Source of the DNA: a marine bacterium B5-7
Lineage (GTDB): Bacteria; Pseudomonadota; Gammaproteobacteria; Arenicellales; CAJQKF01
Length of the DNA: 64,000 nucleotides
NCBI GenBank assembly: GCA_021604525.1
Contig: BQJD01000010.1
Location: 1 to 64,000, forward strand
Direction of reading: 5' to 3'
Shown here piece by piece: positions 1 through 64,000 of the stretch. Position 1 is the stretch's first letter. Each line of letters opens with the position of its first letter. The notes below the pieces were generated by a model. The model ran no database searches and was not told the origin of the DNA. It worked only from the letters and a program-made list of their open reading frames with translations. The position numbers and the translations under genes were made by a program.

Positions 1-563
1 GTGACAAGCAGACAAAATTCAAACCGATTAGAACCCAATACATCGCAGCGCTGGGGAATCCCGATGCCAGCTCTGGTACCGGTGCTCAATTGTGGGGACT
101 ATGGCGAGAAGACCCTGGCCCACGGGGTGTGTGGCTGGGCGAATACACGAAGGTGATGACAGTTGATGGCGTCGCCCCATCAGGCTGGAATTTTAACCCT
201 GATGCCTGGTGGCTCGAAGAAAACGGTCGGATCATGGAGCAGCCAGAATTTCCGATCACGCCTGGTAAATATGTCGTCACGGGCAACCGCGGAATGTCTA
301 GCGTTCTGACTATTCATCCTGCGGACTCGAATCATGAACAGCGCTGGGAACTTGAAAACGGCGCCAGTCTCTATGATGTCACTCATCTTGGATGCCGATC
401 TGCGGTCTACACTTCAGCAGTGGATGAGGGTTCGTGTACCCCCGCAAGAGCGCAGAAGACCGATTTTCCGGTGCAGCCGGGCGCACAGATGCCCGCAGTC
501 AACGGTTGCAACAAGCAGGACTACCAGGTTCTCATAGTGACCGGGATAGCTGTTGAGGAATGA
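1..563 (+). CDS. hypothetical protein, 5'-truncated at window edge
   Basis: Frame 3 is open from the window start (DKQTKFKPIRTQYIAALGNPDASSGTGAQLWGLWREDPGP...) into ORF 90..563; no family recognised. Confidence 0.6.
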   Translation, partial: DKQTKFKPIRTQYIAALGNPDASSGTGAQLWGLWREDPGPRGVWLGEYTKVMTVDGVAPSGWNFNPDAWWLEENGRIMEQPEFPITPGKYVVTGNRGMSSVLTIHPADSNHEQRWELENGASLYDVTHLGCRSAVYTSAVDEGSCTPARAQKTDFPVQPGAQMPAVNGCNKQDYQVLIVTGIAVEE

Positions 564-642
564 CGGCAACTGGCTTGCCGCTTCGTAATCAGATCATTTA
601 CAGTGTTATGTATTCTCATACGAGAAGGAGGCTGAAACTATC

Positions 643-1203
643 ATGTCAGATACATACTTGCTGGATCAATATATTGAAGATCTACGACGGATCACACAGG
701 AAACGAGTGACGAGGATGAAATCATGAGTCAAGTTGGACCCTTGGCTCAGCGACTGGCGATTGAAAATTCCTGGCTTCAGGACAAACACTACGAAACTGA
801 TTCCGAGCAGGGATTTGGCGCTTATATGCTGCACGAAGAACCAGACCACGCTTTGGCTGTATTTGTTGTAAATTGGATGCCGGGTCGGGGCGCACCGCCT
901 CATGATCATGGCACCTGGGCGGTCATTGCTGGCGTGGAAGGTGTTGAGCGAAATGTTCGATATAAACGAGTCGACGATGGAAGCAGGGAAGGGTACGCAG
1001 ATCTTGAAGTTAAAAACAGCATCAATGCGGAGGTCGGTGAGCTGATCTGTATGAAAACAGGAGGCATTCATTCTGTTCATAATGAGACAGATCAACTTAC
1101 ACTTTCTCTTCACACTTACGGAAGTCACGTGAACTTTAATAAACGGTCGCAGTACGACCTTATGACAAAGAAAAAGAAGGATTTTATTGTACGAGTAACG
1201 TGA
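643..1203 (+). CDS. cysteine dioxygenase-like / cupin-fold metal-dependent enzyme
   Basis: 186 aa; PPHDHGTWAVIAGVEGVERN metal-binding cupin motif and GGIHSVHN second motif; GAGAAGGAGG-like RBS upstream. Confidence 0.75.
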   Translation: MSDTYLLDQYIEDLRRITQETSDEDEIMSQVGPLAQRLAIENSWLQDKHYETDSEQGFGAYMLHEEPDHALAVFVVNWMPGRGAPPHDHGTWAVIAGVEGVERNVRYKRVDDGSREGYADLEVKNSINAEVGELICMKTGGIHSVHNETDQLTLSLHTYGSHVNFNKRSQYDLMTKKKKDFIVRVT

Positions 1204-1388
1204 GTAATCGAAAAACCGGTGCTTAAGTTGGAATCGTTTACAGATTTAGTATCAATCACTTATGCAGAAATACCAGGCGACACTCATGAAAACCTGTGAT
1301 CTTTCGGGTAAACGCCTATAGCTTGATCGAACCCGAATCTGGTCAACAGGATGCTGCAAATCAGGAATAAAGCATATTCCTGGCTTTC

Positions 1389-1877
1389 ATGACATGCGAT
1401 GATATGGCTTTGGAAACTATCCAGGAGCCAAAAATGAAAGAATCTGAATCAACATCAAAAGAAATTGATAAAGAGAAAATTCCCTGGCGCAAACAAGAAG
1501 AAGACTGCTGTGCTTCGCCAGACCCCGGACTGATTCCTCCAAATGTCATGATTCGGTCAAGCGTTGGGAATAACAACATACAGATAACGGTGAGTAGTTC
1601 CCACGAATGTGGAATTCAGTGGTGGCGCTTTGTTATCCAGATAGCTCGACGAAACCCCGATACCGGGCAACAAGAACGGTGGGCATTGGAAATGCGTGGA
1701 GACGATGAAAACCCACAATCCCAAACTACGTTAGTTCAGCCTTTTGCTTTTGGAGACATACCAACCGGAGCCCCCTTTCCTGTTCCATTTGAGCACATTG
1801 ATAATGTAATCGTCATTGCGTCTGCAATGAGTACATGTGGAATAGTTGGACACGGAGTTGCTCAGTTAACTGTATAA
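1389..1877 (+). CDS. hypothetical protein
   Basis: 162-aa ORF with no overlapping better candidate; possible internal ATG start at 1434; no recognised family. Confidence 0.5.
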   Translation: MTCDDMALETIQEPKMKESESTSKEIDKEKIPWRKQEEDCCASPDPGLIPPNVMIRSSVGNNNIQITVSSSHECGIQWWRFVIQIARRNPDTGQQERWALEMRGDDENPQSQTTLVQPFAFGDIPTGAPFPVPFEHIDNVIVIASAMSTCGIVGHGVAQLTV

Positions 1878-2122
1878 ACGGCGTGTTGAAAATTCTATGT
1901 CAGTCCATTTAACCAGTGAATAACAGGACTGACTGATGTCAATGGAATTGCTTTCAACATGTCACTATGGATTCTGGAACCGCTGCATTCATTTACGGAT
2001 TAGATGACATGCAGGCTGTTGGTATTCAAATAATCAAAGTTCCTCAAGCATTGAATGCCGTGTAGTTCTTACTCGTCGACAAGCGACTGGTTTACTCTGC
2101 TTGCAGACCGTAAAGCAATGCC

Positions 2123-3742
2123 ATGATGGCTATCAAATTTGCTATGCCTCGCATGGCACTACCGATAGCATTTGTCAGACTGGTGTTTACGGTGTGCCTG
2201 GCATTTTCCCTTGGTTCTTGCACCTACGTTAAGTATGCCTCTGTGCAAGCTGAATACGCTCGCATTCAAAATGCCGAGCCAGGACAACTCAATGTCAAGC
2301 ACATGCTCAGCAGGGATACCTATTTCGTACATGGTCGTAGCATTGACGTTGCGGGACACTACACCGGATTGCCTAAGGTCATCGCCGCGTTCTCAAGTAA
2401 GTACCAAGTTAATGAGCGCGTTGACACAATGTATTTTGAAGCGGCTGGATCACACTTCGGGCTGAATTTACCAGAGGGCTCCTACGACCTGCTGATATTT
2501 GCCGACATCAATCACAATGGCGTATTCGAATCGTTAGAAGTTGTAGGCAAGCGGACTATCGAGTTAAACAACGCCCTGGTGCCAGACAAGGTGCTTGGCC
2601 AGGTTGACGTGAAATTGGCTGAGCCTATCGCGATAGATTGGGACATATCAATCGACGTGCCTGACGTGCGCGGGCGTTCCGAATCACTATTTTTCCCCTC
2701 CGGAACCATTCGGAATCTCGATGATCCGATATTCGACAGTGGTATCTCAACACTGGGGATGTACGATCCTGCATCTTTCCTTGAGCAGGCGCCCACCATG
2801 TTTTATGCATTGGAAGAGGATCTCGTTCACAAGATTCCGGTCGTTTTTGTTCACGGTATTGCCGGAAGCGCGCGTGAATTTGAAACCTTGGTCGGGCAAC
2901 TGGATCGGTCCCGATACAAGCCCTGGTTTTATTACTACCCATCCGGTAGTGACCTCGACCAATTGGCCGAACTTTTTTACCAGATATTCCTCACAGGAGA
3001 AGTCTATCAATCAGGCGGCATGCCGATAACCATTGTTGCTCACAGTATGGGTGGTCTTGTTGTTCGAGAAGCAATCAATAAGTACAAGGGAAAACCGACT
3101 GAAAATCAGATCCGTCTATTTGTTACGTTGGCAACGCCCTTTGGCGGACATGAAGCCGCGGCAACTGGTGAAAAACACGGTTTGATCGTCTTGCCTTCGT
3201 GGCGTGATTTAAATCCGGAAAATCCTTTTATAAGAAATCTGTATCGAAAACCACTGCCGGAATTTGTTCATCATGAATTGGTTTATGCATTCCATAATTC
3301 CGGTTCCATCAAGGTCGGAGAAAATAGTGATGGTGTTGTAACGCTCACGAGTCAATTGCATCCACAAGCACAACGTCAGGCTAGCGGGCAATTCGGCTTC
3401 GACAATACGCATACCGACATTCTCCAAAGCGCAGAGGTGGCTGCGCATATTCTGGACACTATGGAGATGGTGAAGAACAGGTTTCCACCGTCTCATCTTG
3501 ATCTGATAAGGCAAGGAGGCTATGAAGTGCCTTTTGGAGAACAGTACTCTCAACTTGCGCAGTATGTGATCCAAAACTATGGAAAATATTTGACGGCGTT
3601 GTCGAAAGGCGCCATCTCTCCAATTCATCCCGATCAGGAGCATTTAATTGCGGTCATCAATGGAGAGAAGTCTCCTCGTAGCGACGTAGAAAAAGGCTGG
3701 TTAAGATTCATTGATGAGTATCCGGAATTCATGAACGACTAG
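2123..3742 (+). CDS. lipoprotein alpha/beta hydrolase (lipase/PGAP1-like)
   Basis: N-terminal signal with lipobox-like LGSC; oxyanion VFVHGIAGSAREF; nucleophile elbow VAHSMGGLV. Confidence 0.8.
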   Translation: MMAIKFAMPRMALPIAFVRLVFTVCLAFSLGSCTYVKYASVQAEYARIQNAEPGQLNVKHMLSRDTYFVHGRSIDVAGHYTGLPKVIAAFSSKYQVNERVDTMYFEAAGSHFGLNLPEGSYDLLIFADINHNGVFESLEVVGKRTIELNNALVPDKVLGQVDVKLAEPIAIDWDISIDVPDVRGRSESLFFPSGTIRNLDDPIFDSGISTLGMYDPASFLEQAPTMFYALEEDLVHKIPVVFVHGIAGSAREFETLVGQLDRSRYKPWFYYYPSGSDLDQLAELFYQIFLTGEVYQSGGMPITIVAHSMGGLVVREAINKYKGKPTENQIRLFVTLATPFGGHEAAATGEKHGLIVLPSWRDLNPENPFIRNLYRKPLPEFVHHELVYAFHNSGSIKVGENSDGVVTLTSQLHPQAQRQASGQFGFDNTHTDILQSAEVAAHILDTMEMVKNRFPPSHLDLIRQGGYEVPFGEQYSQLAQYVIQNYGKYLTALSKGAISPIHPDQEHLIAVINGEKSPRSDVEKGWLRFIDEYPEFMND

Positions 3743-3829
3743 ATAGGGCTACCCGGTTATTCTCTATGTTTGATTTAGCTGACGTTGTAATCTACGAATC
3801 TCATTAACGCCTGCCTATGAGAAAACACA

Positions 3830-4246
3830 ATGTTCTATCGCACCATTGTTTGCCTGTTGTTCATACCACTGTGGCTCGCAACCTCTGTCTTTGCGGATGA
3901 CGGTTATCGGGAATCAAAAGTCATGTTCAAGACATCCAATACTGTTGTTGGCGAACCGATCTCCTATCCGAGCGGTACTGCGCAGTTAACCGCCATGCAA
4001 ATCATACTGGCGCCTGGAGAAAAAACGGATTGGCATAAACATGGCACGCCGCTATTTGCTTACATGCTCCAGGGCGAGTTGATGGTTGACTATGGTGACC
4101 ATGGAAAGAAAGTTTATCGCAAGGGTGACAGTTTTATGGAAGCCATGAACGTCAAACACCGGGGAATGAACGAAGGTGAATCAGTTGTTGTTATTCTGGC
4201 ACTCTTTATCGGGAGTAAAGATCAACTGAAGGTCATCAAGGAATAA
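3830..4246 (+). CDS. secreted cupin domain protein
   Basis: Signal peptide (MFYRTIVCLLFIPLWLATSVFA) followed by cupin motif DWHKHGTPLFAYMLQGELMVDYG. Confidence 0.75.
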   Translation: MFYRTIVCLLFIPLWLATSVFADDGYRESKVMFKTSNTVVGEPISYPSGTAQLTAMQIILAPGEKTDWHKHGTPLFAYMLQGELMVDYGDHGKKVYRKGDSFMEAMNVKHRGMNEGESVVVILALFIGSKDQLKVIKE

Positions 4247-4449
4247 GTTGGGTGTATGGATAAACGGTGCGTAAGTTACTCTTAAGGTGATGCCGATATT
4301 CTTATGCTGAAGATGTCGAACATTCAAAAATTAAAGGATTCGTGTGGATCGCCAAGCGAAAAATCAGCTATATTGCCGATGTATCATTCTTAAATCAGCT
4401 TGACCCGGATAGTAGCCCCCATTAATAACTCACCCTCGGTTATAGCAAT

Positions 4450-4884
4450 ATGACAAGCACTTTCGGTTGGGCGTACTGGGCATTTCTTGCCGCAGTCTTT
4501 GCTGCACTCACCGCAATATTTGCGAAACTTGGTGTTCAGGATGTTGATTCCGACCTCGCCACTCTGGTACGAACGGCTATTGTCATCATCATACTGAGCG
4601 GTTTCGTGGTGGCGACAGGAAAGTGGAGTAATCCATTTTTACTCACCCCTCGAACGTGGCTGTTTCTCGTGTTATCCGGCCTCGCTACGGGCGCCTCCTG
4701 GGTATGCTACTTTCGTGCACTCAAGTTGGGTGATGCATCCAAAGTTGCACCGGTCGATAAACTCAGCGTGGTCCTTGTCGCAGTATTCGCATTTACGTTT
4801 CTCGGGGAGCGACCGTCAATGCGTGACTGGACGGGCATCACCATGATCGCAGTTGGGGCATTGTTGCTGGTGCTGAAACGTTGA
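4450..4884 (+). CDS. single-domain EamA/DMT family transporter
   Basis: 144 aa, about five hydrophobic segments, EamA-like C-terminal LGERPSMRDWTGITMIAVGALLLVLKR. Confidence 0.75.
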   Translation: MTSTFGWAYWAFLAAVFAALTAIFAKLGVQDVDSDLATLVRTAIVIIILSGFVVATGKWSNPFLLTPRTWLFLVLSGLATGASWVCYFRALKLGDASKVAPVDKLSVVLVAVFAFTFLGERPSMRDWTGITMIAVGALLLVLKR

Positions 4885-4987
4885 TGGCAATCATCATGAT
4901 ATCGATACGGAATCGTACAAAAATTTGTAGACAGCGCATCATCGTGCTGATCAGTCAAGAGCCGAACTACTACTTAAACAACACCGT

Positions 4988-5908
4988 GTGAGTGACAAGA
5001 ATTCTGATACAGCAGTTGTTCGCGCGACGCTCATTGGCGGTTTAGCGGTACTGCTGTGGTCGTTACTTGCCCTGTTGACCACAGGAGCGAAGGGGATACC
5101 GTCGTTCCAGCTTCTGGCGATGACTTTCACTGTCGCATTTACTTTCAGTGCAGTTTACTTATGCTTCAAGGGTCGCTCTGCGTGGGCATTGATGCGTCAG
5201 CCGTTGACAGTGTGGGCGTTAGGTGTTGGCGGGTTATTCGGCTATCACTTTTTCTATTTCGTGGCACTTGCGAATGCGCCGCCTGTTGAAGCGAGTTTGA
5301 TAGCTTACCTCTGGCCACTGCTGATCGTAGTGTTTTCAGCACTACTACCGGGCGAGAGATTGCGTTGGTTTCATCTCGCAGGTGCAGTGTTGGGATTAGC
5401 GGGTGCCGCGTTGCTTGTCACCGACGGTGGCAATTTTTCATTTAGCCGGCAATATACCGGCGGTTATCTTGCAGCCGTTGCATGCGCTCTGACCTGGTCG
5501 GTCTACTCGGTGACGAATCGGCTATATGGTCATATACCAACGCAACTGGTTGGTGGAATCTGTGGTGTGGTGGCTGTTCTGGCGGTGCTGTGTCACTTGG
5601 TGATGGAAACCACAGTGACGCCTGACATGGGTCAGTGGCTGTCGATTCTTGGCCTTGGGCTTGGACCTGTTGGCGCTGCTTTTTTCGTGTGGGATTATGG
5701 TACCAAACATGGAAATATTCAGGTTCTTGGTGCCATGTCTTACGCTGCGCCGCTGTTGTCCACTGTCTTTCTCATCGCGTTTGGCAAGGCTGAAGCCACA
5801 ACCGCGATACTGGCGGCATGTATTCTGATCGTGTCGGGCGCGTTACTTGCGTCCAGGAATTTGCTGAGATCGAAGCAGACTGAAAGCAATATTGGAGTAA
5901 CGAAATGA
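4988..5908 (+). CDS. EamA family transporter (YddG-like aromatic amino acid exporter)
   Basis: 306 aa, about ten hydrophobic segments, two EamA repeats; GTG start. Confidence 0.75.
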   Translation: MSDKNSDTAVVRATLIGGLAVLLWSLLALLTTGAKGIPSFQLLAMTFTVAFTFSAVYLCFKGRSAWALMRQPLTVWALGVGGLFGYHFFYFVALANAPPVEASLIAYLWPLLIVVFSALLPGERLRWFHLAGAVLGLAGAALLVTDGGNFSFSRQYTGGYLAAVACALTWSVYSVTNRLYGHIPTQLVGGICGVVAVLAVLCHLVMETTVTPDMGQWLSILGLGLGPVGAAFFVWDYGTKHGNIQVLGAMSYAAPLLSTVFLIAFGKAEATTAILAACILIVSGALLASRNLLRSKQTESNIGVTK

Positions 5909-6777
5909 ATCAGAGAACCCTTGAAAAGGTCATCCAGTCGATCCCCACTTCAGACGGCGCTGGTGTAAGTCTGCGTCGAAGTATTGGCAGCAGCGACGCG
6001 GATCGTCATGATCCGTTTTTAATGCTGGATGAATTTTTCTCGGATGACCCGAACGATTATATTGCCGGGTTTCCCTCCCATCCCCATCGCGGATTTGAAA
6101 CAGTCACTTACATGCTCGATGGTTGTATGCGTCACGAGGATAACGTCGGCAATGCCGGAAATCTTGGGCCGGGTGATGTTCAATGGATGACTGCAGCGGG
6201 AGGAATTATTCATTCCGAAATGCCGCAACAGCGTGAGGGTCGGATGCGTGGATTTCAATTGTGGATCAATTTGCCAGCCAGTGACAAAATGAAACCAGCG
6301 AAGTATCGCGATATTCTGGCACAAGATATTCCAACGGCTGCGTTGGATGGTGGAGGTCAGGCACGGGTAATAGCAGGCAGCCTCACACAGGGCAACGTGG
6401 TTACCCATGGGCCGATTCCGGACAAAAATTCTGAATCTATGGTCGCGCCTCTTTACCTTGACATACATCTGCCACCGATAACTCAGGCAAACATACCCAT
6501 TGATGAAGGCCACAACGCATTTACCTACTTATACGAAGGCGATGTTGTCATGGGTGAAGACCGGCGCATGCTGAACAGGTATTCCGCAGGCATTCTATCC
6601 GGTGGTGATACAGTGTGTATTCAATCTGGTGAGAAAGCGGCACGTCTGTTATTAATCGCTGGAAAACCTCTGGGTGAGCCTGTCGTTCAATACGGACCAT
6701 TTGTCATGAATACACCACAGGAGATCGAACGTGCGATTGAGGACTATCGCCAGAACCGTCTTTTCGGAACGGCTTGA
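5905..6777 (+). CDS. pirin family protein
   Basis: HPHRGFETVTYMLDG...GDVQWMTAAGGIIHSEMP pirin signature; ATGA overlap with upstream gene. Confidence 0.93.
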   Translation: MNQRTLEKVIQSIPTSDGAGVSLRRSIGSSDADRHDPFLMLDEFFSDDPNDYIAGFPSHPHRGFETVTYMLDGCMRHEDNVGNAGNLGPGDVQWMTAAGGIIHSEMPQQREGRMRGFQLWINLPASDKMKPAKYRDILAQDIPTAALDGGGQARVIAGSLTQGNVVTHGPIPDKNSESMVAPLYLDIHLPPITQANIPIDEGHNAFTYLYEGDVVMGEDRRMLNRYSAGILSGGDTVCIQSGEKAARLLLIAGKPLGEPVVQYGPFVMNTPQEIERAIEDYRQNRLFGTA

Positions 6778-7592
6778 TCAAAATGATTAATCAGTCGGCA
6801 ACCGACGAGTTCAATGTTTTGACGACAACACGTTTTGGACGGATGCTGGTTAACCGCCATGATGTGTATATCGGTCGTTCACTCATTGTGTACGGTGAAT
6901 ATTCGTGGGGCGAGATTGAGATTTTCACTCAATTAATTCAACCCGGTCATGTTGTCATCGAGGCAGGTGCGAATATAGGTGCGCATACCGTGCCATTATC
7001 GCGACTTGCAGGCGAAGGTGGCAGGGTATTGGCATTTGAACCAACGCGCCTTACCTTTCAGCTTTTAAATGCCAATATCGCATTGAATCAGTGTTCAAAT
7101 GTTGTAGCGGTCAACGCTATCGTCGGCGATACCTCAGGCCATGCACTAGCGCCGGACATTGATCCAGAACAATCGAATAATTTTGGCGGCCTGTCGATGA
7201 TCGGCCTGGAACATGGCGAACGCGTGCCGGTACAAACAATTGATGGACTTGATCTGGCGCGTTGTAACTTTATCAAGGCGGATGTTGAAGGAATGGAGAT
7301 GGATGTTTTAAAAGGCGCTGTCGACACATTAAGCAAACATCGTCCGTTACTGTATGTCGAAAATCATAATCGTGAATCCTCCGTCGAACTGATTGAATAT
7401 ATTCAACGACAAGGCTACAAACTTTGGTGGCACACGCCATCATTATTCAATCCGGAAAATTATCGGGGTATAGCAGTTGATGTGTTCGAAGGTGTCGTGT
7501 CATCGAATATGATCTGCATCCCTGAAGAACTGAAGATGAACGTGACCGATCTGCGTCCGGTGAAGGGATCGGATGAATGGTTATTTGATTAG
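6774..7592 (+). CDS. FkbM family methyltransferase
   Basis: VIEAGANIGAHTVPLSRLAGEGGRVLAFEPT SAM motif and FIKADVEGMEMDVLKG; start may be TTG 6774 or ATG 6783. Confidence 0.88.
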   Translation: MIKMINQSATDEFNVLTTTRFGRMLVNRHDVYIGRSLIVYGEYSWGEIEIFTQLIQPGHVVIEAGANIGAHTVPLSRLAGEGGRVLAFEPTRLTFQLLNANIALNQCSNVVAVNAIVGDTSGHALAPDIDPEQSNNFGGLSMIGLEHGERVPVQTIDGLDLARCNFIKADVEGMEMDVLKGAVDTLSKHRPLLYVENHNRESSVELIEYIQRQGYKLWWHTPSLFNPENYRGIAVDVFEGVVSSNMICIPEELKMNVTDLRPVKGSDEWLFD

Positions 7593-7654
7593 AACCCGTC
7601 TCATAATGGTTGCAACCCACCAATACGATGTTTAATGCCCGCTGAAATGCTCAT

Positions 7655-7939
7655 TTACTCACCAAAGCTGTAAGTCCTTGGACAGGCAGGTTTGAATATC
7701 GTCTCGTCGATGGGGAAATCAAAGGCGACGCTATAGCGTTTATCGGGTAGAAAAAGAAAGATTTTACTGAATGTTCCGGTACCGTAAAAATAGCGGCAGG
7801 TCATATTGGCGAAGTCCTTGTATTTTCCGGTGGGCACTGTTCCATGCTCGACACTAATAAGAAGACCCCGCGATGACAGGTGAAGGTAAGCGCCGATAGC
7901 AAGTATGGCAACTACGATAACGGATAAGATGTGCTTCAT
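7655..7939 (-). CDS. small hypothetical protein with N-terminal membrane/signal segment
   Basis: Within ORF 7655..8053(-); internal ATG gives MKHILSVIVVAILAIGAYLHLSSRG, a convincing signal/TM start. Confidence 0.5.
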   Translation of the reverse strand: MKHILSVIVVAILAIGAYLHLSSRGLLISVEHGTVPTGKYKDFANMTCRYFYGTGTFSKIFLFLPDKRYSVAFDFPIDETIFKPACPRTYSFGE

Positions 7940-8144
7940 GTGTCGTGTCCCGGAATTTGTTGATACGTTCGTACTATGCCGTTTTATTGGTGTCAGAGGC
8001 AACTGGTAGTTGTAGTTATCGATTCGCGTATCATGGGTAACGCGGTGAGTCACCGTCCACCATTTTAATCGGGGTTCATGATAGAGTTTAAGCGGCTGAA
8101 TCCGAGCCGATACATGCTATTCCCACACACCGTGAGAGGGTTGG

Positions 8145-9188
8145 TTGTTGAAAGGTCAGTCGAGGAGAATGTCGGCAATACGATGCAGGATGGGTACACG
8201 TCTGTCGACCATCTGTCTGGTGATTATCGCATTACTGATACATCCCCCGCTTTGGGCGCAATCATTTGACGACGGTGTCGCTGCTTTTGAATCGATGGAC
8301 TACGAGCGCGCCGCAAAAATATGGGAACCACTCGCGACCAGTGGACATGTGCTTTCCCAGTACAACATGGGTCTGCTTTACGAAGAAGGTCTTGGTGTTC
8401 CCAAGGATCCCGACCTATCGTTTTTCTGGTACCGTTTAGCCGCCCTCAATGGTCACGATACCGCACAATACAATCTCGGCGGTCTGTATTTTCGTGGCAT
8501 CGGTGTGGAGCAATCGATTGACCAGGCGATTTACTGGTGGAGAAAGTCAGCGGATGCCGGAAATGTGGATGCAATGTTTAATCTTGGTGTTGTATTGTCA
8601 GAATATCCCGGTGATGCAGCATCAAGACAAATGGCTGCGGTTCGCCTGAAACAGGCCTATGATCTCGGCCATCCCCGCGCAGGGGCAGTCCTGGAAAGTC
8701 TCGGTGTCGCACCATCAGAGGCTGGTTCGTTATTCTTTTCGCCACCACCAGTAACGGATTTTTCGAGTCAAACCGAAACCGCGAACGCAGCAAATTTCAG
8801 AGGATTGTCAGCGCCGCCGGTTGTTGGCGCTACTGGCGGTGATCGATCTGGAGCATCCTTCGATGGCTTCCCACAGGATCTCGGCAACTTTCCCGATCTC
8901 GTCTGGGTTACAGATCAACCGGACGATCAGTACACAGTGCATATATATCCATACTTTGAAGATCGGGTGGCGAGATTTTATAAAGACAAGTGGTCATTTG
9001 GTAAACCGGGTGCTGTAATCAAGTCCAAGGATAAATTCCATGTTGTGGTCGGATCGTTTGACAGTCGCAAAGTAGCCGAATCGGTGTTGAAACAATTACT
9101 CGATAAGATGCCGGAAATTAAATACAAGAGTCATAAAGTAGATAGCTTTGATGAGGTCAAACAGCTATTTGAATTCCCTCACGAATAA
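8145..9188 (+). CDS. SEL1-like repeat protein with C-terminal SPOR-like domain
   Basis: SEL1 units (AQYNLGGLYFRGIGVEQSIDQAIYWWRKSADAGN); C-term FHVVVGSFDSRKVAESVLKQL; start may be internal ATG 8190. Confidence 0.8.
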   Translation: MLKGQSRRMSAIRCRMGTRLSTICLVIIALLIHPPLWAQSFDDGVAAFESMDYERAAKIWEPLATSGHVLSQYNMGLLYEEGLGVPKDPDLSFFWYRLAALNGHDTAQYNLGGLYFRGIGVEQSIDQAIYWWRKSADAGNVDAMFNLGVVLSEYPGDAASRQMAAVRLKQAYDLGHPRAGAVLESLGVAPSEAGSLFFSPPPVTDFSSQTETANAANFRGLSAPPVVGATGGDRSGASFDGFPQDLGNFPDLVWVTDQPDDQYTVHIYPYFEDRVARFYKDKWSFGKPGAVIKSKDKFHVVVGSFDSRKVAESVLKQLLDKMPEIKYKSHKVDSFDEVKQLFEFPHE

Positions 9189-9252
9189 TCACCTGAAAGG
9201 CTAATCGCCTGGTGGTCTGCAGATCGCGCTTAACCAGATAACCTGACTGACT

Positions 9253-10107
9253 TTACTCAGAACTATCCTTCAGTGCTTCCGGGAAAAAGGTTTTGTAGTA
9301 CCAATCGTATTGATTAAACAAATCCTGGCGGATACGTTGTGGCACTTCGTGATGACTCATCGGTCGAATACTTGAATGGGTTTTATGCGGATACTTGAAG
9401 CGATAATGACTATCGCTCTCATTCGGGTTCACAGTAAGATTTTGTGGATTAAATGCAAAAGCTTCAAGCCCGAGCCATTCGGCAATTTCCATCATCACAT
9501 CGATCGGACGAACGACCAGACGCTCATATTTTACATAGAGTATGTGTTTTTTTACTTCTTCTGGTATCTCCTCAAGCGCGGCTCGAACACCGGTCAGGCA
9601 GCGTGCCACCAATCCGGATCCGTTGAAGTACTGGCAGGCGCGGCCATAGCGAGTATGTCCGGCGACCCCATCTTCGGTGTCGAGAAGAATGGTTTTTTGA
9701 TGCTGCGCTTCAAGTGAGCCATAGAGTTGGCACAGCTCGCGTATACAGACGATCATTTTAAAATCGCCGTCGATCTGGTGAAGCGTCTCAATCAGGTTTA
9801 ACCAGGCACGATTTTTATCGACCACCCATTGCTTGTCTGTCTCAGCAAACCAGCCATTGATGAACCCGATAAGACCATTGCGGATTCTGCGATAGACAAG
9901 ATCGAACTCATTATCAAGCTGCGATAAAAGAAAACTGTCATTTGACAGGTTACGACGGATCGTGTCGACGGTATGCGCCAATGGCGACGAGTGGCCCAGG
10001 CTGTAAACACCCGGATGGTGACCGAATAGCTGGCACATGAGCGTGCTACCCGACCGTGGCAGGCCGGCGATGTAAATGATGTTCTTGTCCATTATTTGGT
10101 TGTGCAC
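9253..10107 (-). CDS. sulfotransferase family protein
   Basis: IYIAGLPRSGSTLMCQLFGHHPGVYSLG 5'-PSB/PAPS-binding-like motif; start may be internal ATG 10092. Confidence 0.85.
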   Translation of the reverse strand: MHNQIMDKNIIYIAGLPRSGSTLMCQLFGHHPGVYSLGHSSPLAHTVDTIRRNLSNDSFLLSQLDNEFDLVYRRIRNGLIGFINGWFAETDKQWVVDKNRAWLNLIETLHQIDGDFKMIVCIRELCQLYGSLEAQHQKTILLDTEDGVAGHTRYGRACQYFNGSGLVARCLTGVRAALEEIPEEVKKHILYVKYERLVVRPIDVMMEIAEWLGLEAFAFNPQNLTVNPNESDSHYRFKYPHKTHSSIRPMSHHEVPQRIRQDLFNQYDWYYKTFFPEALKDSSE

Positions 10108-10250
10108 TCGCGCTGTGTCGAAAAGTTAGCTGTTGATTAAACTATTCGGAAATTTCAAATTACTGGTTGTGCCCTGAAGGTACCGTGGCAACTTTATAAC
10201 CCCTTTGTAATCCCCCTGTAGAGCAGATCGAGAATTATTTGTTGTTTTTG

Positions 10251-11759
10251 TTATTCGCAATGATGGTGTTTCAGTAACTGGATGACTTCCTCGACCACAT
10301 CATTCCAATGCTCCGGCCTTGTCTGTCTCACCAATAGCATCGAATCGTACCAGATACAGCGATCACCTTCGTCAAGGTAGCGCCAGTCGGCATTGAATTT
10401 AAGCAAGACGATGCAGGGCTTGCCCAATCCACCTGCAAGATGAGCGACCGATGTATCGGTGGTCACTATTACATCGAGGGAATCCATCAGCGCGGCCGTG
10501 GCGTCCAGGCTGACAAGCATCGACGAGATATCGGTGAGCAAGGCATTTCCCGAATGATCTCGTACAGCCGGCATACGCGATAGATGCAGACTTATAAAAT
10601 GAGTCGAATCAGCCAACTCATCAAACACCGGTTCAAACAGCTTGAATGGAACACTCTTCTGGTAGCCCATCAAGCCGGTGGCCAGATTGGCGGTCAAGTT
10701 AAGGCCTACACGAAGCGGATGTGCAGCATCACCGACAGGTTTCCAGTCACGTGTACTTTCGGCATCAAGAAGACGATCTTTGAATATTGATGATTGTTCG
10801 CTGTCTGCCTTCAGATAGGTCGTACCATGAAAATCACTCGGATGTCTGCGCCGCCATCTGGCGAGTGAGCCGATAGGGCATTGATAATCGATTTTATGGT
10901 CACGGCACCACCCTGGATCATGGGGGTTCTTTTCCCATGCGGCAACCGATTCAGGGCTTCTATCGTGAATGATCACAGTCGCATCGCCAAACGATCGTTC
11001 GAAGAGATCAGCCAATGTCGGCGAGGCGGCAACAATGACATTGCTGCCTTCCTCGATAATCTCCGGAATTATCGATGCGAACATGATTTCGTCGCCTAAT
11101 CCTTGCTCGCCGTGAACGAGCAGGGTCTTGCCGGTAAGATCCTCGCCCTGCCAGCGGGTATGCGTAAATGGAAATGATGCGGTGCCCCAGCCAAATGCGT
11201 CGTGTCGTGCGTCGTAACCACGCCAGCCATCTTCAAATCGACCGCTAGCCAATTGTCGCATGGCGTACAGCCATTGTGTCATGGGGTCTTCAGGGGCAAG
11301 CTTTAATGCGGCCTGATAATGTGTTTCCGCTGCGTCAAATTCACGCAAATTATCCAGCGACTCGGCCGCCAGAAGGTGTGCTGCCAGATGATCGGGATGA
11401 TGCAGAAGAATGTCACTGGCACGGTCGGCTGCACGCCTGTACCGACCCGTTGCCTTGAAAAAGCGCCCGGCCAGCAACAGGGTGTGCACATCGTCTGATC
11501 GAAGTACGACGAGTCGCTCAAGGGATGACAGTGCGGACTCGACCCACACGGGCCAGATAATTTGTTCTTTTTCGCCGAAAGCTGGTGGTCTGCGGCTCTC
11601 ATCGAATAGCAACGCCGATTGTTCGCATGCCTGTGCCAGCCAGAAGTTGTTGCTCGCATCATGGGAGGCGGCTGATTCGAGCAGGGCAATACCCAGGATA
11701 CGACGACCAGCATTACAGTGCGCGATGCCGGCGTGTCCAATGGCATGTGGGTGGGTCAT
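10251..11759 (-). CDS. TPR-containing glycosyltransferase (GT9/heptosyltransferase-like)
   Basis: TPR N-term; LLVHGEQGLGDEIMFASIIPEI and VTTDTSVAHLAGGLGKPCIVLL; start chosen at internal ATG (MTHPHAIGHAG) to avoid overlap; ORF extends to 11852. Confidence 0.78.
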   Translation of the reverse strand: MTHPHAIGHAGIAHCNAGRRILGIALLESAASHDASNNFWLAQACEQSALLFDESRRPPAFGEKEQIIWPVWVESALSSLERLVVLRSDDVHTLLLAGRFFKATGRYRRAADRASDILLHHPDHLAAHLLAAESLDNLREFDAAETHYQAALKLAPEDPMTQWLYAMRQLASGRFEDGWRGYDARHDAFGWGTASFPFTHTRWQGEDLTGKTLLVHGEQGLGDEIMFASIIPEIIEEGSNVIVAASPTLADLFERSFGDATVIIHDRSPESVAAWEKNPHDPGWCRDHKIDYQCPIGSLARWRRRHPSDFHGTTYLKADSEQSSIFKDRLLDAESTRDWKPVGDAAHPLRVGLNLTANLATGLMGYQKSVPFKLFEPVFDELADSTHFISLHLSRMPAVRDHSGNALLTDISSMLVSLDATAALMDSLDVIVTTDTSVAHLAGGLGKPCIVLLKFNADWRYLDEGDRCIWYDSMLLVRQTRPEHWNDVVEEVIQLLKHHHCE

Positions 11760-11806
11760 TGTCTGTGATGAATCACTGGTGCTCAATTCGGGGTAGTCAC
11801 AATACG

Positions 11807-13369
11807 TTATCTGGCCGGTAGGGAATCGGCTGAATCGTCTTCGACCCCGCAATCTGTCAACAACAATATGTCGGCACGAACCGCTTCAAGCACGCTGCGC
11901 CAATCACCCTGACGGGATTGTCGAAACAATCGTACCGAGTCATACCAGGGAGTGGTGTCGCTATAGCGGCCCCAGCGCCAGTCTGCTGAAGTCATGAGTA
12001 ATGCCCGGCATGGCACGCTGAGTGCACCGGCAAGATGGGCAACGGATGTGTCAACGGAGATGACCAGATCCAGATTGGCGATCAAGGCAGCAGTATCGGT
12101 AAAGTCGTTCAGGTAATCCTGAAAATCGATGATGCCGAGCCCCGGCGCTTCGGCTGCCTCGGCACCGTTATCGCGATTCTGCAGACTGATGAAACGGACA
12201 CCTTCGCATTCAGCCAGTATCTGTAGCTCAGTGGCGGGTATGCTTTTACGTGCTGCCCGGCGCGCTCCCCAATCGACTTCACGGGCTGGATTGCTGCCCC
12301 ACATCAGACCTACTTTGAACTCGTTTTCAGAACCCGGCGCAAGTCGTTCAAGCAATCTGGCGAAACGACTTTTCTCACGCTGATTAAAGGCTAAATATCC
12401 CGCCGAGCTTTTTTTGAAGTCTTCGCTGGTATTTCTTCGATAGTGGCACAAACTGCCAATCGGAACGGCGAAATCGATCTGCCCAGCTTTGGACAGGTCC
12501 GCCGGTTGGGTATGGACTGCATGGGGTAGCACCTGGCATTGCGGAAAGGATTCTGCAAACAATCGTGCCAATGGCGCTCGACAGGCGATGATGATTCGAT
12601 CTGCCTCCCCAACAAGTTCCGGTATGACTGACGCGAACATGATTTCATCGCCCAATCCCTGTTCGCCGTGTATTAGCAAAGTCTTGCCGGCCAGCGATTC
12701 CCCCTGCCAGCGCGGCAGCGTATATGGATGGGCAGTGACCGAGGTTTTCACCGAAGCTTCGAAGCGGTGCTCGTAGTGCTCGAATCCGTCCGCATACTCC
12801 CCGATTTCAAGCAGGAAAAGGGCGTATTCCCAATGGGTGAGTGCGGTAAACGTAGTGTTACCGTCAAGTGCTTTGTCGAAGGCATCCCTGGCCTCATCGT
12901 TGCGATGCAGATGGGCGTAACACACCGCCAGCCGGTGATATAAATCCGGATAGATCGCGTCTTCACTCAAAATACCTTCAAAACATTCGGCTGCCAGGGA
13001 AAAATGATCGGAAACGCGAAGCAGTTCGCCGTAGTTCCACAGGGCATCGGTATGCCGGGGTCGGATACGAAGGCAATCGGCGTAGCGCAGCATGGCGCGT
13101 GCATCATCCCCCGTGCGTTGATAGGTGACTGCCAGGTTGTAGCAGATTTGCGGGTCATCCGGCGCTATTCGCCAAGCATGCTCAAGTACCGCCTGGGCTT
13201 GAACTTCGTTCTGTTGATTGGATAGCGACAGAGCCAGTATTTCCAGCACTCTTGGATTATCCGGTTCGCTCTGAAGCAGGTTGTTGCAGAGTTCCACGAC
13301 ACGGGCAAACCGTTTTTGCATGAACAGCGCGCGCAGGACATCGAGACCTTCGGAAGGATTATTTTGCAT
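11807..13369 (-). CDS. TPR-containing glycosyltransferase (GT9/heptosyltransferase-like), paralogue of downstream gene
   Basis: TPR units; LLIHGEQGLGDEIMFASVIPEL, VISVDTSVAHLAGALSVPCRALL, WYDSVRLFRQ. Confidence 0.82.
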   Translation of the reverse strand: MQNNPSEGLDVLRALFMQKRFARVVELCNNLLQSEPDNPRVLEILALSLSNQQNEVQAQAVLEHAWRIAPDDPQICYNLAVTYQRTGDDARAMLRYADCLRIRPRHTDALWNYGELLRVSDHFSLAAECFEGILSEDAIYPDLYHRLAVCYAHLHRNDEARDAFDKALDGNTTFTALTHWEYALFLLEIGEYADGFEHYEHRFEASVKTSVTAHPYTLPRWQGESLAGKTLLIHGEQGLGDEIMFASVIPELVGEADRIIIACRAPLARLFAESFPQCQVLPHAVHTQPADLSKAGQIDFAVPIGSLCHYRRNTSEDFKKSSAGYLAFNQREKSRFARLLERLAPGSENEFKVGLMWGSNPAREVDWGARRAARKSIPATELQILAECEGVRFISLQNRDNGAEAAEAPGLGIIDFQDYLNDFTDTAALIANLDLVISVDTSVAHLAGALSVPCRALLMTSADWRWGRYSDTTPWYDSVRLFRQSRQGDWRSVLEAVRADILLLTDCGVEDDSADSLPAR

Positions 13370-13669
13370 AGGGGATAAGGCTGTTTTTTATCGGATGATT
13401 CTATACAACATTTACCGCATTCGGGTGACGCTTGACACAACAAGTGCCCTGGTGGTCGGCAAGTGCGCTGGATATACACAAATTCATTATGATTTAAAGG
13501 TGGGGCAAGAACGATAAAAGGTTGTTTATGCTTGATTTTTGATGTTAAATAGTTACACGAGGCGTGTTGGAGGACCTCGTATGCGTCATCTTGCATTTGG
13601 TGGCCTGAAATCTAATCGAACTCGATTTCGCGGATTTACCCGGACTGCCGGTCGTGAAGGAGTTAAGGA

Positions 13670-16600
13670 ATGACAATGAAAAAACAATCACCTCACCTTC
13701 CTGCGATTAACGCCACAACTCGTTTGAAAGCAAGCAACCAGACATTGCCTCTCTTTCGACACACTGTGTTGGCGAGTTCAATCACGCTTCTGTATAGCTC
13801 AGTTCTTTATGGCGCAAATTTTGTCGATAACGGTGGCGTAGGCGGCCCTGTTGCTGGCGATAATAATGTCATGACCGGCCAGTCCTCTGGTCAATTTCTC
13901 TCCGGTAGCAATAATGTTGTCACCGGTGTGTTGGCTGGTCAGAGTCTGTCCGGAAACAACAACATCGCCACTGGATCACTCGCCGGCCAGAGTTTGAGCG
14001 GCCAATTCAATCAAGCATCCGGGTTTTATGCAGGTCAACGTCTGAGTGGTAACAACAACGAAGTAACCGGCCAATATGCGGGTCAAAATCTGATCGGAAA
14101 CAATAATATTGCCGAAGGCAGTAGCGCCGGTCGCAATCTTACCGGCAGTAATAATCAAGTCTCCGGATTGCAGGCCGGTTATAGATTAATCGGTGGGTAC
14201 AATCAGGCCAATGGTGCCTTCGCTGGTCAGAGCTTAAACGGTAACAACAATCAGGTCAGTGGCAATCGTGCTGGCCAGTTCATTATCGGTGACGACAATA
14301 TCGCAGTCGGCGATCGGGCGGGCCAGAGTTTAAGCGGCAATTGGAATCAGGTTTCTGGTCGTTACGCCGGCTTGTCATTAAGTGGTAACGACAATCAGGC
14401 ATTTGGTCGACGAGCAGGATATCGGCTGTCGGGCAGCCGTAACAGTCTCAATGGGGCATTTGCAGGTGCAAGTCTATCCGGAAGCGACAACATAGTTAGT
14501 GGAGTTGGCGCTGGTCAGGTATTGAGTGGCCAACATAATCAGGTTTCCGGGTACTTTGCGGGTGAGTACTTGAGCGGTAATGACAACCTGGCGACCGGTC
14601 GATATGCGGGCCGAAGCTTAAGCGGCAACAACAATCAGGTTTCCGGTGTGCGGGCAGGCCAAAATTTAAATGGCGATGACAATGTGGCCATGGGTACTCG
14701 TGCCGGTTACGCCGCACAGGGAAACAATAATGACCTCTCCGGTACTGCTGCCGGGTACAGCATGGTGGGTAGCTACAATGTAGCTTCCGGTACGTTCGCA
14801 GGCGCATACATGTCTGGCAGCTTTAATTCAGCTACCGGTGCGGGCGCAGGCTTCGCCATGTCCGGTTACGCGAATACCGCATCGGGTGTCGGTGCGGGCG
14901 CATTCCTGGAAGGTGACGCGAATTCGGTAAATGGTGCTTTTGCCGGAACCTACATGAGCGGCTATGGCAATACTGCCAGCGGTGCCGGTGCCGGTTTCGC
15001 CATGTCAGGCTATTACAATACAGCATCCGGTTTTGGTGCTGGTGCTTACATGTCGGGCGACTACAACACGGCAAGTGGCTATCGGGCCGGTGCCTACATG
15101 AGCGGCTACAGTAATGTTGCCTCGGGCTATCGTGCAGGTTATTCGCTGACCGGTTATGAAAATGTCGCCATCGGTGCAGAAGCCGGTGCTTACCTGTCTG
15201 GTGACGACAATGTGGCGATTGGCGATGAAGCTGGTGAATCTCTCAGTGGCTATAGTAATGTTGCAATAGGCGAGGAAGCTGGGCAACACCTTAACGGTAA
15301 TAACAATGTTGTAAGCGGACACGACGCCGGCGAATCGCTGACCGGCGACAATAATGTTGTTTCGGGCTTATATGCGGGTGAATCACTAAGCGGCGACAAC
15401 AACAATGCGTCAGGCTACCAGGCGGGTCAACGTTTGAGTGGTGAAGATAACAACGTCAGCGGTCGTAATGCCGGCCGGAATCTGCTGGGCGATGACAATG
15501 TAGCCAATGGAACGCGCTCGGGTCAAAACCTGGAGGGCGACTTTAACGTTCTGAACGGCACACGTTCCGGTGAGAATCTGATAGGTGACCAGAATATTGT
15601 TAGCGGTCGCAGAGCAGGTGAATATCTTTCCGGTAACGATAACTCGGTCAGCGGTACCCGTTCAGGACAGTATTTGTCCGGTGACAACAATATTGCCTCC
15701 GGCGCTGATTCCGGGCGGTACCTTTCCGGAACCCAGAATATCGCCACCGGTACCGGTGCAGGCGAGAACCTGACCGGCACGCGTAATGTCGCCATCGGTG
15801 GTTACGCACTACAGAATGTATCCGGCGACTATAACGTCGGCATTGGCTATCAGGCTGGTCAAAACCTGGGCAGCAGCGGCAATGCGTTGCTGGGCGACCA
15901 GGCCGGCCAGTACATGACCGGCGACTACAATGTTGCCACCGGCCGCCGCGCCGGCCAGTTCCTGTCTGGTGACTACAACACCGTCAGCGGTTATCGGTCC
16001 GGTCAAAGCCTAAGCGGGGATCGCAATGTCGCTACCGGTTATGACGCCGGCCGGTATCTGAGTGGTAATGAAAATACCGTGAGCGGACGCCGGGCTGGAA
16101 TGTCGCTGACAGGCAACCGCAATGTTGCAACCGGTGTCAGGGCAGGCGTTTCCCTTTCCGGTAATGTTAATGTCGCCATCGGCGAGAATGCCGGTTACGA
16201 GTTGTCCGGTAACGATAATTTTGTTGGCGGTGGAGACGCCGGCCGGTATCTGAGTGGCAACAATAACGTAGCAATCGGCGAAGATGCCGGGCGCAACCTG
16301 GTAGGCAACCATAACACTGCGATGGGAGAAGATGCCGGTCGGGACATGACCGGAAATCACAATCAGGTCATGGGTTATCGCGCGGGCAACCAGCTCTCCG
16401 GTGACAACAATCTTGTCAGTGGCAACCGGGCGGGCCTCAGTCTGTCCGGTAATGATAATCAGGTGTCGGGCAGGAACGCGGGCTACAGCCTGTCAGGTAA
16501 TAACAATATCGCCACTGGTGATACAGCCGGATACAACCTTACCGGTGATTACAATCTCGTTACGGGTCGTAATGCGGGTAGAAATCTCTTGGGTGAAGAT

Positions 16601-19600
16601 AATGTCGTCTCCGGCCGGAATGCCGGCAGGGATCTCAGCGGTGATGATAATTTCGTCTCCGGCCGGGATGCGGGTCGCCGATTGACAGGCAACAGAAACA
16701 TCATCATAGGTGAAGATGCCGGTCGGGACATGACCGGAAGCAGCAACCTGGCGCAAGGGTTCAACGCGGGTCAGGATTTATCCGGCGATAACAATATCGT
16801 GTCTGGTGAAAATGCCGGCCAAAACCTGTCCGGCAATGAAAATATAGTATCGGGTATAGGCGCCGGTCAGTCGCTCTCAGGTTTTCAGAATGTCGCTACC
16901 GGCTCGCGTGCCGGTGCCATATTGACAGGTAATAACAATGTCGCCATCGGTCGTGATGCCGGTTACCTTCTGTCGGGCAACGATAATATGGTGTCAGGCT
17001 CCAATGCCGGCCGCAACCTCAGCGGTAATTCCAATATCGCTTCGGGCGATAATGCCGGCAACAGGCTGTCCGGCGATAACAACATTGCCTCGGGTACCCG
17101 CGCCGGTTTCAGACTTACCGGTGATGACAACCAGGTATCCGGCCGGTATGCCGGAGAATCACTGACGGGTGACGACAATATTGCCAGTGGCCGATATGCG
17201 GGGCAGAACCTGTCCGGGGCTGATAATCTGGTTAATGGCCGGCGTGCCGGTTTAAATCTCACAGGAAGCAATAACCTTGTGAGTGGCGTGAATGCCGGTC
17301 AAAATTTATTCGGCGATGATAACGTGGCGACAGGCCGACGAGCGGGTCGTAACCTGACCGGTGGTAATAACCTGGTTAGCGGTGCGAATGCTGGCGGGTA
17401 TTTGACCGGCGACGATAACATTGCCACGGGACGTCGGTCAGGCCAGTACTTGTCTGGTAACTATAATTCGGTCAGCGGTTTCCGTTCAGGACAATACTTG
17501 TCAGGCGATGACAATATCGCCTCTGGTCGCGATTCCGGACGAAACCTTTCCGGAACCCAGAATATCGCAACCGGTACCGGTGCAGGCGAGAACCTGACTG
17601 GCACGCGTAATATCGCCATCGGCGGTTACGCGCTACAGAATGTATCCGGCAACTATAACGTCGCCATCGGCTATCAGTCTGGTCAGAACCTCGGTAGCAG
17701 CGGCAATGCCTTGCTGGGCGATCAGGCTGGCCAGTATATGACCGGTGACTACAACGTCGCCATCGGCCGACGTGCCGGACAGTTTTTATCCGGTAACTAC
17801 AACTCGGTCAGCGGCTACCGGTCGGGACAGTACCTATCCGGCGAAAACAATACGGCTTCCGGGTATCAGTCAGCCCGGTATTTAAGTGGCAATAGTAATG
17901 TCGCATCCGGTTTTAACGCGGGATACAACCTGACCGGCGACGACAATATCGCGACCGGGCAGAATGCCGGTCGAAATCTCAACGGTGACAACAATGCAGT
18001 GACAGGCCAGAACGCCGGTCGAAATCTCAGCGGCGATAACAATGTTGCATCGGGTCAGTCAGCTGGTCGTAATCTGACCGGCGACAACAATGTTGCGTCA
18101 GGACAGAATGCCGGCCGAAATCTCAGCGGCGATAACAATATTGCGTCGGGCCAGTCTGCCGGTCGTAATCTCAGCGGCGACAATAACCTGGCGTTGGGAG
18201 AAAATGCCGGCCGAGATCTCTCCGGCAACAATAATCTGGTTAGCGGTTTAAATGCGGGCGAAAGCCTGACCGGTTCGGGTAACATTGCATCCGGTCAGTC
18301 CGCCGGACAAAACCTGTCAGGCTTCAACAACACCGCATTCGGTTCCTATGCCGGGCAGAATCTGTCTGGTAATGCCAATGATCTGCAAGGCTTCGGTGCC
18401 GGCCAGTATCTGTCGGGGTTCAATAACACGGCTTTCGGCTCTTATGCCGGTCGTAACCTGTCCGGGAACGCCAATGATCTGCAGGGATTCAGTGCAGGCA
18501 GCAATCTGTCCGGGTTTAATAACACGGCGTTTGGTTCGTATGCCGGCCAAAACCTGACGGGCAATGCCAATAACGTAACCGGTTTCAATGCAGGTCAAAA
18601 TCTTTCCGGTTATAACAATATTGCCAACGGCTCATGGGCTGGCCAGAATTTATCAGGCAACTTCAATCAGGCAAGTGGCTATGGCGCAGGTCAATATTTG
18701 TCCGGTAATTACAATATTGCCGATGGTCGACTCGCGGGTCGGAATCTTTCGGGCTATAACAATATTGCGTCGGGCCAATACGCGGGGCAAAACCTGTCGG
18801 GTAACAGCAATTTTGTCAGCGGTTACCGCGCCGGTCAGTATTTGACGGGTAACGTCAATGTCGCAACGGGCGCACTCGCAGGCGCCAATATCAGCGGCGA
18901 CGCCAATACCGTGAGCGGCCATGTGGCCGGTTATTCCATGCAGGGATCCTACAACACCGCTACGGGCGTCGGTGCAGGCAGCTATCTGAGTGGTTATGGT
19001 AACGTTGCCTCGGGCGTACGCGCTGGATATTCCCTGCAAGGTGATGACAACGTTGTGTCGGGAACACGTTCCGGTGCTTACCTGAGCGGTTACGGCAATG
19101 TCGCTTCCGGCACTGATGCCGGTTATTCCATGACCGGCTATGAAAATGTCGCCATCGGGGCAGAAGCCGGTGCTTCCCTGTCCGGTGACGATAATGTGGC
19201 GATTGGCGATGAAGCTGGCGAATCTCTCAGCGGCTATAGCAATGTTGCAATTGGCGAGGAAGCAGGACAATCACTCCTCGGCAACAATAATGTAGTTCAG
19301 GGTCACGATGCCGGTGAATCATTGAGTGGCAATGCCAACATTGTGTCTGGTCGAAGTGCCGGTAAATCCTTGAGCGGTAGCTACAACACCGTAGCCGGAT
19401 ATCAGGCTGGTCAACGATTAAGCGGAAGCGACAACATTGCAACGGGTCGTCGGGCTGGCAGGGATTTGACCGGATACGATAATGTGGTCAGCGGCAGAAA
19501 CGCCGGTGACAGCATGGTTGGTAACGACAATCTGGCCAATGGACGGCGTGCGGGTGAGAATCTGGTCGGTGATGACAATACCTTAAGTGGTGTACGTGCA

Positions 19601-20752
19601 GGCCAAAACCTGACAGGTAGTGATAACGTAGCCAGTGGTCGCCGGTCGGCTCAGAACCTGATCGGTGATGATAATGTTGTCAGTGGTACACGTGCAGCTC
19701 AGAATCTGACGGGTTATGACAACGTGGCAAGTGGCCGCAGGGCAGGTGAGAATCTTTCCGGTAACGACAATGTGGTTTCAGGAAGAAACGCCGGGCAAAA
19801 CCTGTCGGGTGATTCCAATATCGCCATTGGCCTTAATGCCAATCAGAATCCTGGTGGGACGGTGAATAACACTATTGCTATTGGTAATGGCTCATCGGCT
19901 ACTGCAGACGGCGCCATTGCCATCGGGTTTGGCGCAGTCGCAACCGGATCCCAGGCCATCGGTAATTTCGCCACGGCTTCCAACGGCGGCTCGGCGTTCG
20001 GTGACAACAGCACGGCAACAGGTGCCGTTAGCGTGTCCATTGGTGATAGTTCGTCGGCAACCGGTAATCGCGCAACGGCGGTTGGCGGTGGTGCCAGTGC
20101 TTCGGGCGTACATGGCACAGCAGTAGGCGAAGGTGCATCGGCAAGCGGAGCCTATTCCACCGCTGTGGGTGGTGAATCGTCAGCGGCTCACGACAATTCG
20201 GTGGCACTTGGCCATGGTTCGGTTACATCGAGACCCAATGTGGTTTCGGTGGGTGCACCGGGAGCGGAGCGCATAATCGAAAACGTTGGCGATGGCGTGC
20301 AACCCTATGATGCTGTCAATGTCCGACAGTTGTCGGCGGCGTGGGGTGCGATCGGAGCGAACTCGTCGAAAATCGCGACCAACCGTCGTGATATCGATAA
20401 AAATACGCGTAAAATCTCACAGAACATGATGGACATCGCCGACAACCGGGCTCGAATCGGAGCGCTTGAAGGCGAGATAGATGACGTTCGTGACGAAGCT
20501 CGCGCTGGCATCGCAGCAGTGGCGGCTCTGAGTGCAGCCTATCAGCCGTCCCTTGATCCCGGTCAAACCGGTTGGGGCCTCGGTGCGGGTTACTTCAAGG
20601 GCGAGGAAGCCGTTGGTGTGACGATTAATCACCGAATGAAATCAAGTGACACTCAGTTCAACTTCGGCGTTGGCTCCAGCGGCGAAGGTGAAGTGCTACG
20701 CGTTGGTGTGGGTGGTACGTTCGGTACTACCAAGGCATCAGTAGCGGAGTAA
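13670..20752 (+). CDS. giant YadA-type trimeric autotransporter adhesin
   Basis: 2360 aa; N-terminal signal-like segment; 125 x 16-aa repeats; YadA-head-like AIG...A.A.G repeats; neck GDGVQPYDAVNVRQL; coiled coil; anchor AGIAAVAALSAAYQPSLDPGQTGWGLGAGYFKGEEAVGVTINHRM. Confidence 0.93.
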   Translation: MTMKKQSPHLPAINATTRLKASNQTLPLFRHTVLASSITLLYSSVLYGANFVDNGGVGGPVAGDNNVMTGQSSGQFLSGSNNVVTGVLAGQSLSGNNNIATGSLAGQSLSGQFNQASGFYAGQRLSGNNNEVTGQYAGQNLIGNNNIAEGSSAGRNLTGSNNQVSGLQAGYRLIGGYNQANGAFAGQSLNGNNNQVSGNRAGQFIIGDDNIAVGDRAGQSLSGNWNQVSGRYAGLSLSGNDNQAFGRRAGYRLSGSRNSLNGAFAGASLSGSDNIVSGVGAGQVLSGQHNQVSGYFAGEYLSGNDNLATGRYAGRSLSGNNNQVSGVRAGQNLNGDDNVAMGTRAGYAAQGNNNDLSGTAAGYSMVGSYNVASGTFAGAYMSGSFNSATGAGAGFAMSGYANTASGVGAGAFLEGDANSVNGAFAGTYMSGYGNTASGAGAGFAMSGYYNTASGFGAGAYMSGDYNTASGYRAGAYMSGYSNVASGYRAGYSLTGYENVAIGAEAGAYLSGDDNVAIGDEAGESLSGYSNVAIGEEAGQHLNGNNNVVSGHDAGESLTGDNNVVSGLYAGESLSGDNNNASGYQAGQRLSGEDNNVSGRNAGRNLLGDDNVANGTRSGQNLEGDFNVLNGTRSGENLIGDQNIVSGRRAGEYLSGNDNSVSGTRSGQYLSGDNNIASGADSGRYLSGTQNIATGTGAGENLTGTRNVAIGGYALQNVSGDYNVGIGYQAGQNLGSSGNALLGDQAGQYMTGDYNVATGRRAGQFLSGDYNTVSGYRSGQSLSGDRNVATGYDAGRYLSGNENTVSGRRAGMSLTGNRNVATGVRAGVSLSGNVNVAIGENAGYELSGNDNFVGGGDAGRYLSGNNNVAIGEDAGRNLVGNHNTAMGEDAGRDMTGNHNQVMGYRAGNQLSGDNNLVSGNRAGLSLSGNDNQVSGRNAGYSLSGNNNIATGDTAGYNLTGDYNLVTGRNAGRNLLGEDNVVSGRNAGRDLSGDDNFVSGRDAGRRLTGNRNIIIGEDAGRDMTGSSNLAQGFNAGQDLSGDNNIVSGENAGQNLSGNENIVSGIGAGQSLSGFQNVATGSRAGAILTGNNNVAIGRDAGYLLSGNDNMVSGSNAGRNLSGNSNIASGDNAGNRLSGDNNIASGTRAGFRLTGDDNQVSGRYAGESLTGDDNIASGRYAGQNLSGADNLVNGRRAGLNLTGSNNLVSGVNAGQNLFGDDNVATGRRAGRNLTGGNNLVSGANAGGYLTGDDNIATGRRSGQYLSGNYNSVSGFRSGQYLSGDDNIASGRDSGRNLSGTQNIATGTGAGENLTGTRNIAIGGYALQNVSGNYNVAIGYQSGQNLGSSGNALLGDQAGQYMTGDYNVAIGRRAGQFLSGNYNSVSGYRSGQYLSGENNTASGYQSARYLSGNSNVASGFNAGYNLTGDDNIATGQNAGRNLNGDNNAVTGQNAGRNLSGDNNVASGQSAGRNLTGDNNVASGQNAGRNLSGDNNIASGQSAGRNLSGDNNLALGENAGRDLSGNNNLVSGLNAGESLTGSGNIASGQSAGQNLSGFNNTAFGSYAGQNLSGNANDLQGFGAGQYLSGFNNTAFGSYAGRNLSGNANDLQGFSAGSNLSGFNNTAFGSYAGQNLTGNANNVTGFNAGQNLSGYNNIANGSWAGQNLSGNFNQASGYGAGQYLSGNYNIADGRLAGRNLSGYNNIASGQYAGQNLSGNSNFVSGYRAGQYLTGNVNVATGALAGANISGDANTVSGHVAGYSMQGSYNTATGVGAGSYLSGYGNVASGVRAGYSLQGDDNVVSGTRSGAYLSGYGNVASGTDAGYSMTGYENVAIGAEAGASLSGDDNVAIGDEAGESLSGYSNVAIGEEAGQSLLGNNNVVQGHDAGESLSGNANIVSGRSAGKSLSGSYNTVAGYQAGQRLSGSDNIATGRRAGRDLTGYDNVVSGRNAGDSMVGNDNLANGRRAGENLVGDDNTLSGVRAGQNLTGSDNVASGRRSAQNLIGDDNVVSGTRAAQNLTGYDNVASGRRAGENLSGNDNVVSGRNAGQNLSGDSNIAIGLNANQNPGGTVNNTIAIGNGSSATADGAIAIGFGAVATGSQAIGNFATASNGGSAFGDNSTATGAVSVSIGDSSSATGNRATAVGGGASASGVHGTAVGEGASASGAYSTAVGGESSAAHDNSVALGHGSVTSRPNVVSVGAPGAERIIENVGDGVQPYDAVNVRQLSAAWGAIGANSSKIATNRRDIDKNTRKISQNMMDIADNRARIGALEGEIDDVRDEARAGIAAVAALSAAYQPSLDPGQTGWGLGAGYFKGEEAVGVTINHRMKSSDTQFNFGVGSSGEGEVLRVGVGGTFGTTKASVAE
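13850..19849 (+). repeat. in-frame tandem array, 125 x 48 bp (16-aa unit, approx. LSGNNNIVSGRNAGQN)
   Basis: First unit VAGDNNVMTGQSSGQF (13850), last LSGDSNIAIGLNANQN (ends 19849); total 6000 bp = 125 x 48; long-range matches at 1824 bp (38 x 48) and 3984 bp (83 x 48) confirm phase. Confidence 0.95.
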
Positions 20753-20769
20753 TTATGCGGATGGCGGGT

Positions 20770-20800
20770 GTGGATGACGAAAGGTCGTCATCCACCCTTT
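20770..20800. terminator. hairpin between convergent genes (adhesin and cyclase), putative bidirectional terminator
   Basis: GTGGATGACG-aaaggt-CGTCATCCAC perfect 10-bp stem followed by CCTTT. Confidence 0.65.
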
Positions 20801-20849
20801 CTGCCAGCTTGGGCATACCGAGCGGGGTAGCATTATCGCTCTCAAATGT

Positions 20850-23069
20850 CTACTTCGTGGTCAGTTCGAACACACCATCCCAATCTTTGTCAGGCGGGCT
20901 TTCCATGAAGAGCGCAATGCGCTGACGGTACATCTCAAACAGAACTGCCAGTGATGGAAGCGGTGGTTCTTTGCTGAACCATTCAAGCGATTCAGCAAAT
21001 CGTTGATTTCTGAAATCGTCAAGAGCAGTACGCTGAGATTCTATTAACGAACTGTAGTCGGTGGAGTTTTCTTTTTTCTCACCCAGCGGGGCAAATATTC
21101 CTACTGGCTTCTGCTTACCCTTTACCCTGACCTGATCGAGTTCCAGGTAGTGAAAACCGGGCGCTTCGGCGACTGTGAATTCACTGGCGATAATGTCCAC
21201 CCCGTATATCTTGGTCAAGCCTTCAATACGCGAACCCAGGTTGACTGCGTCTCCCATGACGGTATAGGCGACGCGAAACTCGGAGCCCATGTTACCGACG
21301 CTCATCTCGCCGGTGTTCACACCGATTCCGACTTTGATCCGCGACCATCCCTCTGCCTCGAAGTCCGGTCCGAGTCGTTCAATATGATCGCGCATTTCAA
21401 GTGCAGCGGACACGGCGCGTGAGGCATGGTCATCAAGATGAATTGGCGCACCCCAGAAGGCCATCAATGCGTCACCCATGTATTTGTCTATCGTGCCTTT
21501 GGATCGGTGTACAGCGCCGGTGAGTGGGGTAAGAAAGCTGTTCATCATCCGGGTTAATTCACCGGCATCCATCTTCTCGGAAATACTGGTGAAATTGCGC
21601 ACGTCACTGAACAGAACAGTCAATTCACGTTTCTGACCTTCGAGTGAATAGCTGCCAGGATCGCGACTCATCTCGTCCACCAACTCGGGTGGAATATACT
21701 GACCGAACAATTTACCGAGGGCATTCTTTCGGCGCGTTTCGAAAAAGAAACCGAAGATCACGTTCATCACATAGATCAACGCTATTACCGATAAAGCCGA
21801 TGCGAACGGAATGACATGCTGCAGGGTATCCCATGCATATACATTCACTGTGCCAATAGAAGCGACAATCAGGAATGTGATCACCCCCCCAACCAGAGGC
21901 GAGGTTAGAGATAGCAAAAATGACAGAATCAAACCCGACATGATCACTGTCAGGAGATCAACGGCGATCGTGTAGGCAGGCTGTTGCTTGACTTCGTCGT
22001 CGAGAATGCCCGCAATCATATTGGCATGGATTTCAACCCCGGGATAGACGTTTTGAACCGGTGTTGGTCGAAGATCCACAAGACCCGCTGCAGTTGTGCC
22101 AATCAGTGCTATCGTGCCTGCCAGAAGGTCGCCATCGGGTACCACACCATTAAGCACATCCGTCGCAGATATGTATGTAAAGGTACCTTCCGGGCCTTTG
22201 TATGGAACCAGTGTTGTCGCGTTTGCATCCAGAGGAATCAGCGCACCGGCCACATCCAGGGCTTCCAAGGCAGGATAGTCGCCGAGAGATTCATTACCCG
22301 GCGCCAGCACCGGTTCGGCATCGATCCCAAGATAGGATTGCACAGCGGCCAACGCCAGTGCCGGATACATATTGCCTTCGTATTCGACGATAACCGGAAT
22401 GCGTCTATAGACTCCATCATCATCAACCACAGGATTTGAAAAGTAGCCGCCGGACAGTGCGCTCGACTGAAGCACATCCAGATTAGCGGCATAACCGGTG
22501 GCTTGAATGGCGTAGGTGGTGTTCTGGATACCTGATTCGGCATCGAATAGCGGTGGTGGCAATGTGCCGACGATACTGTTTTCGTCGGGATCATGATGAA
22601 AAAAGTATCCGAGAACAACCCGACCGGATTCTTCTATATCTTTAGAAAAAATCTTGTCGCGATCCATCAACGGTTCATATTTATCGAGTTCGCGCAGTAG
22701 TTGGGCATCATCATCCTGATTGGCAAATTCACGAAGCTGATCCATTGAAAAATTGCGATCTTTTTCGGGAAATACCATATCGAAGGCGATTACTTCGACC
22801 TGATATTTGTCGGTCAACTGTTTGACGAGTTCGCCAATTCGGTCACGGCGCCACGGCCAGCGTCCTTCAGCAGCCAGGCTTTTCTCGTCGATATCGATGA
22901 TCACGATTCGCGGATCGGTTTCACCGTGTGCCGTCAGGCGGACCCTGGCATCGTAAATGGCAAATTCGAGCAGTTTAAGAAAAGGTATGTTGACATAGCC
23001 GGCAATACCCGCAGCGAAGTAGGCAGTTATTACAAGACCAAGGATAATCGGAATGAATTTTCGCGTCAT
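20850..23069 (-). CDS. CHASE2 domain-containing adenylate/guanylate cyclase
   Basis: N-terminal CHASE2 (DPRIVIIDIDEKSLAAEGRWPWRR), TM segments, class III cyclase domain (LTVLFSDVRNFTSISEKM...DKYMGDALMAFWGAP...GIGVNTGEMSVGNMG). Confidence 0.93.
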   Translation of the reverse strand: MTRKFIPIILGLVITAYFAAGIAGYVNIPFLKLLEFAIYDARVRLTAHGETDPRIVIIDIDEKSLAAEGRWPWRRDRIGELVKQLTDKYQVEVIAFDMVFPEKDRNFSMDQLREFANQDDDAQLLRELDKYEPLMDRDKIFSKDIEESGRVVLGYFFHHDPDENSIVGTLPPPLFDAESGIQNTTYAIQATGYAANLDVLQSSALSGGYFSNPVVDDDGVYRRIPVIVEYEGNMYPALALAAVQSYLGIDAEPVLAPGNESLGDYPALEALDVAGALIPLDANATTLVPYKGPEGTFTYISATDVLNGVVPDGDLLAGTIALIGTTAAGLVDLRPTPVQNVYPGVEIHANMIAGILDDEVKQQPAYTIAVDLLTVIMSGLILSFLLSLTSPLVGGVITFLIVASIGTVNVYAWDTLQHVIPFASALSVIALIYVMNVIFGFFFETRRKNALGKLFGQYIPPELVDEMSRDPGSYSLEGQKRELTVLFSDVRNFTSISEKMDAGELTRMMNSFLTPLTGAVHRSKGTIDKYMGDALMAFWGAPIHLDDHASRAVSAALEMRDHIERLGPDFEAEGWSRIKVGIGVNTGEMSVGNMGSEFRVAYTVMGDAVNLGSRIEGLTKIYGVDIIASEFTVAEAPGFHYLELDQVRVKGKQKPVGIFAPLGEKKENSTDYSSLIESQRTALDDFRNQRFAESLEWFSKEPPLPSLAVLFEMYRQRIALFMESPPDKDWDGVFELTTK

Positions 23070-23300
23070 GAGCCAGGAATGAATCTACGGCTGGTTATGT
23101 CCATGGTGTCGAACAATAGTTCTGCAGGATCTGTTTTCCGATTTATCCTGTTAGTCGACCTGTCGACAAAAAATCTGCTGAATCATAGGCTTGGTACGAT
23201 ATCCTGCCGGTCGAGAGTTGTATTTAACGACCATATGATACACAGTTGCATCATCGATCTCGACGTTTTTCAGTCACGAACCAAGGGCGGAGGTGGTGTT

Positions 23301-23750
23301 TTGTCGGTTTCCAAAGAAGTACTGCGCGCAGTAGTCCACCCGTGGCACTGCGATACATTCGGACATATGAATGTTCGCTGGTATGGACATTTTTTTGACG
23401 ATGCTGCCTTTCACATTTGGCCGGTGTATTGGGGAAGTCATAAGAAAATGCAGGATGAGTTCGGCTTGCACACGGTTACCGGACGAGCCACGACTGAATT
23501 TCGACTCGAACTGTCGGCTGGGGATCTGGTGATTATCGATTGCTCGATTACAAGAATTGGTTCGAAGAGTTGTACGTTTCTCGAACGCATGCGCCACGTG
23601 GATACCGGTGTCGTTCATGCGACCTATTTGGTATCGGAGGTATTTTTCGATCCGCAAACACGCAAGGCAGTTCGTATCCCGGATCCTATCCGTGCCGCAC
23701 TTGAACCATTGGTTAGTGATTCAAGTGTCGTCGAATTAGGTGTGGTTTAA
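23301..23750 (+). CDS. acyl-CoA thioesterase (hotdog fold, 4HBT-like)
   Basis: VHPWHCDTFGHMNVRWYGHFFDDAAF hotdog motif; TTG start at 23301 preceded by GGAGGT; provided ORF start (22926) overlaps the cyclase gene. Confidence 0.75.
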   Translation: MSVSKEVLRAVVHPWHCDTFGHMNVRWYGHFFDDAAFHIWPVYWGSHKKMQDEFGLHTVTGRATTEFRLELSAGDLVIIDCSITRIGSKSCTFLERMRHVDTGVVHATYLVSEVFFDPQTRKAVRIPDPIRAALEPLVSDSSVVELGVV

Positions 23751-23872
23751 AAACTTTTGTAATGTCCGGTCGGGCTGTATCCAGTCGGGTAGTGATATTT
23801 TTCAGTTGATGAGATTTGAATCAATCATCTCGCACGGACATGAAAATATTTTCTGCAAGGATGTTTGTGGAA

Positions 23873-24367
23873 TCAACCTTTCTCGATGCCAATAAACTGT
23901 TCGATCAATTCGACAGGAACGGCACCGACCTGTTTGGCTTTCAATTCACCGTCTGGACTGTAAACAAGAAATGAAGGCGTCCCCACCCATCGCGAACCGG
24001 TGAGCCGTTCATAGTAGGGCAGAAATTCGGCCCGCTCCGCCACCAGATTTTCAAAAGATACTTGATGGCGGTCAACGAAATCGGCCGCATCGACACGGTC
24101 CGCCCAGCCATCAAGACTGATGCCAACCACTTTAGCCTTGTCATCGGCGTACATCATGTTGAAGTCCGAATATTGGCTGGCCTCGCGATTACACACTGCG
24201 CAATCGGATGCCCAAATCATGACAATAGTCCACTTTCCGCTTTCCTGTAGTTGCTCAATACTCTGTTCAGAGCCGTCGTTGAGGTTGCGTAGTCCGTTAT
24301 CGGCATGTAGAGGCAATGCAAGGAAAAGCGCGCATAATGCGCTAATGACCCGGATTTTAGCTTTCAA
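23873..24367 (-). CDS. thioredoxin-like (TlpA/redoxin-type) secreted protein
   Basis: Signal peptide; WTIVMIWASDCAVCNREASQYSDF with CxxC; VGTPSFLVYSPDGEL cis-Pro motif. Confidence 0.82.
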   Translation of the reverse strand: MKAKIRVISALCALFLALPLHADNGLRNLNDGSEQSIEQLQESGKWTIVMIWASDCAVCNREASQYSDFNMMYADDKAKVVGISLDGWADRVDAADFVDRHQVSFENLVAERAEFLPYYERLTGSRWVGTPSFLVYSPDGELKAKQVGAVPVELIEQFIGIEKG

Positions 24368-24487
24368 TGGTATCTCCGCATAGCAAACATGAATCTGATG
24401 ACTTTACGACCGGGCAATTGCATACGAGTTCCGTAATGCCTTGAGCGAACCCCAAAATAAATTAGTGTCCTGAAAGGCTGGATCCTG

Positions 24488-25375
24488 TCAAGAGACCGTT
24501 TTGCGATCAGGCAGGAAACCGGGGTTCTCAAGGGTTGGTTTGGTTAGTTCGCGTTCAAGTGCTTCCAGTTGTGCAAAATTCGAATAATGCATGTGGTAGC
24601 CGCGTACGGTGCGCGCTAGCGCGGTTATGTGGTGGAAACCGTGTTCGACGTGGTTACGCGCGTTAACGAAGGTCTGCATCAGCAGTAATGCCGTTTTGGC
24701 GGTCGACAGTCGTTCGAGGCTGAAATCGTCAGACGAGACATACTTCGGAAAAACGATCACGTTTATGGTGGTCCTGGATCCCGCGTAGTTTGGTTGTAAT
24801 AACCGATGCGGTACCAGGTGGGAAATTGCGCCTTCCAAAATTTCGTTCTTGCCGAAATCCTCACCAAATTCGCATCGAATGGCTTCCATACCGCCATGCT
24901 TGATATTCAATGGCCGGGTGAAAGCTTCGACTTCAAGGGTATTGGTATCCAGGCAGACCAGTTCGTCACTTAGATACTCAAAACCACGGCTGAGTAACCA
25001 GGCGCTCATGGTCGATTTTCCTGCTCCCGATACGCCTGGTAGCAACATACCAACTCCATCCCGGCGCACGCAAGCGGTATGTAATAACACCTCATTGGAA
25101 TTATTTTCGATCAGGTGATAGATGATCTCACCGACCAGATAGGTACAGATGCTGCCGACGGTTTTGGCGGTGTAGCATACCGAATCGTCGCGCAACACAT
25201 TGAACCGGTCATCGGGCGTTTTTTCAAGGATGAAGCGGGTCTGTACTTTGCCGCCGTCCGCGCGAGTGTCCTTGAGCAGATTCGCGAGTGCGTCTGCCAA
25301 CTCCGTCGCGCGACATTCGATTTCCACTGCGCACTGCCCAAGGGCAACACGAGTCACCGGGTACGTCGATCCCAT
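24488..25375 (-). CDS. HprK-related kinase
   Basis: P-loop GVSGAGKSTMSAWLLSRGFEYLSDELVCLD; HprK/P C-terminal-like fold pattern; directly downstream of PqqD-like gene. Confidence 0.78.
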   Translation of the reverse strand: MGSTYPVTRVALGQCAVEIECRATELADALANLLKDTRADGGKVQTRFILEKTPDDRFNVLRDDSVCYTAKTVGSICTYLVGEIIYHLIENNSNEVLLHTACVRRDGVGMLLPGVSGAGKSTMSAWLLSRGFEYLSDELVCLDTNTLEVEAFTRPLNIKHGGMEAIRCEFGEDFGKNEILEGAISHLVPHRLLQPNYAGSRTTINVIVFPKYVSSDDFSLERLSTAKTALLLMQTFVNARNHVEHGFHHITALARTVRGYHMHYSNFAQLEALERELTKPTLENPGFLPDRKTVS

Positions 25376-25657
25376 CTATACGCCTGAAACTTCCAGGGCG
25401 CCCTGCTCAGTAAATGTTTCAAGAGCCCGGATGACATCCTGACGAACACTGGTTGACGCATCGGGAAAGCTTTCCGAGAGAATGCTGACAATCTCGGCCG
25501 TTTCACGGGAGCCGTCGCACAACTGCCAGACAAGTGCAGCGGTATTGTTCATGTAAACGGTCGCGGTCGACTGAGGATGATAGAGAAGAAGTTCCCCATC
25601 CATTTCCTCGACGCGGTAACCTTCAACGGGCTTGGGTATTGATTCGTCGTTGATCAT
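25376..25657 (-). CDS. PqqD family protein (peptide chaperone-like)
   Basis: VEEMDGELLLYHPQSTATVYMNNTAALVWQLCDGSRETAEIVSIL typical PqqD pattern. Confidence 0.82.
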   Translation of the reverse strand: MINDESIPKPVEGYRVEEMDGELLLYHPQSTATVYMNNTAALVWQLCDGSRETAEIVSILSESFPDASTSVRQDVIRALETFTEQGALEVSGV

Positions 25658-25819
25658 GATGTCGTCAAGTTAAATCATTCGCCTTGAAGCGTCTGATCGT
25701 TCCGTGATGGATGGTTTTGAATAATGAAGTCGGCGATTCTAACTGATTCGTTGAAATAATTCGCGTTCAAACCTGCGTAAGTATTGGATATTTTTGGGTT
25801 GGCCAAGATACGAGGGGAA

Positions 25820-26917
25820 TTACGCTGCGCCAGGCAGTGTGGCCACAAGCCGACGACCTAACCAGATGGTCACGCGCCACTTGTGATGCATGAAAGCAGC
25901 TAATCGACCCTGTCCTTCAGGCGTGATTCGATAGTAGCTTTTTAACCACCATTCCGGTGGATTAAACAGGGATTTTAAACCTTCAAGGCGCGAAGCGCTG
26001 TGTCCCAGGGCGATACTGACTGTGGGCACCAGGCGACCAGGATCATCTATTGCAGGACCCTGGTATGAAAAATGCGACAGCGATTCAGGCAGCGTCACCA
26101 CCAAATCCGAGAGCGACAGAAAATTGGTGATAAACGGATAGTGCTCGGCCACACGCTGCCAGTCTATGTCCTCGATGAATCGCTCACAATAGCCCTGGAT
26201 ATCCATGACCGACATAAGACGAATGTAATGGCCTGGCTCCAGTGCGTGTCGGCATAGCTGGTGGAGCATATCGAGATGGCCCAGGGTATGGTATTGACCG
26301 AAAGGTGTGTCGACCAGTTGTAGTGGATCGTGAAGCGATGCCATGGTGATTGATCGAGGCGCATCCCGACTGATCGCCCTGGTATGGATTTCGACGCTGA
26401 CCTTGAGCCCATCTACAATTTTTGATGCATTGGGCAAATGGTGGTGACGGCGCATGAAGCGGCTAAGATGCGTCTCCTCGAATTCATAGCCAAGGGATTC
26501 GAGACTGTGTCTGGCAGCATCGGCATCGCTGGGCGAGACCAGGAAATCGATGTCCCTCATCGGCCGCAAACCGGGTTCGGGATAAATCAATCCGGCCAAT
26601 GCCACTCCTTTAAGCGCAGCACTTGCTATACCGTTGTCCGCTAATGTTTCACTGATACGGAAAAATTCAGACATTCGTATTTTAGTTGCGTGGCGATGCC
26701 GGATGGCCAGGCCGCGTAATCTATCGACAGCAGAGTCGAGTCCGGTTGTATTCTTAAGATACCGATACAACATGGGTGCGATCCCGTCACGTTCCGCCTG
26801 TGAGATGACATTATCCCAGGAATCCACGGTATCAGCGGCTTTCTCTATGGCTTTGCATCGCGTTTCGCTGGCATTGATGATCGCAGCAAGCGACACTACT
26901 TCATGGGTATCAGTCAT
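25820..26917 (-). CDS. nucleotidyltransferase family protein (NTP_transf_5-like)
   Basis: AALKGVALAGLIYPEPGLRPMRDIDFLVSPSDADAARHSLESLGYEF nucleotidyltransferase motif. Confidence 0.8.
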   Translation of the reverse strand: MTDTHEVVSLAAIINASETRCKAIEKAADTVDSWDNVISQAERDGIAPMLYRYLKNTTGLDSAVDRLRGLAIRHRHATKIRMSEFFRISETLADNGIASAALKGVALAGLIYPEPGLRPMRDIDFLVSPSDADAARHSLESLGYEFEETHLSRFMRRHHHLPNASKIVDGLKVSVEIHTRAISRDAPRSITMASLHDPLQLVDTPFGQYHTLGHLDMLHQLCRHALEPGHYIRLMSVMDIQGYCERFIEDIDWQRVAEHYPFITNFLSLSDLVVTLPESLSHFSYQGPAIDDPGRLVPTVSIALGHSASRLEGLKSLFNPPEWWLKSYYRITPEGQGRLAAFMHHKWRVTIWLGRRLVATLPGAA

Positions 26918-26988
26918 AGTCGATGGTAAGCTTTACGAAAGATGTTCACAGGATCAGTCCGGATGAGTTTTGGATTATTTAAGAAACC

Positions 26989-27597
26989 ATGATTACACGC
27001 GATCAGACATTGGCGCTGGCTGCCGTGATCCAGTGTTGTATTTTAGTGCAAAGGATGGCACGGATGGGTGCCACTGACGAAAATCTGCTGTCGCGCATGA
27101 CCTCTACCACATTGATTCTCGAAGCAGTTACAGCAGAATCGATTTACAGTGAACCGCGTGATATTTCCAAAGGCCTTGAAGTTCTGTCGTCGGCAAGCCT
27201 GTCTCGCCCGGATCAAAGCCAGATTGAACTGCTGAGGATGGTAAATTCGACCATCCAGTTGCAGGCATCTTTGCGAGACAATGAAACCCTGACGGGACAG
27301 CTTGGTCGACGACTTGAACAACTGTCACGGAAATCACCACCAAAACCCTATCCTGACGATGTGTATTTCTCGCTCAACGATATATATAGCGAAATCCTGA
27401 GTTCATTGTCGCCGAGAATCATTGTTAATGGTGAACCAGCCCATTTGCAAAGCGCGCTGGTGGTAGCAAAAATCCGCAGTGCCTTATTGGCCGCTGTGAG
27501 AAACGCATATTTATGGAGTGAATCGGGTGGTCGGCGCTGGCACCTTCTATTTTTCAGAAAACGATATGCAGACAATGCAAAGGAAATCCTTGGTTAA
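26989..27597 (+). CDS. hflD: high frequency lysogenization protein HflD homologue
   Basis: TLALAAVIQCCILVQRMA...SPRIIVNGEPAHLQSALVVAKIRSALLAAVRNAYLWSESGGRRWHLLFFRKRYADNAKEIL aligns with recalled E. coli HflD pattern. Confidence 0.8.
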   Translation: MITRDQTLALAAVIQCCILVQRMARMGATDENLLSRMTSTTLILEAVTAESIYSEPRDISKGLEVLSSASLSRPDQSQIELLRMVNSTIQLQASLRDNETLTGQLGRRLEQLSRKSPPKPYPDDVYFSLNDIYSEILSSLSPRIIVNGEPAHLQSALVVAKIRSALLAAVRNAYLWSESGGRRWHLLFFRKRYADNAKEILG

Positions 27598-27692
27598 ATA
27601 TTTACAACGCCGAGAATTACTATTCATCCTGGGATTCGATTTCGACTCGTGAACGAGTTGTTCTGAATAATTTTATTGAGGAAATTGAAGTT

Positions 27693-28322
27693 ATGAAAAA
27701 TCGACCGTGTTCAATAGCCCCGTTTTCAATGATCATGTTCGCGTTTGTGATACTGACATCAGTTGGGGCACATGGGCAGGAATCGCTTGAAGATATTATC
27801 GAACGATTCAATCAATATGTTGCCGAGGGCAACTATCCCAAGGCTATCGCAGAACTCGATTGGGCACGCCGTGCCATCGAGAAAGAAAACAATGCCCGTA
27901 TTGTGACGTACTTTCCCGAGCAACTCGCAGGTCTCGTCGGAGATCAAGTTGAGCACCAACAGGTGCTCGGTATCAATACACATACACGACGTTACGAGGG
28001 ATCGGAAGGCTCCATGGAAGTGACGCTAACCTATGGCGAGAACAACGGTGCCTACTCGGCTCTCAATCAACTGGCGCAAATGTTTGGTGCTGAAATCAAT
28101 GCCGAACCGATCCGAATTGACGGGCGAACTGCCACCCTGGTGAAATCCACCAATGACGGTGAGGCGTTACTCACCGTAAAACTCGAATCCGGCGCCGCGT
28201 TGAAAATGACCGATTCCTCGGGCAACTCGGAGCGTTTGCTCCAAGCTGCCCGTGAGTTCGGCATCAAGAATCTGGATGACTATCTTGGAGGTCATAATCC
28301 GGCATCAAAATCGTCAATATGA
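27693..28322 (+). CDS. secreted hypothetical protein
   Basis: 209 aa with clear signal peptide (MKNRPCSIAPFSMIMFAFVILTSVGAHGQ). Confidence 0.6.
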   Translation: MKNRPCSIAPFSMIMFAFVILTSVGAHGQESLEDIIERFNQYVAEGNYPKAIAELDWARRAIEKENNARIVTYFPEQLAGLVGDQVEHQQVLGINTHTRRYEGSEGSMEVTLTYGENNGAYSALNQLAQMFGAEINAEPIRIDGRTATLVKSTNDGEALLTVKLESGAALKMTDSSGNSERLLQAAREFGIKNLDDYLGGHNPASKSSI

Positions 28323-28364
28323 GCGGATTTGATGGCTAACGGGCTGTCAGGGGTAGTGGTTTTG

Positions 28365-28661
28365 TCAGACCGGCAGCTTGATTACCGGTTCTTCAGCCGG
28401 TCGGTAGATGACACCGGTATGTCCGATCAGTTGTACTGCATGAGCGTCAGTTGCCGCACACAGACGCTCCAGACACATGGCGCGATCGGATTTATCATTA
28501 CCAGCCAGTTTGACCTTGACCAGTTCGTGGGTCTTCAGGGCGATATCGAGTTCATCGACCAAGGCCTTGGTTATACCTTTTGTACCGACGCTAACGACCA
28601 CTTTTTGATGATGGGCAAGCCCTCTCAAATAGCTTAATGACTTGCCCGGCAGTTTATTCAT
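28365..28661 (-). CDS. yhbY: ribosome assembly RNA-binding protein YhbY
   Basis: CRS1/YhbY pattern (LRGLAHHQKVVVSVGTKGITKALVDELDIALKTHELVKVKL); divergent from rlmE as in gammaproteobacteria. Confidence 0.92.
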   Translation of the reverse strand: MNKLPGKSLSYLRGLAHHQKVVVSVGTKGITKALVDELDIALKTHELVKVKLAGNDKSDRAMCLERLCAATDAHAVQLIGHTGVIYRPAEEPVIKLPV

Positions 28662-28762
28662 TATATGTCTCCACTTAAAACGGCGCGATTATCCCAGTTT
28701 ATGAGTCTCGGGTGCAGAAAATCCATATTAACCATCCGTTCGATATCACTTGAATTGATTTC

Positions 28763-29425
28763 ATGAAAAAATCGGGTCGTCGACAGTCATCATCCAGCCA
28801 GCGTTGGGTTAACCGGCAATCCAGTGATGTCTATGTCAAAAAGGCCAGGGATAGCGGTCAGCGTTCGCGTGCGGTGTACAAACTCGAGCAACTCGATCAA
28901 CGTGATCGCCTGTTCAAACCCGGTCAGGTAGTGGTCGATCTGGGTGCCAGCCCGGGTGGCTGGAGTCAATATCTGGCTCGTCGGCTCGGCGACACCGGTC
29001 GTGTTCTTGCAATTGACTTGCTCGCTATGGAGCCGCTGGCGGGTGTTGAATTTATTCAGGGTAATTTTCTCGAGCAGGAGGTGCGCGGGCGTATCCAGGC
29101 GGTGCTTGGCGAGCGGCTCGTGGATGCTGTGGTATCGGATATGGCGCCAAACCTGAGTGGCATACGTGACCGCGATGAAGCGATGAGTGAAACCCTCCAT
29201 GATGCGGCCCTGTCATTTACAGTGGATGTTCTACGACCCGGTGGGTTGATGGTGGTCAAGGTGTTCGAAGGTCGTGGTCGGGCCGATCTCGTGGCCAGGG
29301 CTCGTTCACTGTTCTCCAGCGTGGTCATACGCAAGCCGGACGCGTCCCGATCAGCAAGTCCTGAATGCTACATGGTGGCGAAAGGGTATAATCGGCCGAT
29401 TCGGGAACCGTTAGCAGACGCTTGA
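28763..29425 (+). CDS. rlmE: 23S rRNA (uridine(2552)-2'-O)-methyltransferase RlmE
   Basis: RSRAVYKLEQLDQRDRLFKPGQVVVDLGASPGGWSQYLARRLG; upstream of ftsH. Confidence 0.95.
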   Translation: MKKSGRRQSSSSQRWVNRQSSDVYVKKARDSGQRSRAVYKLEQLDQRDRLFKPGQVVVDLGASPGGWSQYLARRLGDTGRVLAIDLLAMEPLAGVEFIQGNFLEQEVRGRIQAVLGERLVDAVVSDMAPNLSGIRDRDEAMSETLHDAALSFTVDVLRPGGLMVVKVFEGRGRADLVARARSLFSSVVIRKPDASRSASPECYMVAKGYNRPIREPLADA

Positions 29426-29527
29426 AGTTATCCGGTTCGTGACCATATTCGATACGTGAATGTCCTCGCCTGATCACTGGTGTGGTGGGCAAATCTTGAT
29501 TTCAACGAGTTCGACCGAGGTGTCCAT

Positions 29528-31483
29528 TTGAACAATCTGACGAAAAACCTGGTCCTCTGGCTGGTGATCGCCATGGTATTGATGGCGGTATTTAACAATT
29601 TCTCACCGCCGGATTCCGCTTCCACCAATGAAATCGAATATTCGAGTTTCATTAATGACATGCACAGCGGCCGGGTAACCAAGGTTGAAATTGACGGTCA
29701 GGCCGTCAAGGGCGAAACAGTCTCCGGAAACCGCTTCGTAACCTATAATCCCGGTGATCCTGATCTGGTTAACGATCTGTTGAAAAACAACGTCGCTATC
29801 GTGACCAAAAAGGAAGAAGAACCCTCCCTGCTGATGCATATACTGATCAACTGGTTCCCTCTATTGCTTTTGATCGGCGTATGGATTTTCTTCATGCGTC
29901 AAATGCAGGGCGGCGGTGGACGCGGCGCCATGAGTTTTGGCAAGAGTCGCGCCAGAATGCTTACTGAAGACAAGAACAATATTACTTTTGAAGATGTTGC
30001 AGGAATCGACGAAGCGAAGGAAGAGGTCAAGGAACTGGTTGATTTTCTTCGCGATCCGTCAAAATTCCAGAAACTCGGTGGTCGCATTCCGAAGGGCGTG
30101 TTGATGACTGGCAGCCCCGGCACCGGCAAGACGCTTCTTGCCAAAGCCATAGCCGGTGAGGCCAAGGTGCCGTTTTTTACGATATCGGGTTCGGACTTTG
30201 TCGAAATGTTTGTCGGTGTTGGTGCCTCCCGGGTTCGCGACATGTTCGAGCAGGCCAAGAAGAATTCCCCGTGCATCATTTTCATCGATGAAATCGACGC
30301 GGTTGGCCGACAACGTGGCGCAGGTCTTGGTGGTGGTCACGATGAGCGTGAACAGACGTTGAATCAATTACTGGTGGAAATGGATGGCTTCGAAGGTCAT
30401 GAGGGTCTGATTGTAATTGCCGCAACCAACCGCCCGGATGTGCTCGATCCGGCGTTGCTGCGGCCTGGACGATTTGATCGTCAGGTATACGTGCCACTGC
30501 CAGATATTCGTGGTCGTGAGCAAATACTCAAGGTACACATGCGAAAAGTGCCGATCGCCGAGGATGTTGTCGCGGGGATTATCGCTCGCGGGACACCTGG
30601 TTTTTCAGGCGCCGATCTGGCCAACCTTGTCAACGAGGCTGCATTGTTTGCCGCTCGTAGCGGCAAACGTCTGGTGGATATGTCGGATTTTGAAAATGCC
30701 AAGGACAAGGTGGTCATGGGTGTCGAACGGCGCTCGATGGTCATGCCAGTGGAAGAACGGCGCAATACCGCCTATCACGAATCCGGGCATACCGTTGTTG
30801 CCAAGGTTCTCAAGGATTTTACTGACCCGGTGCACAAAGTGACGGTTATTCCACGGGGACGAGCACTTGGCGTGACCATGCAATTACCGGCGGAGGATCG
30901 TTACAGCCACAATCGTGAGTATCTGCTGGCGAGAATTGCGGTATTGATGGGTGGGCGAATAGCTGAAGAAGTATTTATGAACCAGATGACTACCGGCGCC
31001 TCGAACGACTTCGAGCACGCAACCAGTTTGGCGCAGAAAATGGTGTCGTCATGGGGGATGAGTGAAGAACTGGGTCCGCGGACCTATGGTGAGCCTGAAA
31101 CCGAAGTGTTTTTGGGTCGGGACATGTCGACGCATAGAAATCTCAGTAATGAAACGGCGGCGCGTGTTGATAAGGAAGTTACCCGTATTATCGAAGAGCA
31201 GTATAAAAGAGCGCGGGATATCATTGAGAAGGAACGCGACAAGATAGAAGTAATGGCCAAGGCGCTGTTGGATTGGGAGACGCTTGACGCAAACCAGATC
31301 GACGAGATTATGCAGGGTAAGACGCCAACCCCGCCTCCGCTAGATGATGTCGAATCATCTTCATCTGGAGATGATTCCGATGATGCAGAGGCGGTCGATT
31401 CACAATCTGCGGGAACGTCTGACGAATCAGACAAGGACAAGACGGAACCTGATCTTGATGCACCTGCTAGCGGATCGGCCTGA
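29528..31483 (+). CDS. ftsH: ATP-dependent zinc metalloprotease FtsH
   Basis: Walker [22 protein letters not shown] zinc site [13 protein letters not shown] start 29528 with GAGGTG SD preferred over ORF start 29480. Confidence 0.97.
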
Positions 31484-31573
31484 TATGAAGCGACCGCCCG
31501 AGTGATTCATTCGGGCGGATATCTTAAATACCGATGGTATCTGGCAAGAAGCAGTGCGACTTCATTGAATATA

Positions 31574-31614
31574 CGCGCCCGGGTGATTTATAAGTCGCCC
31601 GGGCGCGTTTTTTT
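31574..31614 (+). terminator. Rho-independent terminator downstream of ftsH
   Basis: CGCGCCCGGG-tgatttataagtcg-CCCGGGCGCG followed by T7. Confidence 0.9.
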
Positions 31615-31772
31615 AAGTTAATGACCCGTATTAATTTAAAGCCGTTGATAAATGTTTGTTTACATCAAGCTGGCCTATTCATACTGCGATTGAAGAATAT
31701 GGGCCATGATTAATTCAATAATATCAGTCATATATCTCATTATCATCCAGGCAATAACTTTTTTGCTGCATT

Positions 31773-32606
31773 ATGAATAGATTGTTCAATTGGGGTTGTG
31801 CCTCGTTGGAATCTGGCGGTCCTGCCGTGATGGGTATATTGAATGTAACACCGGATTCTTTTTCCGACGGTGGGCAATTTTTCGATACCCAACGTGCCAT
31901 TGAGCACGGTTTGTCGATGGTTGAGGCTGGTGTGTCACTGATCGATATTGGGGGAGAATCGACCCGACCGGGTGCAGATAAAGTTTCACAATCCGAGGAA
32001 ATTAGCAGGGTAACACCTGTTATCGAGGCCTTGGTCGCACAAACTTCGGTGCCGATATCCATTGATACATCAAACCCTGAGGTGATGGTGGCGGCTGTGA
32101 CGGCTGGCGCCAGTATGATAAACGATGTGCGTGCCTTGCAGCGTCACGGGGCGCTTGAAGCGGCTGCCGATTTAAAGGTGCCGGTCTGCCTGATGCATAT
32201 GCAAGGTGAGCCGGATACGATGCAAGTCGATCCCCGCTACAATGATGTCGTCACGGAAGTGGCGGATTTTCTCAAGGCGCGGGTGGATTGTGCCGTCGAT
32301 GCCGGAATTCCCCTTCAGGATATCGTTATCGATCCAGGATTCGGATTTGGGAAAAATCTTGAACATAATTTGCGTTTACTGGATGAGTTGGCAGCTCTGT
32401 TACAAATTGGTGTACCGGTGCTGGCCGGGCTTTCCAGGAAGTCGATGATTGTCAAAATTCTCGGCTATGATCCACAAGACCGGCGTCCTTCAAGTCTTGC
32501 CCTGGCGCTTATCGCTACTCAAAATGGCGCCTCAATTCTGCGGGTTCACGATGTACGCGAAACCGTCGAAGCCCTCAGTGTGCTTAAGGCAATTCGGAAC
32601 CTGTAA
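31773..32606 (+). CDS. folP: dihydropteroate synthase
   Basis: PAVMGILNVTPDSFSDGG and DIGGESTRPGADKVS signatures. Confidence 0.96.
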   Translation: MNRLFNWGCASLESGGPAVMGILNVTPDSFSDGGQFFDTQRAIEHGLSMVEAGVSLIDIGGESTRPGADKVSQSEEISRVTPVIEALVAQTSVPISIDTSNPEVMVAAVTAGASMINDVRALQRHGALEAAADLKVPVCLMHMQGEPDTMQVDPRYNDVVTEVADFLKARVDCAVDAGIPLQDIVIDPGFGFGKNLEHNLRLLDELAALLQIGVPVLAGLSRKSMIVKILGYDPQDRRPSSLALALIATQNGASILRVHDVRETVEALSVLKAIRNL

Positions 32607-32688
32607 TCTGAAATACCATTCATCTACAGGTCAGAGAGCTTAAAATACCTGACCTTCAATTGGCTGATTCTTAAGTGCGGGGAGCGTA

Positions 32689-34053
32689 GTGACCAGAAAA
32701 TATTTCGGAACCGATGGAATTCGCGGAACTGTTGGCTGTGAGCCCATTACGCCAGGCGGCGTGCTGAAGCTCGGCTGGGCTGCCGGACGTATATTGTGTC
32801 GAAATAGTGAGAATCCCAAGGTGGTTATCGGCAAGGACACGCGGGTATCGGGGTATTTGCTCGAATCAGCACTTGAGGCCGGATTTTCGGCCGCGGGGGT
32901 CAATGTTCTGTTAATCGGGCCAATGCCAACCCCCGGAATTGCCTACCTGACCCGAACAGCACGAGCCGATGCGGGAATCGTGATCAGCGCTTCACATAAT
33001 CCGTTCGAAGACAACGGCATCAAGTTTTTTTCAGGAGCCGGCACCAAAATCGACGACGATATCGAACTTGAAATCGAGCGGATGATGGATATGCCACTTG
33101 TTACCGTGGAGTCCCGATCGTTAGGCAAAGCAGAACGGTTCAGCGACGCTGCCGGTCGATACATCGAATTTTGCAAGAGCACGTTTCCAGCTAATCTCAG
33201 CCTGAAAGGGCTTCGGGTCGTCGTGGATTGTGCCAATGGCGCTGCATATCACATTGCGCCGCATGTATTCGAAGAATTGGGTGCTGACGTTGTCGCAATT
33301 TGCAATGAGCCCAACGGCTTTAACATTAACCTGGAATGCGGCTCAATTTTTCCCGACAAATTAAGGGAGACAGTGCGTGCGCAAGACGCCGATATTGGTG
33401 TGGCGCTCGACGGTGACGGTGATCGCATGGTTTTAGTGGACCGCCATGGGATGATCGTCGATGGTGATCAGGCGCTATTCGTCATGATGATAAGGCGTCA
33501 CAAAATCGGTAGCCTCAACGGTGGGGTGGCAGGCACTTTGATGACTAATTTCGGTTTTGAGCGCGCCTGTGAACATCACGGAATTGAATTTCAGCGCGCT
33601 GCGGTAGGCGATCGTTACGTTATTCAGGCGCTGCGTGAACGCGGCTGGTTGCTGGGAGGGGAAACCTCGGGTCATATTATCTCGCTCGACAAGAGTACGA
33701 CGGGTGACGGCATTATCGCCGCGCTGGAAGTCATGGCGGCTATCGTCGAAAGTGGCCAGCCGCTTGATCAATTAGTGGCCGGAATGGAGCGATTTCCCCA
33801 GGTAATGATTAATGTCCGGCTCATGCCGGGTACTGCCAGTGCTGCGGAAATTATTCGTTCGTCCGAGGTGGTTGATGCGGTTGATGACGTCAATCGCGAA
33901 CTGGGCACGGAGGGCCGGGTGGTCCTGCGTCCATCTGGCACGGAACCATTAATTCGAGTAATGGTCGAGGGCCGTGAACCCGATGTGGTTGAACGTCTCG
34001 CCGGGCTCATAGCGAAAGCGGTGACGGAGGCTTCGCAACTCCGAAGCCATTAA
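32689..34053 (+). CDS. glmM: phosphoglucosamine mutase
   Basis: [38 protein letters not shown] start. Confidence 0.97.
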
Positions 34054-34194
34054 ACTCTCGGTCCGTAGTACCCGATACACGCCTGTTTAATCATGTCTTG
34101 AGTGAAATAAACCGACGATTGCTGGATCAACCATCCAACCAGGACCATGTGCCCTGTTGTGTTTAAGTCTTCGGTCCGCTATCGGCTAACCAGC

Positions 34195-34704
34195 CTAACT
34201 AGATTGAGCGTCAAGATACTTTGAAATGGCCTTTTTAAGGTCCCGGCGTTCGCTACAAAACATACACAAATGATTCAGCTTGGCGAGTTGTTCTTCGGCC
34301 AGTGGCAATTGATCGGTTTCAAGATAAAGTTCGCCAAGATATTCCAGTGCGCCGCGATGTTTAGGGTTTATGGCAAGAGCGCGTTGATAATAATCCAGTG
34401 CCTCACCATATTTTCCCTGCTTGCGGTGAGTGAATCCCAGTAAATTAAGTATGTCGGCGTCATCCGGGTATTCTTCGAGCTGCTGATTCAGCTCATCGAC
34501 TGCCGCCGGCCAATCATTGGCTTGAATATAGTCGAATGCCGCGTCGAGTTTGTCGGATTCATAGCTGGAGTTGCCTCCAGCACCGTCAGCACTGGTCATG
34601 GTTGCCATAACGAGCAGGCTACTAAAAACAACGAAGAGGAGTGGTTGAATCGAATGTCGATCATAAAATCGTCTTGGAATGTTCATCATTGCAGCGATCC
34701 TCAT
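34195..34704 (-). CDS. secreted TPR protein
   Basis: Signal segment and TPR units (ILNLLGFTHRKQGKYGEALDYYQRALAINPKHRGALEYLGELYL). Confidence 0.75.
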   Translation of the reverse strand: MRIAAMMNIPRRFYDRHSIQPLLFVVFSSLLVMATMTSADGAGGNSSYESDKLDAAFDYIQANDWPAAVDELNQQLEEYPDDADILNLLGFTHRKQGKYGEALDYYQRALAINPKHRGALEYLGELYLETDQLPLAEEQLAKLNHLCMFCSERRDLKKAISKYLDAQSS

Positions 34705-34845
34705 ATTGACAATTCAGGGGGACGGTAAACCTGAAGACTTCAGAAAAGGCGCAAGGTTCCGTCACATTTGAAAATTTGTATCATACGGATATGAGGTTCG
34801 AATTCGAAGCGCTAAATCGCTATACCCAAAGCGACATCGGTATCG

Positions 34846-34851
34846 TATAAT
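34846..34851 (+). promoter_or_regulatory. possible -10 element (TATAAT) upstream of tpiA
   Basis: TATAAT hexamer in the glmM/TPR-tpiA interval; no convincing -35. Confidence 0.3.
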
Positions 34852-35049
34852 CCGGCCGCTTCATACTTGTGGTGGCGCCGGATAGCTGGCCCAGGGTTTG
34901 GTTGTCTGGCGTTATGAATACGCGCAATCAAAGTAGTAAAAAGCAGTTATATGATTTGGCTGTGGTTCAAGGCCCAAATTTGGGTTTTGATGGAATGAAG
35001 CCATTTTGCCTTAAATTTCCATCGAAACGGATTTGTCTCGGAGTATCCA

Positions 35050-35820
35050 ATGCGGCAACCCCTGGTTGCGGGGAACTGGAAGCTGAACGGTTCCCGTGAA
35101 TTTACTCGTCAATTGATTGAAGATATTACCGTCGGCGTCAGTGCTGGAGGCGGGTCTCGTCCATTGCAGGCGGGCGTTGTAGTTTGTCCGCCCTATGTCT
35201 ATCTTGGCGATGCTTACGCAGTAATTGATGGCCATGATGGTATTGGATTGGGTGCTCAGAACCTCAGTGACCATGAATCGGGTGCTTTTACCGGTGAGAT
35301 TTCGGCTGAAATGCTATCTGATGTGGGTTGTCGGTACGTCATTGTCGGTCATTCCGAACGGCGAGCGCTTTATGGGGAAACCAGTGCGTTGGTAGCCAGC
35401 AAGATCAAAGCGGCCCATAGTGCCGGACTGGTAGCAATATTGTGTGTCGGTGAGACCCTTGAAGATCGTGAATCGGGCACTACCGAGAAAGTTGTCGGCG
35501 AACAGTTGGACGCGGTAATTAATTCGCTCGGTATCGGCTCTTTTGCAGAGACGATCATTGCCTACGAACCGGTTTGGGCAATTGGTACGGGCAAGACCGC
35601 GACACCGGCCGAGGCACAAAAGGTACATGAGTTTATCCGTGGTCGATTGGCCGCGGATGATGAGAGCATTGCACTATCGACCCGAATTCTTTACGGTGGT
35701 AGTGTCAAGCCGGATAATGCCGGCGAATTATTTTCCAAGGCCGATATCGACGGCGGACTGATCGGCGGAGCATCATTAAAAGCCGGTGATTTCCTCGAAA
35801 TTTGCCGCGCAGCGGGTTGA
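35050..35820 (+). CDS. tpiA: triose-phosphate isomerase
   Basis: RQPLVAGNWKLNGS, YVIVGHSERR, AYEPVWAIGTGKTATP. Confidence 0.97.
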   Translation: MRQPLVAGNWKLNGSREFTRQLIEDITVGVSAGGGSRPLQAGVVVCPPYVYLGDAYAVIDGHDGIGLGAQNLSDHESGAFTGEISAEMLSDVGCRYVIVGHSERRALYGETSALVASKIKAAHSAGLVAILCVGETLEDRESGTTEKVVGEQLDAVINSLGIGSFAETIIAYEPVWAIGTGKTATPAEAQKVHEFIRGRLAADDESIALSTRILYGGSVKPDNAGELFSKADIDGGLIGGASLKAGDFLEICRAAG

Positions 35821-35828
35821 ACCGAAAC

Positions 35829-36254
35829 ATGTTGACCAGTATTCTCACAGCTATACATCTTCTTGCCGCAATCAGTATTGTCGTACTCGTTCTGTTGCAG
35901 CAGGGAAAGGGAGCCGATATGGGCGCTGCATTCGGTGGCGGCGGTTCGTCGCAGTCACTTTTTGGAAGCCGCGGTTCAGCCAATTTCTTAAGTCGCGCGA
36001 CATCCATTTTGGCGACCGTATTTTTTATAACAGGGCTGTCGCTGGCTTATATCTATGCCAGACAAAGCGGCTTTGAAAGCGTGACTCAGTCAGTCGAGAG
36101 TGTACCTGTCGAGCGTGCAGGTGATTTACCGGCAGTGCCGAGTGATAGTGCAAGTGAATCTTCAGGTGTGCCAAGTACTGATGAGACTTCGCAAGCTGGC
36201 GATGTGCCGGCGATACCTGATGTGCCGGAAGGGGGCGGCCAACCCTCGCAATAA
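35829..36254 (+). CDS. secG: preprotein translocase subunit SecG
   Basis: VVLVLLQQGKGADMGAAFGGGGSSQSLFGSRGSANFLSRATSILATVFF; ATG 35829 preferred over 35802. Confidence 0.95.
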   Translation: MLTSILTAIHLLAAISIVVLVLLQQGKGADMGAAFGGGGSSQSLFGSRGSANFLSRATSILATVFFITGLSLAYIYARQSGFESVTQSVESVPVERAGDLPAVPSDSASESSGVPSTDETSQAGDVPAIPDVPEGGGQPSQ

Positions 36255-36257
36255 TTT

Positions 36258-36342
36258 GCCGGAGTGGTGGAATTGGTAGACACGCCGTCTTGAGGGGGCG
36301 GTGGCGCAAGCCGTGCCGGTTCGAGTCCGGCCTTCGGCACCA
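36258..36342 (+). tRNA. tRNA-Leu (anticodon GAG)
   Basis: GCCGGAGTGGTGGAATTGGTAGACACGCCGTCTTGAGGGGGCGG...GGTTCGAGTCCGGCCTTCGGCACCA; class II with long variable arm, encoded CCA, loop TTGAGGG. Confidence 0.95.
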
Positions 36343-36459
36343 AATTATTGTGTCAGGTGGAACTGACAGTATTTTACGGTTTATCTAATGGGGTATCGGC
36401 TGTAGTAAGTGTACTAAAACAACAACTTAACGAAACCGTACAACCATCAAAGGAGCCAA

Positions 36460-36816
36460 ATGCTCGAAAACTACATACCTGTTTTAATGTTTATCGGTAT
36501 AGCGCTGATGATCGGCCTGGTGGCACTCGTCGCTGGCATGTTTCTTGGGCCAAACAAACCCGATAGCCAGAAGCTTTCTCCATATGAATGCGGATTTGAA
36601 GCATTTGAGGAAACTCGAATGAAGTTCGATGTTCGCTATTACCTGGTGGCCATACTGTTTATCGTGTTCGATCTGGAAATCGCATTCCTGTTCCCATGGG
36701 CAGTGGTGCTTGACGACATCGGGCTGTTCGGATTTTTGGCCATGGCAATTTTCCTCGCCGTGCTGGTCGTGGGCTTTATCTACGAATGGCAAAAAGGCGC
36801 TCTGGAATGGGAATAA
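36460..36816 (+). CDS. nuoA: NADH-quinone oxidoreductase subunit A
   Basis: [40 protein letters not shown]. Confidence 0.97.
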
Positions 36817-36826
36817 AGGCTCATCT

Positions 36827-37339
36827 ATGTCGATAGAAGGTGTTCTTCAGGAAGGTTGGGCAACAGCGCGATTGGACGACCTGATTAACTGGGCGCGTAC
36901 CGGATCAATGTGGCCAATGACATTCGGCCTCGCCTGCTGTGCCATAGAAATGATGCAGGCTGGTGCTGCGCGTTACGATCTGGATCGTTTCGGCATGGTA
37001 TTCAGACCCAGCCCAAGACAATCCGACGTTATGATTGTCGCCGGTACCCTGACGAACAAAATGGCCCCTGCATTACGCAAGGTTTATGACCAGATGGCAG
37101 AGCCGCGCTGGGTTATCTCCATGGGCTCATGTGCCAATGGAGGCGGCTATTATCATTACTCCTACGCAGTTGTTCGTGGCTGTGATCGAATCGTGCCGGT
37201 CGATGTCTATGTGCCCGGCTGCCCCCCGACTGCCGAAGCGCTTATCTACGGTATTTTGCAACTCCAGAAAAAGATCAAGCGTACCAATACTATCGCTCGC
37301 AAGGAAAGCTCCCACACCATCGTCCGGAGTCAAGCCTGA
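36827..37339 (+). CDS. nuoB: NADH-quinone oxidoreductase subunit B
   Basis: [31 protein letters not shown] 36827 chosen (ORF 36629 overlaps nuoA). Confidence 0.97.
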
Positions 37340-37342
37340 ATC

Positions 37343-37954
37343 ATGGCGAATTCCGAACAACTCGCAGAGCGGGTTAAGGCGTGTTGCGGAGATTCCATCA
37401 CGAGTCTGACCATCGCTCATGGTGAAGTAACCATCGAAGTCGATCCGGCTGACGTAGTTGCTGTTCTGACGGAGTTGCGCGATGACACGCAGACCCGCTT
37501 TGAAGAGCTCATCGATCTTTGTGGTGTTGATTACACAACCTACGGTATTGAATCGTCGGCTGAAGATGAGTTGCAGAGCATGGGCCCACCGCATCTTGCG
37601 GTGGTTTATCACCTGCTATCGCTGACTCACAATCATCGCCTGCGGGTCCGTGTGCTTCTGGATCCCGAGCATCCGTTACTCGCATCTATCGTTGATGTGT
37701 GGCCGTGTGCAGACTGGTTCGAGCGCGAGGCATTTGATTTATACGGAATGATCTTTCAGGGACACCCCGATCTGCGTCGGTTATTAACTGACTACGGATT
37801 TATCGGTCACCCATTCCGTAAGGATTTTCCGATCTCCGGACATGTTGAAATGCGTTACGACGATGAACGAAAACGGGTTGTTTACGAACCGGTTTCCATT
37901 CCACCGCGGGTACTGGTGCCGAAGGTGATTCGCACGGAGGGCTACGGTGACTGA
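37343..37954 (+). CDS. nuoC: NADH-quinone oxidoreductase subunit C
   Basis: [39 protein letters not shown]. Confidence 0.97.
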
Positions 37955-39200
37955 AATACGCAATTACACCATGAACTTCGGACCGCAGCATCCGGCTGCG
38001 CATGGAGTTTTACGTGTCGTCATGGAAATGGACGGTGAAGTAATTGAGCGTGTAGATCCTCACATCGGGTTGTTACACAGGGCAACGGAGAAGCTCGCCG
38101 AGACAAAGCCGTTTAGCCAGAGTATCGGTTACATGGATCGTCTCGACTACATGTCGATGATGTGTAACGAACATGCTTATGTGCGTGCGATCGAGAAGCT
38201 TCTTGATATCGAGGCGCCGGAGCGCGCCCAATATATCCGTGTCATGTTCGATGAAATAACGCGGATATTAAATCATCTTTTATGGCTTGGAACCCACGGA
38301 CTGGACGTTGGGGCGATGACGGTGTTTCTTTACACCTTTCGCGAACGTGAAGACCTCATGGATTGTTATGAGGCGGTGTCAGGCACACGCATGCATGCTA
38401 CCTATTATCGTCCTGGTGGCGTCTATCGGGACTTGCCCGACAGCATGCCGAAGTACGAACCATCAAAATGGCACAACGATAAGGAAACTGCCCGCCGAAA
38501 CGAGTCACGGCAGGGCTCTCTCCTTGATTTTATTGAGGCATTTACCGATCGTTTTCCTGCCTGTGTGGATGACTACGAAACACTGCTTACCGATAACCGA
38601 ATCTGGAAACAGCGACTCGTCGATATCGGCATAGTGACAGCAGAGCGGGCGAAGCAGCGTGGTTTCACCGGGCCTATGTTAAGAGGCTCAGGCGTTGCAT
38701 GGGATTTGCGCAAGAAGCAACCCTATGCGGTATATGACAGAATGGATTTTGATATTCCGATCGGAACAACTGGCGACAGTTATGATCGCTATCTGGTTCG
38801 TGTTGAGGAAATGCGTCAGTCGAATCGGATTATTCGACAATGTATTGATTGGCTTCGTAAGAATAACGGTTCGGTGATGCTCGAGAATTACAAGGTCGTA
38901 CCGCCAGATCGTGAAACGATGAAACGCGACATGGAATCGCTTATTCATCACTTTAAATTGTTCACTGAAGGATATTGTGTTCCGGAAGGGGAAACCTACT
39001 CGGCAGTTGAAGCACCGAAGGGTGAATTTGGTATTTACATGATTTCCGATGGCGCCAACAAACCCTACCGGGTCAAAATTCGTGCACCGGGTTTCACGCA
39101 TTTGTCTGCACTCGATGAGATGACACGCGGCCATATGCTTGCCGACATGGTTGCCATAATTGGAACAATGGATGTCGTCTTCGGCGAGATCGATCGGTAA
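37947..39200 (+). CDS. nuoD: NADH-quinone oxidoreductase subunit D
   Basis: [33 protein letters not shown]. Confidence 0.98.
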
Positions 39201-39213
39201 TTGGGATAACGCG

Positions 39214-39690
39214 ATGCTGTCTGAAAAAGTCGTCGAAAAAATCCGCAAGGAAACTGAAAAATACCCAACCGCTCGGGCGGCAATAAAGTCAGCGCTTCGT
39301 TATGCCCAGGAAGAACACGGCTGGGTAACTGATACGGTTGTAAACGATGTCGCTGAAGTGCTGAAGCTTGAAAAAATTCAGGTACAGGAAGTTGCGACCT
39401 TCTACGACCTGTTTTATACCCAACCGGTGGGTCGACATCAGCTCCGGATCTGTACCAACATTTCATGCATGCTGCGTGATAGCGACTCGATAATCGATCA
39501 CCTGAAGCAGCGTCTGGGTGTCGGGCCAGGTGAGACAACTGGTGATGGGCGATTTACGATATTCGAAGTGGAGTGTCTTGGAGCCTGCGGTGGTGCGCCG
39601 ATGATGATGGTGGGCAATCAATACTACGAAAACCTGGATGTTGAACGAGTCGACCAGATCCTTTCTGAACTGGAGCGCGGTGATGAGTGA
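39214..39690 (+). CDS. nuoE: NADH-quinone oxidoreductase subunit E
   Basis: 24-kDa 2Fe-2S subunit (CTNISCML...[13 protein letters not shown]); ATG 39214 chosen. Confidence 0.96.
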
Positions 39691-40948
39691 GTACAGGGTG
39701 TGTTTGCCCGCCGACGATCTTGCCGACCCATGGACTCTGGCGGCTTACGAGAGTACGGGTGGTTATACCGTATGGCGAAAGATCCTGAAAGAAGGCGGGT
39801 CTGCCGAAGAAATTTTTGAAACCCTGAAAGCATCAGGACTTCGTGGCCGCGGCGGTGCGGGATTTCCCACAGGTTTGAAGCTCAGTTTCATGCCGCGCAA
39901 AGCACCCGGACAAAAGTACCTCGTCTGTAATTCTGATGAGAGTGAGCCTGGTACCTTCAAGGATCGCGATATTTTGCGGTATAACCCGCATCAGTTGATC
40001 GAAGGAATGGCAATTGCCAGTTATGCCATTGGTGCCAGCGTAGGCTACAACTACATCCGCGGTGAATATTACGAACCTTGGGAACGATTCGAAGCCGCTC
40101 TCAAGGAAGCCTACGAAGCGGGTCTTCTGGGTCGCGATATCATGGGCTCGGGTATTGATTTCGATTTACACAGTACCCGTGGCGCCGGGGCCTATATATG
40201 CGGTGAAGAAACGGCCTTGCTCGAATCCCTTGAGGGGAAGAAAGGTCAGCCGCGATTCAAGCCGCCTTTCCCGGCCCAAGTGGGCGCATTCGGTCGACCA
40301 ACTACTGTTAACAACACCGAAAGCCTGGCTTCGATCCCACCGATTTTACGCAATGGGGCACAATGGTTTGCCGACCTTGGTGTCGAGAAGAGTGGTGGCA
40401 CAAAAATTTTCTCAGTGTCCGGGCATGTCAATAAGCCCGGCAACTTTGAGGTCCGGCTAGGCACGCCTTTCACAGAACTTCTCAACATGGCCGGCGGTGT
40501 TCGCCATGGTCATACTCTCAAGGCAGTTATCCCGGGTGGATCATCGGTACCGGTATTACCGGCAGAGATAATCAACGACTGCACCATGGACTACGATTCA
40601 CTGCAAAAAGCAGGTTCAGCGCTTGGCGCGGGTTCTGTGATTGTCATGGATGAGACCACATGCATGGTGCGCGCGCTGGAAAGAATTTCCTACTTTTATT
40701 ACGCCGAATCGTGTGGCCAGTGCACGCCATGTCGGGAAGGCACCGGGTGGTTATACCGGGTGATCAATCGAATCCGTACCGGGCGTGGCCGCATGCAGGA
40801 TCTCGATCTGTTGGTAGATATGGCAAATCGAATCGAAGGACGTACCATATGCGCGCTTGGCGATGCGGCGGCCTGGCCGGTGCAAAGCTTCATGAAGCAC
40901 TACCGGCATGAATTCGAAGCGATGATCAAGAGTGCAAAGGCGGCTTAG
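39683..40948 (+). CDS. nuoF: NADH-quinone oxidoreductase subunit F
   Basis: [37 protein letters not shown] 39683 chosen. Confidence 0.98.
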
Positions 40949-40963
40949 GCGACGACAAAAGAA

Positions 40964-43342
40964 ATGGCGAAGATTGAAATAGACGGCAAGAGCCTCGAGG
41001 TCGACGACGGCATCATGGTTATCCAGGCGGCTGACCAGGCGGGAATTTATATCCCGAGGTTCTGCTACCACGAAAAACTCAGCGTGGCCGCCAATTGTCG
41101 GATGTGCATGGTGGATATCGAAAAGGCGCCGAAGGCTCTGCCGGCCTGTGCGACGCCGGTCACTGATGGCATGGTGGTTCGTACCCACTCTGAGCGTGCC
41201 GTGGATGCGCAAAAGGGCACCATGGAATTCCTGCTGATCAATCATCCGCTGGATTGCCCGATATGCGATCAGGGTGGCGAGTGTCCACTCCAGGATCAAG
41301 CACTTGGTTACGGCGCTGATGTATCGCGTTTTACTGAAAAGAAGCGGGTGGTCGAGGACAAGGACATCGGCCCGTTAATTCAGACAGCGATGACACGCTG
41401 CATTCACTGTACACGCTGTGTTCGATTCGGCCAGGAGATTGCCGGCATCATGGAGCTTGGTGCAGTGGGTCGGGGTGAACATATGGAAATTGCCACCTAC
41501 GTTGGTAAGACTGTGGATTCCGAATTATCCGGGAACATGATCGACTTGTGCCCCGTGGGAGCACTGACATCGAAACCTTACCGCTACTCGGCGCGTGTAT
41601 GGGAATTGAAAAGTCATTCGGCAATCAGTCCCCATGATTGCATTGGCGCCAACATGCACATTCAAACCTTGAGGAATGTCGTCAAAAGGGTGCTGCCTCG
41701 TGACAATGAGGCAGTCAACCAGTGTTGGCTGGCTGACCGGGATCGCTTTAGTTATGACTCCGTGAATTCAGAGGAACGGCTCGTCTCGCCCTTATTGAAG
41801 TCAACCGATCACTATGAGGTGACTGACTGGAAAGTTGCCCTTGATCGTGTTGCCCGTGAACTTCGCAAGGTTATCTCGGAGCATGGTGCTGATGCCGTTG
41901 GTGGCTTGATCAGCCCGACCTGTTCAAGCGAGGAACACTTCCTGTTCCAGAAGCTGCTGCGTTCACTTGGCTGCGGGAATATTGACCATCGACTGAAACA
42001 AAGAGATTTCAGTGATGATCCTGATGCGGCGTTATATCCCGGAAGTCAAATTCCGCTTGAAGCTGTCGACTCGCTTGAATCGATATTTCTGGTGGGGTCG
42101 AATGTGCGCAAGGAACAGCCATTGTTAGGTCTTCGCATTCGTTCCGCCAATCGTGTCGGAGCGAATGTTTATGCCTTGAATTCACTCGACTACGATTTCA
42201 ATTTTACACTTGAAGAGAAGTCGATCGTTCCACCAGTCGAGATGCCCGGCGCACTGGCGCGGGTTGCTTCGGTGTTGGCATCGGAGCAGGGTGTGGCGAT
42301 TCCGGCATCAGTGTCGGCCTGGGCAAATACCGTTGCGCTCCGACCCGAATTCGACATGATTGCTCGCGGCCTGCTGAAAAATCCCGATAAAGCGGGAATT
42401 GTTCTCGGTGATTCTGCAGCACTCAATCCGCGTGCTTCAGTTCTACGTGGAATTGCCAACTGGATTCACGAAAATTTTGGTATTGGTCGTATCGATCTTG
42501 CGCAAGGTAATTCAGCCGGCGCATGGCTTGCAGGTAGCGTTCCACATCGCGGTACTCGAGGTGGAGTTGCGCAAGTAACCGGAATCAATGCGCTTGAGAT
42601 GATTGAATCTCCACGCAGAGCATATGTTTTATACGGTATTGATGCGGACGTCGATGTGATCGAAGGAACACGTCTCACTGCAGCATTGGCTGGGGCAGAT
42701 TTCGTTGTATCGTTGTCGGCATTTAAAAACGACACGATGAATAAAGCCGATGTCGCGCTGCCAATTTGTCCGTTTACAGAATCCTCGGGAACATATGTCA
42801 ATCTCGAGGGTCGTGCCCAGCTAAGTAATGCTGCAGTCCCTCCCTTGGGTGAAGCTCGTCCCGGGTGGAAAGTCCTGCGGGTTCTCGGCAACCATCTGGG
42901 TGTCGAAGGTTTTGACTATATCGATATTGATGATGTTCGTTCGGAACTGTCGTTCAGGGACATTGAAGACGCCCCGTTGTTTCAGTCGCATACGATAGTC
43001 GAACCGGATGAATCCGATCGTGTAGGTAGCGGTACGGCCTTTCAACGAATAGTTGACGTACCACCGTATCGAATCGATTCATATGTCAGGCGTGCGCCAT
43101 CCCTACAGGCGACAAACGATAATCCGATCAAGCCGTTCGTATCGATGAATCCAAAGCAGTTCAGTGAGTTTGGTCTTCGCAATGGCATCACAATGAATGT
43201 CGTCGCTGAGGATGGAAATGGTGTCACGCTAGAAGTCCGCGCCGATGCCCGGGTACCCGAGAATTGCGTCTATGTCCCATACGGCTATATTGAGAGCATA
43301 CCGCTGGGTGGTGCTCGACAGGTTGCGGTGGAGGAGGTTTAA
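40964..43342 (+). CDS. nuoG: NADH-quinone oxidoreductase subunit G
   Basis: 2Fe-2S CYHEKLSVAANCRMCMVDIEKAPK; HPLDCPICDQGGECPLQDQ; 4Fe-4S TRCIHCTRCVRFGQEI. Confidence 0.97.
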   Translation: MAKIEIDGKSLEVDDGIMVIQAADQAGIYIPRFCYHEKLSVAANCRMCMVDIEKAPKALPACATPVTDGMVVRTHSERAVDAQKGTMEFLLINHPLDCPICDQGGECPLQDQALGYGADVSRFTEKKRVVEDKDIGPLIQTAMTRCIHCTRCVRFGQEIAGIMELGAVGRGEHMEIATYVGKTVDSELSGNMIDLCPVGALTSKPYRYSARVWELKSHSAISPHDCIGANMHIQTLRNVVKRVLPRDNEAVNQCWLADRDRFSYDSVNSEERLVSPLLKSTDHYEVTDWKVALDRVARELRKVISEHGADAVGGLISPTCSSEEHFLFQKLLRSLGCGNIDHRLKQRDFSDDPDAALYPGSQIPLEAVDSLESIFLVGSNVRKEQPLLGLRIRSANRVGANVYALNSLDYDFNFTLEEKSIVPPVEMPGALARVASVLASEQGVAIPASVSAWANTVALRPEFDMIARGLLKNPDKAGIVLGDSAALNPRASVLRGIANWIHENFGIGRIDLAQGNSAGAWLAGSVPHRGTRGGVAQVTGINALEMIESPRRAYVLYGIDADVDVIEGTRLTAALAGADFVVSLSAFKNDTMNKADVALPICPFTESSGTYVNLEGRAQLSNAAVPPLGEARPGWKVLRVLGNHLGVEGFDYIDIDDVRSELSFRDIEDAPLFQSHTIVEPDESDRVGSGTAFQRIVDVPPYRIDSYVRRAPSLQATNDNPIKPFVSMNPKQFSEFGLRNGITMNVVAEDGNGVTLEVRADARVPENCVYVPYGYIESIPLGGARQVAVEEV

Positions 43343-44386
43343 ATGGACTTTCTCACGGATATCTGGATGTGGTTTCCTGAGGTCTTGCGGGTATTGGTGG
43401 TCAATGGCTTGTTGATCGTTGCCATTGTCATACCGCTGATGCTTGCGGTTGCATATTTCACATTCGCAGAACGCAAGATTATCGGTTACATGCAGGTTCG
43501 TGTTGGACCCAATCGGGTAGGCCCTCGAGGTTGGTTGCAACCGATTGCCGATGCCGTCAAGTTGATGTTCAAGGAGATCATCGTACCGAGTCGCGCCAAC
43601 CGGTATTTGTTCCGTATCGCGCCGTTGCTCGCATTGGGCCCGGCACTGGCTGCTTGGGCTGTCATGCCGTTCACCGATAAATGGGTGCTCGCGAATATAG
43701 ATGCCAGCCTGTTGTATGTTCTGGCGATGACTTCGATGGGTGTTTACGGCGTCATCATTGCCGGTTGGGCATCCAATTCGAAATATGCTTTTCTCGGAGC
43801 CATGCGTTCGGCTGCGCAGATCGTCGCTTATGAGATTGCCATGGGATTCGCACTTGTTGGCGTGTTGATGGTAGCTGGTAGTCTTAATCTTCATCAGATT
43901 GTTACGGCTCAGGCCGGTGGCATACAGCAATGGTATTTTTTGCCGCTGTTTCCTCTGTTTATTGTCTACTTTATATCTGGGGTGGCGGAGACCAATCGAG
44001 CACCGTTCGATGTGGCCGAGGGTGAGTCGGAAATTGTTGCCGGGTTTCACGTCGAGTACTCAGGCATGGCTTTTGCTATATTTTTCCTAGCCGAATATGC
44101 CAACATGATTCTTATCGCGGCGCTAACGGTTACCCTGTTTCTGGGCGGCTGGATGCCGCCGTTTGATGTCGTGCCATTTACCCTGGTGCCATCGATTGTC
44201 TGGTTCTGTGTCAAGGTTACGATGGTTGCGTTCTTTTTCCTGTGGTTTCGAGCGACATTTCCTCGTTACCGTTACGACCAGATCATGCGCCTCGGATGGA
44301 AGGTGTTTATTCCAGTGACACTGGTGTGGATTACGGTAATCGGTGTATTCCGATTTTTCACTCCCTACGGACACTGGTTCCAGTAA
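43343..44386 (+). CDS. nuoH: NADH-quinone oxidoreductase subunit H
   Basis: [49 protein letters not shown]. Confidence 0.98.
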
Positions 44387-44399
44387 TTATGGTGTTTGA

Positions 44400-44888
44400 A
44401 TGAACGCTCTCACAAAATTCTTGAAGGATTATTCGCTGATTGAGCTTCTCAAGGGTATGCGTGTTACCGGTGGCAACCTTTTTGCGAAGAAAATCACGGT
44501 TTATTATCCTGAGGAAAAAACGCCAAAGTCGCCGCGATTCAGAGGGCTGCATGCTCTGCGACGATATCCGAACGGCGAAGAGCGCTGCATCGCTTGCAAA
44601 CTTTGCGAAGCAGTCTGCCCGGCATTGGCCATTACAATCGATTCCACAGAACGAGAAGACGGTACGCGCCGTACGACCCGTTACGACATCGACCTGTTTA
44701 AATGCATTTACTGTGGGTTTTGCGAAGAAGCCTGCCCGGTTGACTCCATAGTGCTCACTGATATTCACGAGTTCCATTTTGAAGAAGCCGGCAAGCATGT
44801 AATCGACAAGTCTCATCTGCTTGAGCTTGGCGATCAATACGAGCAACAAATAGCACAGGCGCGGCGCGAAGATGCGCCTTATCGCTGA
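44400..44888 (+). CDS. nuoI: NADH-quinone oxidoreductase subunit I
   Basis: Two 4Fe-4S motifs [12 protein letters not shown] and [12 protein letters not shown]. Confidence 0.97.
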
Positions 44889-44906
44889 CTAACAGTTCAG
44901 GACATC

Positions 44907-45530
44907 ATGACCGTTCTTGAAATCTCGTTTTATTTATTTTCCCTGATCCTTGTGGGATCGGCGACCATGGTTGTCACCGTCAAAAATCCGGTCAAGTCGG
45001 CATTATTCCTGGTCCTCGCGTTTTTCAGTGCGGCATGTATCTGGATGACGCTTGAAGCGGAGTTCCTGGCCATCGTACTGGTACTGGTTTATGTCGGCGC
45101 GGTCATGGTGCTGTTTCTATTCGTGGTGATGATGCTCGATATCGATGTTGCACGTATGCGCGAAGGCTTTGCCCGATATCTGCCGGTAGGTATAGTCGTC
45201 GCTCTGGTGTTGGTGATTGAGCTTGTACTGGTACTCAGTGGCAAATTTTTCTCTCTCGATGCGATGCCACGACCTGCAGGTCATATGGCGGATTACAGTA
45301 ATACGGCAGAACTCGGCAAACTGCTCTATACGGATTATGTTTTTGCCTTCGAGATTGCCGGTCTGGTGTTGCTGGTAGCCATTGTCGCGGCGATATCACT
45401 CACCTTACGTCGGCGTCCCGTCACAAAGTATCAATCACCATCGCAGCAAGTACGGGTTACCAAGGCGGATCGGCTGCGTATTATTTCTGATGCGCAGACA
45501 GAATCCGAGCGGCAGGAGGATGCACAATGA
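44907..45530 (+). CDS. nuoJ: NADH-quinone oxidoreductase subunit J
   Basis: [21 protein letters not shown]; position in nuo operon. Confidence 0.96.
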
Positions 45531-45832
45531 TACCGCTGAGTAACTACTTGATCCTCGGCGCCATACTGTTTGCCATTAGTGTCGTCGGAATATTCCTAAA
45601 TCGCAAAAATCTTGTGGTCATCCTGATGTCCATCGAATTACTGTTGCTGGCAGCCAACATGAACTTTGTCGCGTTCTCGCATTATCTTGGAGATGCTGCA
45701 GGTCAGGTATTCGTGTTTTTCATTCTTACGGTCGCCGCCGCTGAATCTGCTATCGGGCTGGCGATATTGATTATCGTATTCCGCAACAGGATGTCCATCA
45801 ATGTTGAAGACCTTGACGAGTTGAAGGGCTGA
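45527..45832 (+). CDS. nuoK: NADH-quinone oxidoreductase subunit K
   Basis: [20 protein letters not shown]...[17 protein letters not shown]. Confidence 0.97.
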
Positions 45833-47787
45833 TGGAAGCAATCTATTTATCAATCCCTTTGGTCTGTTTGTTTGCGGCTATCGTTGCCGGTTTGTTCGGT
45901 ACGCACATTGGTCGACGTGGCGCGCACACTATCACCATACTGGGTGTAGGCATTGCCTGTTTGTTGTCGATATATGTTTTTGTCGATGTGCGTAATGGCG
46001 GAATATTTAACGGGGCCGTTTACACCTGGCTTGTGAGTGACGGCGTGCCGTTTGAAATCGGCTTTCTGATCGACCAGCTATCGGCAACCATGATGGTGGT
46101 TGTAACGTTTGTATCGTTGATGGTGCATATCTATACCATTGGGTATATGCACGAAGATCCTGGCTATCAGCGATTTTTCAGCTACATTTCGTTGTTCACG
46201 TTCGCCATGCTGATGTTGGTGATGTCCAACAACTTCCTGCAACTATTTTTCGGTTGGGAGGCTGTTGGCCTCGTGTCCTACCTTTTAATCGGGTTCTGGT
46301 ACGAGCGTGAGACCGCAATTTTTGCAAACATGAAAGCTTTTCTGGTAAATCGTGTGGGCGATTTCGGCTTTTTACTCGGTATTGCCGCTGTTCTGTTCGT
46401 GTTTGGAACCCTGGATTATGCGGCGGTATTTTCAACCGCCCCAGGGGCTGCCGACATGACGGTAATGGATCCGTTTGGTAACGAATGGCATTGGATGACG
46501 ATTATCTGCCTGTTGTTGTTCGTTGGCGCAATGGGTAAATCTGCTCAGGTCCCTCTGCATGTGTGGCTGCCGGATTCCATGGAAGGCCCAACGCCCATAT
46601 CGGCCCTGATTCACGCAGCCACCATGGTTACCGCCGGCATATTTATGGTCGCGCGTATGTCGCCGCTTTTTGAGCTTTCGGAAACTGCACTTTCCGTGGT
46701 TCTTGTGATTGGCGCTATCACAGCTTTTTTCATGGCGCTCATCGGTCTTGTGCAAAACGACATCAAGCGGGTGGTTGCCTATTCAACGCTTTCGCAGTTG
46801 GGTTACATGACCGTTGCGCTGGGCGCTTCGGCGTATAGCGTAGCGATTTTCCACCTTGGCACTCATGCGTTTTTCAAGGCGCTGCTGTTCTTGGGGGCTG
46901 GTTCCGTCATCATCGCCATGCACCATGAGCAGGATATGCGCAAAATGGGCGGATTAAGAAAGTATATGCCGATTACCTACTTAACGGCTTTGATCGGTTC
47001 CCTGGCGTTGGCTGGTATTCCCCCATTTGCTGGATTTTTCTCCAAAGATGCCATCATCGAGGCAGTCCATCATTCCAATTTGCCCGGTGCCGGCCTCGCT
47101 TACTACGCAGTGCTCAGTGGTGTTGTGATCACTGCTTTTTACTCATTCCGATTGCTGTTTTTAGTCTTTCACGGCAAGGAGCGCATGGACGAACATACTC
47201 GTGCACATCTTCATGAGTCGCCTCGCGTCGTTACCGTACCATTAGTGTTGTTGGCTATTCCCTCGATTATTGCCGGTTGGTTGTTTGTTGAGCCGATGTT
47301 GTTTGGTGAATATTTTGGCAGTTCGATTTTTGTAAACCCCGAACACGATACTGTCAGCGCAATTGCCGAATCGATGGATGGTCATGTCAGTGCTTGGGCA
47401 ATGATGTCCCATGCGCCCCATAGTTTGCCTTTTTGGCTTGCGGTCAGTGGAATCGCGTTGGCATATTTGTTTTATATGGTCGCACCGGGTTTGCCAGGCC
47501 TGTTCGCATCGACTTTCGGTTTTATCTATAACATGCTGGTCAAAAAATACGGTATCGACGAACTCTACCAGGCAGTATTCGCCAAGGGCAGCCTGTTGCT
47601 GGGGCGGGCCTTCTGGAAGATTGGCGACATTGCAATTATTGACGGGCTGTTTGTCAACGGCAGCGCTCGGCTGGTGGGGTGGTGTTCATCGATTGCACGT
47701 ACAGTACAAACCGGTTTCGTTTATCACTATGCATTTGCCATGATCGTTGGGTTGCTTTCCCTGATGTCCTGGTATCTATGGTCCTAA
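45832..47787 (+). CDS. nuoL: NADH-quinone oxidoreductase subunit L
   Basis: FFGWEAVGLVSYLLIGFW; LPDSMEGPTPISALIHAATMVTAG. Confidence 0.98.
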   Translation: MEAIYLSIPLVCLFAAIVAGLFGTHIGRRGAHTITILGVGIACLLSIYVFVDVRNGGIFNGAVYTWLVSDGVPFEIGFLIDQLSATMMVVVTFVSLMVHIYTIGYMHEDPGYQRFFSYISLFTFAMLMLVMSNNFLQLFFGWEAVGLVSYLLIGFWYERETAIFANMKAFLVNRVGDFGFLLGIAAVLFVFGTLDYAAVFSTAPGAADMTVMDPFGNEWHWMTIICLLLFVGAMGKSAQVPLHVWLPDSMEGPTPISALIHAATMVTAGIFMVARMSPLFELSETALSVVLVIGAITAFFMALIGLVQNDIKRVVAYSTLSQLGYMTVALGASAYSVAIFHLGTHAFFKALLFLGAGSVIIAMHHEQDMRKMGGLRKYMPITYLTALIGSLALAGIPPFAGFFSKDAIIEAVHHSNLPGAGLAYYAVLSGVVITAFYSFRLLFLVFHGKERMDEHTRAHLHESPRVVTVPLVLLAIPSIIAGWLFVEPMLFGEYFGSSIFVNPEHDTVSAIAESMDGHVSAWAMMSHAPHSLPFWLAVSGIALAYLFYMVAPGLPGLFASTFGFIYNMLVKKYGIDELYQAVFAKGSLLLGRAFWKIGDIAIIDGLFVNGSARLVGWCSSIARTVQTGFVYHYAFAMIVGLLSLMSWYLWS

Positions 47788-47805
47788 TGTATCAGGAGCT
47801 TAACG

Positions 47806-49293
47806 TTGGGCTTTTTTGAGCAACATATTCTTTCCATCCTGATATGGCTGCCGGTAGTCGGCGGCCTGCTGGTACTGGCTACCGGCGATGATCGTGGTGC
47901 CGATATAGCCCGTAAGATCGGCATCGGGTTTTCTCTTGCGACTTTTGTTGCCAGCATACCCTTGTATATCGGTTTTAATTCCTCCACCAGCGATATGCAG
48001 TTCATTGAGCATGCATCGTGGATTGATCGCTACAACATTGAGTATTTTCTCGGCATCGATGGTATTTCCCTGCCGCTGATACTGCTGACGACGTTTCTGA
48101 CGGTTATCGTCATGTTTGCTGCACTGAGCTCCGTGCGTGAAAGGGTAGCGCAATATGTCGCTGCTTTCCTCATCATGGAAGGCTTGATGGTTGGCGTATT
48201 CAGTGCATTGGATTCGATACTCTTTTATGTTTTCTGGGAGGCAATGCTGATTCCCATGTACCTCATTATTGGTATATGGGGCGGTACCAACAGAGTCTAC
48301 GCCAGCATCAAGTTTTTTCTTTATACCCTGCTGGGCTCACTACTGATGCTGGTGTCGTTCATCTACCTGTACAACGTAACGGGCGGCAGTTTCAGTATTC
48401 AAAGTTTCCATGATGTACCACTGGGGATGACTGCCCAGACTTTGATTTTCATCGCATTCTTCTCTGCATTCGCAGTGAAGATTCCGATGTTTCCAGTACA
48501 CACCTGGCTGCCGGATGCGCACGTTGAAGCACCAACTGGTGGGTCAGTTATTCTGGCTGCGATCATGCTCAAGATGGGCGGCTACGGATTCTTAAGATTC
48601 TCTTTGCCTGTCACGCCGGATGCATCGGCCAATCTGGCGGGATTCATGATTGCATTGTCTTTGATTGCAGTGGTGTATATCGCCTTGGTTGCACTGGTGC
48701 AATTTGACATGAAGAAACTCATTGCCTATTCATCGATTTCCCACATGGGTTTTGTAACGCTCGGAATATTCCTGTTTACTGTGCGTGGTATCGAAGGTGC
48801 CATGGTACAAATGATCTCTCATGGGTTTATTTCAGGCGCGCTGTTTCTGTGTGTCGGTGTTCTGTATGACCGACTGCATTCAAGGGAAATTGCGACTTAT
48901 GGTGGTGTGGTTAAATCCATGCCGATGTTTGCCGCCTTCGCGGTACTGTTTGCAATGGCCAATGCCGGACTGCCCGGTACATCTGCTTTTGTCGGCGAAT
49001 TCCTGGTGATCATGGCCTCTTTTGATGTTAATGCCTGGTACGCGGCGGTCGCTGCGATAACCCTGATACTAGGTGCAGCGTACACATTGTGGATGGTGAA
49101 GCGGGTTATTTTTGGCAAGATAACCAATGCGGCGGTCGCGGATCTTAAAGATCTCAACTCGCCCGAATTTTTGATTCTTGCACTACTTGCCCTGGCAGTA
49201 CTCGCTTTTGGAATCTGGCCCGATCCACTGATTAATGTGATGCAGGCATCGATCGATAACCTTACCGTGCTTGCGACCAGGAGTAAGCTCTAA
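47806..49293 (+). CDS. nuoM: NADH-quinone oxidoreductase subunit M
   Basis: VHTWLPDAHVEAPTGGSVILAAIMLKMGGYG. Confidence 0.97.
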   Translation: MGFFEQHILSILIWLPVVGGLLVLATGDDRGADIARKIGIGFSLATFVASIPLYIGFNSSTSDMQFIEHASWIDRYNIEYFLGIDGISLPLILLTTFLTVIVMFAALSSVRERVAQYVAAFLIMEGLMVGVFSALDSILFYVFWEAMLIPMYLIIGIWGGTNRVYASIKFFLYTLLGSLLMLVSFIYLYNVTGGSFSIQSFHDVPLGMTAQTLIFIAFFSAFAVKIPMFPVHTWLPDAHVEAPTGGSVILAAIMLKMGGYGFLRFSLPVTPDASANLAGFMIALSLIAVVYIALVALVQFDMKKLIAYSSISHMGFVTLGIFLFTVRGIEGAMVQMISHGFISGALFLCVGVLYDRLHSREIATYGGVVKSMPMFAAFAVLFAMANAGLPGTSAFVGEFLVIMASFDVNAWYAAVAAITLILGAAYTLWMVKRVIFGKITNAAVADLKDLNSPEFLILALLALAVLAFGIWPDPLINVMQASIDNLTVLATRSKL

Positions 49294-50736
49294 ATGAATG
49301 CCTCCGTGCAGTTTTTGCCGGTACTCCCGGAAATTGTCGTCGCCTTGATGGCTTGCGCGGTACTTGTTGTCGATCTGTTTCTTGATGATGATCGACGTCA
49401 GATAAGTTACCTGATGTGCATTGCCACCTTCATCGTCACGCTTGTTCTACTGATTAAATCTGTTGGCGGTGAACCGCAGGTCATTTTTAACGGTGCGATA
49501 GTAATTGATGATCTGTCCGCCATCATCAAGATAGGCGTGGTGTTATCTGCATTGTTGCTGTTTGTTTATGGCCGCCAGTACAATCTTGATCGCAACCTGT
49601 TTAAAGGGGAGTGGTTTGTATTGGTAATGCTGGGTGTTGTCGGCATGATGGTGCTGGCATCTGCTAATCATCTGGTCACGTTGTACATGGGCCTCGAGCT
49701 TTTGTCATTGTGTCTGTATGCCATGATCGCTATGCGTCGCGATTCGAGTGTTGCAGCCGAGGCGGCAATGAAGTATTTCGTATTGGGTGCGCTTGCATCG
49801 GGTATCCTGCTTTATGGCATGTCGCTGATCTATGGCCTTACAGGATCACTGGAATTCAGGGCTATTGCCGAGTCCATACAACAGATGGATTCGAACGCTT
49901 TGCCGCTCACTCTCGGGCTGATATTTATAGTTGTCGGGTTAGCGTTCAAGCTCGGTGCAGTTCCCTTTCATATGTGGGTTCCGGATGTTTATGATGGTGC
50001 GCCCATATCCGCAACAATTTTTATCGGTACCGCACCCAAACTAGCCGCCTTCGCCATGATGGCGCGACTTTTGGTATCAGGTTTTGGCGATCTTCATGAC
50101 GACTGGGGTGACATGCTGCTGGTAATTGCTATCCTCTCCGTTGCCGTGGGAAATATCGTCGCTATTGCGCAGACGAATATCAAGCGCATGTTGGCATACT
50201 CGACCATATCGCATATGGGTTTCTTCCTGTTCGGTATACTCGCCGGTACCGAGCAAGGCTACGGCGCATCTCTCTTTTACGTGTTGATTTATACCACTAT
50301 GAGCCTGGGTGCCTTCGGTGTTCTACTGGTTTTGTCCACCAAGGGATTCGAAGCTGAAAACCTCGATGATCTTGCAGGCCTCAATGCCACACATCCAGGC
50401 CTTGCCCTGTTAATGATGTTGATGATGTTCTCCATGGCCGGTGTCCCTCCAACCGTAGGCTTTTACGCCAAGCTGTCAGTTATTCAGGCTCTGTTGTCCG
50501 TTAATCATATTACTGTCGCTGTCATTGCTGTATTACTGGCCGTAGTCGGTGCCTTCTATTATCTGCGGGTGATCAAGATCATGTATTTCGATTCTCCGCC
50601 TGAAAGTCGCGACTTGATACCGCAACGAATGGCGGTTGGGTTATTGAGTGTGAATGCATTGTCTGTGATTGGTATCATGCCGTTTGCCGGGTATCTGATC
50701 GATTTGTGTCAACGCGCGGTCACCACTCTTCCGTAG
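49294..50736 (+). CDS. nuoN: NADH-quinone oxidoreductase subunit N
   Basis: VPFHMWVPDVYDGAPISATIFIGTAPKLAAFA. Confidence 0.97.
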   Translation: MNASVQFLPVLPEIVVALMACAVLVVDLFLDDDRRQISYLMCIATFIVTLVLLIKSVGGEPQVIFNGAIVIDDLSAIIKIGVVLSALLLFVYGRQYNLDRNLFKGEWFVLVMLGVVGMMVLASANHLVTLYMGLELLSLCLYAMIAMRRDSSVAAEAAMKYFVLGALASGILLYGMSLIYGLTGSLEFRAIAESIQQMDSNALPLTLGLIFIVVGLAFKLGAVPFHMWVPDVYDGAPISATIFIGTAPKLAAFAMMARLLVSGFGDLHDDWGDMLLVIAILSVAVGNIVAIAQTNIKRMLAYSTISHMGFFLFGILAGTEQGYGASLFYVLIYTTMSLGAFGVLLVLSTKGFEAENLDDLAGLNATHPGLALLMMLMMFSMAGVPPTVGFYAKLSVIQALLSVNHITVAVIAVLLAVVGAFYYLRVIKIMYFDSPPESRDLIPQRMAVGLLSVNALSVIGIMPFAGYLIDLCQRAVTTLP

Positions 50737-50777
50737 CCATTCGGGTCTTTTAAAGCCCCGAACCCCCTCCAGTTTTG

Positions 50778-50786
50778 TGTTAAAAT
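50778..50786 (+). promoter_or_regulatory. possible extended -10 (TGTTAAAAT) for gyrA
   Basis: TGn-TAAAAT upstream of gyrA, followed by GGTTATTAACC palindrome at 50792-50802. Confidence 0.35.
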
Positions 50787-50932
50787 CAGCAGGTTATTAA
50801 CCCGCCTTTTCAGCGATTCAAATCGTGCTGGGCGATGCGTTGGATAATCCAACGATTTCGTCTTCAGCCACCTCTGATAACACAGTCAATGGTGTGCTGG
50901 ACGGCCTGAAACTTTCCGGAAATACGCATTCT

Positions 50933-53656
50933 ATGTCCGAGTTTGCAAAAGAGATGATTCCTGCCAATCTCGAGCAGGAGATGCGTCAATCGTATCTTGA
51001 TTACGCCATGAGCGTAATCGTTGGACGAGCGCTGCCAGATGTGAGTGATGGTTTGAAACCGGTGCATCGCCGGGTGCTCTATGCGATGTCCGAGCTGAAT
51101 AACGACTGGAACAAACCCTACAAAAAATCCGCACGAATTGTCGGTGACGTAATTGGTAAATATCACCCCCATGGCGATACGGCGGTCTACGACACCATTG
51201 TTCGAATGGCACAGTCATTCTCGTTGAGGTATCCGTTGATAGACGGGCAGGGCAACTTCGGTTCCATTGATGGCGACTCACCTGCCGCAATGCGCTACAC
51301 CGAAATTCGATTGTCGCGAATTGCTCACGAACTGCTTTCCGATATCGATAAAGAAACAGTCGATTTTGGCCTGAACTACGATGAATCCGAGACCCAGCCA
51401 CTGGTTCTGCCAACCCGTGTGCCGAATCTTCTGGTTAACGGCTCATCGGGAATCGCGGTCGGTATGGCCACCAACATTCCGCCTCATAACCTTACTGAAG
51501 TGGTGGCTGCCTGTCTGGCGTTACTTGACGATTCTTCACTTGAGGTTGCCGACCTGATGCAACACATCAAGGGGCCGGACTTTCCTACGTGGGGAATTAT
51601 TAACGGTAGCAGGGGTATCCGTGAGGCCTACCACACGGGTCGTGGACGGATACATGTGCGCGCCAAGGTGGAAATTGAGACCGACGAGAAGACTGATCGA
51701 AATCAGATTATTGTCCATGAATTGCCGTACCAGGTGAACAAGGCACGGCTGATGGAAAAAATTGCCGAGTTGGTCAAGAACAAACGACTTGAGGGTATAT
51801 CCGGCCTGCGCGACGAATCCGATAAATCCGGCATGCGTATGGTCATCCAGTTAAAACGTGGTGAGCTACCGGATGTCGTGCTGAATAATCTTTACCAGCA
51901 AACCCAGCTTCAGACTGTATTCGGTATCAATATGGTTGCGCTGGAGAATAACCAGCCACGACTGTTTGGCCTGAAGGACATGTTGAGCGCATTCCTCAAG
52001 CATCGTCGCGAGGTGGTTACCCGGCGTACGCTGTTCGAACTGCGAAAAGCCAGAGCGCGCGCGCATATTCTTGAAGGCCTGGCCATCGCGCTTGCCAATA
52101 TTGATCCAATAATCGAACTGATCAAGCGCTCGCCGAGTCCTGCCGAAGCAAAGGAGCAACTCGTCGCCACACAATGGCCGGCGGGTCTTGTGGTTGAAAT
52201 GCTCAGTCGTGCCGATGATATCGAATCGCGTCCCGACGATCTGGAACCTGGCTTCGGTCTTGATGCCGATCTGTATCGGCTCTCTCCAATTCAGGCGCAG
52301 GCAATCCTCGATTTGAGGCTGCATCGATTGACAGGTCTCGAGCAGGAAAAAATTCTCAAGGAATACAGCGACATCCTCGAGAGAATTCGTGATCTGATAG
52401 ATATATTGGAAAACCCTGATCGCCTGCGTGAGGTCATTCGCGAAGAACTTACTGAAATCAGTGACAACTACGGTGATGATCGACGCACAGAGATTCGCGA
52501 GACATACGAAGATCTCACCGACGAAGATTTGATTGCCCGCGAGGAAATGGTGGTGACAATTTCGCATCTCGGTTATGCGAAATCGCAGCCACTTTCAGAA
52601 TATCGGGCTCAACGTCGTGGCGGTCGGGGCAAGATGGCGACCCAGACGCGTAGTGAGGATTTTGTCGAACGAATGATAGTGGCTAACAGTCATGACACCT
52701 TACTGTGCTTTTCCAATCTCGGCAAAGTCTACTGGCTTAAGGTTTATCAGATACCGCAAGCAGGGCGTTCTGCACGAGGTCGTCCACTGGTCAATATGTT
52801 GCCGCTTGCTGAAAACGAGAAGATATCTACAACCCTGGCGTTGAGCGAGTATCCCGAGGGCTATCACATTGTGATGGCTACGGCGGGTGGCACAATCAAG
52901 AAAAGTTCACTGGCAAGCTACAGTCGGCAACGATCCAACGGGCTCATTGCCATTGATCTTAAGGATGGCGATGAACTGGTTGGTGTTGAATTAACGCAAG
53001 GTGTCGATGACATCATGTTGTTCTCCAGCGCTGGCAAGGCAGTACGTTTCAATGAAACCGGTGTGCGCGAAATGGGGCGGGTTTCCCAGGGGGTTCGGGG
53101 AATTCGTTTAGGCAGCGATCAACATGTTATTTCAATGGTGGTGCTTGAATCAGGTGATGCAGAAGGCCATGTCCTGATTGGTACCGAGAATGGTTACGGG
53201 AAACGTACACCGGTTGTAGATTTTCCCCTGCATAATCGTGGCGGCCAGGGAGTAATCGCTATTCAGACCAGTGGTCGTAATGGCGCAGTTGTCGGTGCAC
53301 TGAAAATCGGCAGCGAAGATGAGATCATGTTGATATCAAATGCCGGGACACTGATCCGCACCCGTGTGTCAGAGGTGTCGGTGCTGAGTCGAAATACTCA
53401 AGGCGTTCGACTCATCAATATGAGTGGCGATGAGAAATTGATCAGCATCAACCGTGTTGATGAAGGTCAAAGTGATGACTCGGCAGAGGATTCGAATGAA
53501 GACAGCGACGATACCCGGGTCGAAGGTTCGAATGGCAATGAACGAATCGAAAACGATGCAAATAGCCGAACTCCTGACGCTAATGCCGATGATGATGTCA
53601 GTACTGACGGAAGTGATAGTGAAGATCACGATAATGATGACACGAGTAATCGCTGA
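50933..53656 (+). CDS. gyrA: DNA gyrase subunit A
   Basis: [37 protein letters not shown] 50933 preferred over GTG 50825; acidic C-terminal tail. Confidence 0.97.
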
Positions 53657-54073
53657 TCGTTTGTAAAGATTGAAATACAATAACCATATGGAAATGGTTT
53701 TGTAGAAACAACGGAACAATTTGCCTGCCGCGGCTGACGTTACTCTGTGAATGGGTTAATGTCTGGCATCAAGTACTACAATTCACAGGTAGCGAATTAT
53801 CGATAGTTCGTCGCTTGTTCGAGCGGGTGATTTTTGATTGAGTACTTTTCAAAACGCCTAAACGATTAACTGGATAAGCTATCACAATTCTCGTCACAGC
53901 CCAGGCCAAGGGTAATGATTCGTGATGAACGGGAATTATTACCCAATAAAGCGAACAGCAGCCGTACTTCATCGCTATTCTTATCGACGACTAAATATTA
54001 ACCTGGCACTCTGGCTAATTAATACCTCCATCACCGACAGCCAGTTCGATTACATGTCCAAAAAAATTTAATC

Positions 54074-55249
54074 ATGAGCAAAACGATCCGAAATATCCTT
54101 GTTTACAATTCAATATCAGACAAGGGCCTTGATCGGTTTCCGGTTGATACATATGTCCTTCATGATGACCATGCAGATCCGGACGTCATACTTCTAAGAT
54201 CACATGATCTCCATGGTATAAATCCTGGTCCGTCTCTTAAAGCCGTTGGTCGAGCAGGTGCTGGCGTTAACAATGTTCCTGTCGGGATATTCTCTGACCA
54301 GGGAATTCCTGTTTTCAATACACCCGGTGCAAATGCCAATGCAGTGAAGGAGTTGGTGGTTGGTGGTTTACTGCAGTCCTGTCGAAATCTGAACGAGGCA
54401 TGGCAATACACTCGTCAGCTTACGGGTAGTGCACAGGAATTCGAAAGTGAAGTCGAAGCCGCAAAGAAGCGTTTTGCCGGTATTGAATTACCCGGAAGAT
54501 CGATCGGCATTATCGGACTCGGTGCAATTGGTCGTTCAGTTGCGGAAGTCTGCTTGATGTTGGGTATGGAAGTGATTGGTTACGATCCCATGCTGACAGT
54601 CGAAGGCGCCTGGTCACTGTCATCACGGGTACGTCGATCCCGGTCTGTTGCCGACTTGTTGGCACGCTCCGATTTTGTCACCTTTCATGTGCCTTTAAAC
54701 GATAACACGCGCGGCATGTTGAACGAGGACACGATCCACTTGTTAAAACCCGGCAGTACGGTGCTTAACTTTGCTCGCAGTGAGATCGTAGAAGTCGATG
54801 CGATACTGAAAGCACTTGATAGTGGCAAAGCGGGTCGATTTATCAGCGATTTTCCACATCCGTCATTAATCACTCACGATAAGGTCATCACATTTCCACA
54901 CCTTGGTGCATCGACTCGCGAAGCAGAAGAAAATTGTGCTGTGATGGCTGTCGATCAGGTGCGTGATTACCTTGAAAACGGCAATATCAGGAATTCGGTG
55001 AATTTTCCCGAGGTGGTCATGCCAAGAGGATCTCCGTACCGGCTGGTCATTGCCAATAGTAATGTGCCGAACATGCTGGGACAGATTTCAACGACAATGG
55101 CAGAATCCGGCCTCAATATACACGATATGATTAACCAGTCCAAAGGTCCGCTGGCATACACAATAGTCGATACGGATAGCCCGGTACCGAAGGATGTGGT
55201 CGATAAACTGGTGGCCATTGAAGGTGTCCTGAAAGCACGGACAATCTGA
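54074..55249 (+). CDS. serA: D-3-phosphoglycerate dehydrogenase
   Basis: NAD-binding GRSIGIIGLGAIGRSVAEVCLMLGMEVIGYDP; ACT-like C-term; 391 aa. Confidence 0.85.
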   Translation: MSKTIRNILVYNSISDKGLDRFPVDTYVLHDDHADPDVILLRSHDLHGINPGPSLKAVGRAGAGVNNVPVGIFSDQGIPVFNTPGANANAVKELVVGGLLQSCRNLNEAWQYTRQLTGSAQEFESEVEAAKKRFAGIELPGRSIGIIGLGAIGRSVAEVCLMLGMEVIGYDPMLTVEGAWSLSSRVRRSRSVADLLARSDFVTFHVPLNDNTRGMLNEDTIHLLKPGSTVLNFARSEIVEVDAILKALDSGKAGRFISDFPHPSLITHDKVITFPHLGASTREAEENCAVMAVDQVRDYLENGNIRNSVNFPEVVMPRGSPYRLVIANSNVPNMLGQISTTMAESGLNIHDMINQSKGPLAYTIVDTDSPVPKDVVDKLVAIEGVLKARTI

Positions 55250-55282
55250 GTTACGAAATCAATTTCGTGATGGGGAAAACGA

Positions 55283-56365
55283 ATGAATGATGACAACAGG
55301 CTGACAGAAATAAGAAAAGAGATTGATGTCATTGACGACCAGTTGGTTGGCTTGCTAAATCGGCGTGTAGCACTTGCGCGCAATGTTGGCGAGATTAAAC
55401 ATGCAGCCGGTCAACCGGTTGTATATCGCCCGGAACGTGAAGCGCAAATACTCGCTCGAATCAGCGATTTGAGCCCCGGCGATATTGGCGAACGTGAATT
55501 GCTGCATGTATTCCGGGAAATCATTTCTGCCTGTCGCGGTGCTGAAAGCCTTATCCGTGTGGCAGTACTGGGTCCGGAAGGAACCTATTCACAAGCGGCT
55601 GCGATCAAACACTTTGGCCATCAGATCGAAACCCCGCTGGCGGCATCAATAGAAGAAGTATTTCGCATGGTCGAGTCAGGCGATGCTGACTATGGCGCTG
55701 TGCCGGTTGAAAATTCCACCGAAGGTGGGGTCAGTAATACCCTGGACGCATTGATGAGCACGGCCGCGATGATTTGCGGTGAAATTAATTTGCCAATTCG
55801 ACATTGTCTGCTGGCCGGTACCCAAATTCGTGGTGAGATTCACGAAATCCTGGCGCATGCCCAGGCGCTTGGACAATGTCGCCGGTGGCTGGCGGCGCAC
55901 ATGCCAGGAATTGAATTAAGACCTGTTGCAAGTAATGCCGAGGCGGCACAAATTGCGGCTCAGGATACAACCATTGCAGCAATCGCCGGGGAGCGAGTGG
56001 CGAACATGTACGGACTTGAGGTGCTTGAGCGTGGTATCCAGGACAACTCCGACAACACTACCCGTTTCCTGGTAATCGGCATGACCGCATCTGCATCGAG
56101 CGGCAATGACAAAACCAGTATCGTACTGTCTGCAAGAAATCGTCCCGGGGCATTATTCGACCTGCTCCAACCGCTTGCCCGACATGGAATTGATATGACG
56201 CGAATAGAATCGCGACCCGCACATAGCGGATTATGGGAGTACCTGTTTTATGTTGATTTCAATGGTCATCGGGACGACGATACAGCAGCGATTGCTTTAG
56301 CTGAACTGCAGGATAATGCGGCAATGTATAAATGGCTTGGCTCTTACCCGAAAGCGATCAGTTGA
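55283..56365 (+). CDS. pheA: bifunctional chorismate mutase/prephenate dehydratase
   Basis: N-terminal CM (IRKEIDVIDDQLVGLLNRRVALA), PDT GPEGTYSQAAAIKHFG, C-term ACT RNRPGALFDLLQPLARHGIDMTRIESRP. Confidence 0.96.
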   Translation: MNDDNRLTEIRKEIDVIDDQLVGLLNRRVALARNVGEIKHAAGQPVVYRPEREAQILARISDLSPGDIGERELLHVFREIISACRGAESLIRVAVLGPEGTYSQAAAIKHFGHQIETPLAASIEEVFRMVESGDADYGAVPVENSTEGGVSNTLDALMSTAAMICGEINLPIRHCLLAGTQIRGEIHEILAHAQALGQCRRWLAAHMPGIELRPVASNAEAAQIAAQDTTIAAIAGERVANMYGLEVLERGIQDNSDNTTRFLVIGMTASASSGNDKTSIVLSARNRPGALFDLLQPLARHGIDMTRIESRPAHSGLWEYLFYVDFNGHRDDDTAAIALAELQDNAAMYKWLGSYPKAIS

Positions 56366-56410
56366 TGGTGCGAATCCTGCCGGCCTGCCGAATTTTCCAT
56401 CATCTGTTTC

Positions 56411-57340
56411 GTGCGTGTCCGTGACGAAGCTTTTAATCAAGGTTTTTCAGGTATGGTGCCAGCAGATCTCATGAGAATTGAAAAACTGGTTGTGATCGGC
56501 GTTGGGCTCATTGGCGGTTCACTCGCTTTGGCACTAAAACGGCGCGGTGTGGTTGGGGAGATCGTTGGTCTCGGACGTCGTGTCGAGACCCTTGAAGAGG
56601 CAGTTTCACTTGGTGTTATCGATCGTTTTGATACTGATCATTCAGCCGTACAGGGGGCTGACCTTATTTTCATGGGTGTACCGGTCGGGGCGATGGCGAC
56701 ACAGTTCGAGCGAATCGCCCCTTATATTAATGATCGCACAACGATTACCGATGGCGGCAGCACCAAACAGCACGTAATTGATGATGCACGGCAGATTCTT
56801 GCCGGTGGTGCATCACGATTCGTTCCCGGTCACCCTATTGCCGGTTCAGAACGTTCAGGCGTGGCTGCGGCTAATGCGGCATTATTTGATAAGCACACGG
56901 TTCTGCTCACGCCGTTGCCTGAAAATGATCCATCGATCATCGAGCAGGTGACCAGGATGTGGCAATACACAGGTGCCTGTGTAGAAACCATGGATCCAGT
57001 CAAACATGACAGGATTTTGGGCCTGACCAGCCACCTCCCTCATATCCTCGCCTATACCCTCGTCGATTTTATTGCGCGAGGTGACAATGCCGAACGCTGC
57101 TTCGATCTTGCCGCGGGTGGATTCTTTGATTTCACTCGTATCGCATCAAGTGATCCGATCATGTGGCGCGATATCACTGTAACCAACCGCGAGTCGTTGT
57201 CAGAATCCATTGGCGATTTTATCGAACGCCTCAGCGCGTTGAAGGAATTGGTGGATCAGGAACGCGCAGACGAAATCGAGTCGCTCTATCGGTTTGCTCG
57301 GGAGGCTCGAAATCGTCTGGTAGACAAGCGCAAGTCATAA
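56411..57340 (+). CDS. tyrA: prephenate dehydrogenase
   Basis: KLVVIGVGLIGGSLALALKRRG; VPGHPIAGSERSGVAAANAALF; start may be internal (56453/56471). Confidence 0.92.
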   Translation: MRVRDEAFNQGFSGMVPADLMRIEKLVVIGVGLIGGSLALALKRRGVVGEIVGLGRRVETLEEAVSLGVIDRFDTDHSAVQGADLIFMGVPVGAMATQFERIAPYINDRTTITDGGSTKQHVIDDARQILAGGASRFVPGHPIAGSERSGVAAANAALFDKHTVLLTPLPENDPSIIEQVTRMWQYTGACVETMDPVKHDRILGLTSHLPHILAYTLVDFIARGDNAERCFDLAAGGFFDFTRIASSDPIMWRDITVTNRESLSESIGDFIERLSALKELVDQERADEIESLYRFAREARNRLVDKRKS

Positions 57341-57357
57341 CATTGGGACAGACCACG

Positions 57358-58689
57358 ATGGCGGAATCCTACAATATAGAATTCATTATTCAGCCCGGAT
57401 CATCGCTGGGCGGCAGTATGATGGTTCCGGGTGATAAATCGATCAGTCACAGGACAGTCATGCTCGGTTCCATAGCCGATGGCCAAACTCGCGTTAGCGG
57501 ACTCCTTGAAGGCGAAGACGTGATTGCAACGGTTTCTGCGATGCGCGCAATGGGGGTCGATATCGACGGACCTGCAAATGGCGAGATGACAATTGCAGGT
57601 GTCGGCATGCATGGCCTTTCCGCCCCACCGGCGCCGCTTGATTTCGGTAACTCGGGAACCGCAATGCGGTTGATGTGCGGGCTGCTTGCCGCGCAGTCGT
57701 TCGCCAGCGAGTTAAGTGGCGACGAATCGCTACTTGCCCGTCCGATGGAGCGTGTCGCCAGGCCACTTCGGGAAATGGGTGCGAATATTGAAACCAGTGC
57801 AGGGAAACCGCCGATCCTGATCCAGCCAGCGAGTGACGGTTTGCTGGCGAGCGTGCATCACCTCGAGGTCGCGAGTGCACAAGTAAAATCGGCACTGTTG
57901 CTCGCCGGACTGTATGCGCGTGGTGAAACTCGAGTGATTGAGCCGGCTATAACGCGGGACCACACCGAGCGCATGCTTAGAGCATTTGGCATACAAGTCC
58001 ATGGTGGAGAAGACTGGGCTTCGGTCAGTGGTGATCAAAAGCTGATCGGAACCGATGTCGAGGTGCCAGGCGATCTTTCGTCAGCGTCTTTTTTTCTGGT
58101 CGGGGCGGCGATTAGTCCCGACACGGAATTAACCATATCAGATGTCGGAGTAAATCCGACTCGTACTGGAATCATTCGTATTCTCGAAGCAATGGGGGCG
58201 ACGATTGACGAATCGAACCCGCGTGACATAGCCGGTGAACCGGTTGCGGATCTGACCGTTCACGGCGCACAACTGACTGGTATTGATATCCCGCCTTCAT
58301 GGGTACCGCTTGCTATCGATGAGTTTCCAGCGGTGTGCATTGCTGCCGCTGCTGCATCCGGTACTACAGTGATCCGCGGCGCCGCTGAATTGCGAGTCAA
58401 GGAAAGTGACAGAATTGCCGCGATGACAGCCGGGTTGAGAAATTTGAACATTCATGTTGATGAATTCGACGATGGAATTGCAGTCACTGGTGGCATGATG
58501 AGTGGCGGCCAGATCGACAGCTTCGGTGATCATCGAATTGCCATGGCTTTTGCGATTGCCGGGATCATCGCCAGCGATACCATAAGAATCGCAAACTGCC
58601 GCAACGTAGCAACGTCTTTTCCAGGATTTGCCCAGATTGCTGCCGACGCAGGTCTTGATATCGAGGAGAGAATCAATGCCGGCGACTGA
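57358..58689 (+). CDS. aroA: 3-phosphoshikimate 1-carboxyvinyltransferase
   Basis: VPGDKSISHRTVMLGSIADG; LDFGNSGTAMRLMCGLL; RVKESDRIAAM; ATG 57358 chosen. Confidence 0.96.
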   Translation: MAESYNIEFIIQPGSSLGGSMMVPGDKSISHRTVMLGSIADGQTRVSGLLEGEDVIATVSAMRAMGVDIDGPANGEMTIAGVGMHGLSAPPAPLDFGNSGTAMRLMCGLLAAQSFASELSGDESLLARPMERVARPLREMGANIETSAGKPPILIQPASDGLLASVHHLEVASAQVKSALLLAGLYARGETRVIEPAITRDHTERMLRAFGIQVHGGEDWASVSGDQKLIGTDVEVPGDLSSASFFLVGAAISPDTELTISDVGVNPTRTGIIRILEAMGATIDESNPRDIAGEPVADLTVHGAQLTGIDIPPSWVPLAIDEFPAVCIAAAAASGTTVIRGAAELRVKESDRIAAMTAGLRNLNIHVDEFDDGIAVTGGMMSGGQIDSFGDHRIAMAFAIAGIIASDTIRIANCRNVATSFPGFAQIAADAGLDIEERINAGD

Positions 58690-59383
58690 TATCGTCACCG
58701 TCGCAATTGACGGGCCCAGTGGAACCGGTAAGGGTACGATCAGTAAGCGTCTCGCCGAGTGCCATGGCTGGGGGTATCTCGACAGTGGGGCGCTTTACAG
58801 GGTTTTTGCGATTTTAGCCGATGAAGAAGGCATTTTGCCGACAGATATCGACAAGTTAAATAATTTTGCTGCGACGCTGAATATCGACTTCAAGACTGAT
58901 TCGGGCGGGTATCATGTATATGCCAACGGCCGGGACATGACACAGCTTATCCGTGAAGAAGGGGCAGGTACCATCGCGTCGAAATTTGCCGTCATTCCCG
59001 AGATTCGTGCGTTACTAATGGGTCTGCAACGGGATCAACGCCGGGCACCTGGTCTGGTTGCAGACGGCCGAGATATGGGCACTACGGTATTTCCTGATGC
59101 GTTGGTCAAGATATTTCTCGATGCACGCCCTGAAATACGCGCCGAGAGGCGCTATAAGCAGTTGAAGGAAAAGGGTTTCGATGGTAGTCTAGCGCGCCTT
59201 CGTGAGGAGATGGCAGAACGTGATGACAGGGACGCTAACCGGTCGGTATCACCGATGGTTATGGCAGTTGACGCGATTCGAGTGGATACCAGCGACATGT
59301 CGGTCGAAGAAGTGGTAGCGCGAGTCGAAGAGATCGTTAATGAGAGATTGGGCGCAAGTGGCGTAAATACTCCCAGGGAATAG
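58676..59383 (+). CDS. cmk: cytidylate kinase
   Basis: VTVAIDGPSGTGKGTISKRLAECHGWGYLDSGALYR; VADGRDMGTTVFPDA; overlaps aroA stop. Confidence 0.97.
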   Translation: MPATDIVTVAIDGPSGTGKGTISKRLAECHGWGYLDSGALYRVFAILADEEGILPTDIDKLNNFAATLNIDFKTDSGGYHVYANGRDMTQLIREEGAGTIASKFAVIPEIRALLMGLQRDQRRAPGLVADGRDMGTTVFPDALVKIFLDARPEIRAERRYKQLKEKGFDGSLARLREEMAERDDRDANRSVSPMVMAVDAIRVDTSDMSVEEVVARVEEIVNERLGASGVNTPRE

Positions 59384-59504
59384 TCGCATCACATAGAATT
59401 CCTGCTCCTGCAACGAAGGAATATTCGCCCCTGGACCTGAGTATCGTCCGGGTTTTCAATAACTTAACCCAAGCCGGCTTCTGTCGGTGTCGTCCCTCCC
59501 AATC

Positions 59505-61181
59505 ATGTCTGAATCATTTGCTGAACTTTTTGAAGAAAGCCTGAAATCCTCCGTAATGCAGCTCGGTGAAGTCATCACCGGCGAAGTGGTGGATGCCAAC
59601 AACGAATATGTCATTGTAAACGCCGGACTCAAGTCTGAAGCGGAAATCCCCGCGTCGCAGTTTAAAGATCTTAATGGTGAACTTACTGTAGCGATCGGCG
59701 ACATGGTCGAGGTCGCGATCGAAGCGTTGGAAGACGGCTACGGTAATACTCGATTATCGAGAGAAAAAGCCCGTCGCGCAAAAGCATGGAAGGCGCTGGA
59801 GCAGGCCTTCGAGGAACAGAGCATTGTTACGGGCATATTGACGGGTAAGGTCAAGGGCGGTTTCACGGTTTCTATCGACGAGGTACGTGCATTTCTGCCG
59901 GGCTCCCTGGTCGATGTTCGTCCGGTAAGCGACTCTGCCTATCTTGAACGCAAGGAACTTGAGTTCAAGGTTATCAAGCTGGATCGGCAGCGCAATAATG
60001 TTGTGGTATCCCGACGAGCCGTTGTCGAGAAGGAGATGATGGCCGAACGCGAAGCATTGCTTGAAACGCTTGAAGAAGGTCAGATGGTGAAAGGTGTTGT
60101 TAAAAACCTCACTGACTACGGCGCCTTCGTTAATTTGGGTGGCCTCGATGGATTGCTTCATATTACTGATATTGCCTGGCGTCGCGTTAAACACCCGTCG
60201 GAGGTGCTTGAGGTCGGTGACGAAATCGAAGTTAAAGTACTCAAGTTTGATCGCGACAAAAACCGCGTATCACTGGGCTTGAAACAGCTTGGCGACGACC
60301 CGTGGCAGGATCTGCCGCGTCGTTACCCGGAAAATACCCGTTTGTTCGGTAAGGTCACCAACATTACTGACTATGGCGCGTTCGTCGAACTCGAAGAGGG
60401 TGTCGAAGGACTGGTGCATGTATCGGAGATGGACTGGACGAATAAAAATGTTCATCCGAACAAAGTTTCAAAAGTTGGTGATGAAGTCGAGGTCATGGTT
60501 CTGGACATCGATTCCGAGCGACGTCGTATTTCACTCGGTATGAAGCAGTGCATGCCTAATCCATGGGAGGAGTTTGCTGCGACTCATAACAAGAATGACA
60601 AGATTTCCGGCAAGATCAAATCGATTACCGATTTTGGCGTGTTTATCGGTCTTGACGGTGGTATCGATGGCCTTATTCACCTAAGCGATCTGTCGTGGGA
60701 TCGTCCGGGAGAAGAGGTGGTTCGCGAATACCAGAAAGGTGACGAAGTTGAAGCTGTTGTTCTGTCTGTTGATCCGGAACGTGAGCGTATATCCCTTGGC
60801 ATCAAGCAGGCGCTGAGTGATCCATTCACCGCATTTGTCGGTGAACATGGAAAGGGTGGCGTCGTTCGGGGAACCATTACTGAACTCGATGCCAAAGGTG
60901 CGGTTGTGTTGTTGGCAGACGGGATAGAAGGTTATCTTCGAGCTACCGAGCTGGCACGAGATCACGTTGAAGATGCACGCTCAGTGCTTAAAGAGGGTCA
61001 GGAAATCGAAGCGAAGATTACCAGTATCGAACGGAAGAATCGCAGGATTTCCTTATCACTCAAGGCTTTGGATCTTGAAATGCAAGAGCAGGCGATGCAG
61101 GACTTCTCCAAGCGTACTTCAACGGGCAGTGCAACTCTCGGCGACAAGCTTAAAGAAGAACTGTCCAAGCAGTCGTCATGA
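59505..61181 (+). CDS. rpsA: 30S ribosomal protein S1
   Basis: Six S1 domains (e.g. [32 protein letters not shown]); ATG 59505. Confidence 0.97.
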
Positions 61182-61264
61182 TAATTCGCCTGTAGATAAT
61201 TTATTAATACGACCCTGGGAAATTGTTCTGAGCATAATCAAGCAACTGTTTGGGGTCATTGTGG

Positions 61265-61308
61265 CTGACAACCGACCTGGTGGAATTTCCATTTAGGCCG
61301 GTTGTCAG
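61265..61308. repeat. inverted repeat in rpsA-ihfB intergenic region
   Basis: CTGACAACCG ... CGGTTGTCAG perfect 10-bp arms, 24-nt loop, no T-run. Confidence 0.7.
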
Positions 61309-61335
61309 GAATCGAAAATTCACGGTGTATCCAAC

Positions 61336-61683
61336 ATGAATACGGTTACCAAATCGGAACTCATTGAGGCCTTGGCTACTGAACAGTTACACCTTGTTCA
61401 TCGCGACGTCGAATTTTCCGTGAATACATTGCTTGAGCGGATGAGCGATGCACTGGTCTCAGGGCGGCGGATTGAAATTCGCGGATTCGGTAGTATTTCC
61501 CTGCGTTACAGGGGTTCTCGAGTTGGCAGGAATCCAAAAACCGGTGAGGCGGTCACCGTTCCTGAGAAATATGTACCGCATTTCAAGCCGGGAAGGTCGC
61601 TGCGTGAACGCGTCAATCAAATTGAGCCGATATCAACAGGATCGATAGACACAGCCGAGAGTAGTGCACTCGACGGAGCATAA
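61336..61683 (+). CDS. ihfB: integration host factor subunit beta
   Basis: [14 protein letters not shown]...[51 protein letters not shown]. Confidence 0.95.
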
Positions 61684-61736
61684 GTTCATCGGAATGACGG
61701 TGACAAGTTAATCACGGTCATCATTAACCGGCAATC

Positions 61737-62036
61737 ATGAAACGACTCTTTTACGCCATTATCCTGCTTAGCGTATTCATTTTTGGTCTGACGTTTGCTG
61801 CGCGTAATCCACAGACCGTCCACATAAGTTACTATTTCGGCATCGATGTCGAATTGCCTCTCATCTTTGTATTGCTTGCAAGTCTCGCAATCGGCCTTAT
61901 TGCAGGCTACCTGCTCGCGGCAGCGCATGGATTAAAGCGACGTCGGCGTTTGGTCCATAAAATCAGGAGCGAATCAAAAAAAGTGGAATCATCAGTCAGA
62001 GCATCGACGAATGCCCTGGCTCCGAGGAATTCCTGA
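61737..62036 (+). CDS. lapA: lipopolysaccharide assembly protein LapA-domain protein
   Basis: FAARNPQTVHISYYFGIDVELPLIFVLLASLAIGLIAGYL. Confidence 0.88.
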   Translation: MKRLFYAIILLSVFIFGLTFAARNPQTVHISYYFGIDVELPLIFVLLASLAIGLIAGYLLAAAHGLKRRRRLVHKIRSESKKVESSVRASTNALAPRNS

Positions 62037-63245
62037 TTGGATCCCATCTGGCTGCTACTTTTGTTGCCATTGTCGGCTGCGTCTGGTTGGCTGGCGGCCT
62101 CCTGGCCGAAGTCAAGACGCCTGCCAAAAGGTAAGAAACCACTACCCACTGCCTATTATCAAGGTCTCAATCTGCTGCTCAATGAGCAGCATGACAAGGC
62201 AATCGAAGTTCTCGTCAAGGCCCTTGAGGAAGATACGGAAACGGTTGAAGTGCAACTTGCTCTCGGTAATCTCTTCAGGCGACGTGGTGAAGTTGCCCGT
62301 GCCACTCGTATTCATCAGAATCTTATAGCCCGAGATAACCTCGACGATTCCCAGCGTACCCAGGCGCTGTTCGAACTAGGGCAGGATTATTTCAAGGCGG
62401 GGTTATTGGATCGCGCAGAAGACCTGTTCCGCGAGTTGACCGAGATTAGTGAACACAGCGAACAGGCGCTTCGTCACCTGCTGCAGATCTACGACCAGGA
62501 AAAGGAATGGGAAAGCGCGATCATTATTGCCGGTCGGCTGGGAGACATTGGTATTGATTCCGTCGCCCCGGTGATTGCCCAATATCATTGCGAGATTGCT
62601 GAAACGGCTATTCGCGAGGGGCGTTATGACCGCGCTCTCGAACATGCAACCAGAGCACGTGCAGTGGACTCGGGTTGTGTACGTGCGGTTATTCAGTCTG
62701 GTCGATTGGCCGCTTTGCATGGTAATCACGTTGAGGCAGTTGAGATATGGAAACAGGTCGAATCGCAAAGCGCAGATTACCTTGGTGAAGTGCTTGACCT
62801 GATAGCCACAAGCTATCGGGCAATGGGAAATGTCGACGGTTATCGACAGTTTCTTCAGAGCGCGGCTGAACATCATGGCGATGTCCGGTTGGTATTTGCC
62901 CTGGTTGATGTGCTCGATGAAACCGAGGGTAGTACTCGTGCCGAACAATTTCTGGTGGGTTGGCTACGCAAGCATCCGACCATATTCGGGCTTTACCGGC
63001 TTATCGAGCTCAAGATTAAGCAAAAACCACGTAATAATGACGATCTGGAACTCCTTGAAGGCATGATAGGCAGCCTTCTTACCAAGGAATCGGGTTATGT
63101 CTGCCGGCAATGTGGTTTCAGCGCCAAATCACATCATTGGCAATGTCCAGGATGCAAGAGCTGGAATAGTATCTCCTCGGTACAACACAAGACCAAAACT
63201 CTGCCGTATTCCGTTGCCGTCTTGAAAACACTCAAGAGTCTGTGA
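62037..63245 (+). CDS. lapB: lipopolysaccharide assembly protein LapB
   Basis: TPR protein with N-terminal TM and C-terminal rubredoxin-like zinc module (CRQCGFSAKSHHWQCPGCKSWNSI); TTG start abutting lapA stop. Confidence 0.93.
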   Translation: MDPIWLLLLLPLSAASGWLAASWPKSRRLPKGKKPLPTAYYQGLNLLLNEQHDKAIEVLVKALEEDTETVEVQLALGNLFRRRGEVARATRIHQNLIARDNLDDSQRTQALFELGQDYFKAGLLDRAEDLFRELTEISEHSEQALRHLLQIYDQEKEWESAIIIAGRLGDIGIDSVAPVIAQYHCEIAETAIREGRYDRALEHATRARAVDSGCVRAVIQSGRLAALHGNHVEAVEIWKQVESQSADYLGEVLDLIATSYRAMGNVDGYRQFLQSAAEHHGDVRLVFALVDVLDETEGSTRAEQFLVGWLRKHPTIFGLYRLIELKIKQKPRNNDDLELLEGMIGSLLTKESGYVCRQCGFSAKSHHWQCPGCKSWNSISSVQHKTKTLPYSVAVLKTLKSL

Positions 63246-63375
63246 TTAATACCGGTAATTTGACCTGTAATAAGAGGTAATAAGTCGCAGACGATTTCCG
63301 TCCAGATGAATACAGTGGCCGACGTCGCGCCCAGGCGCGATGTTTATTACTTGTTTCAACTAAAGGAAATTGTTT

Positions 63376-63657
63376 ATGTACAGGAAAGTCCTCACGATTG
63401 TCATCTCGGGCCTTATCGCGTCAATGCTCTCGTTTGGTGCGTTTGCAGCAAAAGTTAATCTGAATACGGCTGATGCGCAAGAGCTTGCAGAGGGTATCGA
63501 CGGAGTCGGACCGAAATTGGCCGAGGCTATTGTAAAATGGCGGGAGGCGAATGGTTCATTCTCAAGTATTGAGCAATTAGTCGAGATAAAGGGTGTAGGT
63601 CCCAATATTCTCGAGAAGAATCGCGAAAACTTGATTGTCGATGCTTCATCGCAATAG
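63376..63657 (+). CDS. ComEA-like helix-hairpin-helix competence protein
   Basis: Signal peptide + VNLNTADAQELAEGIDGVGPKLAEAIVKWREANGSFSSIEQLVEIKGVGPNILEKNRENL. Confidence 0.92.
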   Translation: MYRKVLTIVISGLIASMLSFGAFAAKVNLNTADAQELAEGIDGVGPKLAEAIVKWREANGSFSSIEQLVEIKGVGPNILEKNRENLIVDASSQ

Positions 63658-63689
63658 CGAAAAAAGCTAAAATAACCATTGGCTAATGG

Positions 63690-63711
63690 AAGGGTGCCGT
63701 AAGGTGCCCTT
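63690..63711. terminator. weak stem-loop downstream of comEA-like gene
   Basis: AAGGGTGCC-gtaa-GGTGCCCTT with two wobble pairs, partially T-rich tail. Confidence 0.4.
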
Positions 63712-63795
63712 CTGTCGTTTCAGGGGGTGCCTTAGCGGATTAGTGAAGGTGTCACATATGTTTGCCGATACATCGGCGCAGTGGATGTTGATCGT

Positions 63796-64000
63796 ATGAA
63801 TGTCACGGTTGTGGGTACAGGCTACGTGGGTCTCGTTACCGGAGCATGTCTCGCGGATGTCGGTAACAATGTGCTGTGCATTGATAACGATGCCGGCAAG
63901 ATTGAGAACCTGGTGGATGGAATTATGCCTATCTACGAGCCAGGTCTTGAGGCGATGGTGTTGGAAAATACCCACGCCAGGCGTTTGCGTTTTTCCACCG
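63796..64000 (+). CDS. UDP-glucose/GDP-mannose 6-dehydrogenase family protein, 3'-truncated at window edge
   Basis: [52 protein letters not shown], classic N-terminus of UDP-glucose dehydrogenase. Confidence 0.9.

Follow-up and report, generated by a model that had tools for sequence, protein, structure and literature searches.

A TPR glycosyltransferase pair and a TPST-fold sulfotransferase linked to a giant trimeric autotransporter adhesin: a probable adhesin modification module

Cytoplasmic glycosylation of type V adhesins has been described for BAHTs and HMW1C-type enzymes only (PMC8151025). The BAHTs, such as Aah and TibC, have a beta-barrel N-terminus and a four-cysteine iron finger (PMC4358343), and the HMW1C/EtpC-type NGTs modify trimeric autotransporters as well (PMC8151025). 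FlmG, the flagellin O-glycosyltransferase of Caulobacter, binds its substrate through a TPR domain, and its GT-B-like C-terminus glycosylates the flagellin in the cytoplasm before export (PMC7591256). Bacterial protein sulfation is known from RaxX of Xanthomonas, where the TPST-like sulfotransferase RaxST is encoded with its secreted substrate and the exporter RaxAB (PMC6637879).

The window, a 64,000-nucleotide stretch of contig BQJD01000010.1 from the marine bacterium B5-7, has three minus-strand genes transcribed away from a giant trimeric autotransporter adhesin (TAA). These encode a sulfotransferase (ST, 9253-10107, 284 aa) and two transferases, GT2 (10251-11852) and GT1 (11807-13369, 520 aa); the start of GT2 is uncertain (TTG at 11852 or 11786, or ATG at 11759). 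The proposed substrate, a protein of 2360 aa, is encoded divergently on the plus strand (13670-20752) beyond a 300-bp intergenic region (13370-13669), in which a sigma-70-type promoter pattern was sought and none found. The original prediction had all of these ORFs, strands and the gap right. It had passed over two plus-strand genes further along, encoding an FkbM-type methyltransferase (6774-7592; PF05050, 79 bits), a possible cluster member, and a Sel1-repeat protein (8145-9188; Sel1, 9e-25), a probable one. Relatives of both are present in similar clusters elsewhere.

The C-terminal part of the adhesin has YadA head repeats followed by a YadA anchor (PF03895, 20558-20713, 35 bits), the combination that defines a type Vc autotransporter, and its C-terminus matches a BimA-type model (47 bits). 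The repeat array (approximately 13835-19834) contains about 122 units of 16 aa by a core pattern, with 118 of the spacings exactly 16, so the 125 units first reported were accurate to within a few. The typical unit is xAGQNLSGNNNVASGx. As had been proposed, Ser/Thr residues recur at fixed positions, position 7 in 82% of the units and position 14 in 66%. Among few and related samples, GT-linked adhesins tend to have more Ser/Thr at position 7, and Tyr residues number 0.55-1.58 per unit in ST-linked TAAs versus 0.22-0.44 in unlinked ones. No acceptor residue is claimed from the Tyr or Ser/Thr content, since these samples are few and related and the giant proteins beside other STs are not Tyr-rich.

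GT1 belongs to the GT9 superfamily (PF01075, 26.2 bits against a gathering cut-off of 22), while GT2 alone scores 19.7 bits, under the cut-off. Each combines TPRs at the N-terminus with a GT9-like segment at the C-terminus, and both contain HGEQGLGDEIMFAS and DTSVAHLAG, in agreement with the original prediction. In the GT1 model (pLDDT 91.5) residues 5-203 form an all-helical TPR superhelix followed by a GT-B domain, the architecture of OGT, SPINDLY and FlmG. SPINDLY and OGT are its nearest fold matches in the PDB, with an overall TM of 0.26-0.37 that is low and indicates shared architecture only, not family membership. FlmG has the same domain order as GT1 and GT2 and is likened to them by architecture rather than by direct sequence relation; it differs in having flagellin as substrate, pseudaminic acid as sugar and no sulfotransferase.

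The analogy to Aah and other BAHTs fails. GT1 and GT2 would resemble these enzymes as dedicated cytoplasmic glycosyltransferases of a type V adhesin with a heptosyltransferase-type catalytic domain, but both the beta-barrel and the iron finger are absent. The GT1 model has the helical TPR at its N-terminus instead, the sole Cys invariant among GT1 orthologues is C263, and a search of GT1 and GT2 with the NCBIfam BAHT model gave no match. BAHT membership was therefore rejected. The HMW1C/EtpC enzymes are also cytoplasmic and dedicated to an adhesin, but they are Asn-directed and of the GT41 type, and no match to the GT41 model PF13844 (OGT, HMW1C NGT) was found in GT1 or GT2.

ST, predicted from the outset to be a sulfotransferase, matches PF13469 at 52.6 bits against a cut-off of 27 and has both PAPS motifs, in which R18 (in GLPRSGST), R123 and S131 are invariant among 16 homologues. 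The top 13 PDB matches to its model (pLDDT 85.8) are all TPST1/2 or tick TPST (E 4e-9 to 7e-8, TM 0.52-0.65), and the fold is nearer to these protein sulfotransferases than to the carbohydrate sulfotransferases (3-OST). Human TPST1 and TPST2, the nearest solved folds, share the PAPS-binding motifs with ST but are only 16-21% identical to it in structural alignments. The catalytic Glu of the TPSTs (Glu99 in TPST2) aligns with a Ser in the ST family, and for this reason ST is not classed as a TPST. Between the two PAPS motifs, no invariant His or Glu was found in the 16 aligned homologues.

The association of these genes with the adhesin is conserved. In a genome of the same genus (G001) the order ST-GT2-GT1 is kept, divergent from a TAA of 2534 aa with 16-aa repeats, and both ST/GT2 and GT2/GT1 overlap by 4 bp; the ST there was located by profile search in a GC-rich stretch. 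GT2 and ST overlap in G002 too. In G003, of the same family, GT1, GT2, a short 16-aa-repeat TAA, ST and a Sel1 gene (L043, 5261-6139, beside ST) lie together but rearranged. A candidate in G003 gave no CHASE2 match, and co-linkage of CHASE2 with the cluster was dropped. Of 109 genomes in the order, only four have ST; all four belong to the window's family and encode 16-aa-repeat TAAs. Of the order's five GT1 orthologues, four have a YadA anchor less than 10 kb away and the fifth is on a contig of 6 kb, while none of the other TPR-GT paralogues is within 25 kb of one. The FkbM gene has relatives in 7 of 100 genomes of the order, and in five of these GT1 or GT2 of the same type is also present. 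It is 51% identical to the FkbM gene of G048, which lies between GT1 and the TAA; an FkbM-type gene also accompanies GT1 in G059, where a TAA was not detected.

It is improbable that the targets of GT1 and GT2, and with them of ST, are LPS, capsule or a different surface glycan, with chance or co-regulation accounting for the position of the genes next to the adhesin. LPS heptosyltransferases belong to the GT9 fold family, and the majority of TPR-GT9 proteins have no TAA nearby, as this explanation would have it. However, the N-terminal TPR and the SPINDLY/OGT-like architecture speak against it, GT1 orthologues specifically keep with TAAs across the genus, family and order, and the ORFs examined beside the cluster included no recognisable LPS or capsule gene. 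Homologous clusters without an adhesin are not the rule in the window's family, although adhesin-unlinked members prevail in the wider TPR-GT9 family. TAA linkage is confined to the GT1/GT2 clade, and the family as a whole was rejected as adhesin glycosyltransferases. Less probable still is an accidental gathering of genes in a surface-gene island with no common substrate. Some relatives of each gene do stand alone, but the 4-bp overlaps, the co-occurrence that survives the rearrangement in G003, and the pairing of ST with an adhesin, independently, at three loci of a single genome as well as in further genera all argue against it.

Two of these three loci lack an adjacent GT. In the window genome, an ST paralogue immediately precedes a second 16-aa-repeat TAA (contig C7), and another immediately follows a third TAA (C50), where a Sel1 relative follows ST. 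In a third ST clade, three of four copies are near an isoleucyl-tRNA synthetase-like gene and not a TAA. Because ST also pairs with adhesins where the GTs are absent, a polypeptide acceptor, with Tyr as the first candidate, is more likely than a sugar; the predicted fold likewise points rather to polypeptide sulfation. A less likely alternative, close to the original prediction, is that ST sulfates a glycan placed on the adhesin by GT1 and GT2, giving a sulfated O-glycan. In its favour, ST comes after GT1-GT2 in what looks like a single operon in the genus, and GT1 is accompanied in G048 and G059 by an FkbM-type methyltransferase, a pattern like that of glycan maturation. This is unlikely given the TPST-like rather than 3-OST-like fold and the pairing of ST with the C7 adhesin and with giant secreted proteins of other genera with no adjacent GTs, although GTs could act from another locus.

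Outside the order, Burkholderiales genomes with sister-clade GTs encode TAAs in five of five sampled, versus 17 of 369 genomes in the class, and some of these TAAs are 33-42% Ser+Thr. The GT pairs of Hydromonas and two Burkholderiaceae MAGs have no adjacent TAA, yet these genomes encode TAAs. Together with G001, G003 and the rest of the order, this co-occurrence ties the GT-GT-ST set to the adhesin beyond the window genome. Near the 16-aa-repeat TAAs of Variovorax, Agrobacterium and Methylobacterium neither a GT nor an ST is annotated, and plasmid TPR-GT matches in Paraburkholderia and Caballeronia have no TAA within 12 kb. An 18-kb stretch of a Burkholderia ambifaria plasmid carries a YadA-like gene, two DUF2827 genes, an FkbM gene and two distant TPR-GTs, which branch outside the GT1/GT2 clade.

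Among 14 distant homologues of ST, eight are encoded immediately 5' of a giant secreted protein and on its strand (rough p = 3e-7; the background for such adjacency is 3-6%), while several alphaproteobacterial homologues have no large secreted protein beside them. In a row on a Caballeronia plasmid are the genes for a secreted protein, ST and APS kinase and those of a type I exporter (C39-ABC exporter, HlyD and TolC), and Nostoc has a row of RTX protein, ST and cysC. The Caballeronia locus repeats the RaxST plan of substrate, sulfotransferase and exporter, a likeness at the level of gene content; RaxX is a peptide of 60 aa, while the ST partners here are giant adhesins.

Given that related bacteria keep the GTs and ST together with adhesins of this kind, the enzymes most likely modify the adhesin prior to its export, and the cluster is probably a cytoplasmic adhesin glycosylation and sulfation module. 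GT1 and GT2 would be cytoplasmic TPR + GT-B protein glycosyltransferases, with the TPR superhelix binding the freshly synthesised adhesin and the GT-B domain at the C-terminus attaching a sugar, most plausibly by O-linkage to the Ser/Thr residues of unit positions 7 and 14. ST, PAPS-dependent and with a TPST-like fold, would sulfate this adhesin too, ahead of its export by Sec and its assembly on the surface. The proposal that the cluster glycosylates and possibly sulfates the repeats thus gains from the adhesin linkage of the GT-GT-ST set, and of ST even where a GT is lacking, and loses its BAHT mechanism.

Essentially no bacterial protein sulfation is known other than that of RaxX. The literature searched, which took in few papers from subscription journals, gave nothing relevant on a sulfotransferase with a trimeric autotransporter or giant adhesin, and it contains no description of a dedicated enzyme that sulfates bacterial adhesins. 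If the present reading is correct, a conserved GT-GT-ST module acting on a TAA would introduce a third kind of adhesin glycosyltransferase, built of TPR and GT-B. More tentatively, ST may belong to a widespread and as yet undescribed PAPS-dependent class dedicated to giant secreted Gram-negative adhesins of type I, Va, Vb and Vc export. Such adhesins could be routinely sulfated on Tyr or on an adhesin-linked sugar by an enzyme encoded next to them, sometimes with its own APS kinase, and the window would hold the version joined to a GT pair. The recurring pair of ST and giant adhesin would then make adhesin sulfation a general and directly testable bacterial modification, one that would affect how the cell surface is charged, binds ions and is recognised.

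Open reading frames and domain searches of the window confirmed the three transferase genes and the adhesin as originally described. The sulfotransferase (ST, 9253-10107) and two glycosyltransferases (GT2, 10251-11852, and GT1, 11807-13369) are on the minus strand, divergent from the plus-strand adhesin (13670-20752), a trimeric autotransporter (TAA) of 2360 aa that combines YadA-head repeats and a YadA anchor with an array of about 122 16-aa units. GT1 and GT2 both have TPR repeats, match GT9 weakly, and share HGEQGLGDEIMFAS and DTSVAHLAG; ST belongs to PF13469. Genes for a Sel1-repeat protein and for an FkbM methyltransferase adjoin the cluster. A CHASE2-cyclase gene (20850-23069) is convergent to the adhesin, and a Variovorax 16-aa-repeat adhesin (L137) likewise has a CHASE2 neighbor.

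The original prediction compared the glycosyltransferases with the Aah-type autotransporter heptosyltransferases (BAHT). Membership of that family was rejected, since the BAHT hallmarks are absent and the GT1 model (pLDDT 91.5) has TPRs followed by a GT-B fold, with SPINDLY and OGT as nearest folds. For the ST model (pLDDT 85.8), PDB matches 1-13 are tyrosylprotein sulfotransferases (TPSTs), ranked ahead of heparan 3-OSTs, and both PAPS-binding motifs are invariant in the homologue alignment. What we take to be the position of the TPST catalytic Glu holds Ser in ST, and TPST membership is therefore not claimed.

Among 109 genomes of the order, 19 encode YadA anchors and 26 have TPR-GT9 matches. 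GT1 orthologues (>390 bits) occur in five, and four of these have a YadA anchor less than 10 kb away on the same contig, the fifth being on a 6-kb contig. GT2s excepted, none of the lower-scoring TPR-GTs of the order has an anchor within 25 kb, and some 70 further matches in 369 genomes sampled evenly from the class show no TAA linkage either. In a tree, the TAA-linked GT1s form one group (SH-aLRT 92) with a Burkholderiales clade as sister, and the GT2s a separate group (support 88). TAAs are encoded in 5/5 tested sister-clade genomes versus 17/369 in the class draw (Fisher 5e-11, only indicative because the background is not taxonomy-matched; the value within the order is 0.003, from five genomes), with the GT pair near a 16-aa-repeat adhesin only in Ottowia, about 7 kb apart. 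Some Hydromonas-clade TAAs are 33-42% Ser+Thr; those of L272, L275 and L277 (Hydromonas and a Burkholderiaceae MAG) have ASLST-type repeats.

In G001, of the same genus, GT1 is 57% identical, and ST, GT2 and GT1 are arranged as in the window, neighboring genes overlapping by 4 bp; the adhesin divergent from them has 2534 aa and repeats of the same kind. G002 has a 4-bp GT2/ST overlap on a short contig, and a separate contig carries a long adhesin with 16-aa repeats. G003, of the window's family, groups GT1, GT2, a 468-aa 16-aa-repeat adhesin, a Sel1 protein and an ST with 50% identity, the adhesin lying between GT2 and ST. In G048, which belongs to another family, the genes after GT1 encode an FkbM methyltransferase and a short adhesin with a YadA anchor. 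The set has thus been kept through rearrangement. A DUF2827 gene adjoins GT1 in G048 and G059.

L200 (G014:C229, 3-4042) is another adhesin-glycosyltransferase pairing with a different enzyme family: a TAA C-terminus is directly followed by a GT41 TPR protein (OGT-like, PF13844 1e-50) and a Sel1 protein. About 18 kb of Burkholderia ambifaria plasmid pBMC401 (L135, 1-17939) encodes a YadA-like adhesin, OmpA, H-NS, two DUF2827 proteins, two TPR-GTs and an FkbM protein. A second TPR-GT9 pair in the window's genome (L038, 9677-14118; C7:130176-134617) adjoins a 172-aa protein whose N-terminus is SRRKLL/TAT-like. TPR-GTs in L055 and L053 have small neighbors of a similar kind, and in L046 the neighbor is an unrecognised protein of 213 aa.

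Within the order, ST is confined to the four genomes of the window's family. Besides the copy in the window, the window's genome has two more: one (C7, 73% identical) lies just upstream of a second TAA with 16-aa repeats, and the other (C50), more distant, lies just downstream of a third TAA, at the edge of its contig. The C50-type ST has no adjoining TAA in the other three genomes. Fourteen distant homologues were inspected, taken from 399 sampled genomes of the phylum and one further genome of the class draw. For eight of them, the next gene 3' on the same strand encodes a giant protein (about 1240 to 2980 aa), with spacings from overlapping to 195 bp (p ~3e-7, against a rough background of 2.9% of ORFs of at least 1200 aa). 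The giants are a TPS-domain exoprotein, a DUF4347 protein with an autotransporter barrel, a DUF4347-cadherin protein, and LEPR-like or uncharacterised Ser/Thr/Gly-rich proteins. A Caballeronia sp. SBC2 plasmid (L260, 6299-15342) encodes in a row, on one strand, a Peptidase_M10 secreted protein, ST, APS kinase, C39-ABC exporter, HlyD and TolC, resembling the Rax system with a large substrate. A Nostoc plasmid has an RTX protein, ST and cysC together. Neighbors of this kind are absent around the plasmid homologues of Acetobacter and Komagataeibacter.

The adhesin glycosyltransferases described so far are cytoplasmic and work ahead of Sec export (PMC8151025), and the translations of GT1, GT2 and ST have no obvious signal sequence. 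The best reading is that GT1 and GT2 would glycosylate the adhesin in the cytoplasm, guided by their TPRs, and that ST would sulfate it, both before export and trimerisation; the original choice of the adhesin as target is probably right. Since ST pairs with adhesins without the GTs, the polypeptide is favored as sulfate acceptor, and the repeats of ST-linked adhesins are enriched in Tyr, which agrees with this but weakly. The nearest precedents are the Caulobacter flagellin O-glycosyltransferase FlmG (PMC7591256) for GT1/GT2 and, for ST, the RaxST enzyme together with its partner RaxX and the RaxX exporter (PMC6637879). A literature search found no paper connecting sulfotransferases with trimeric autotransporters. 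The general ST-adhesin pairing is the more surprising part of these findings.
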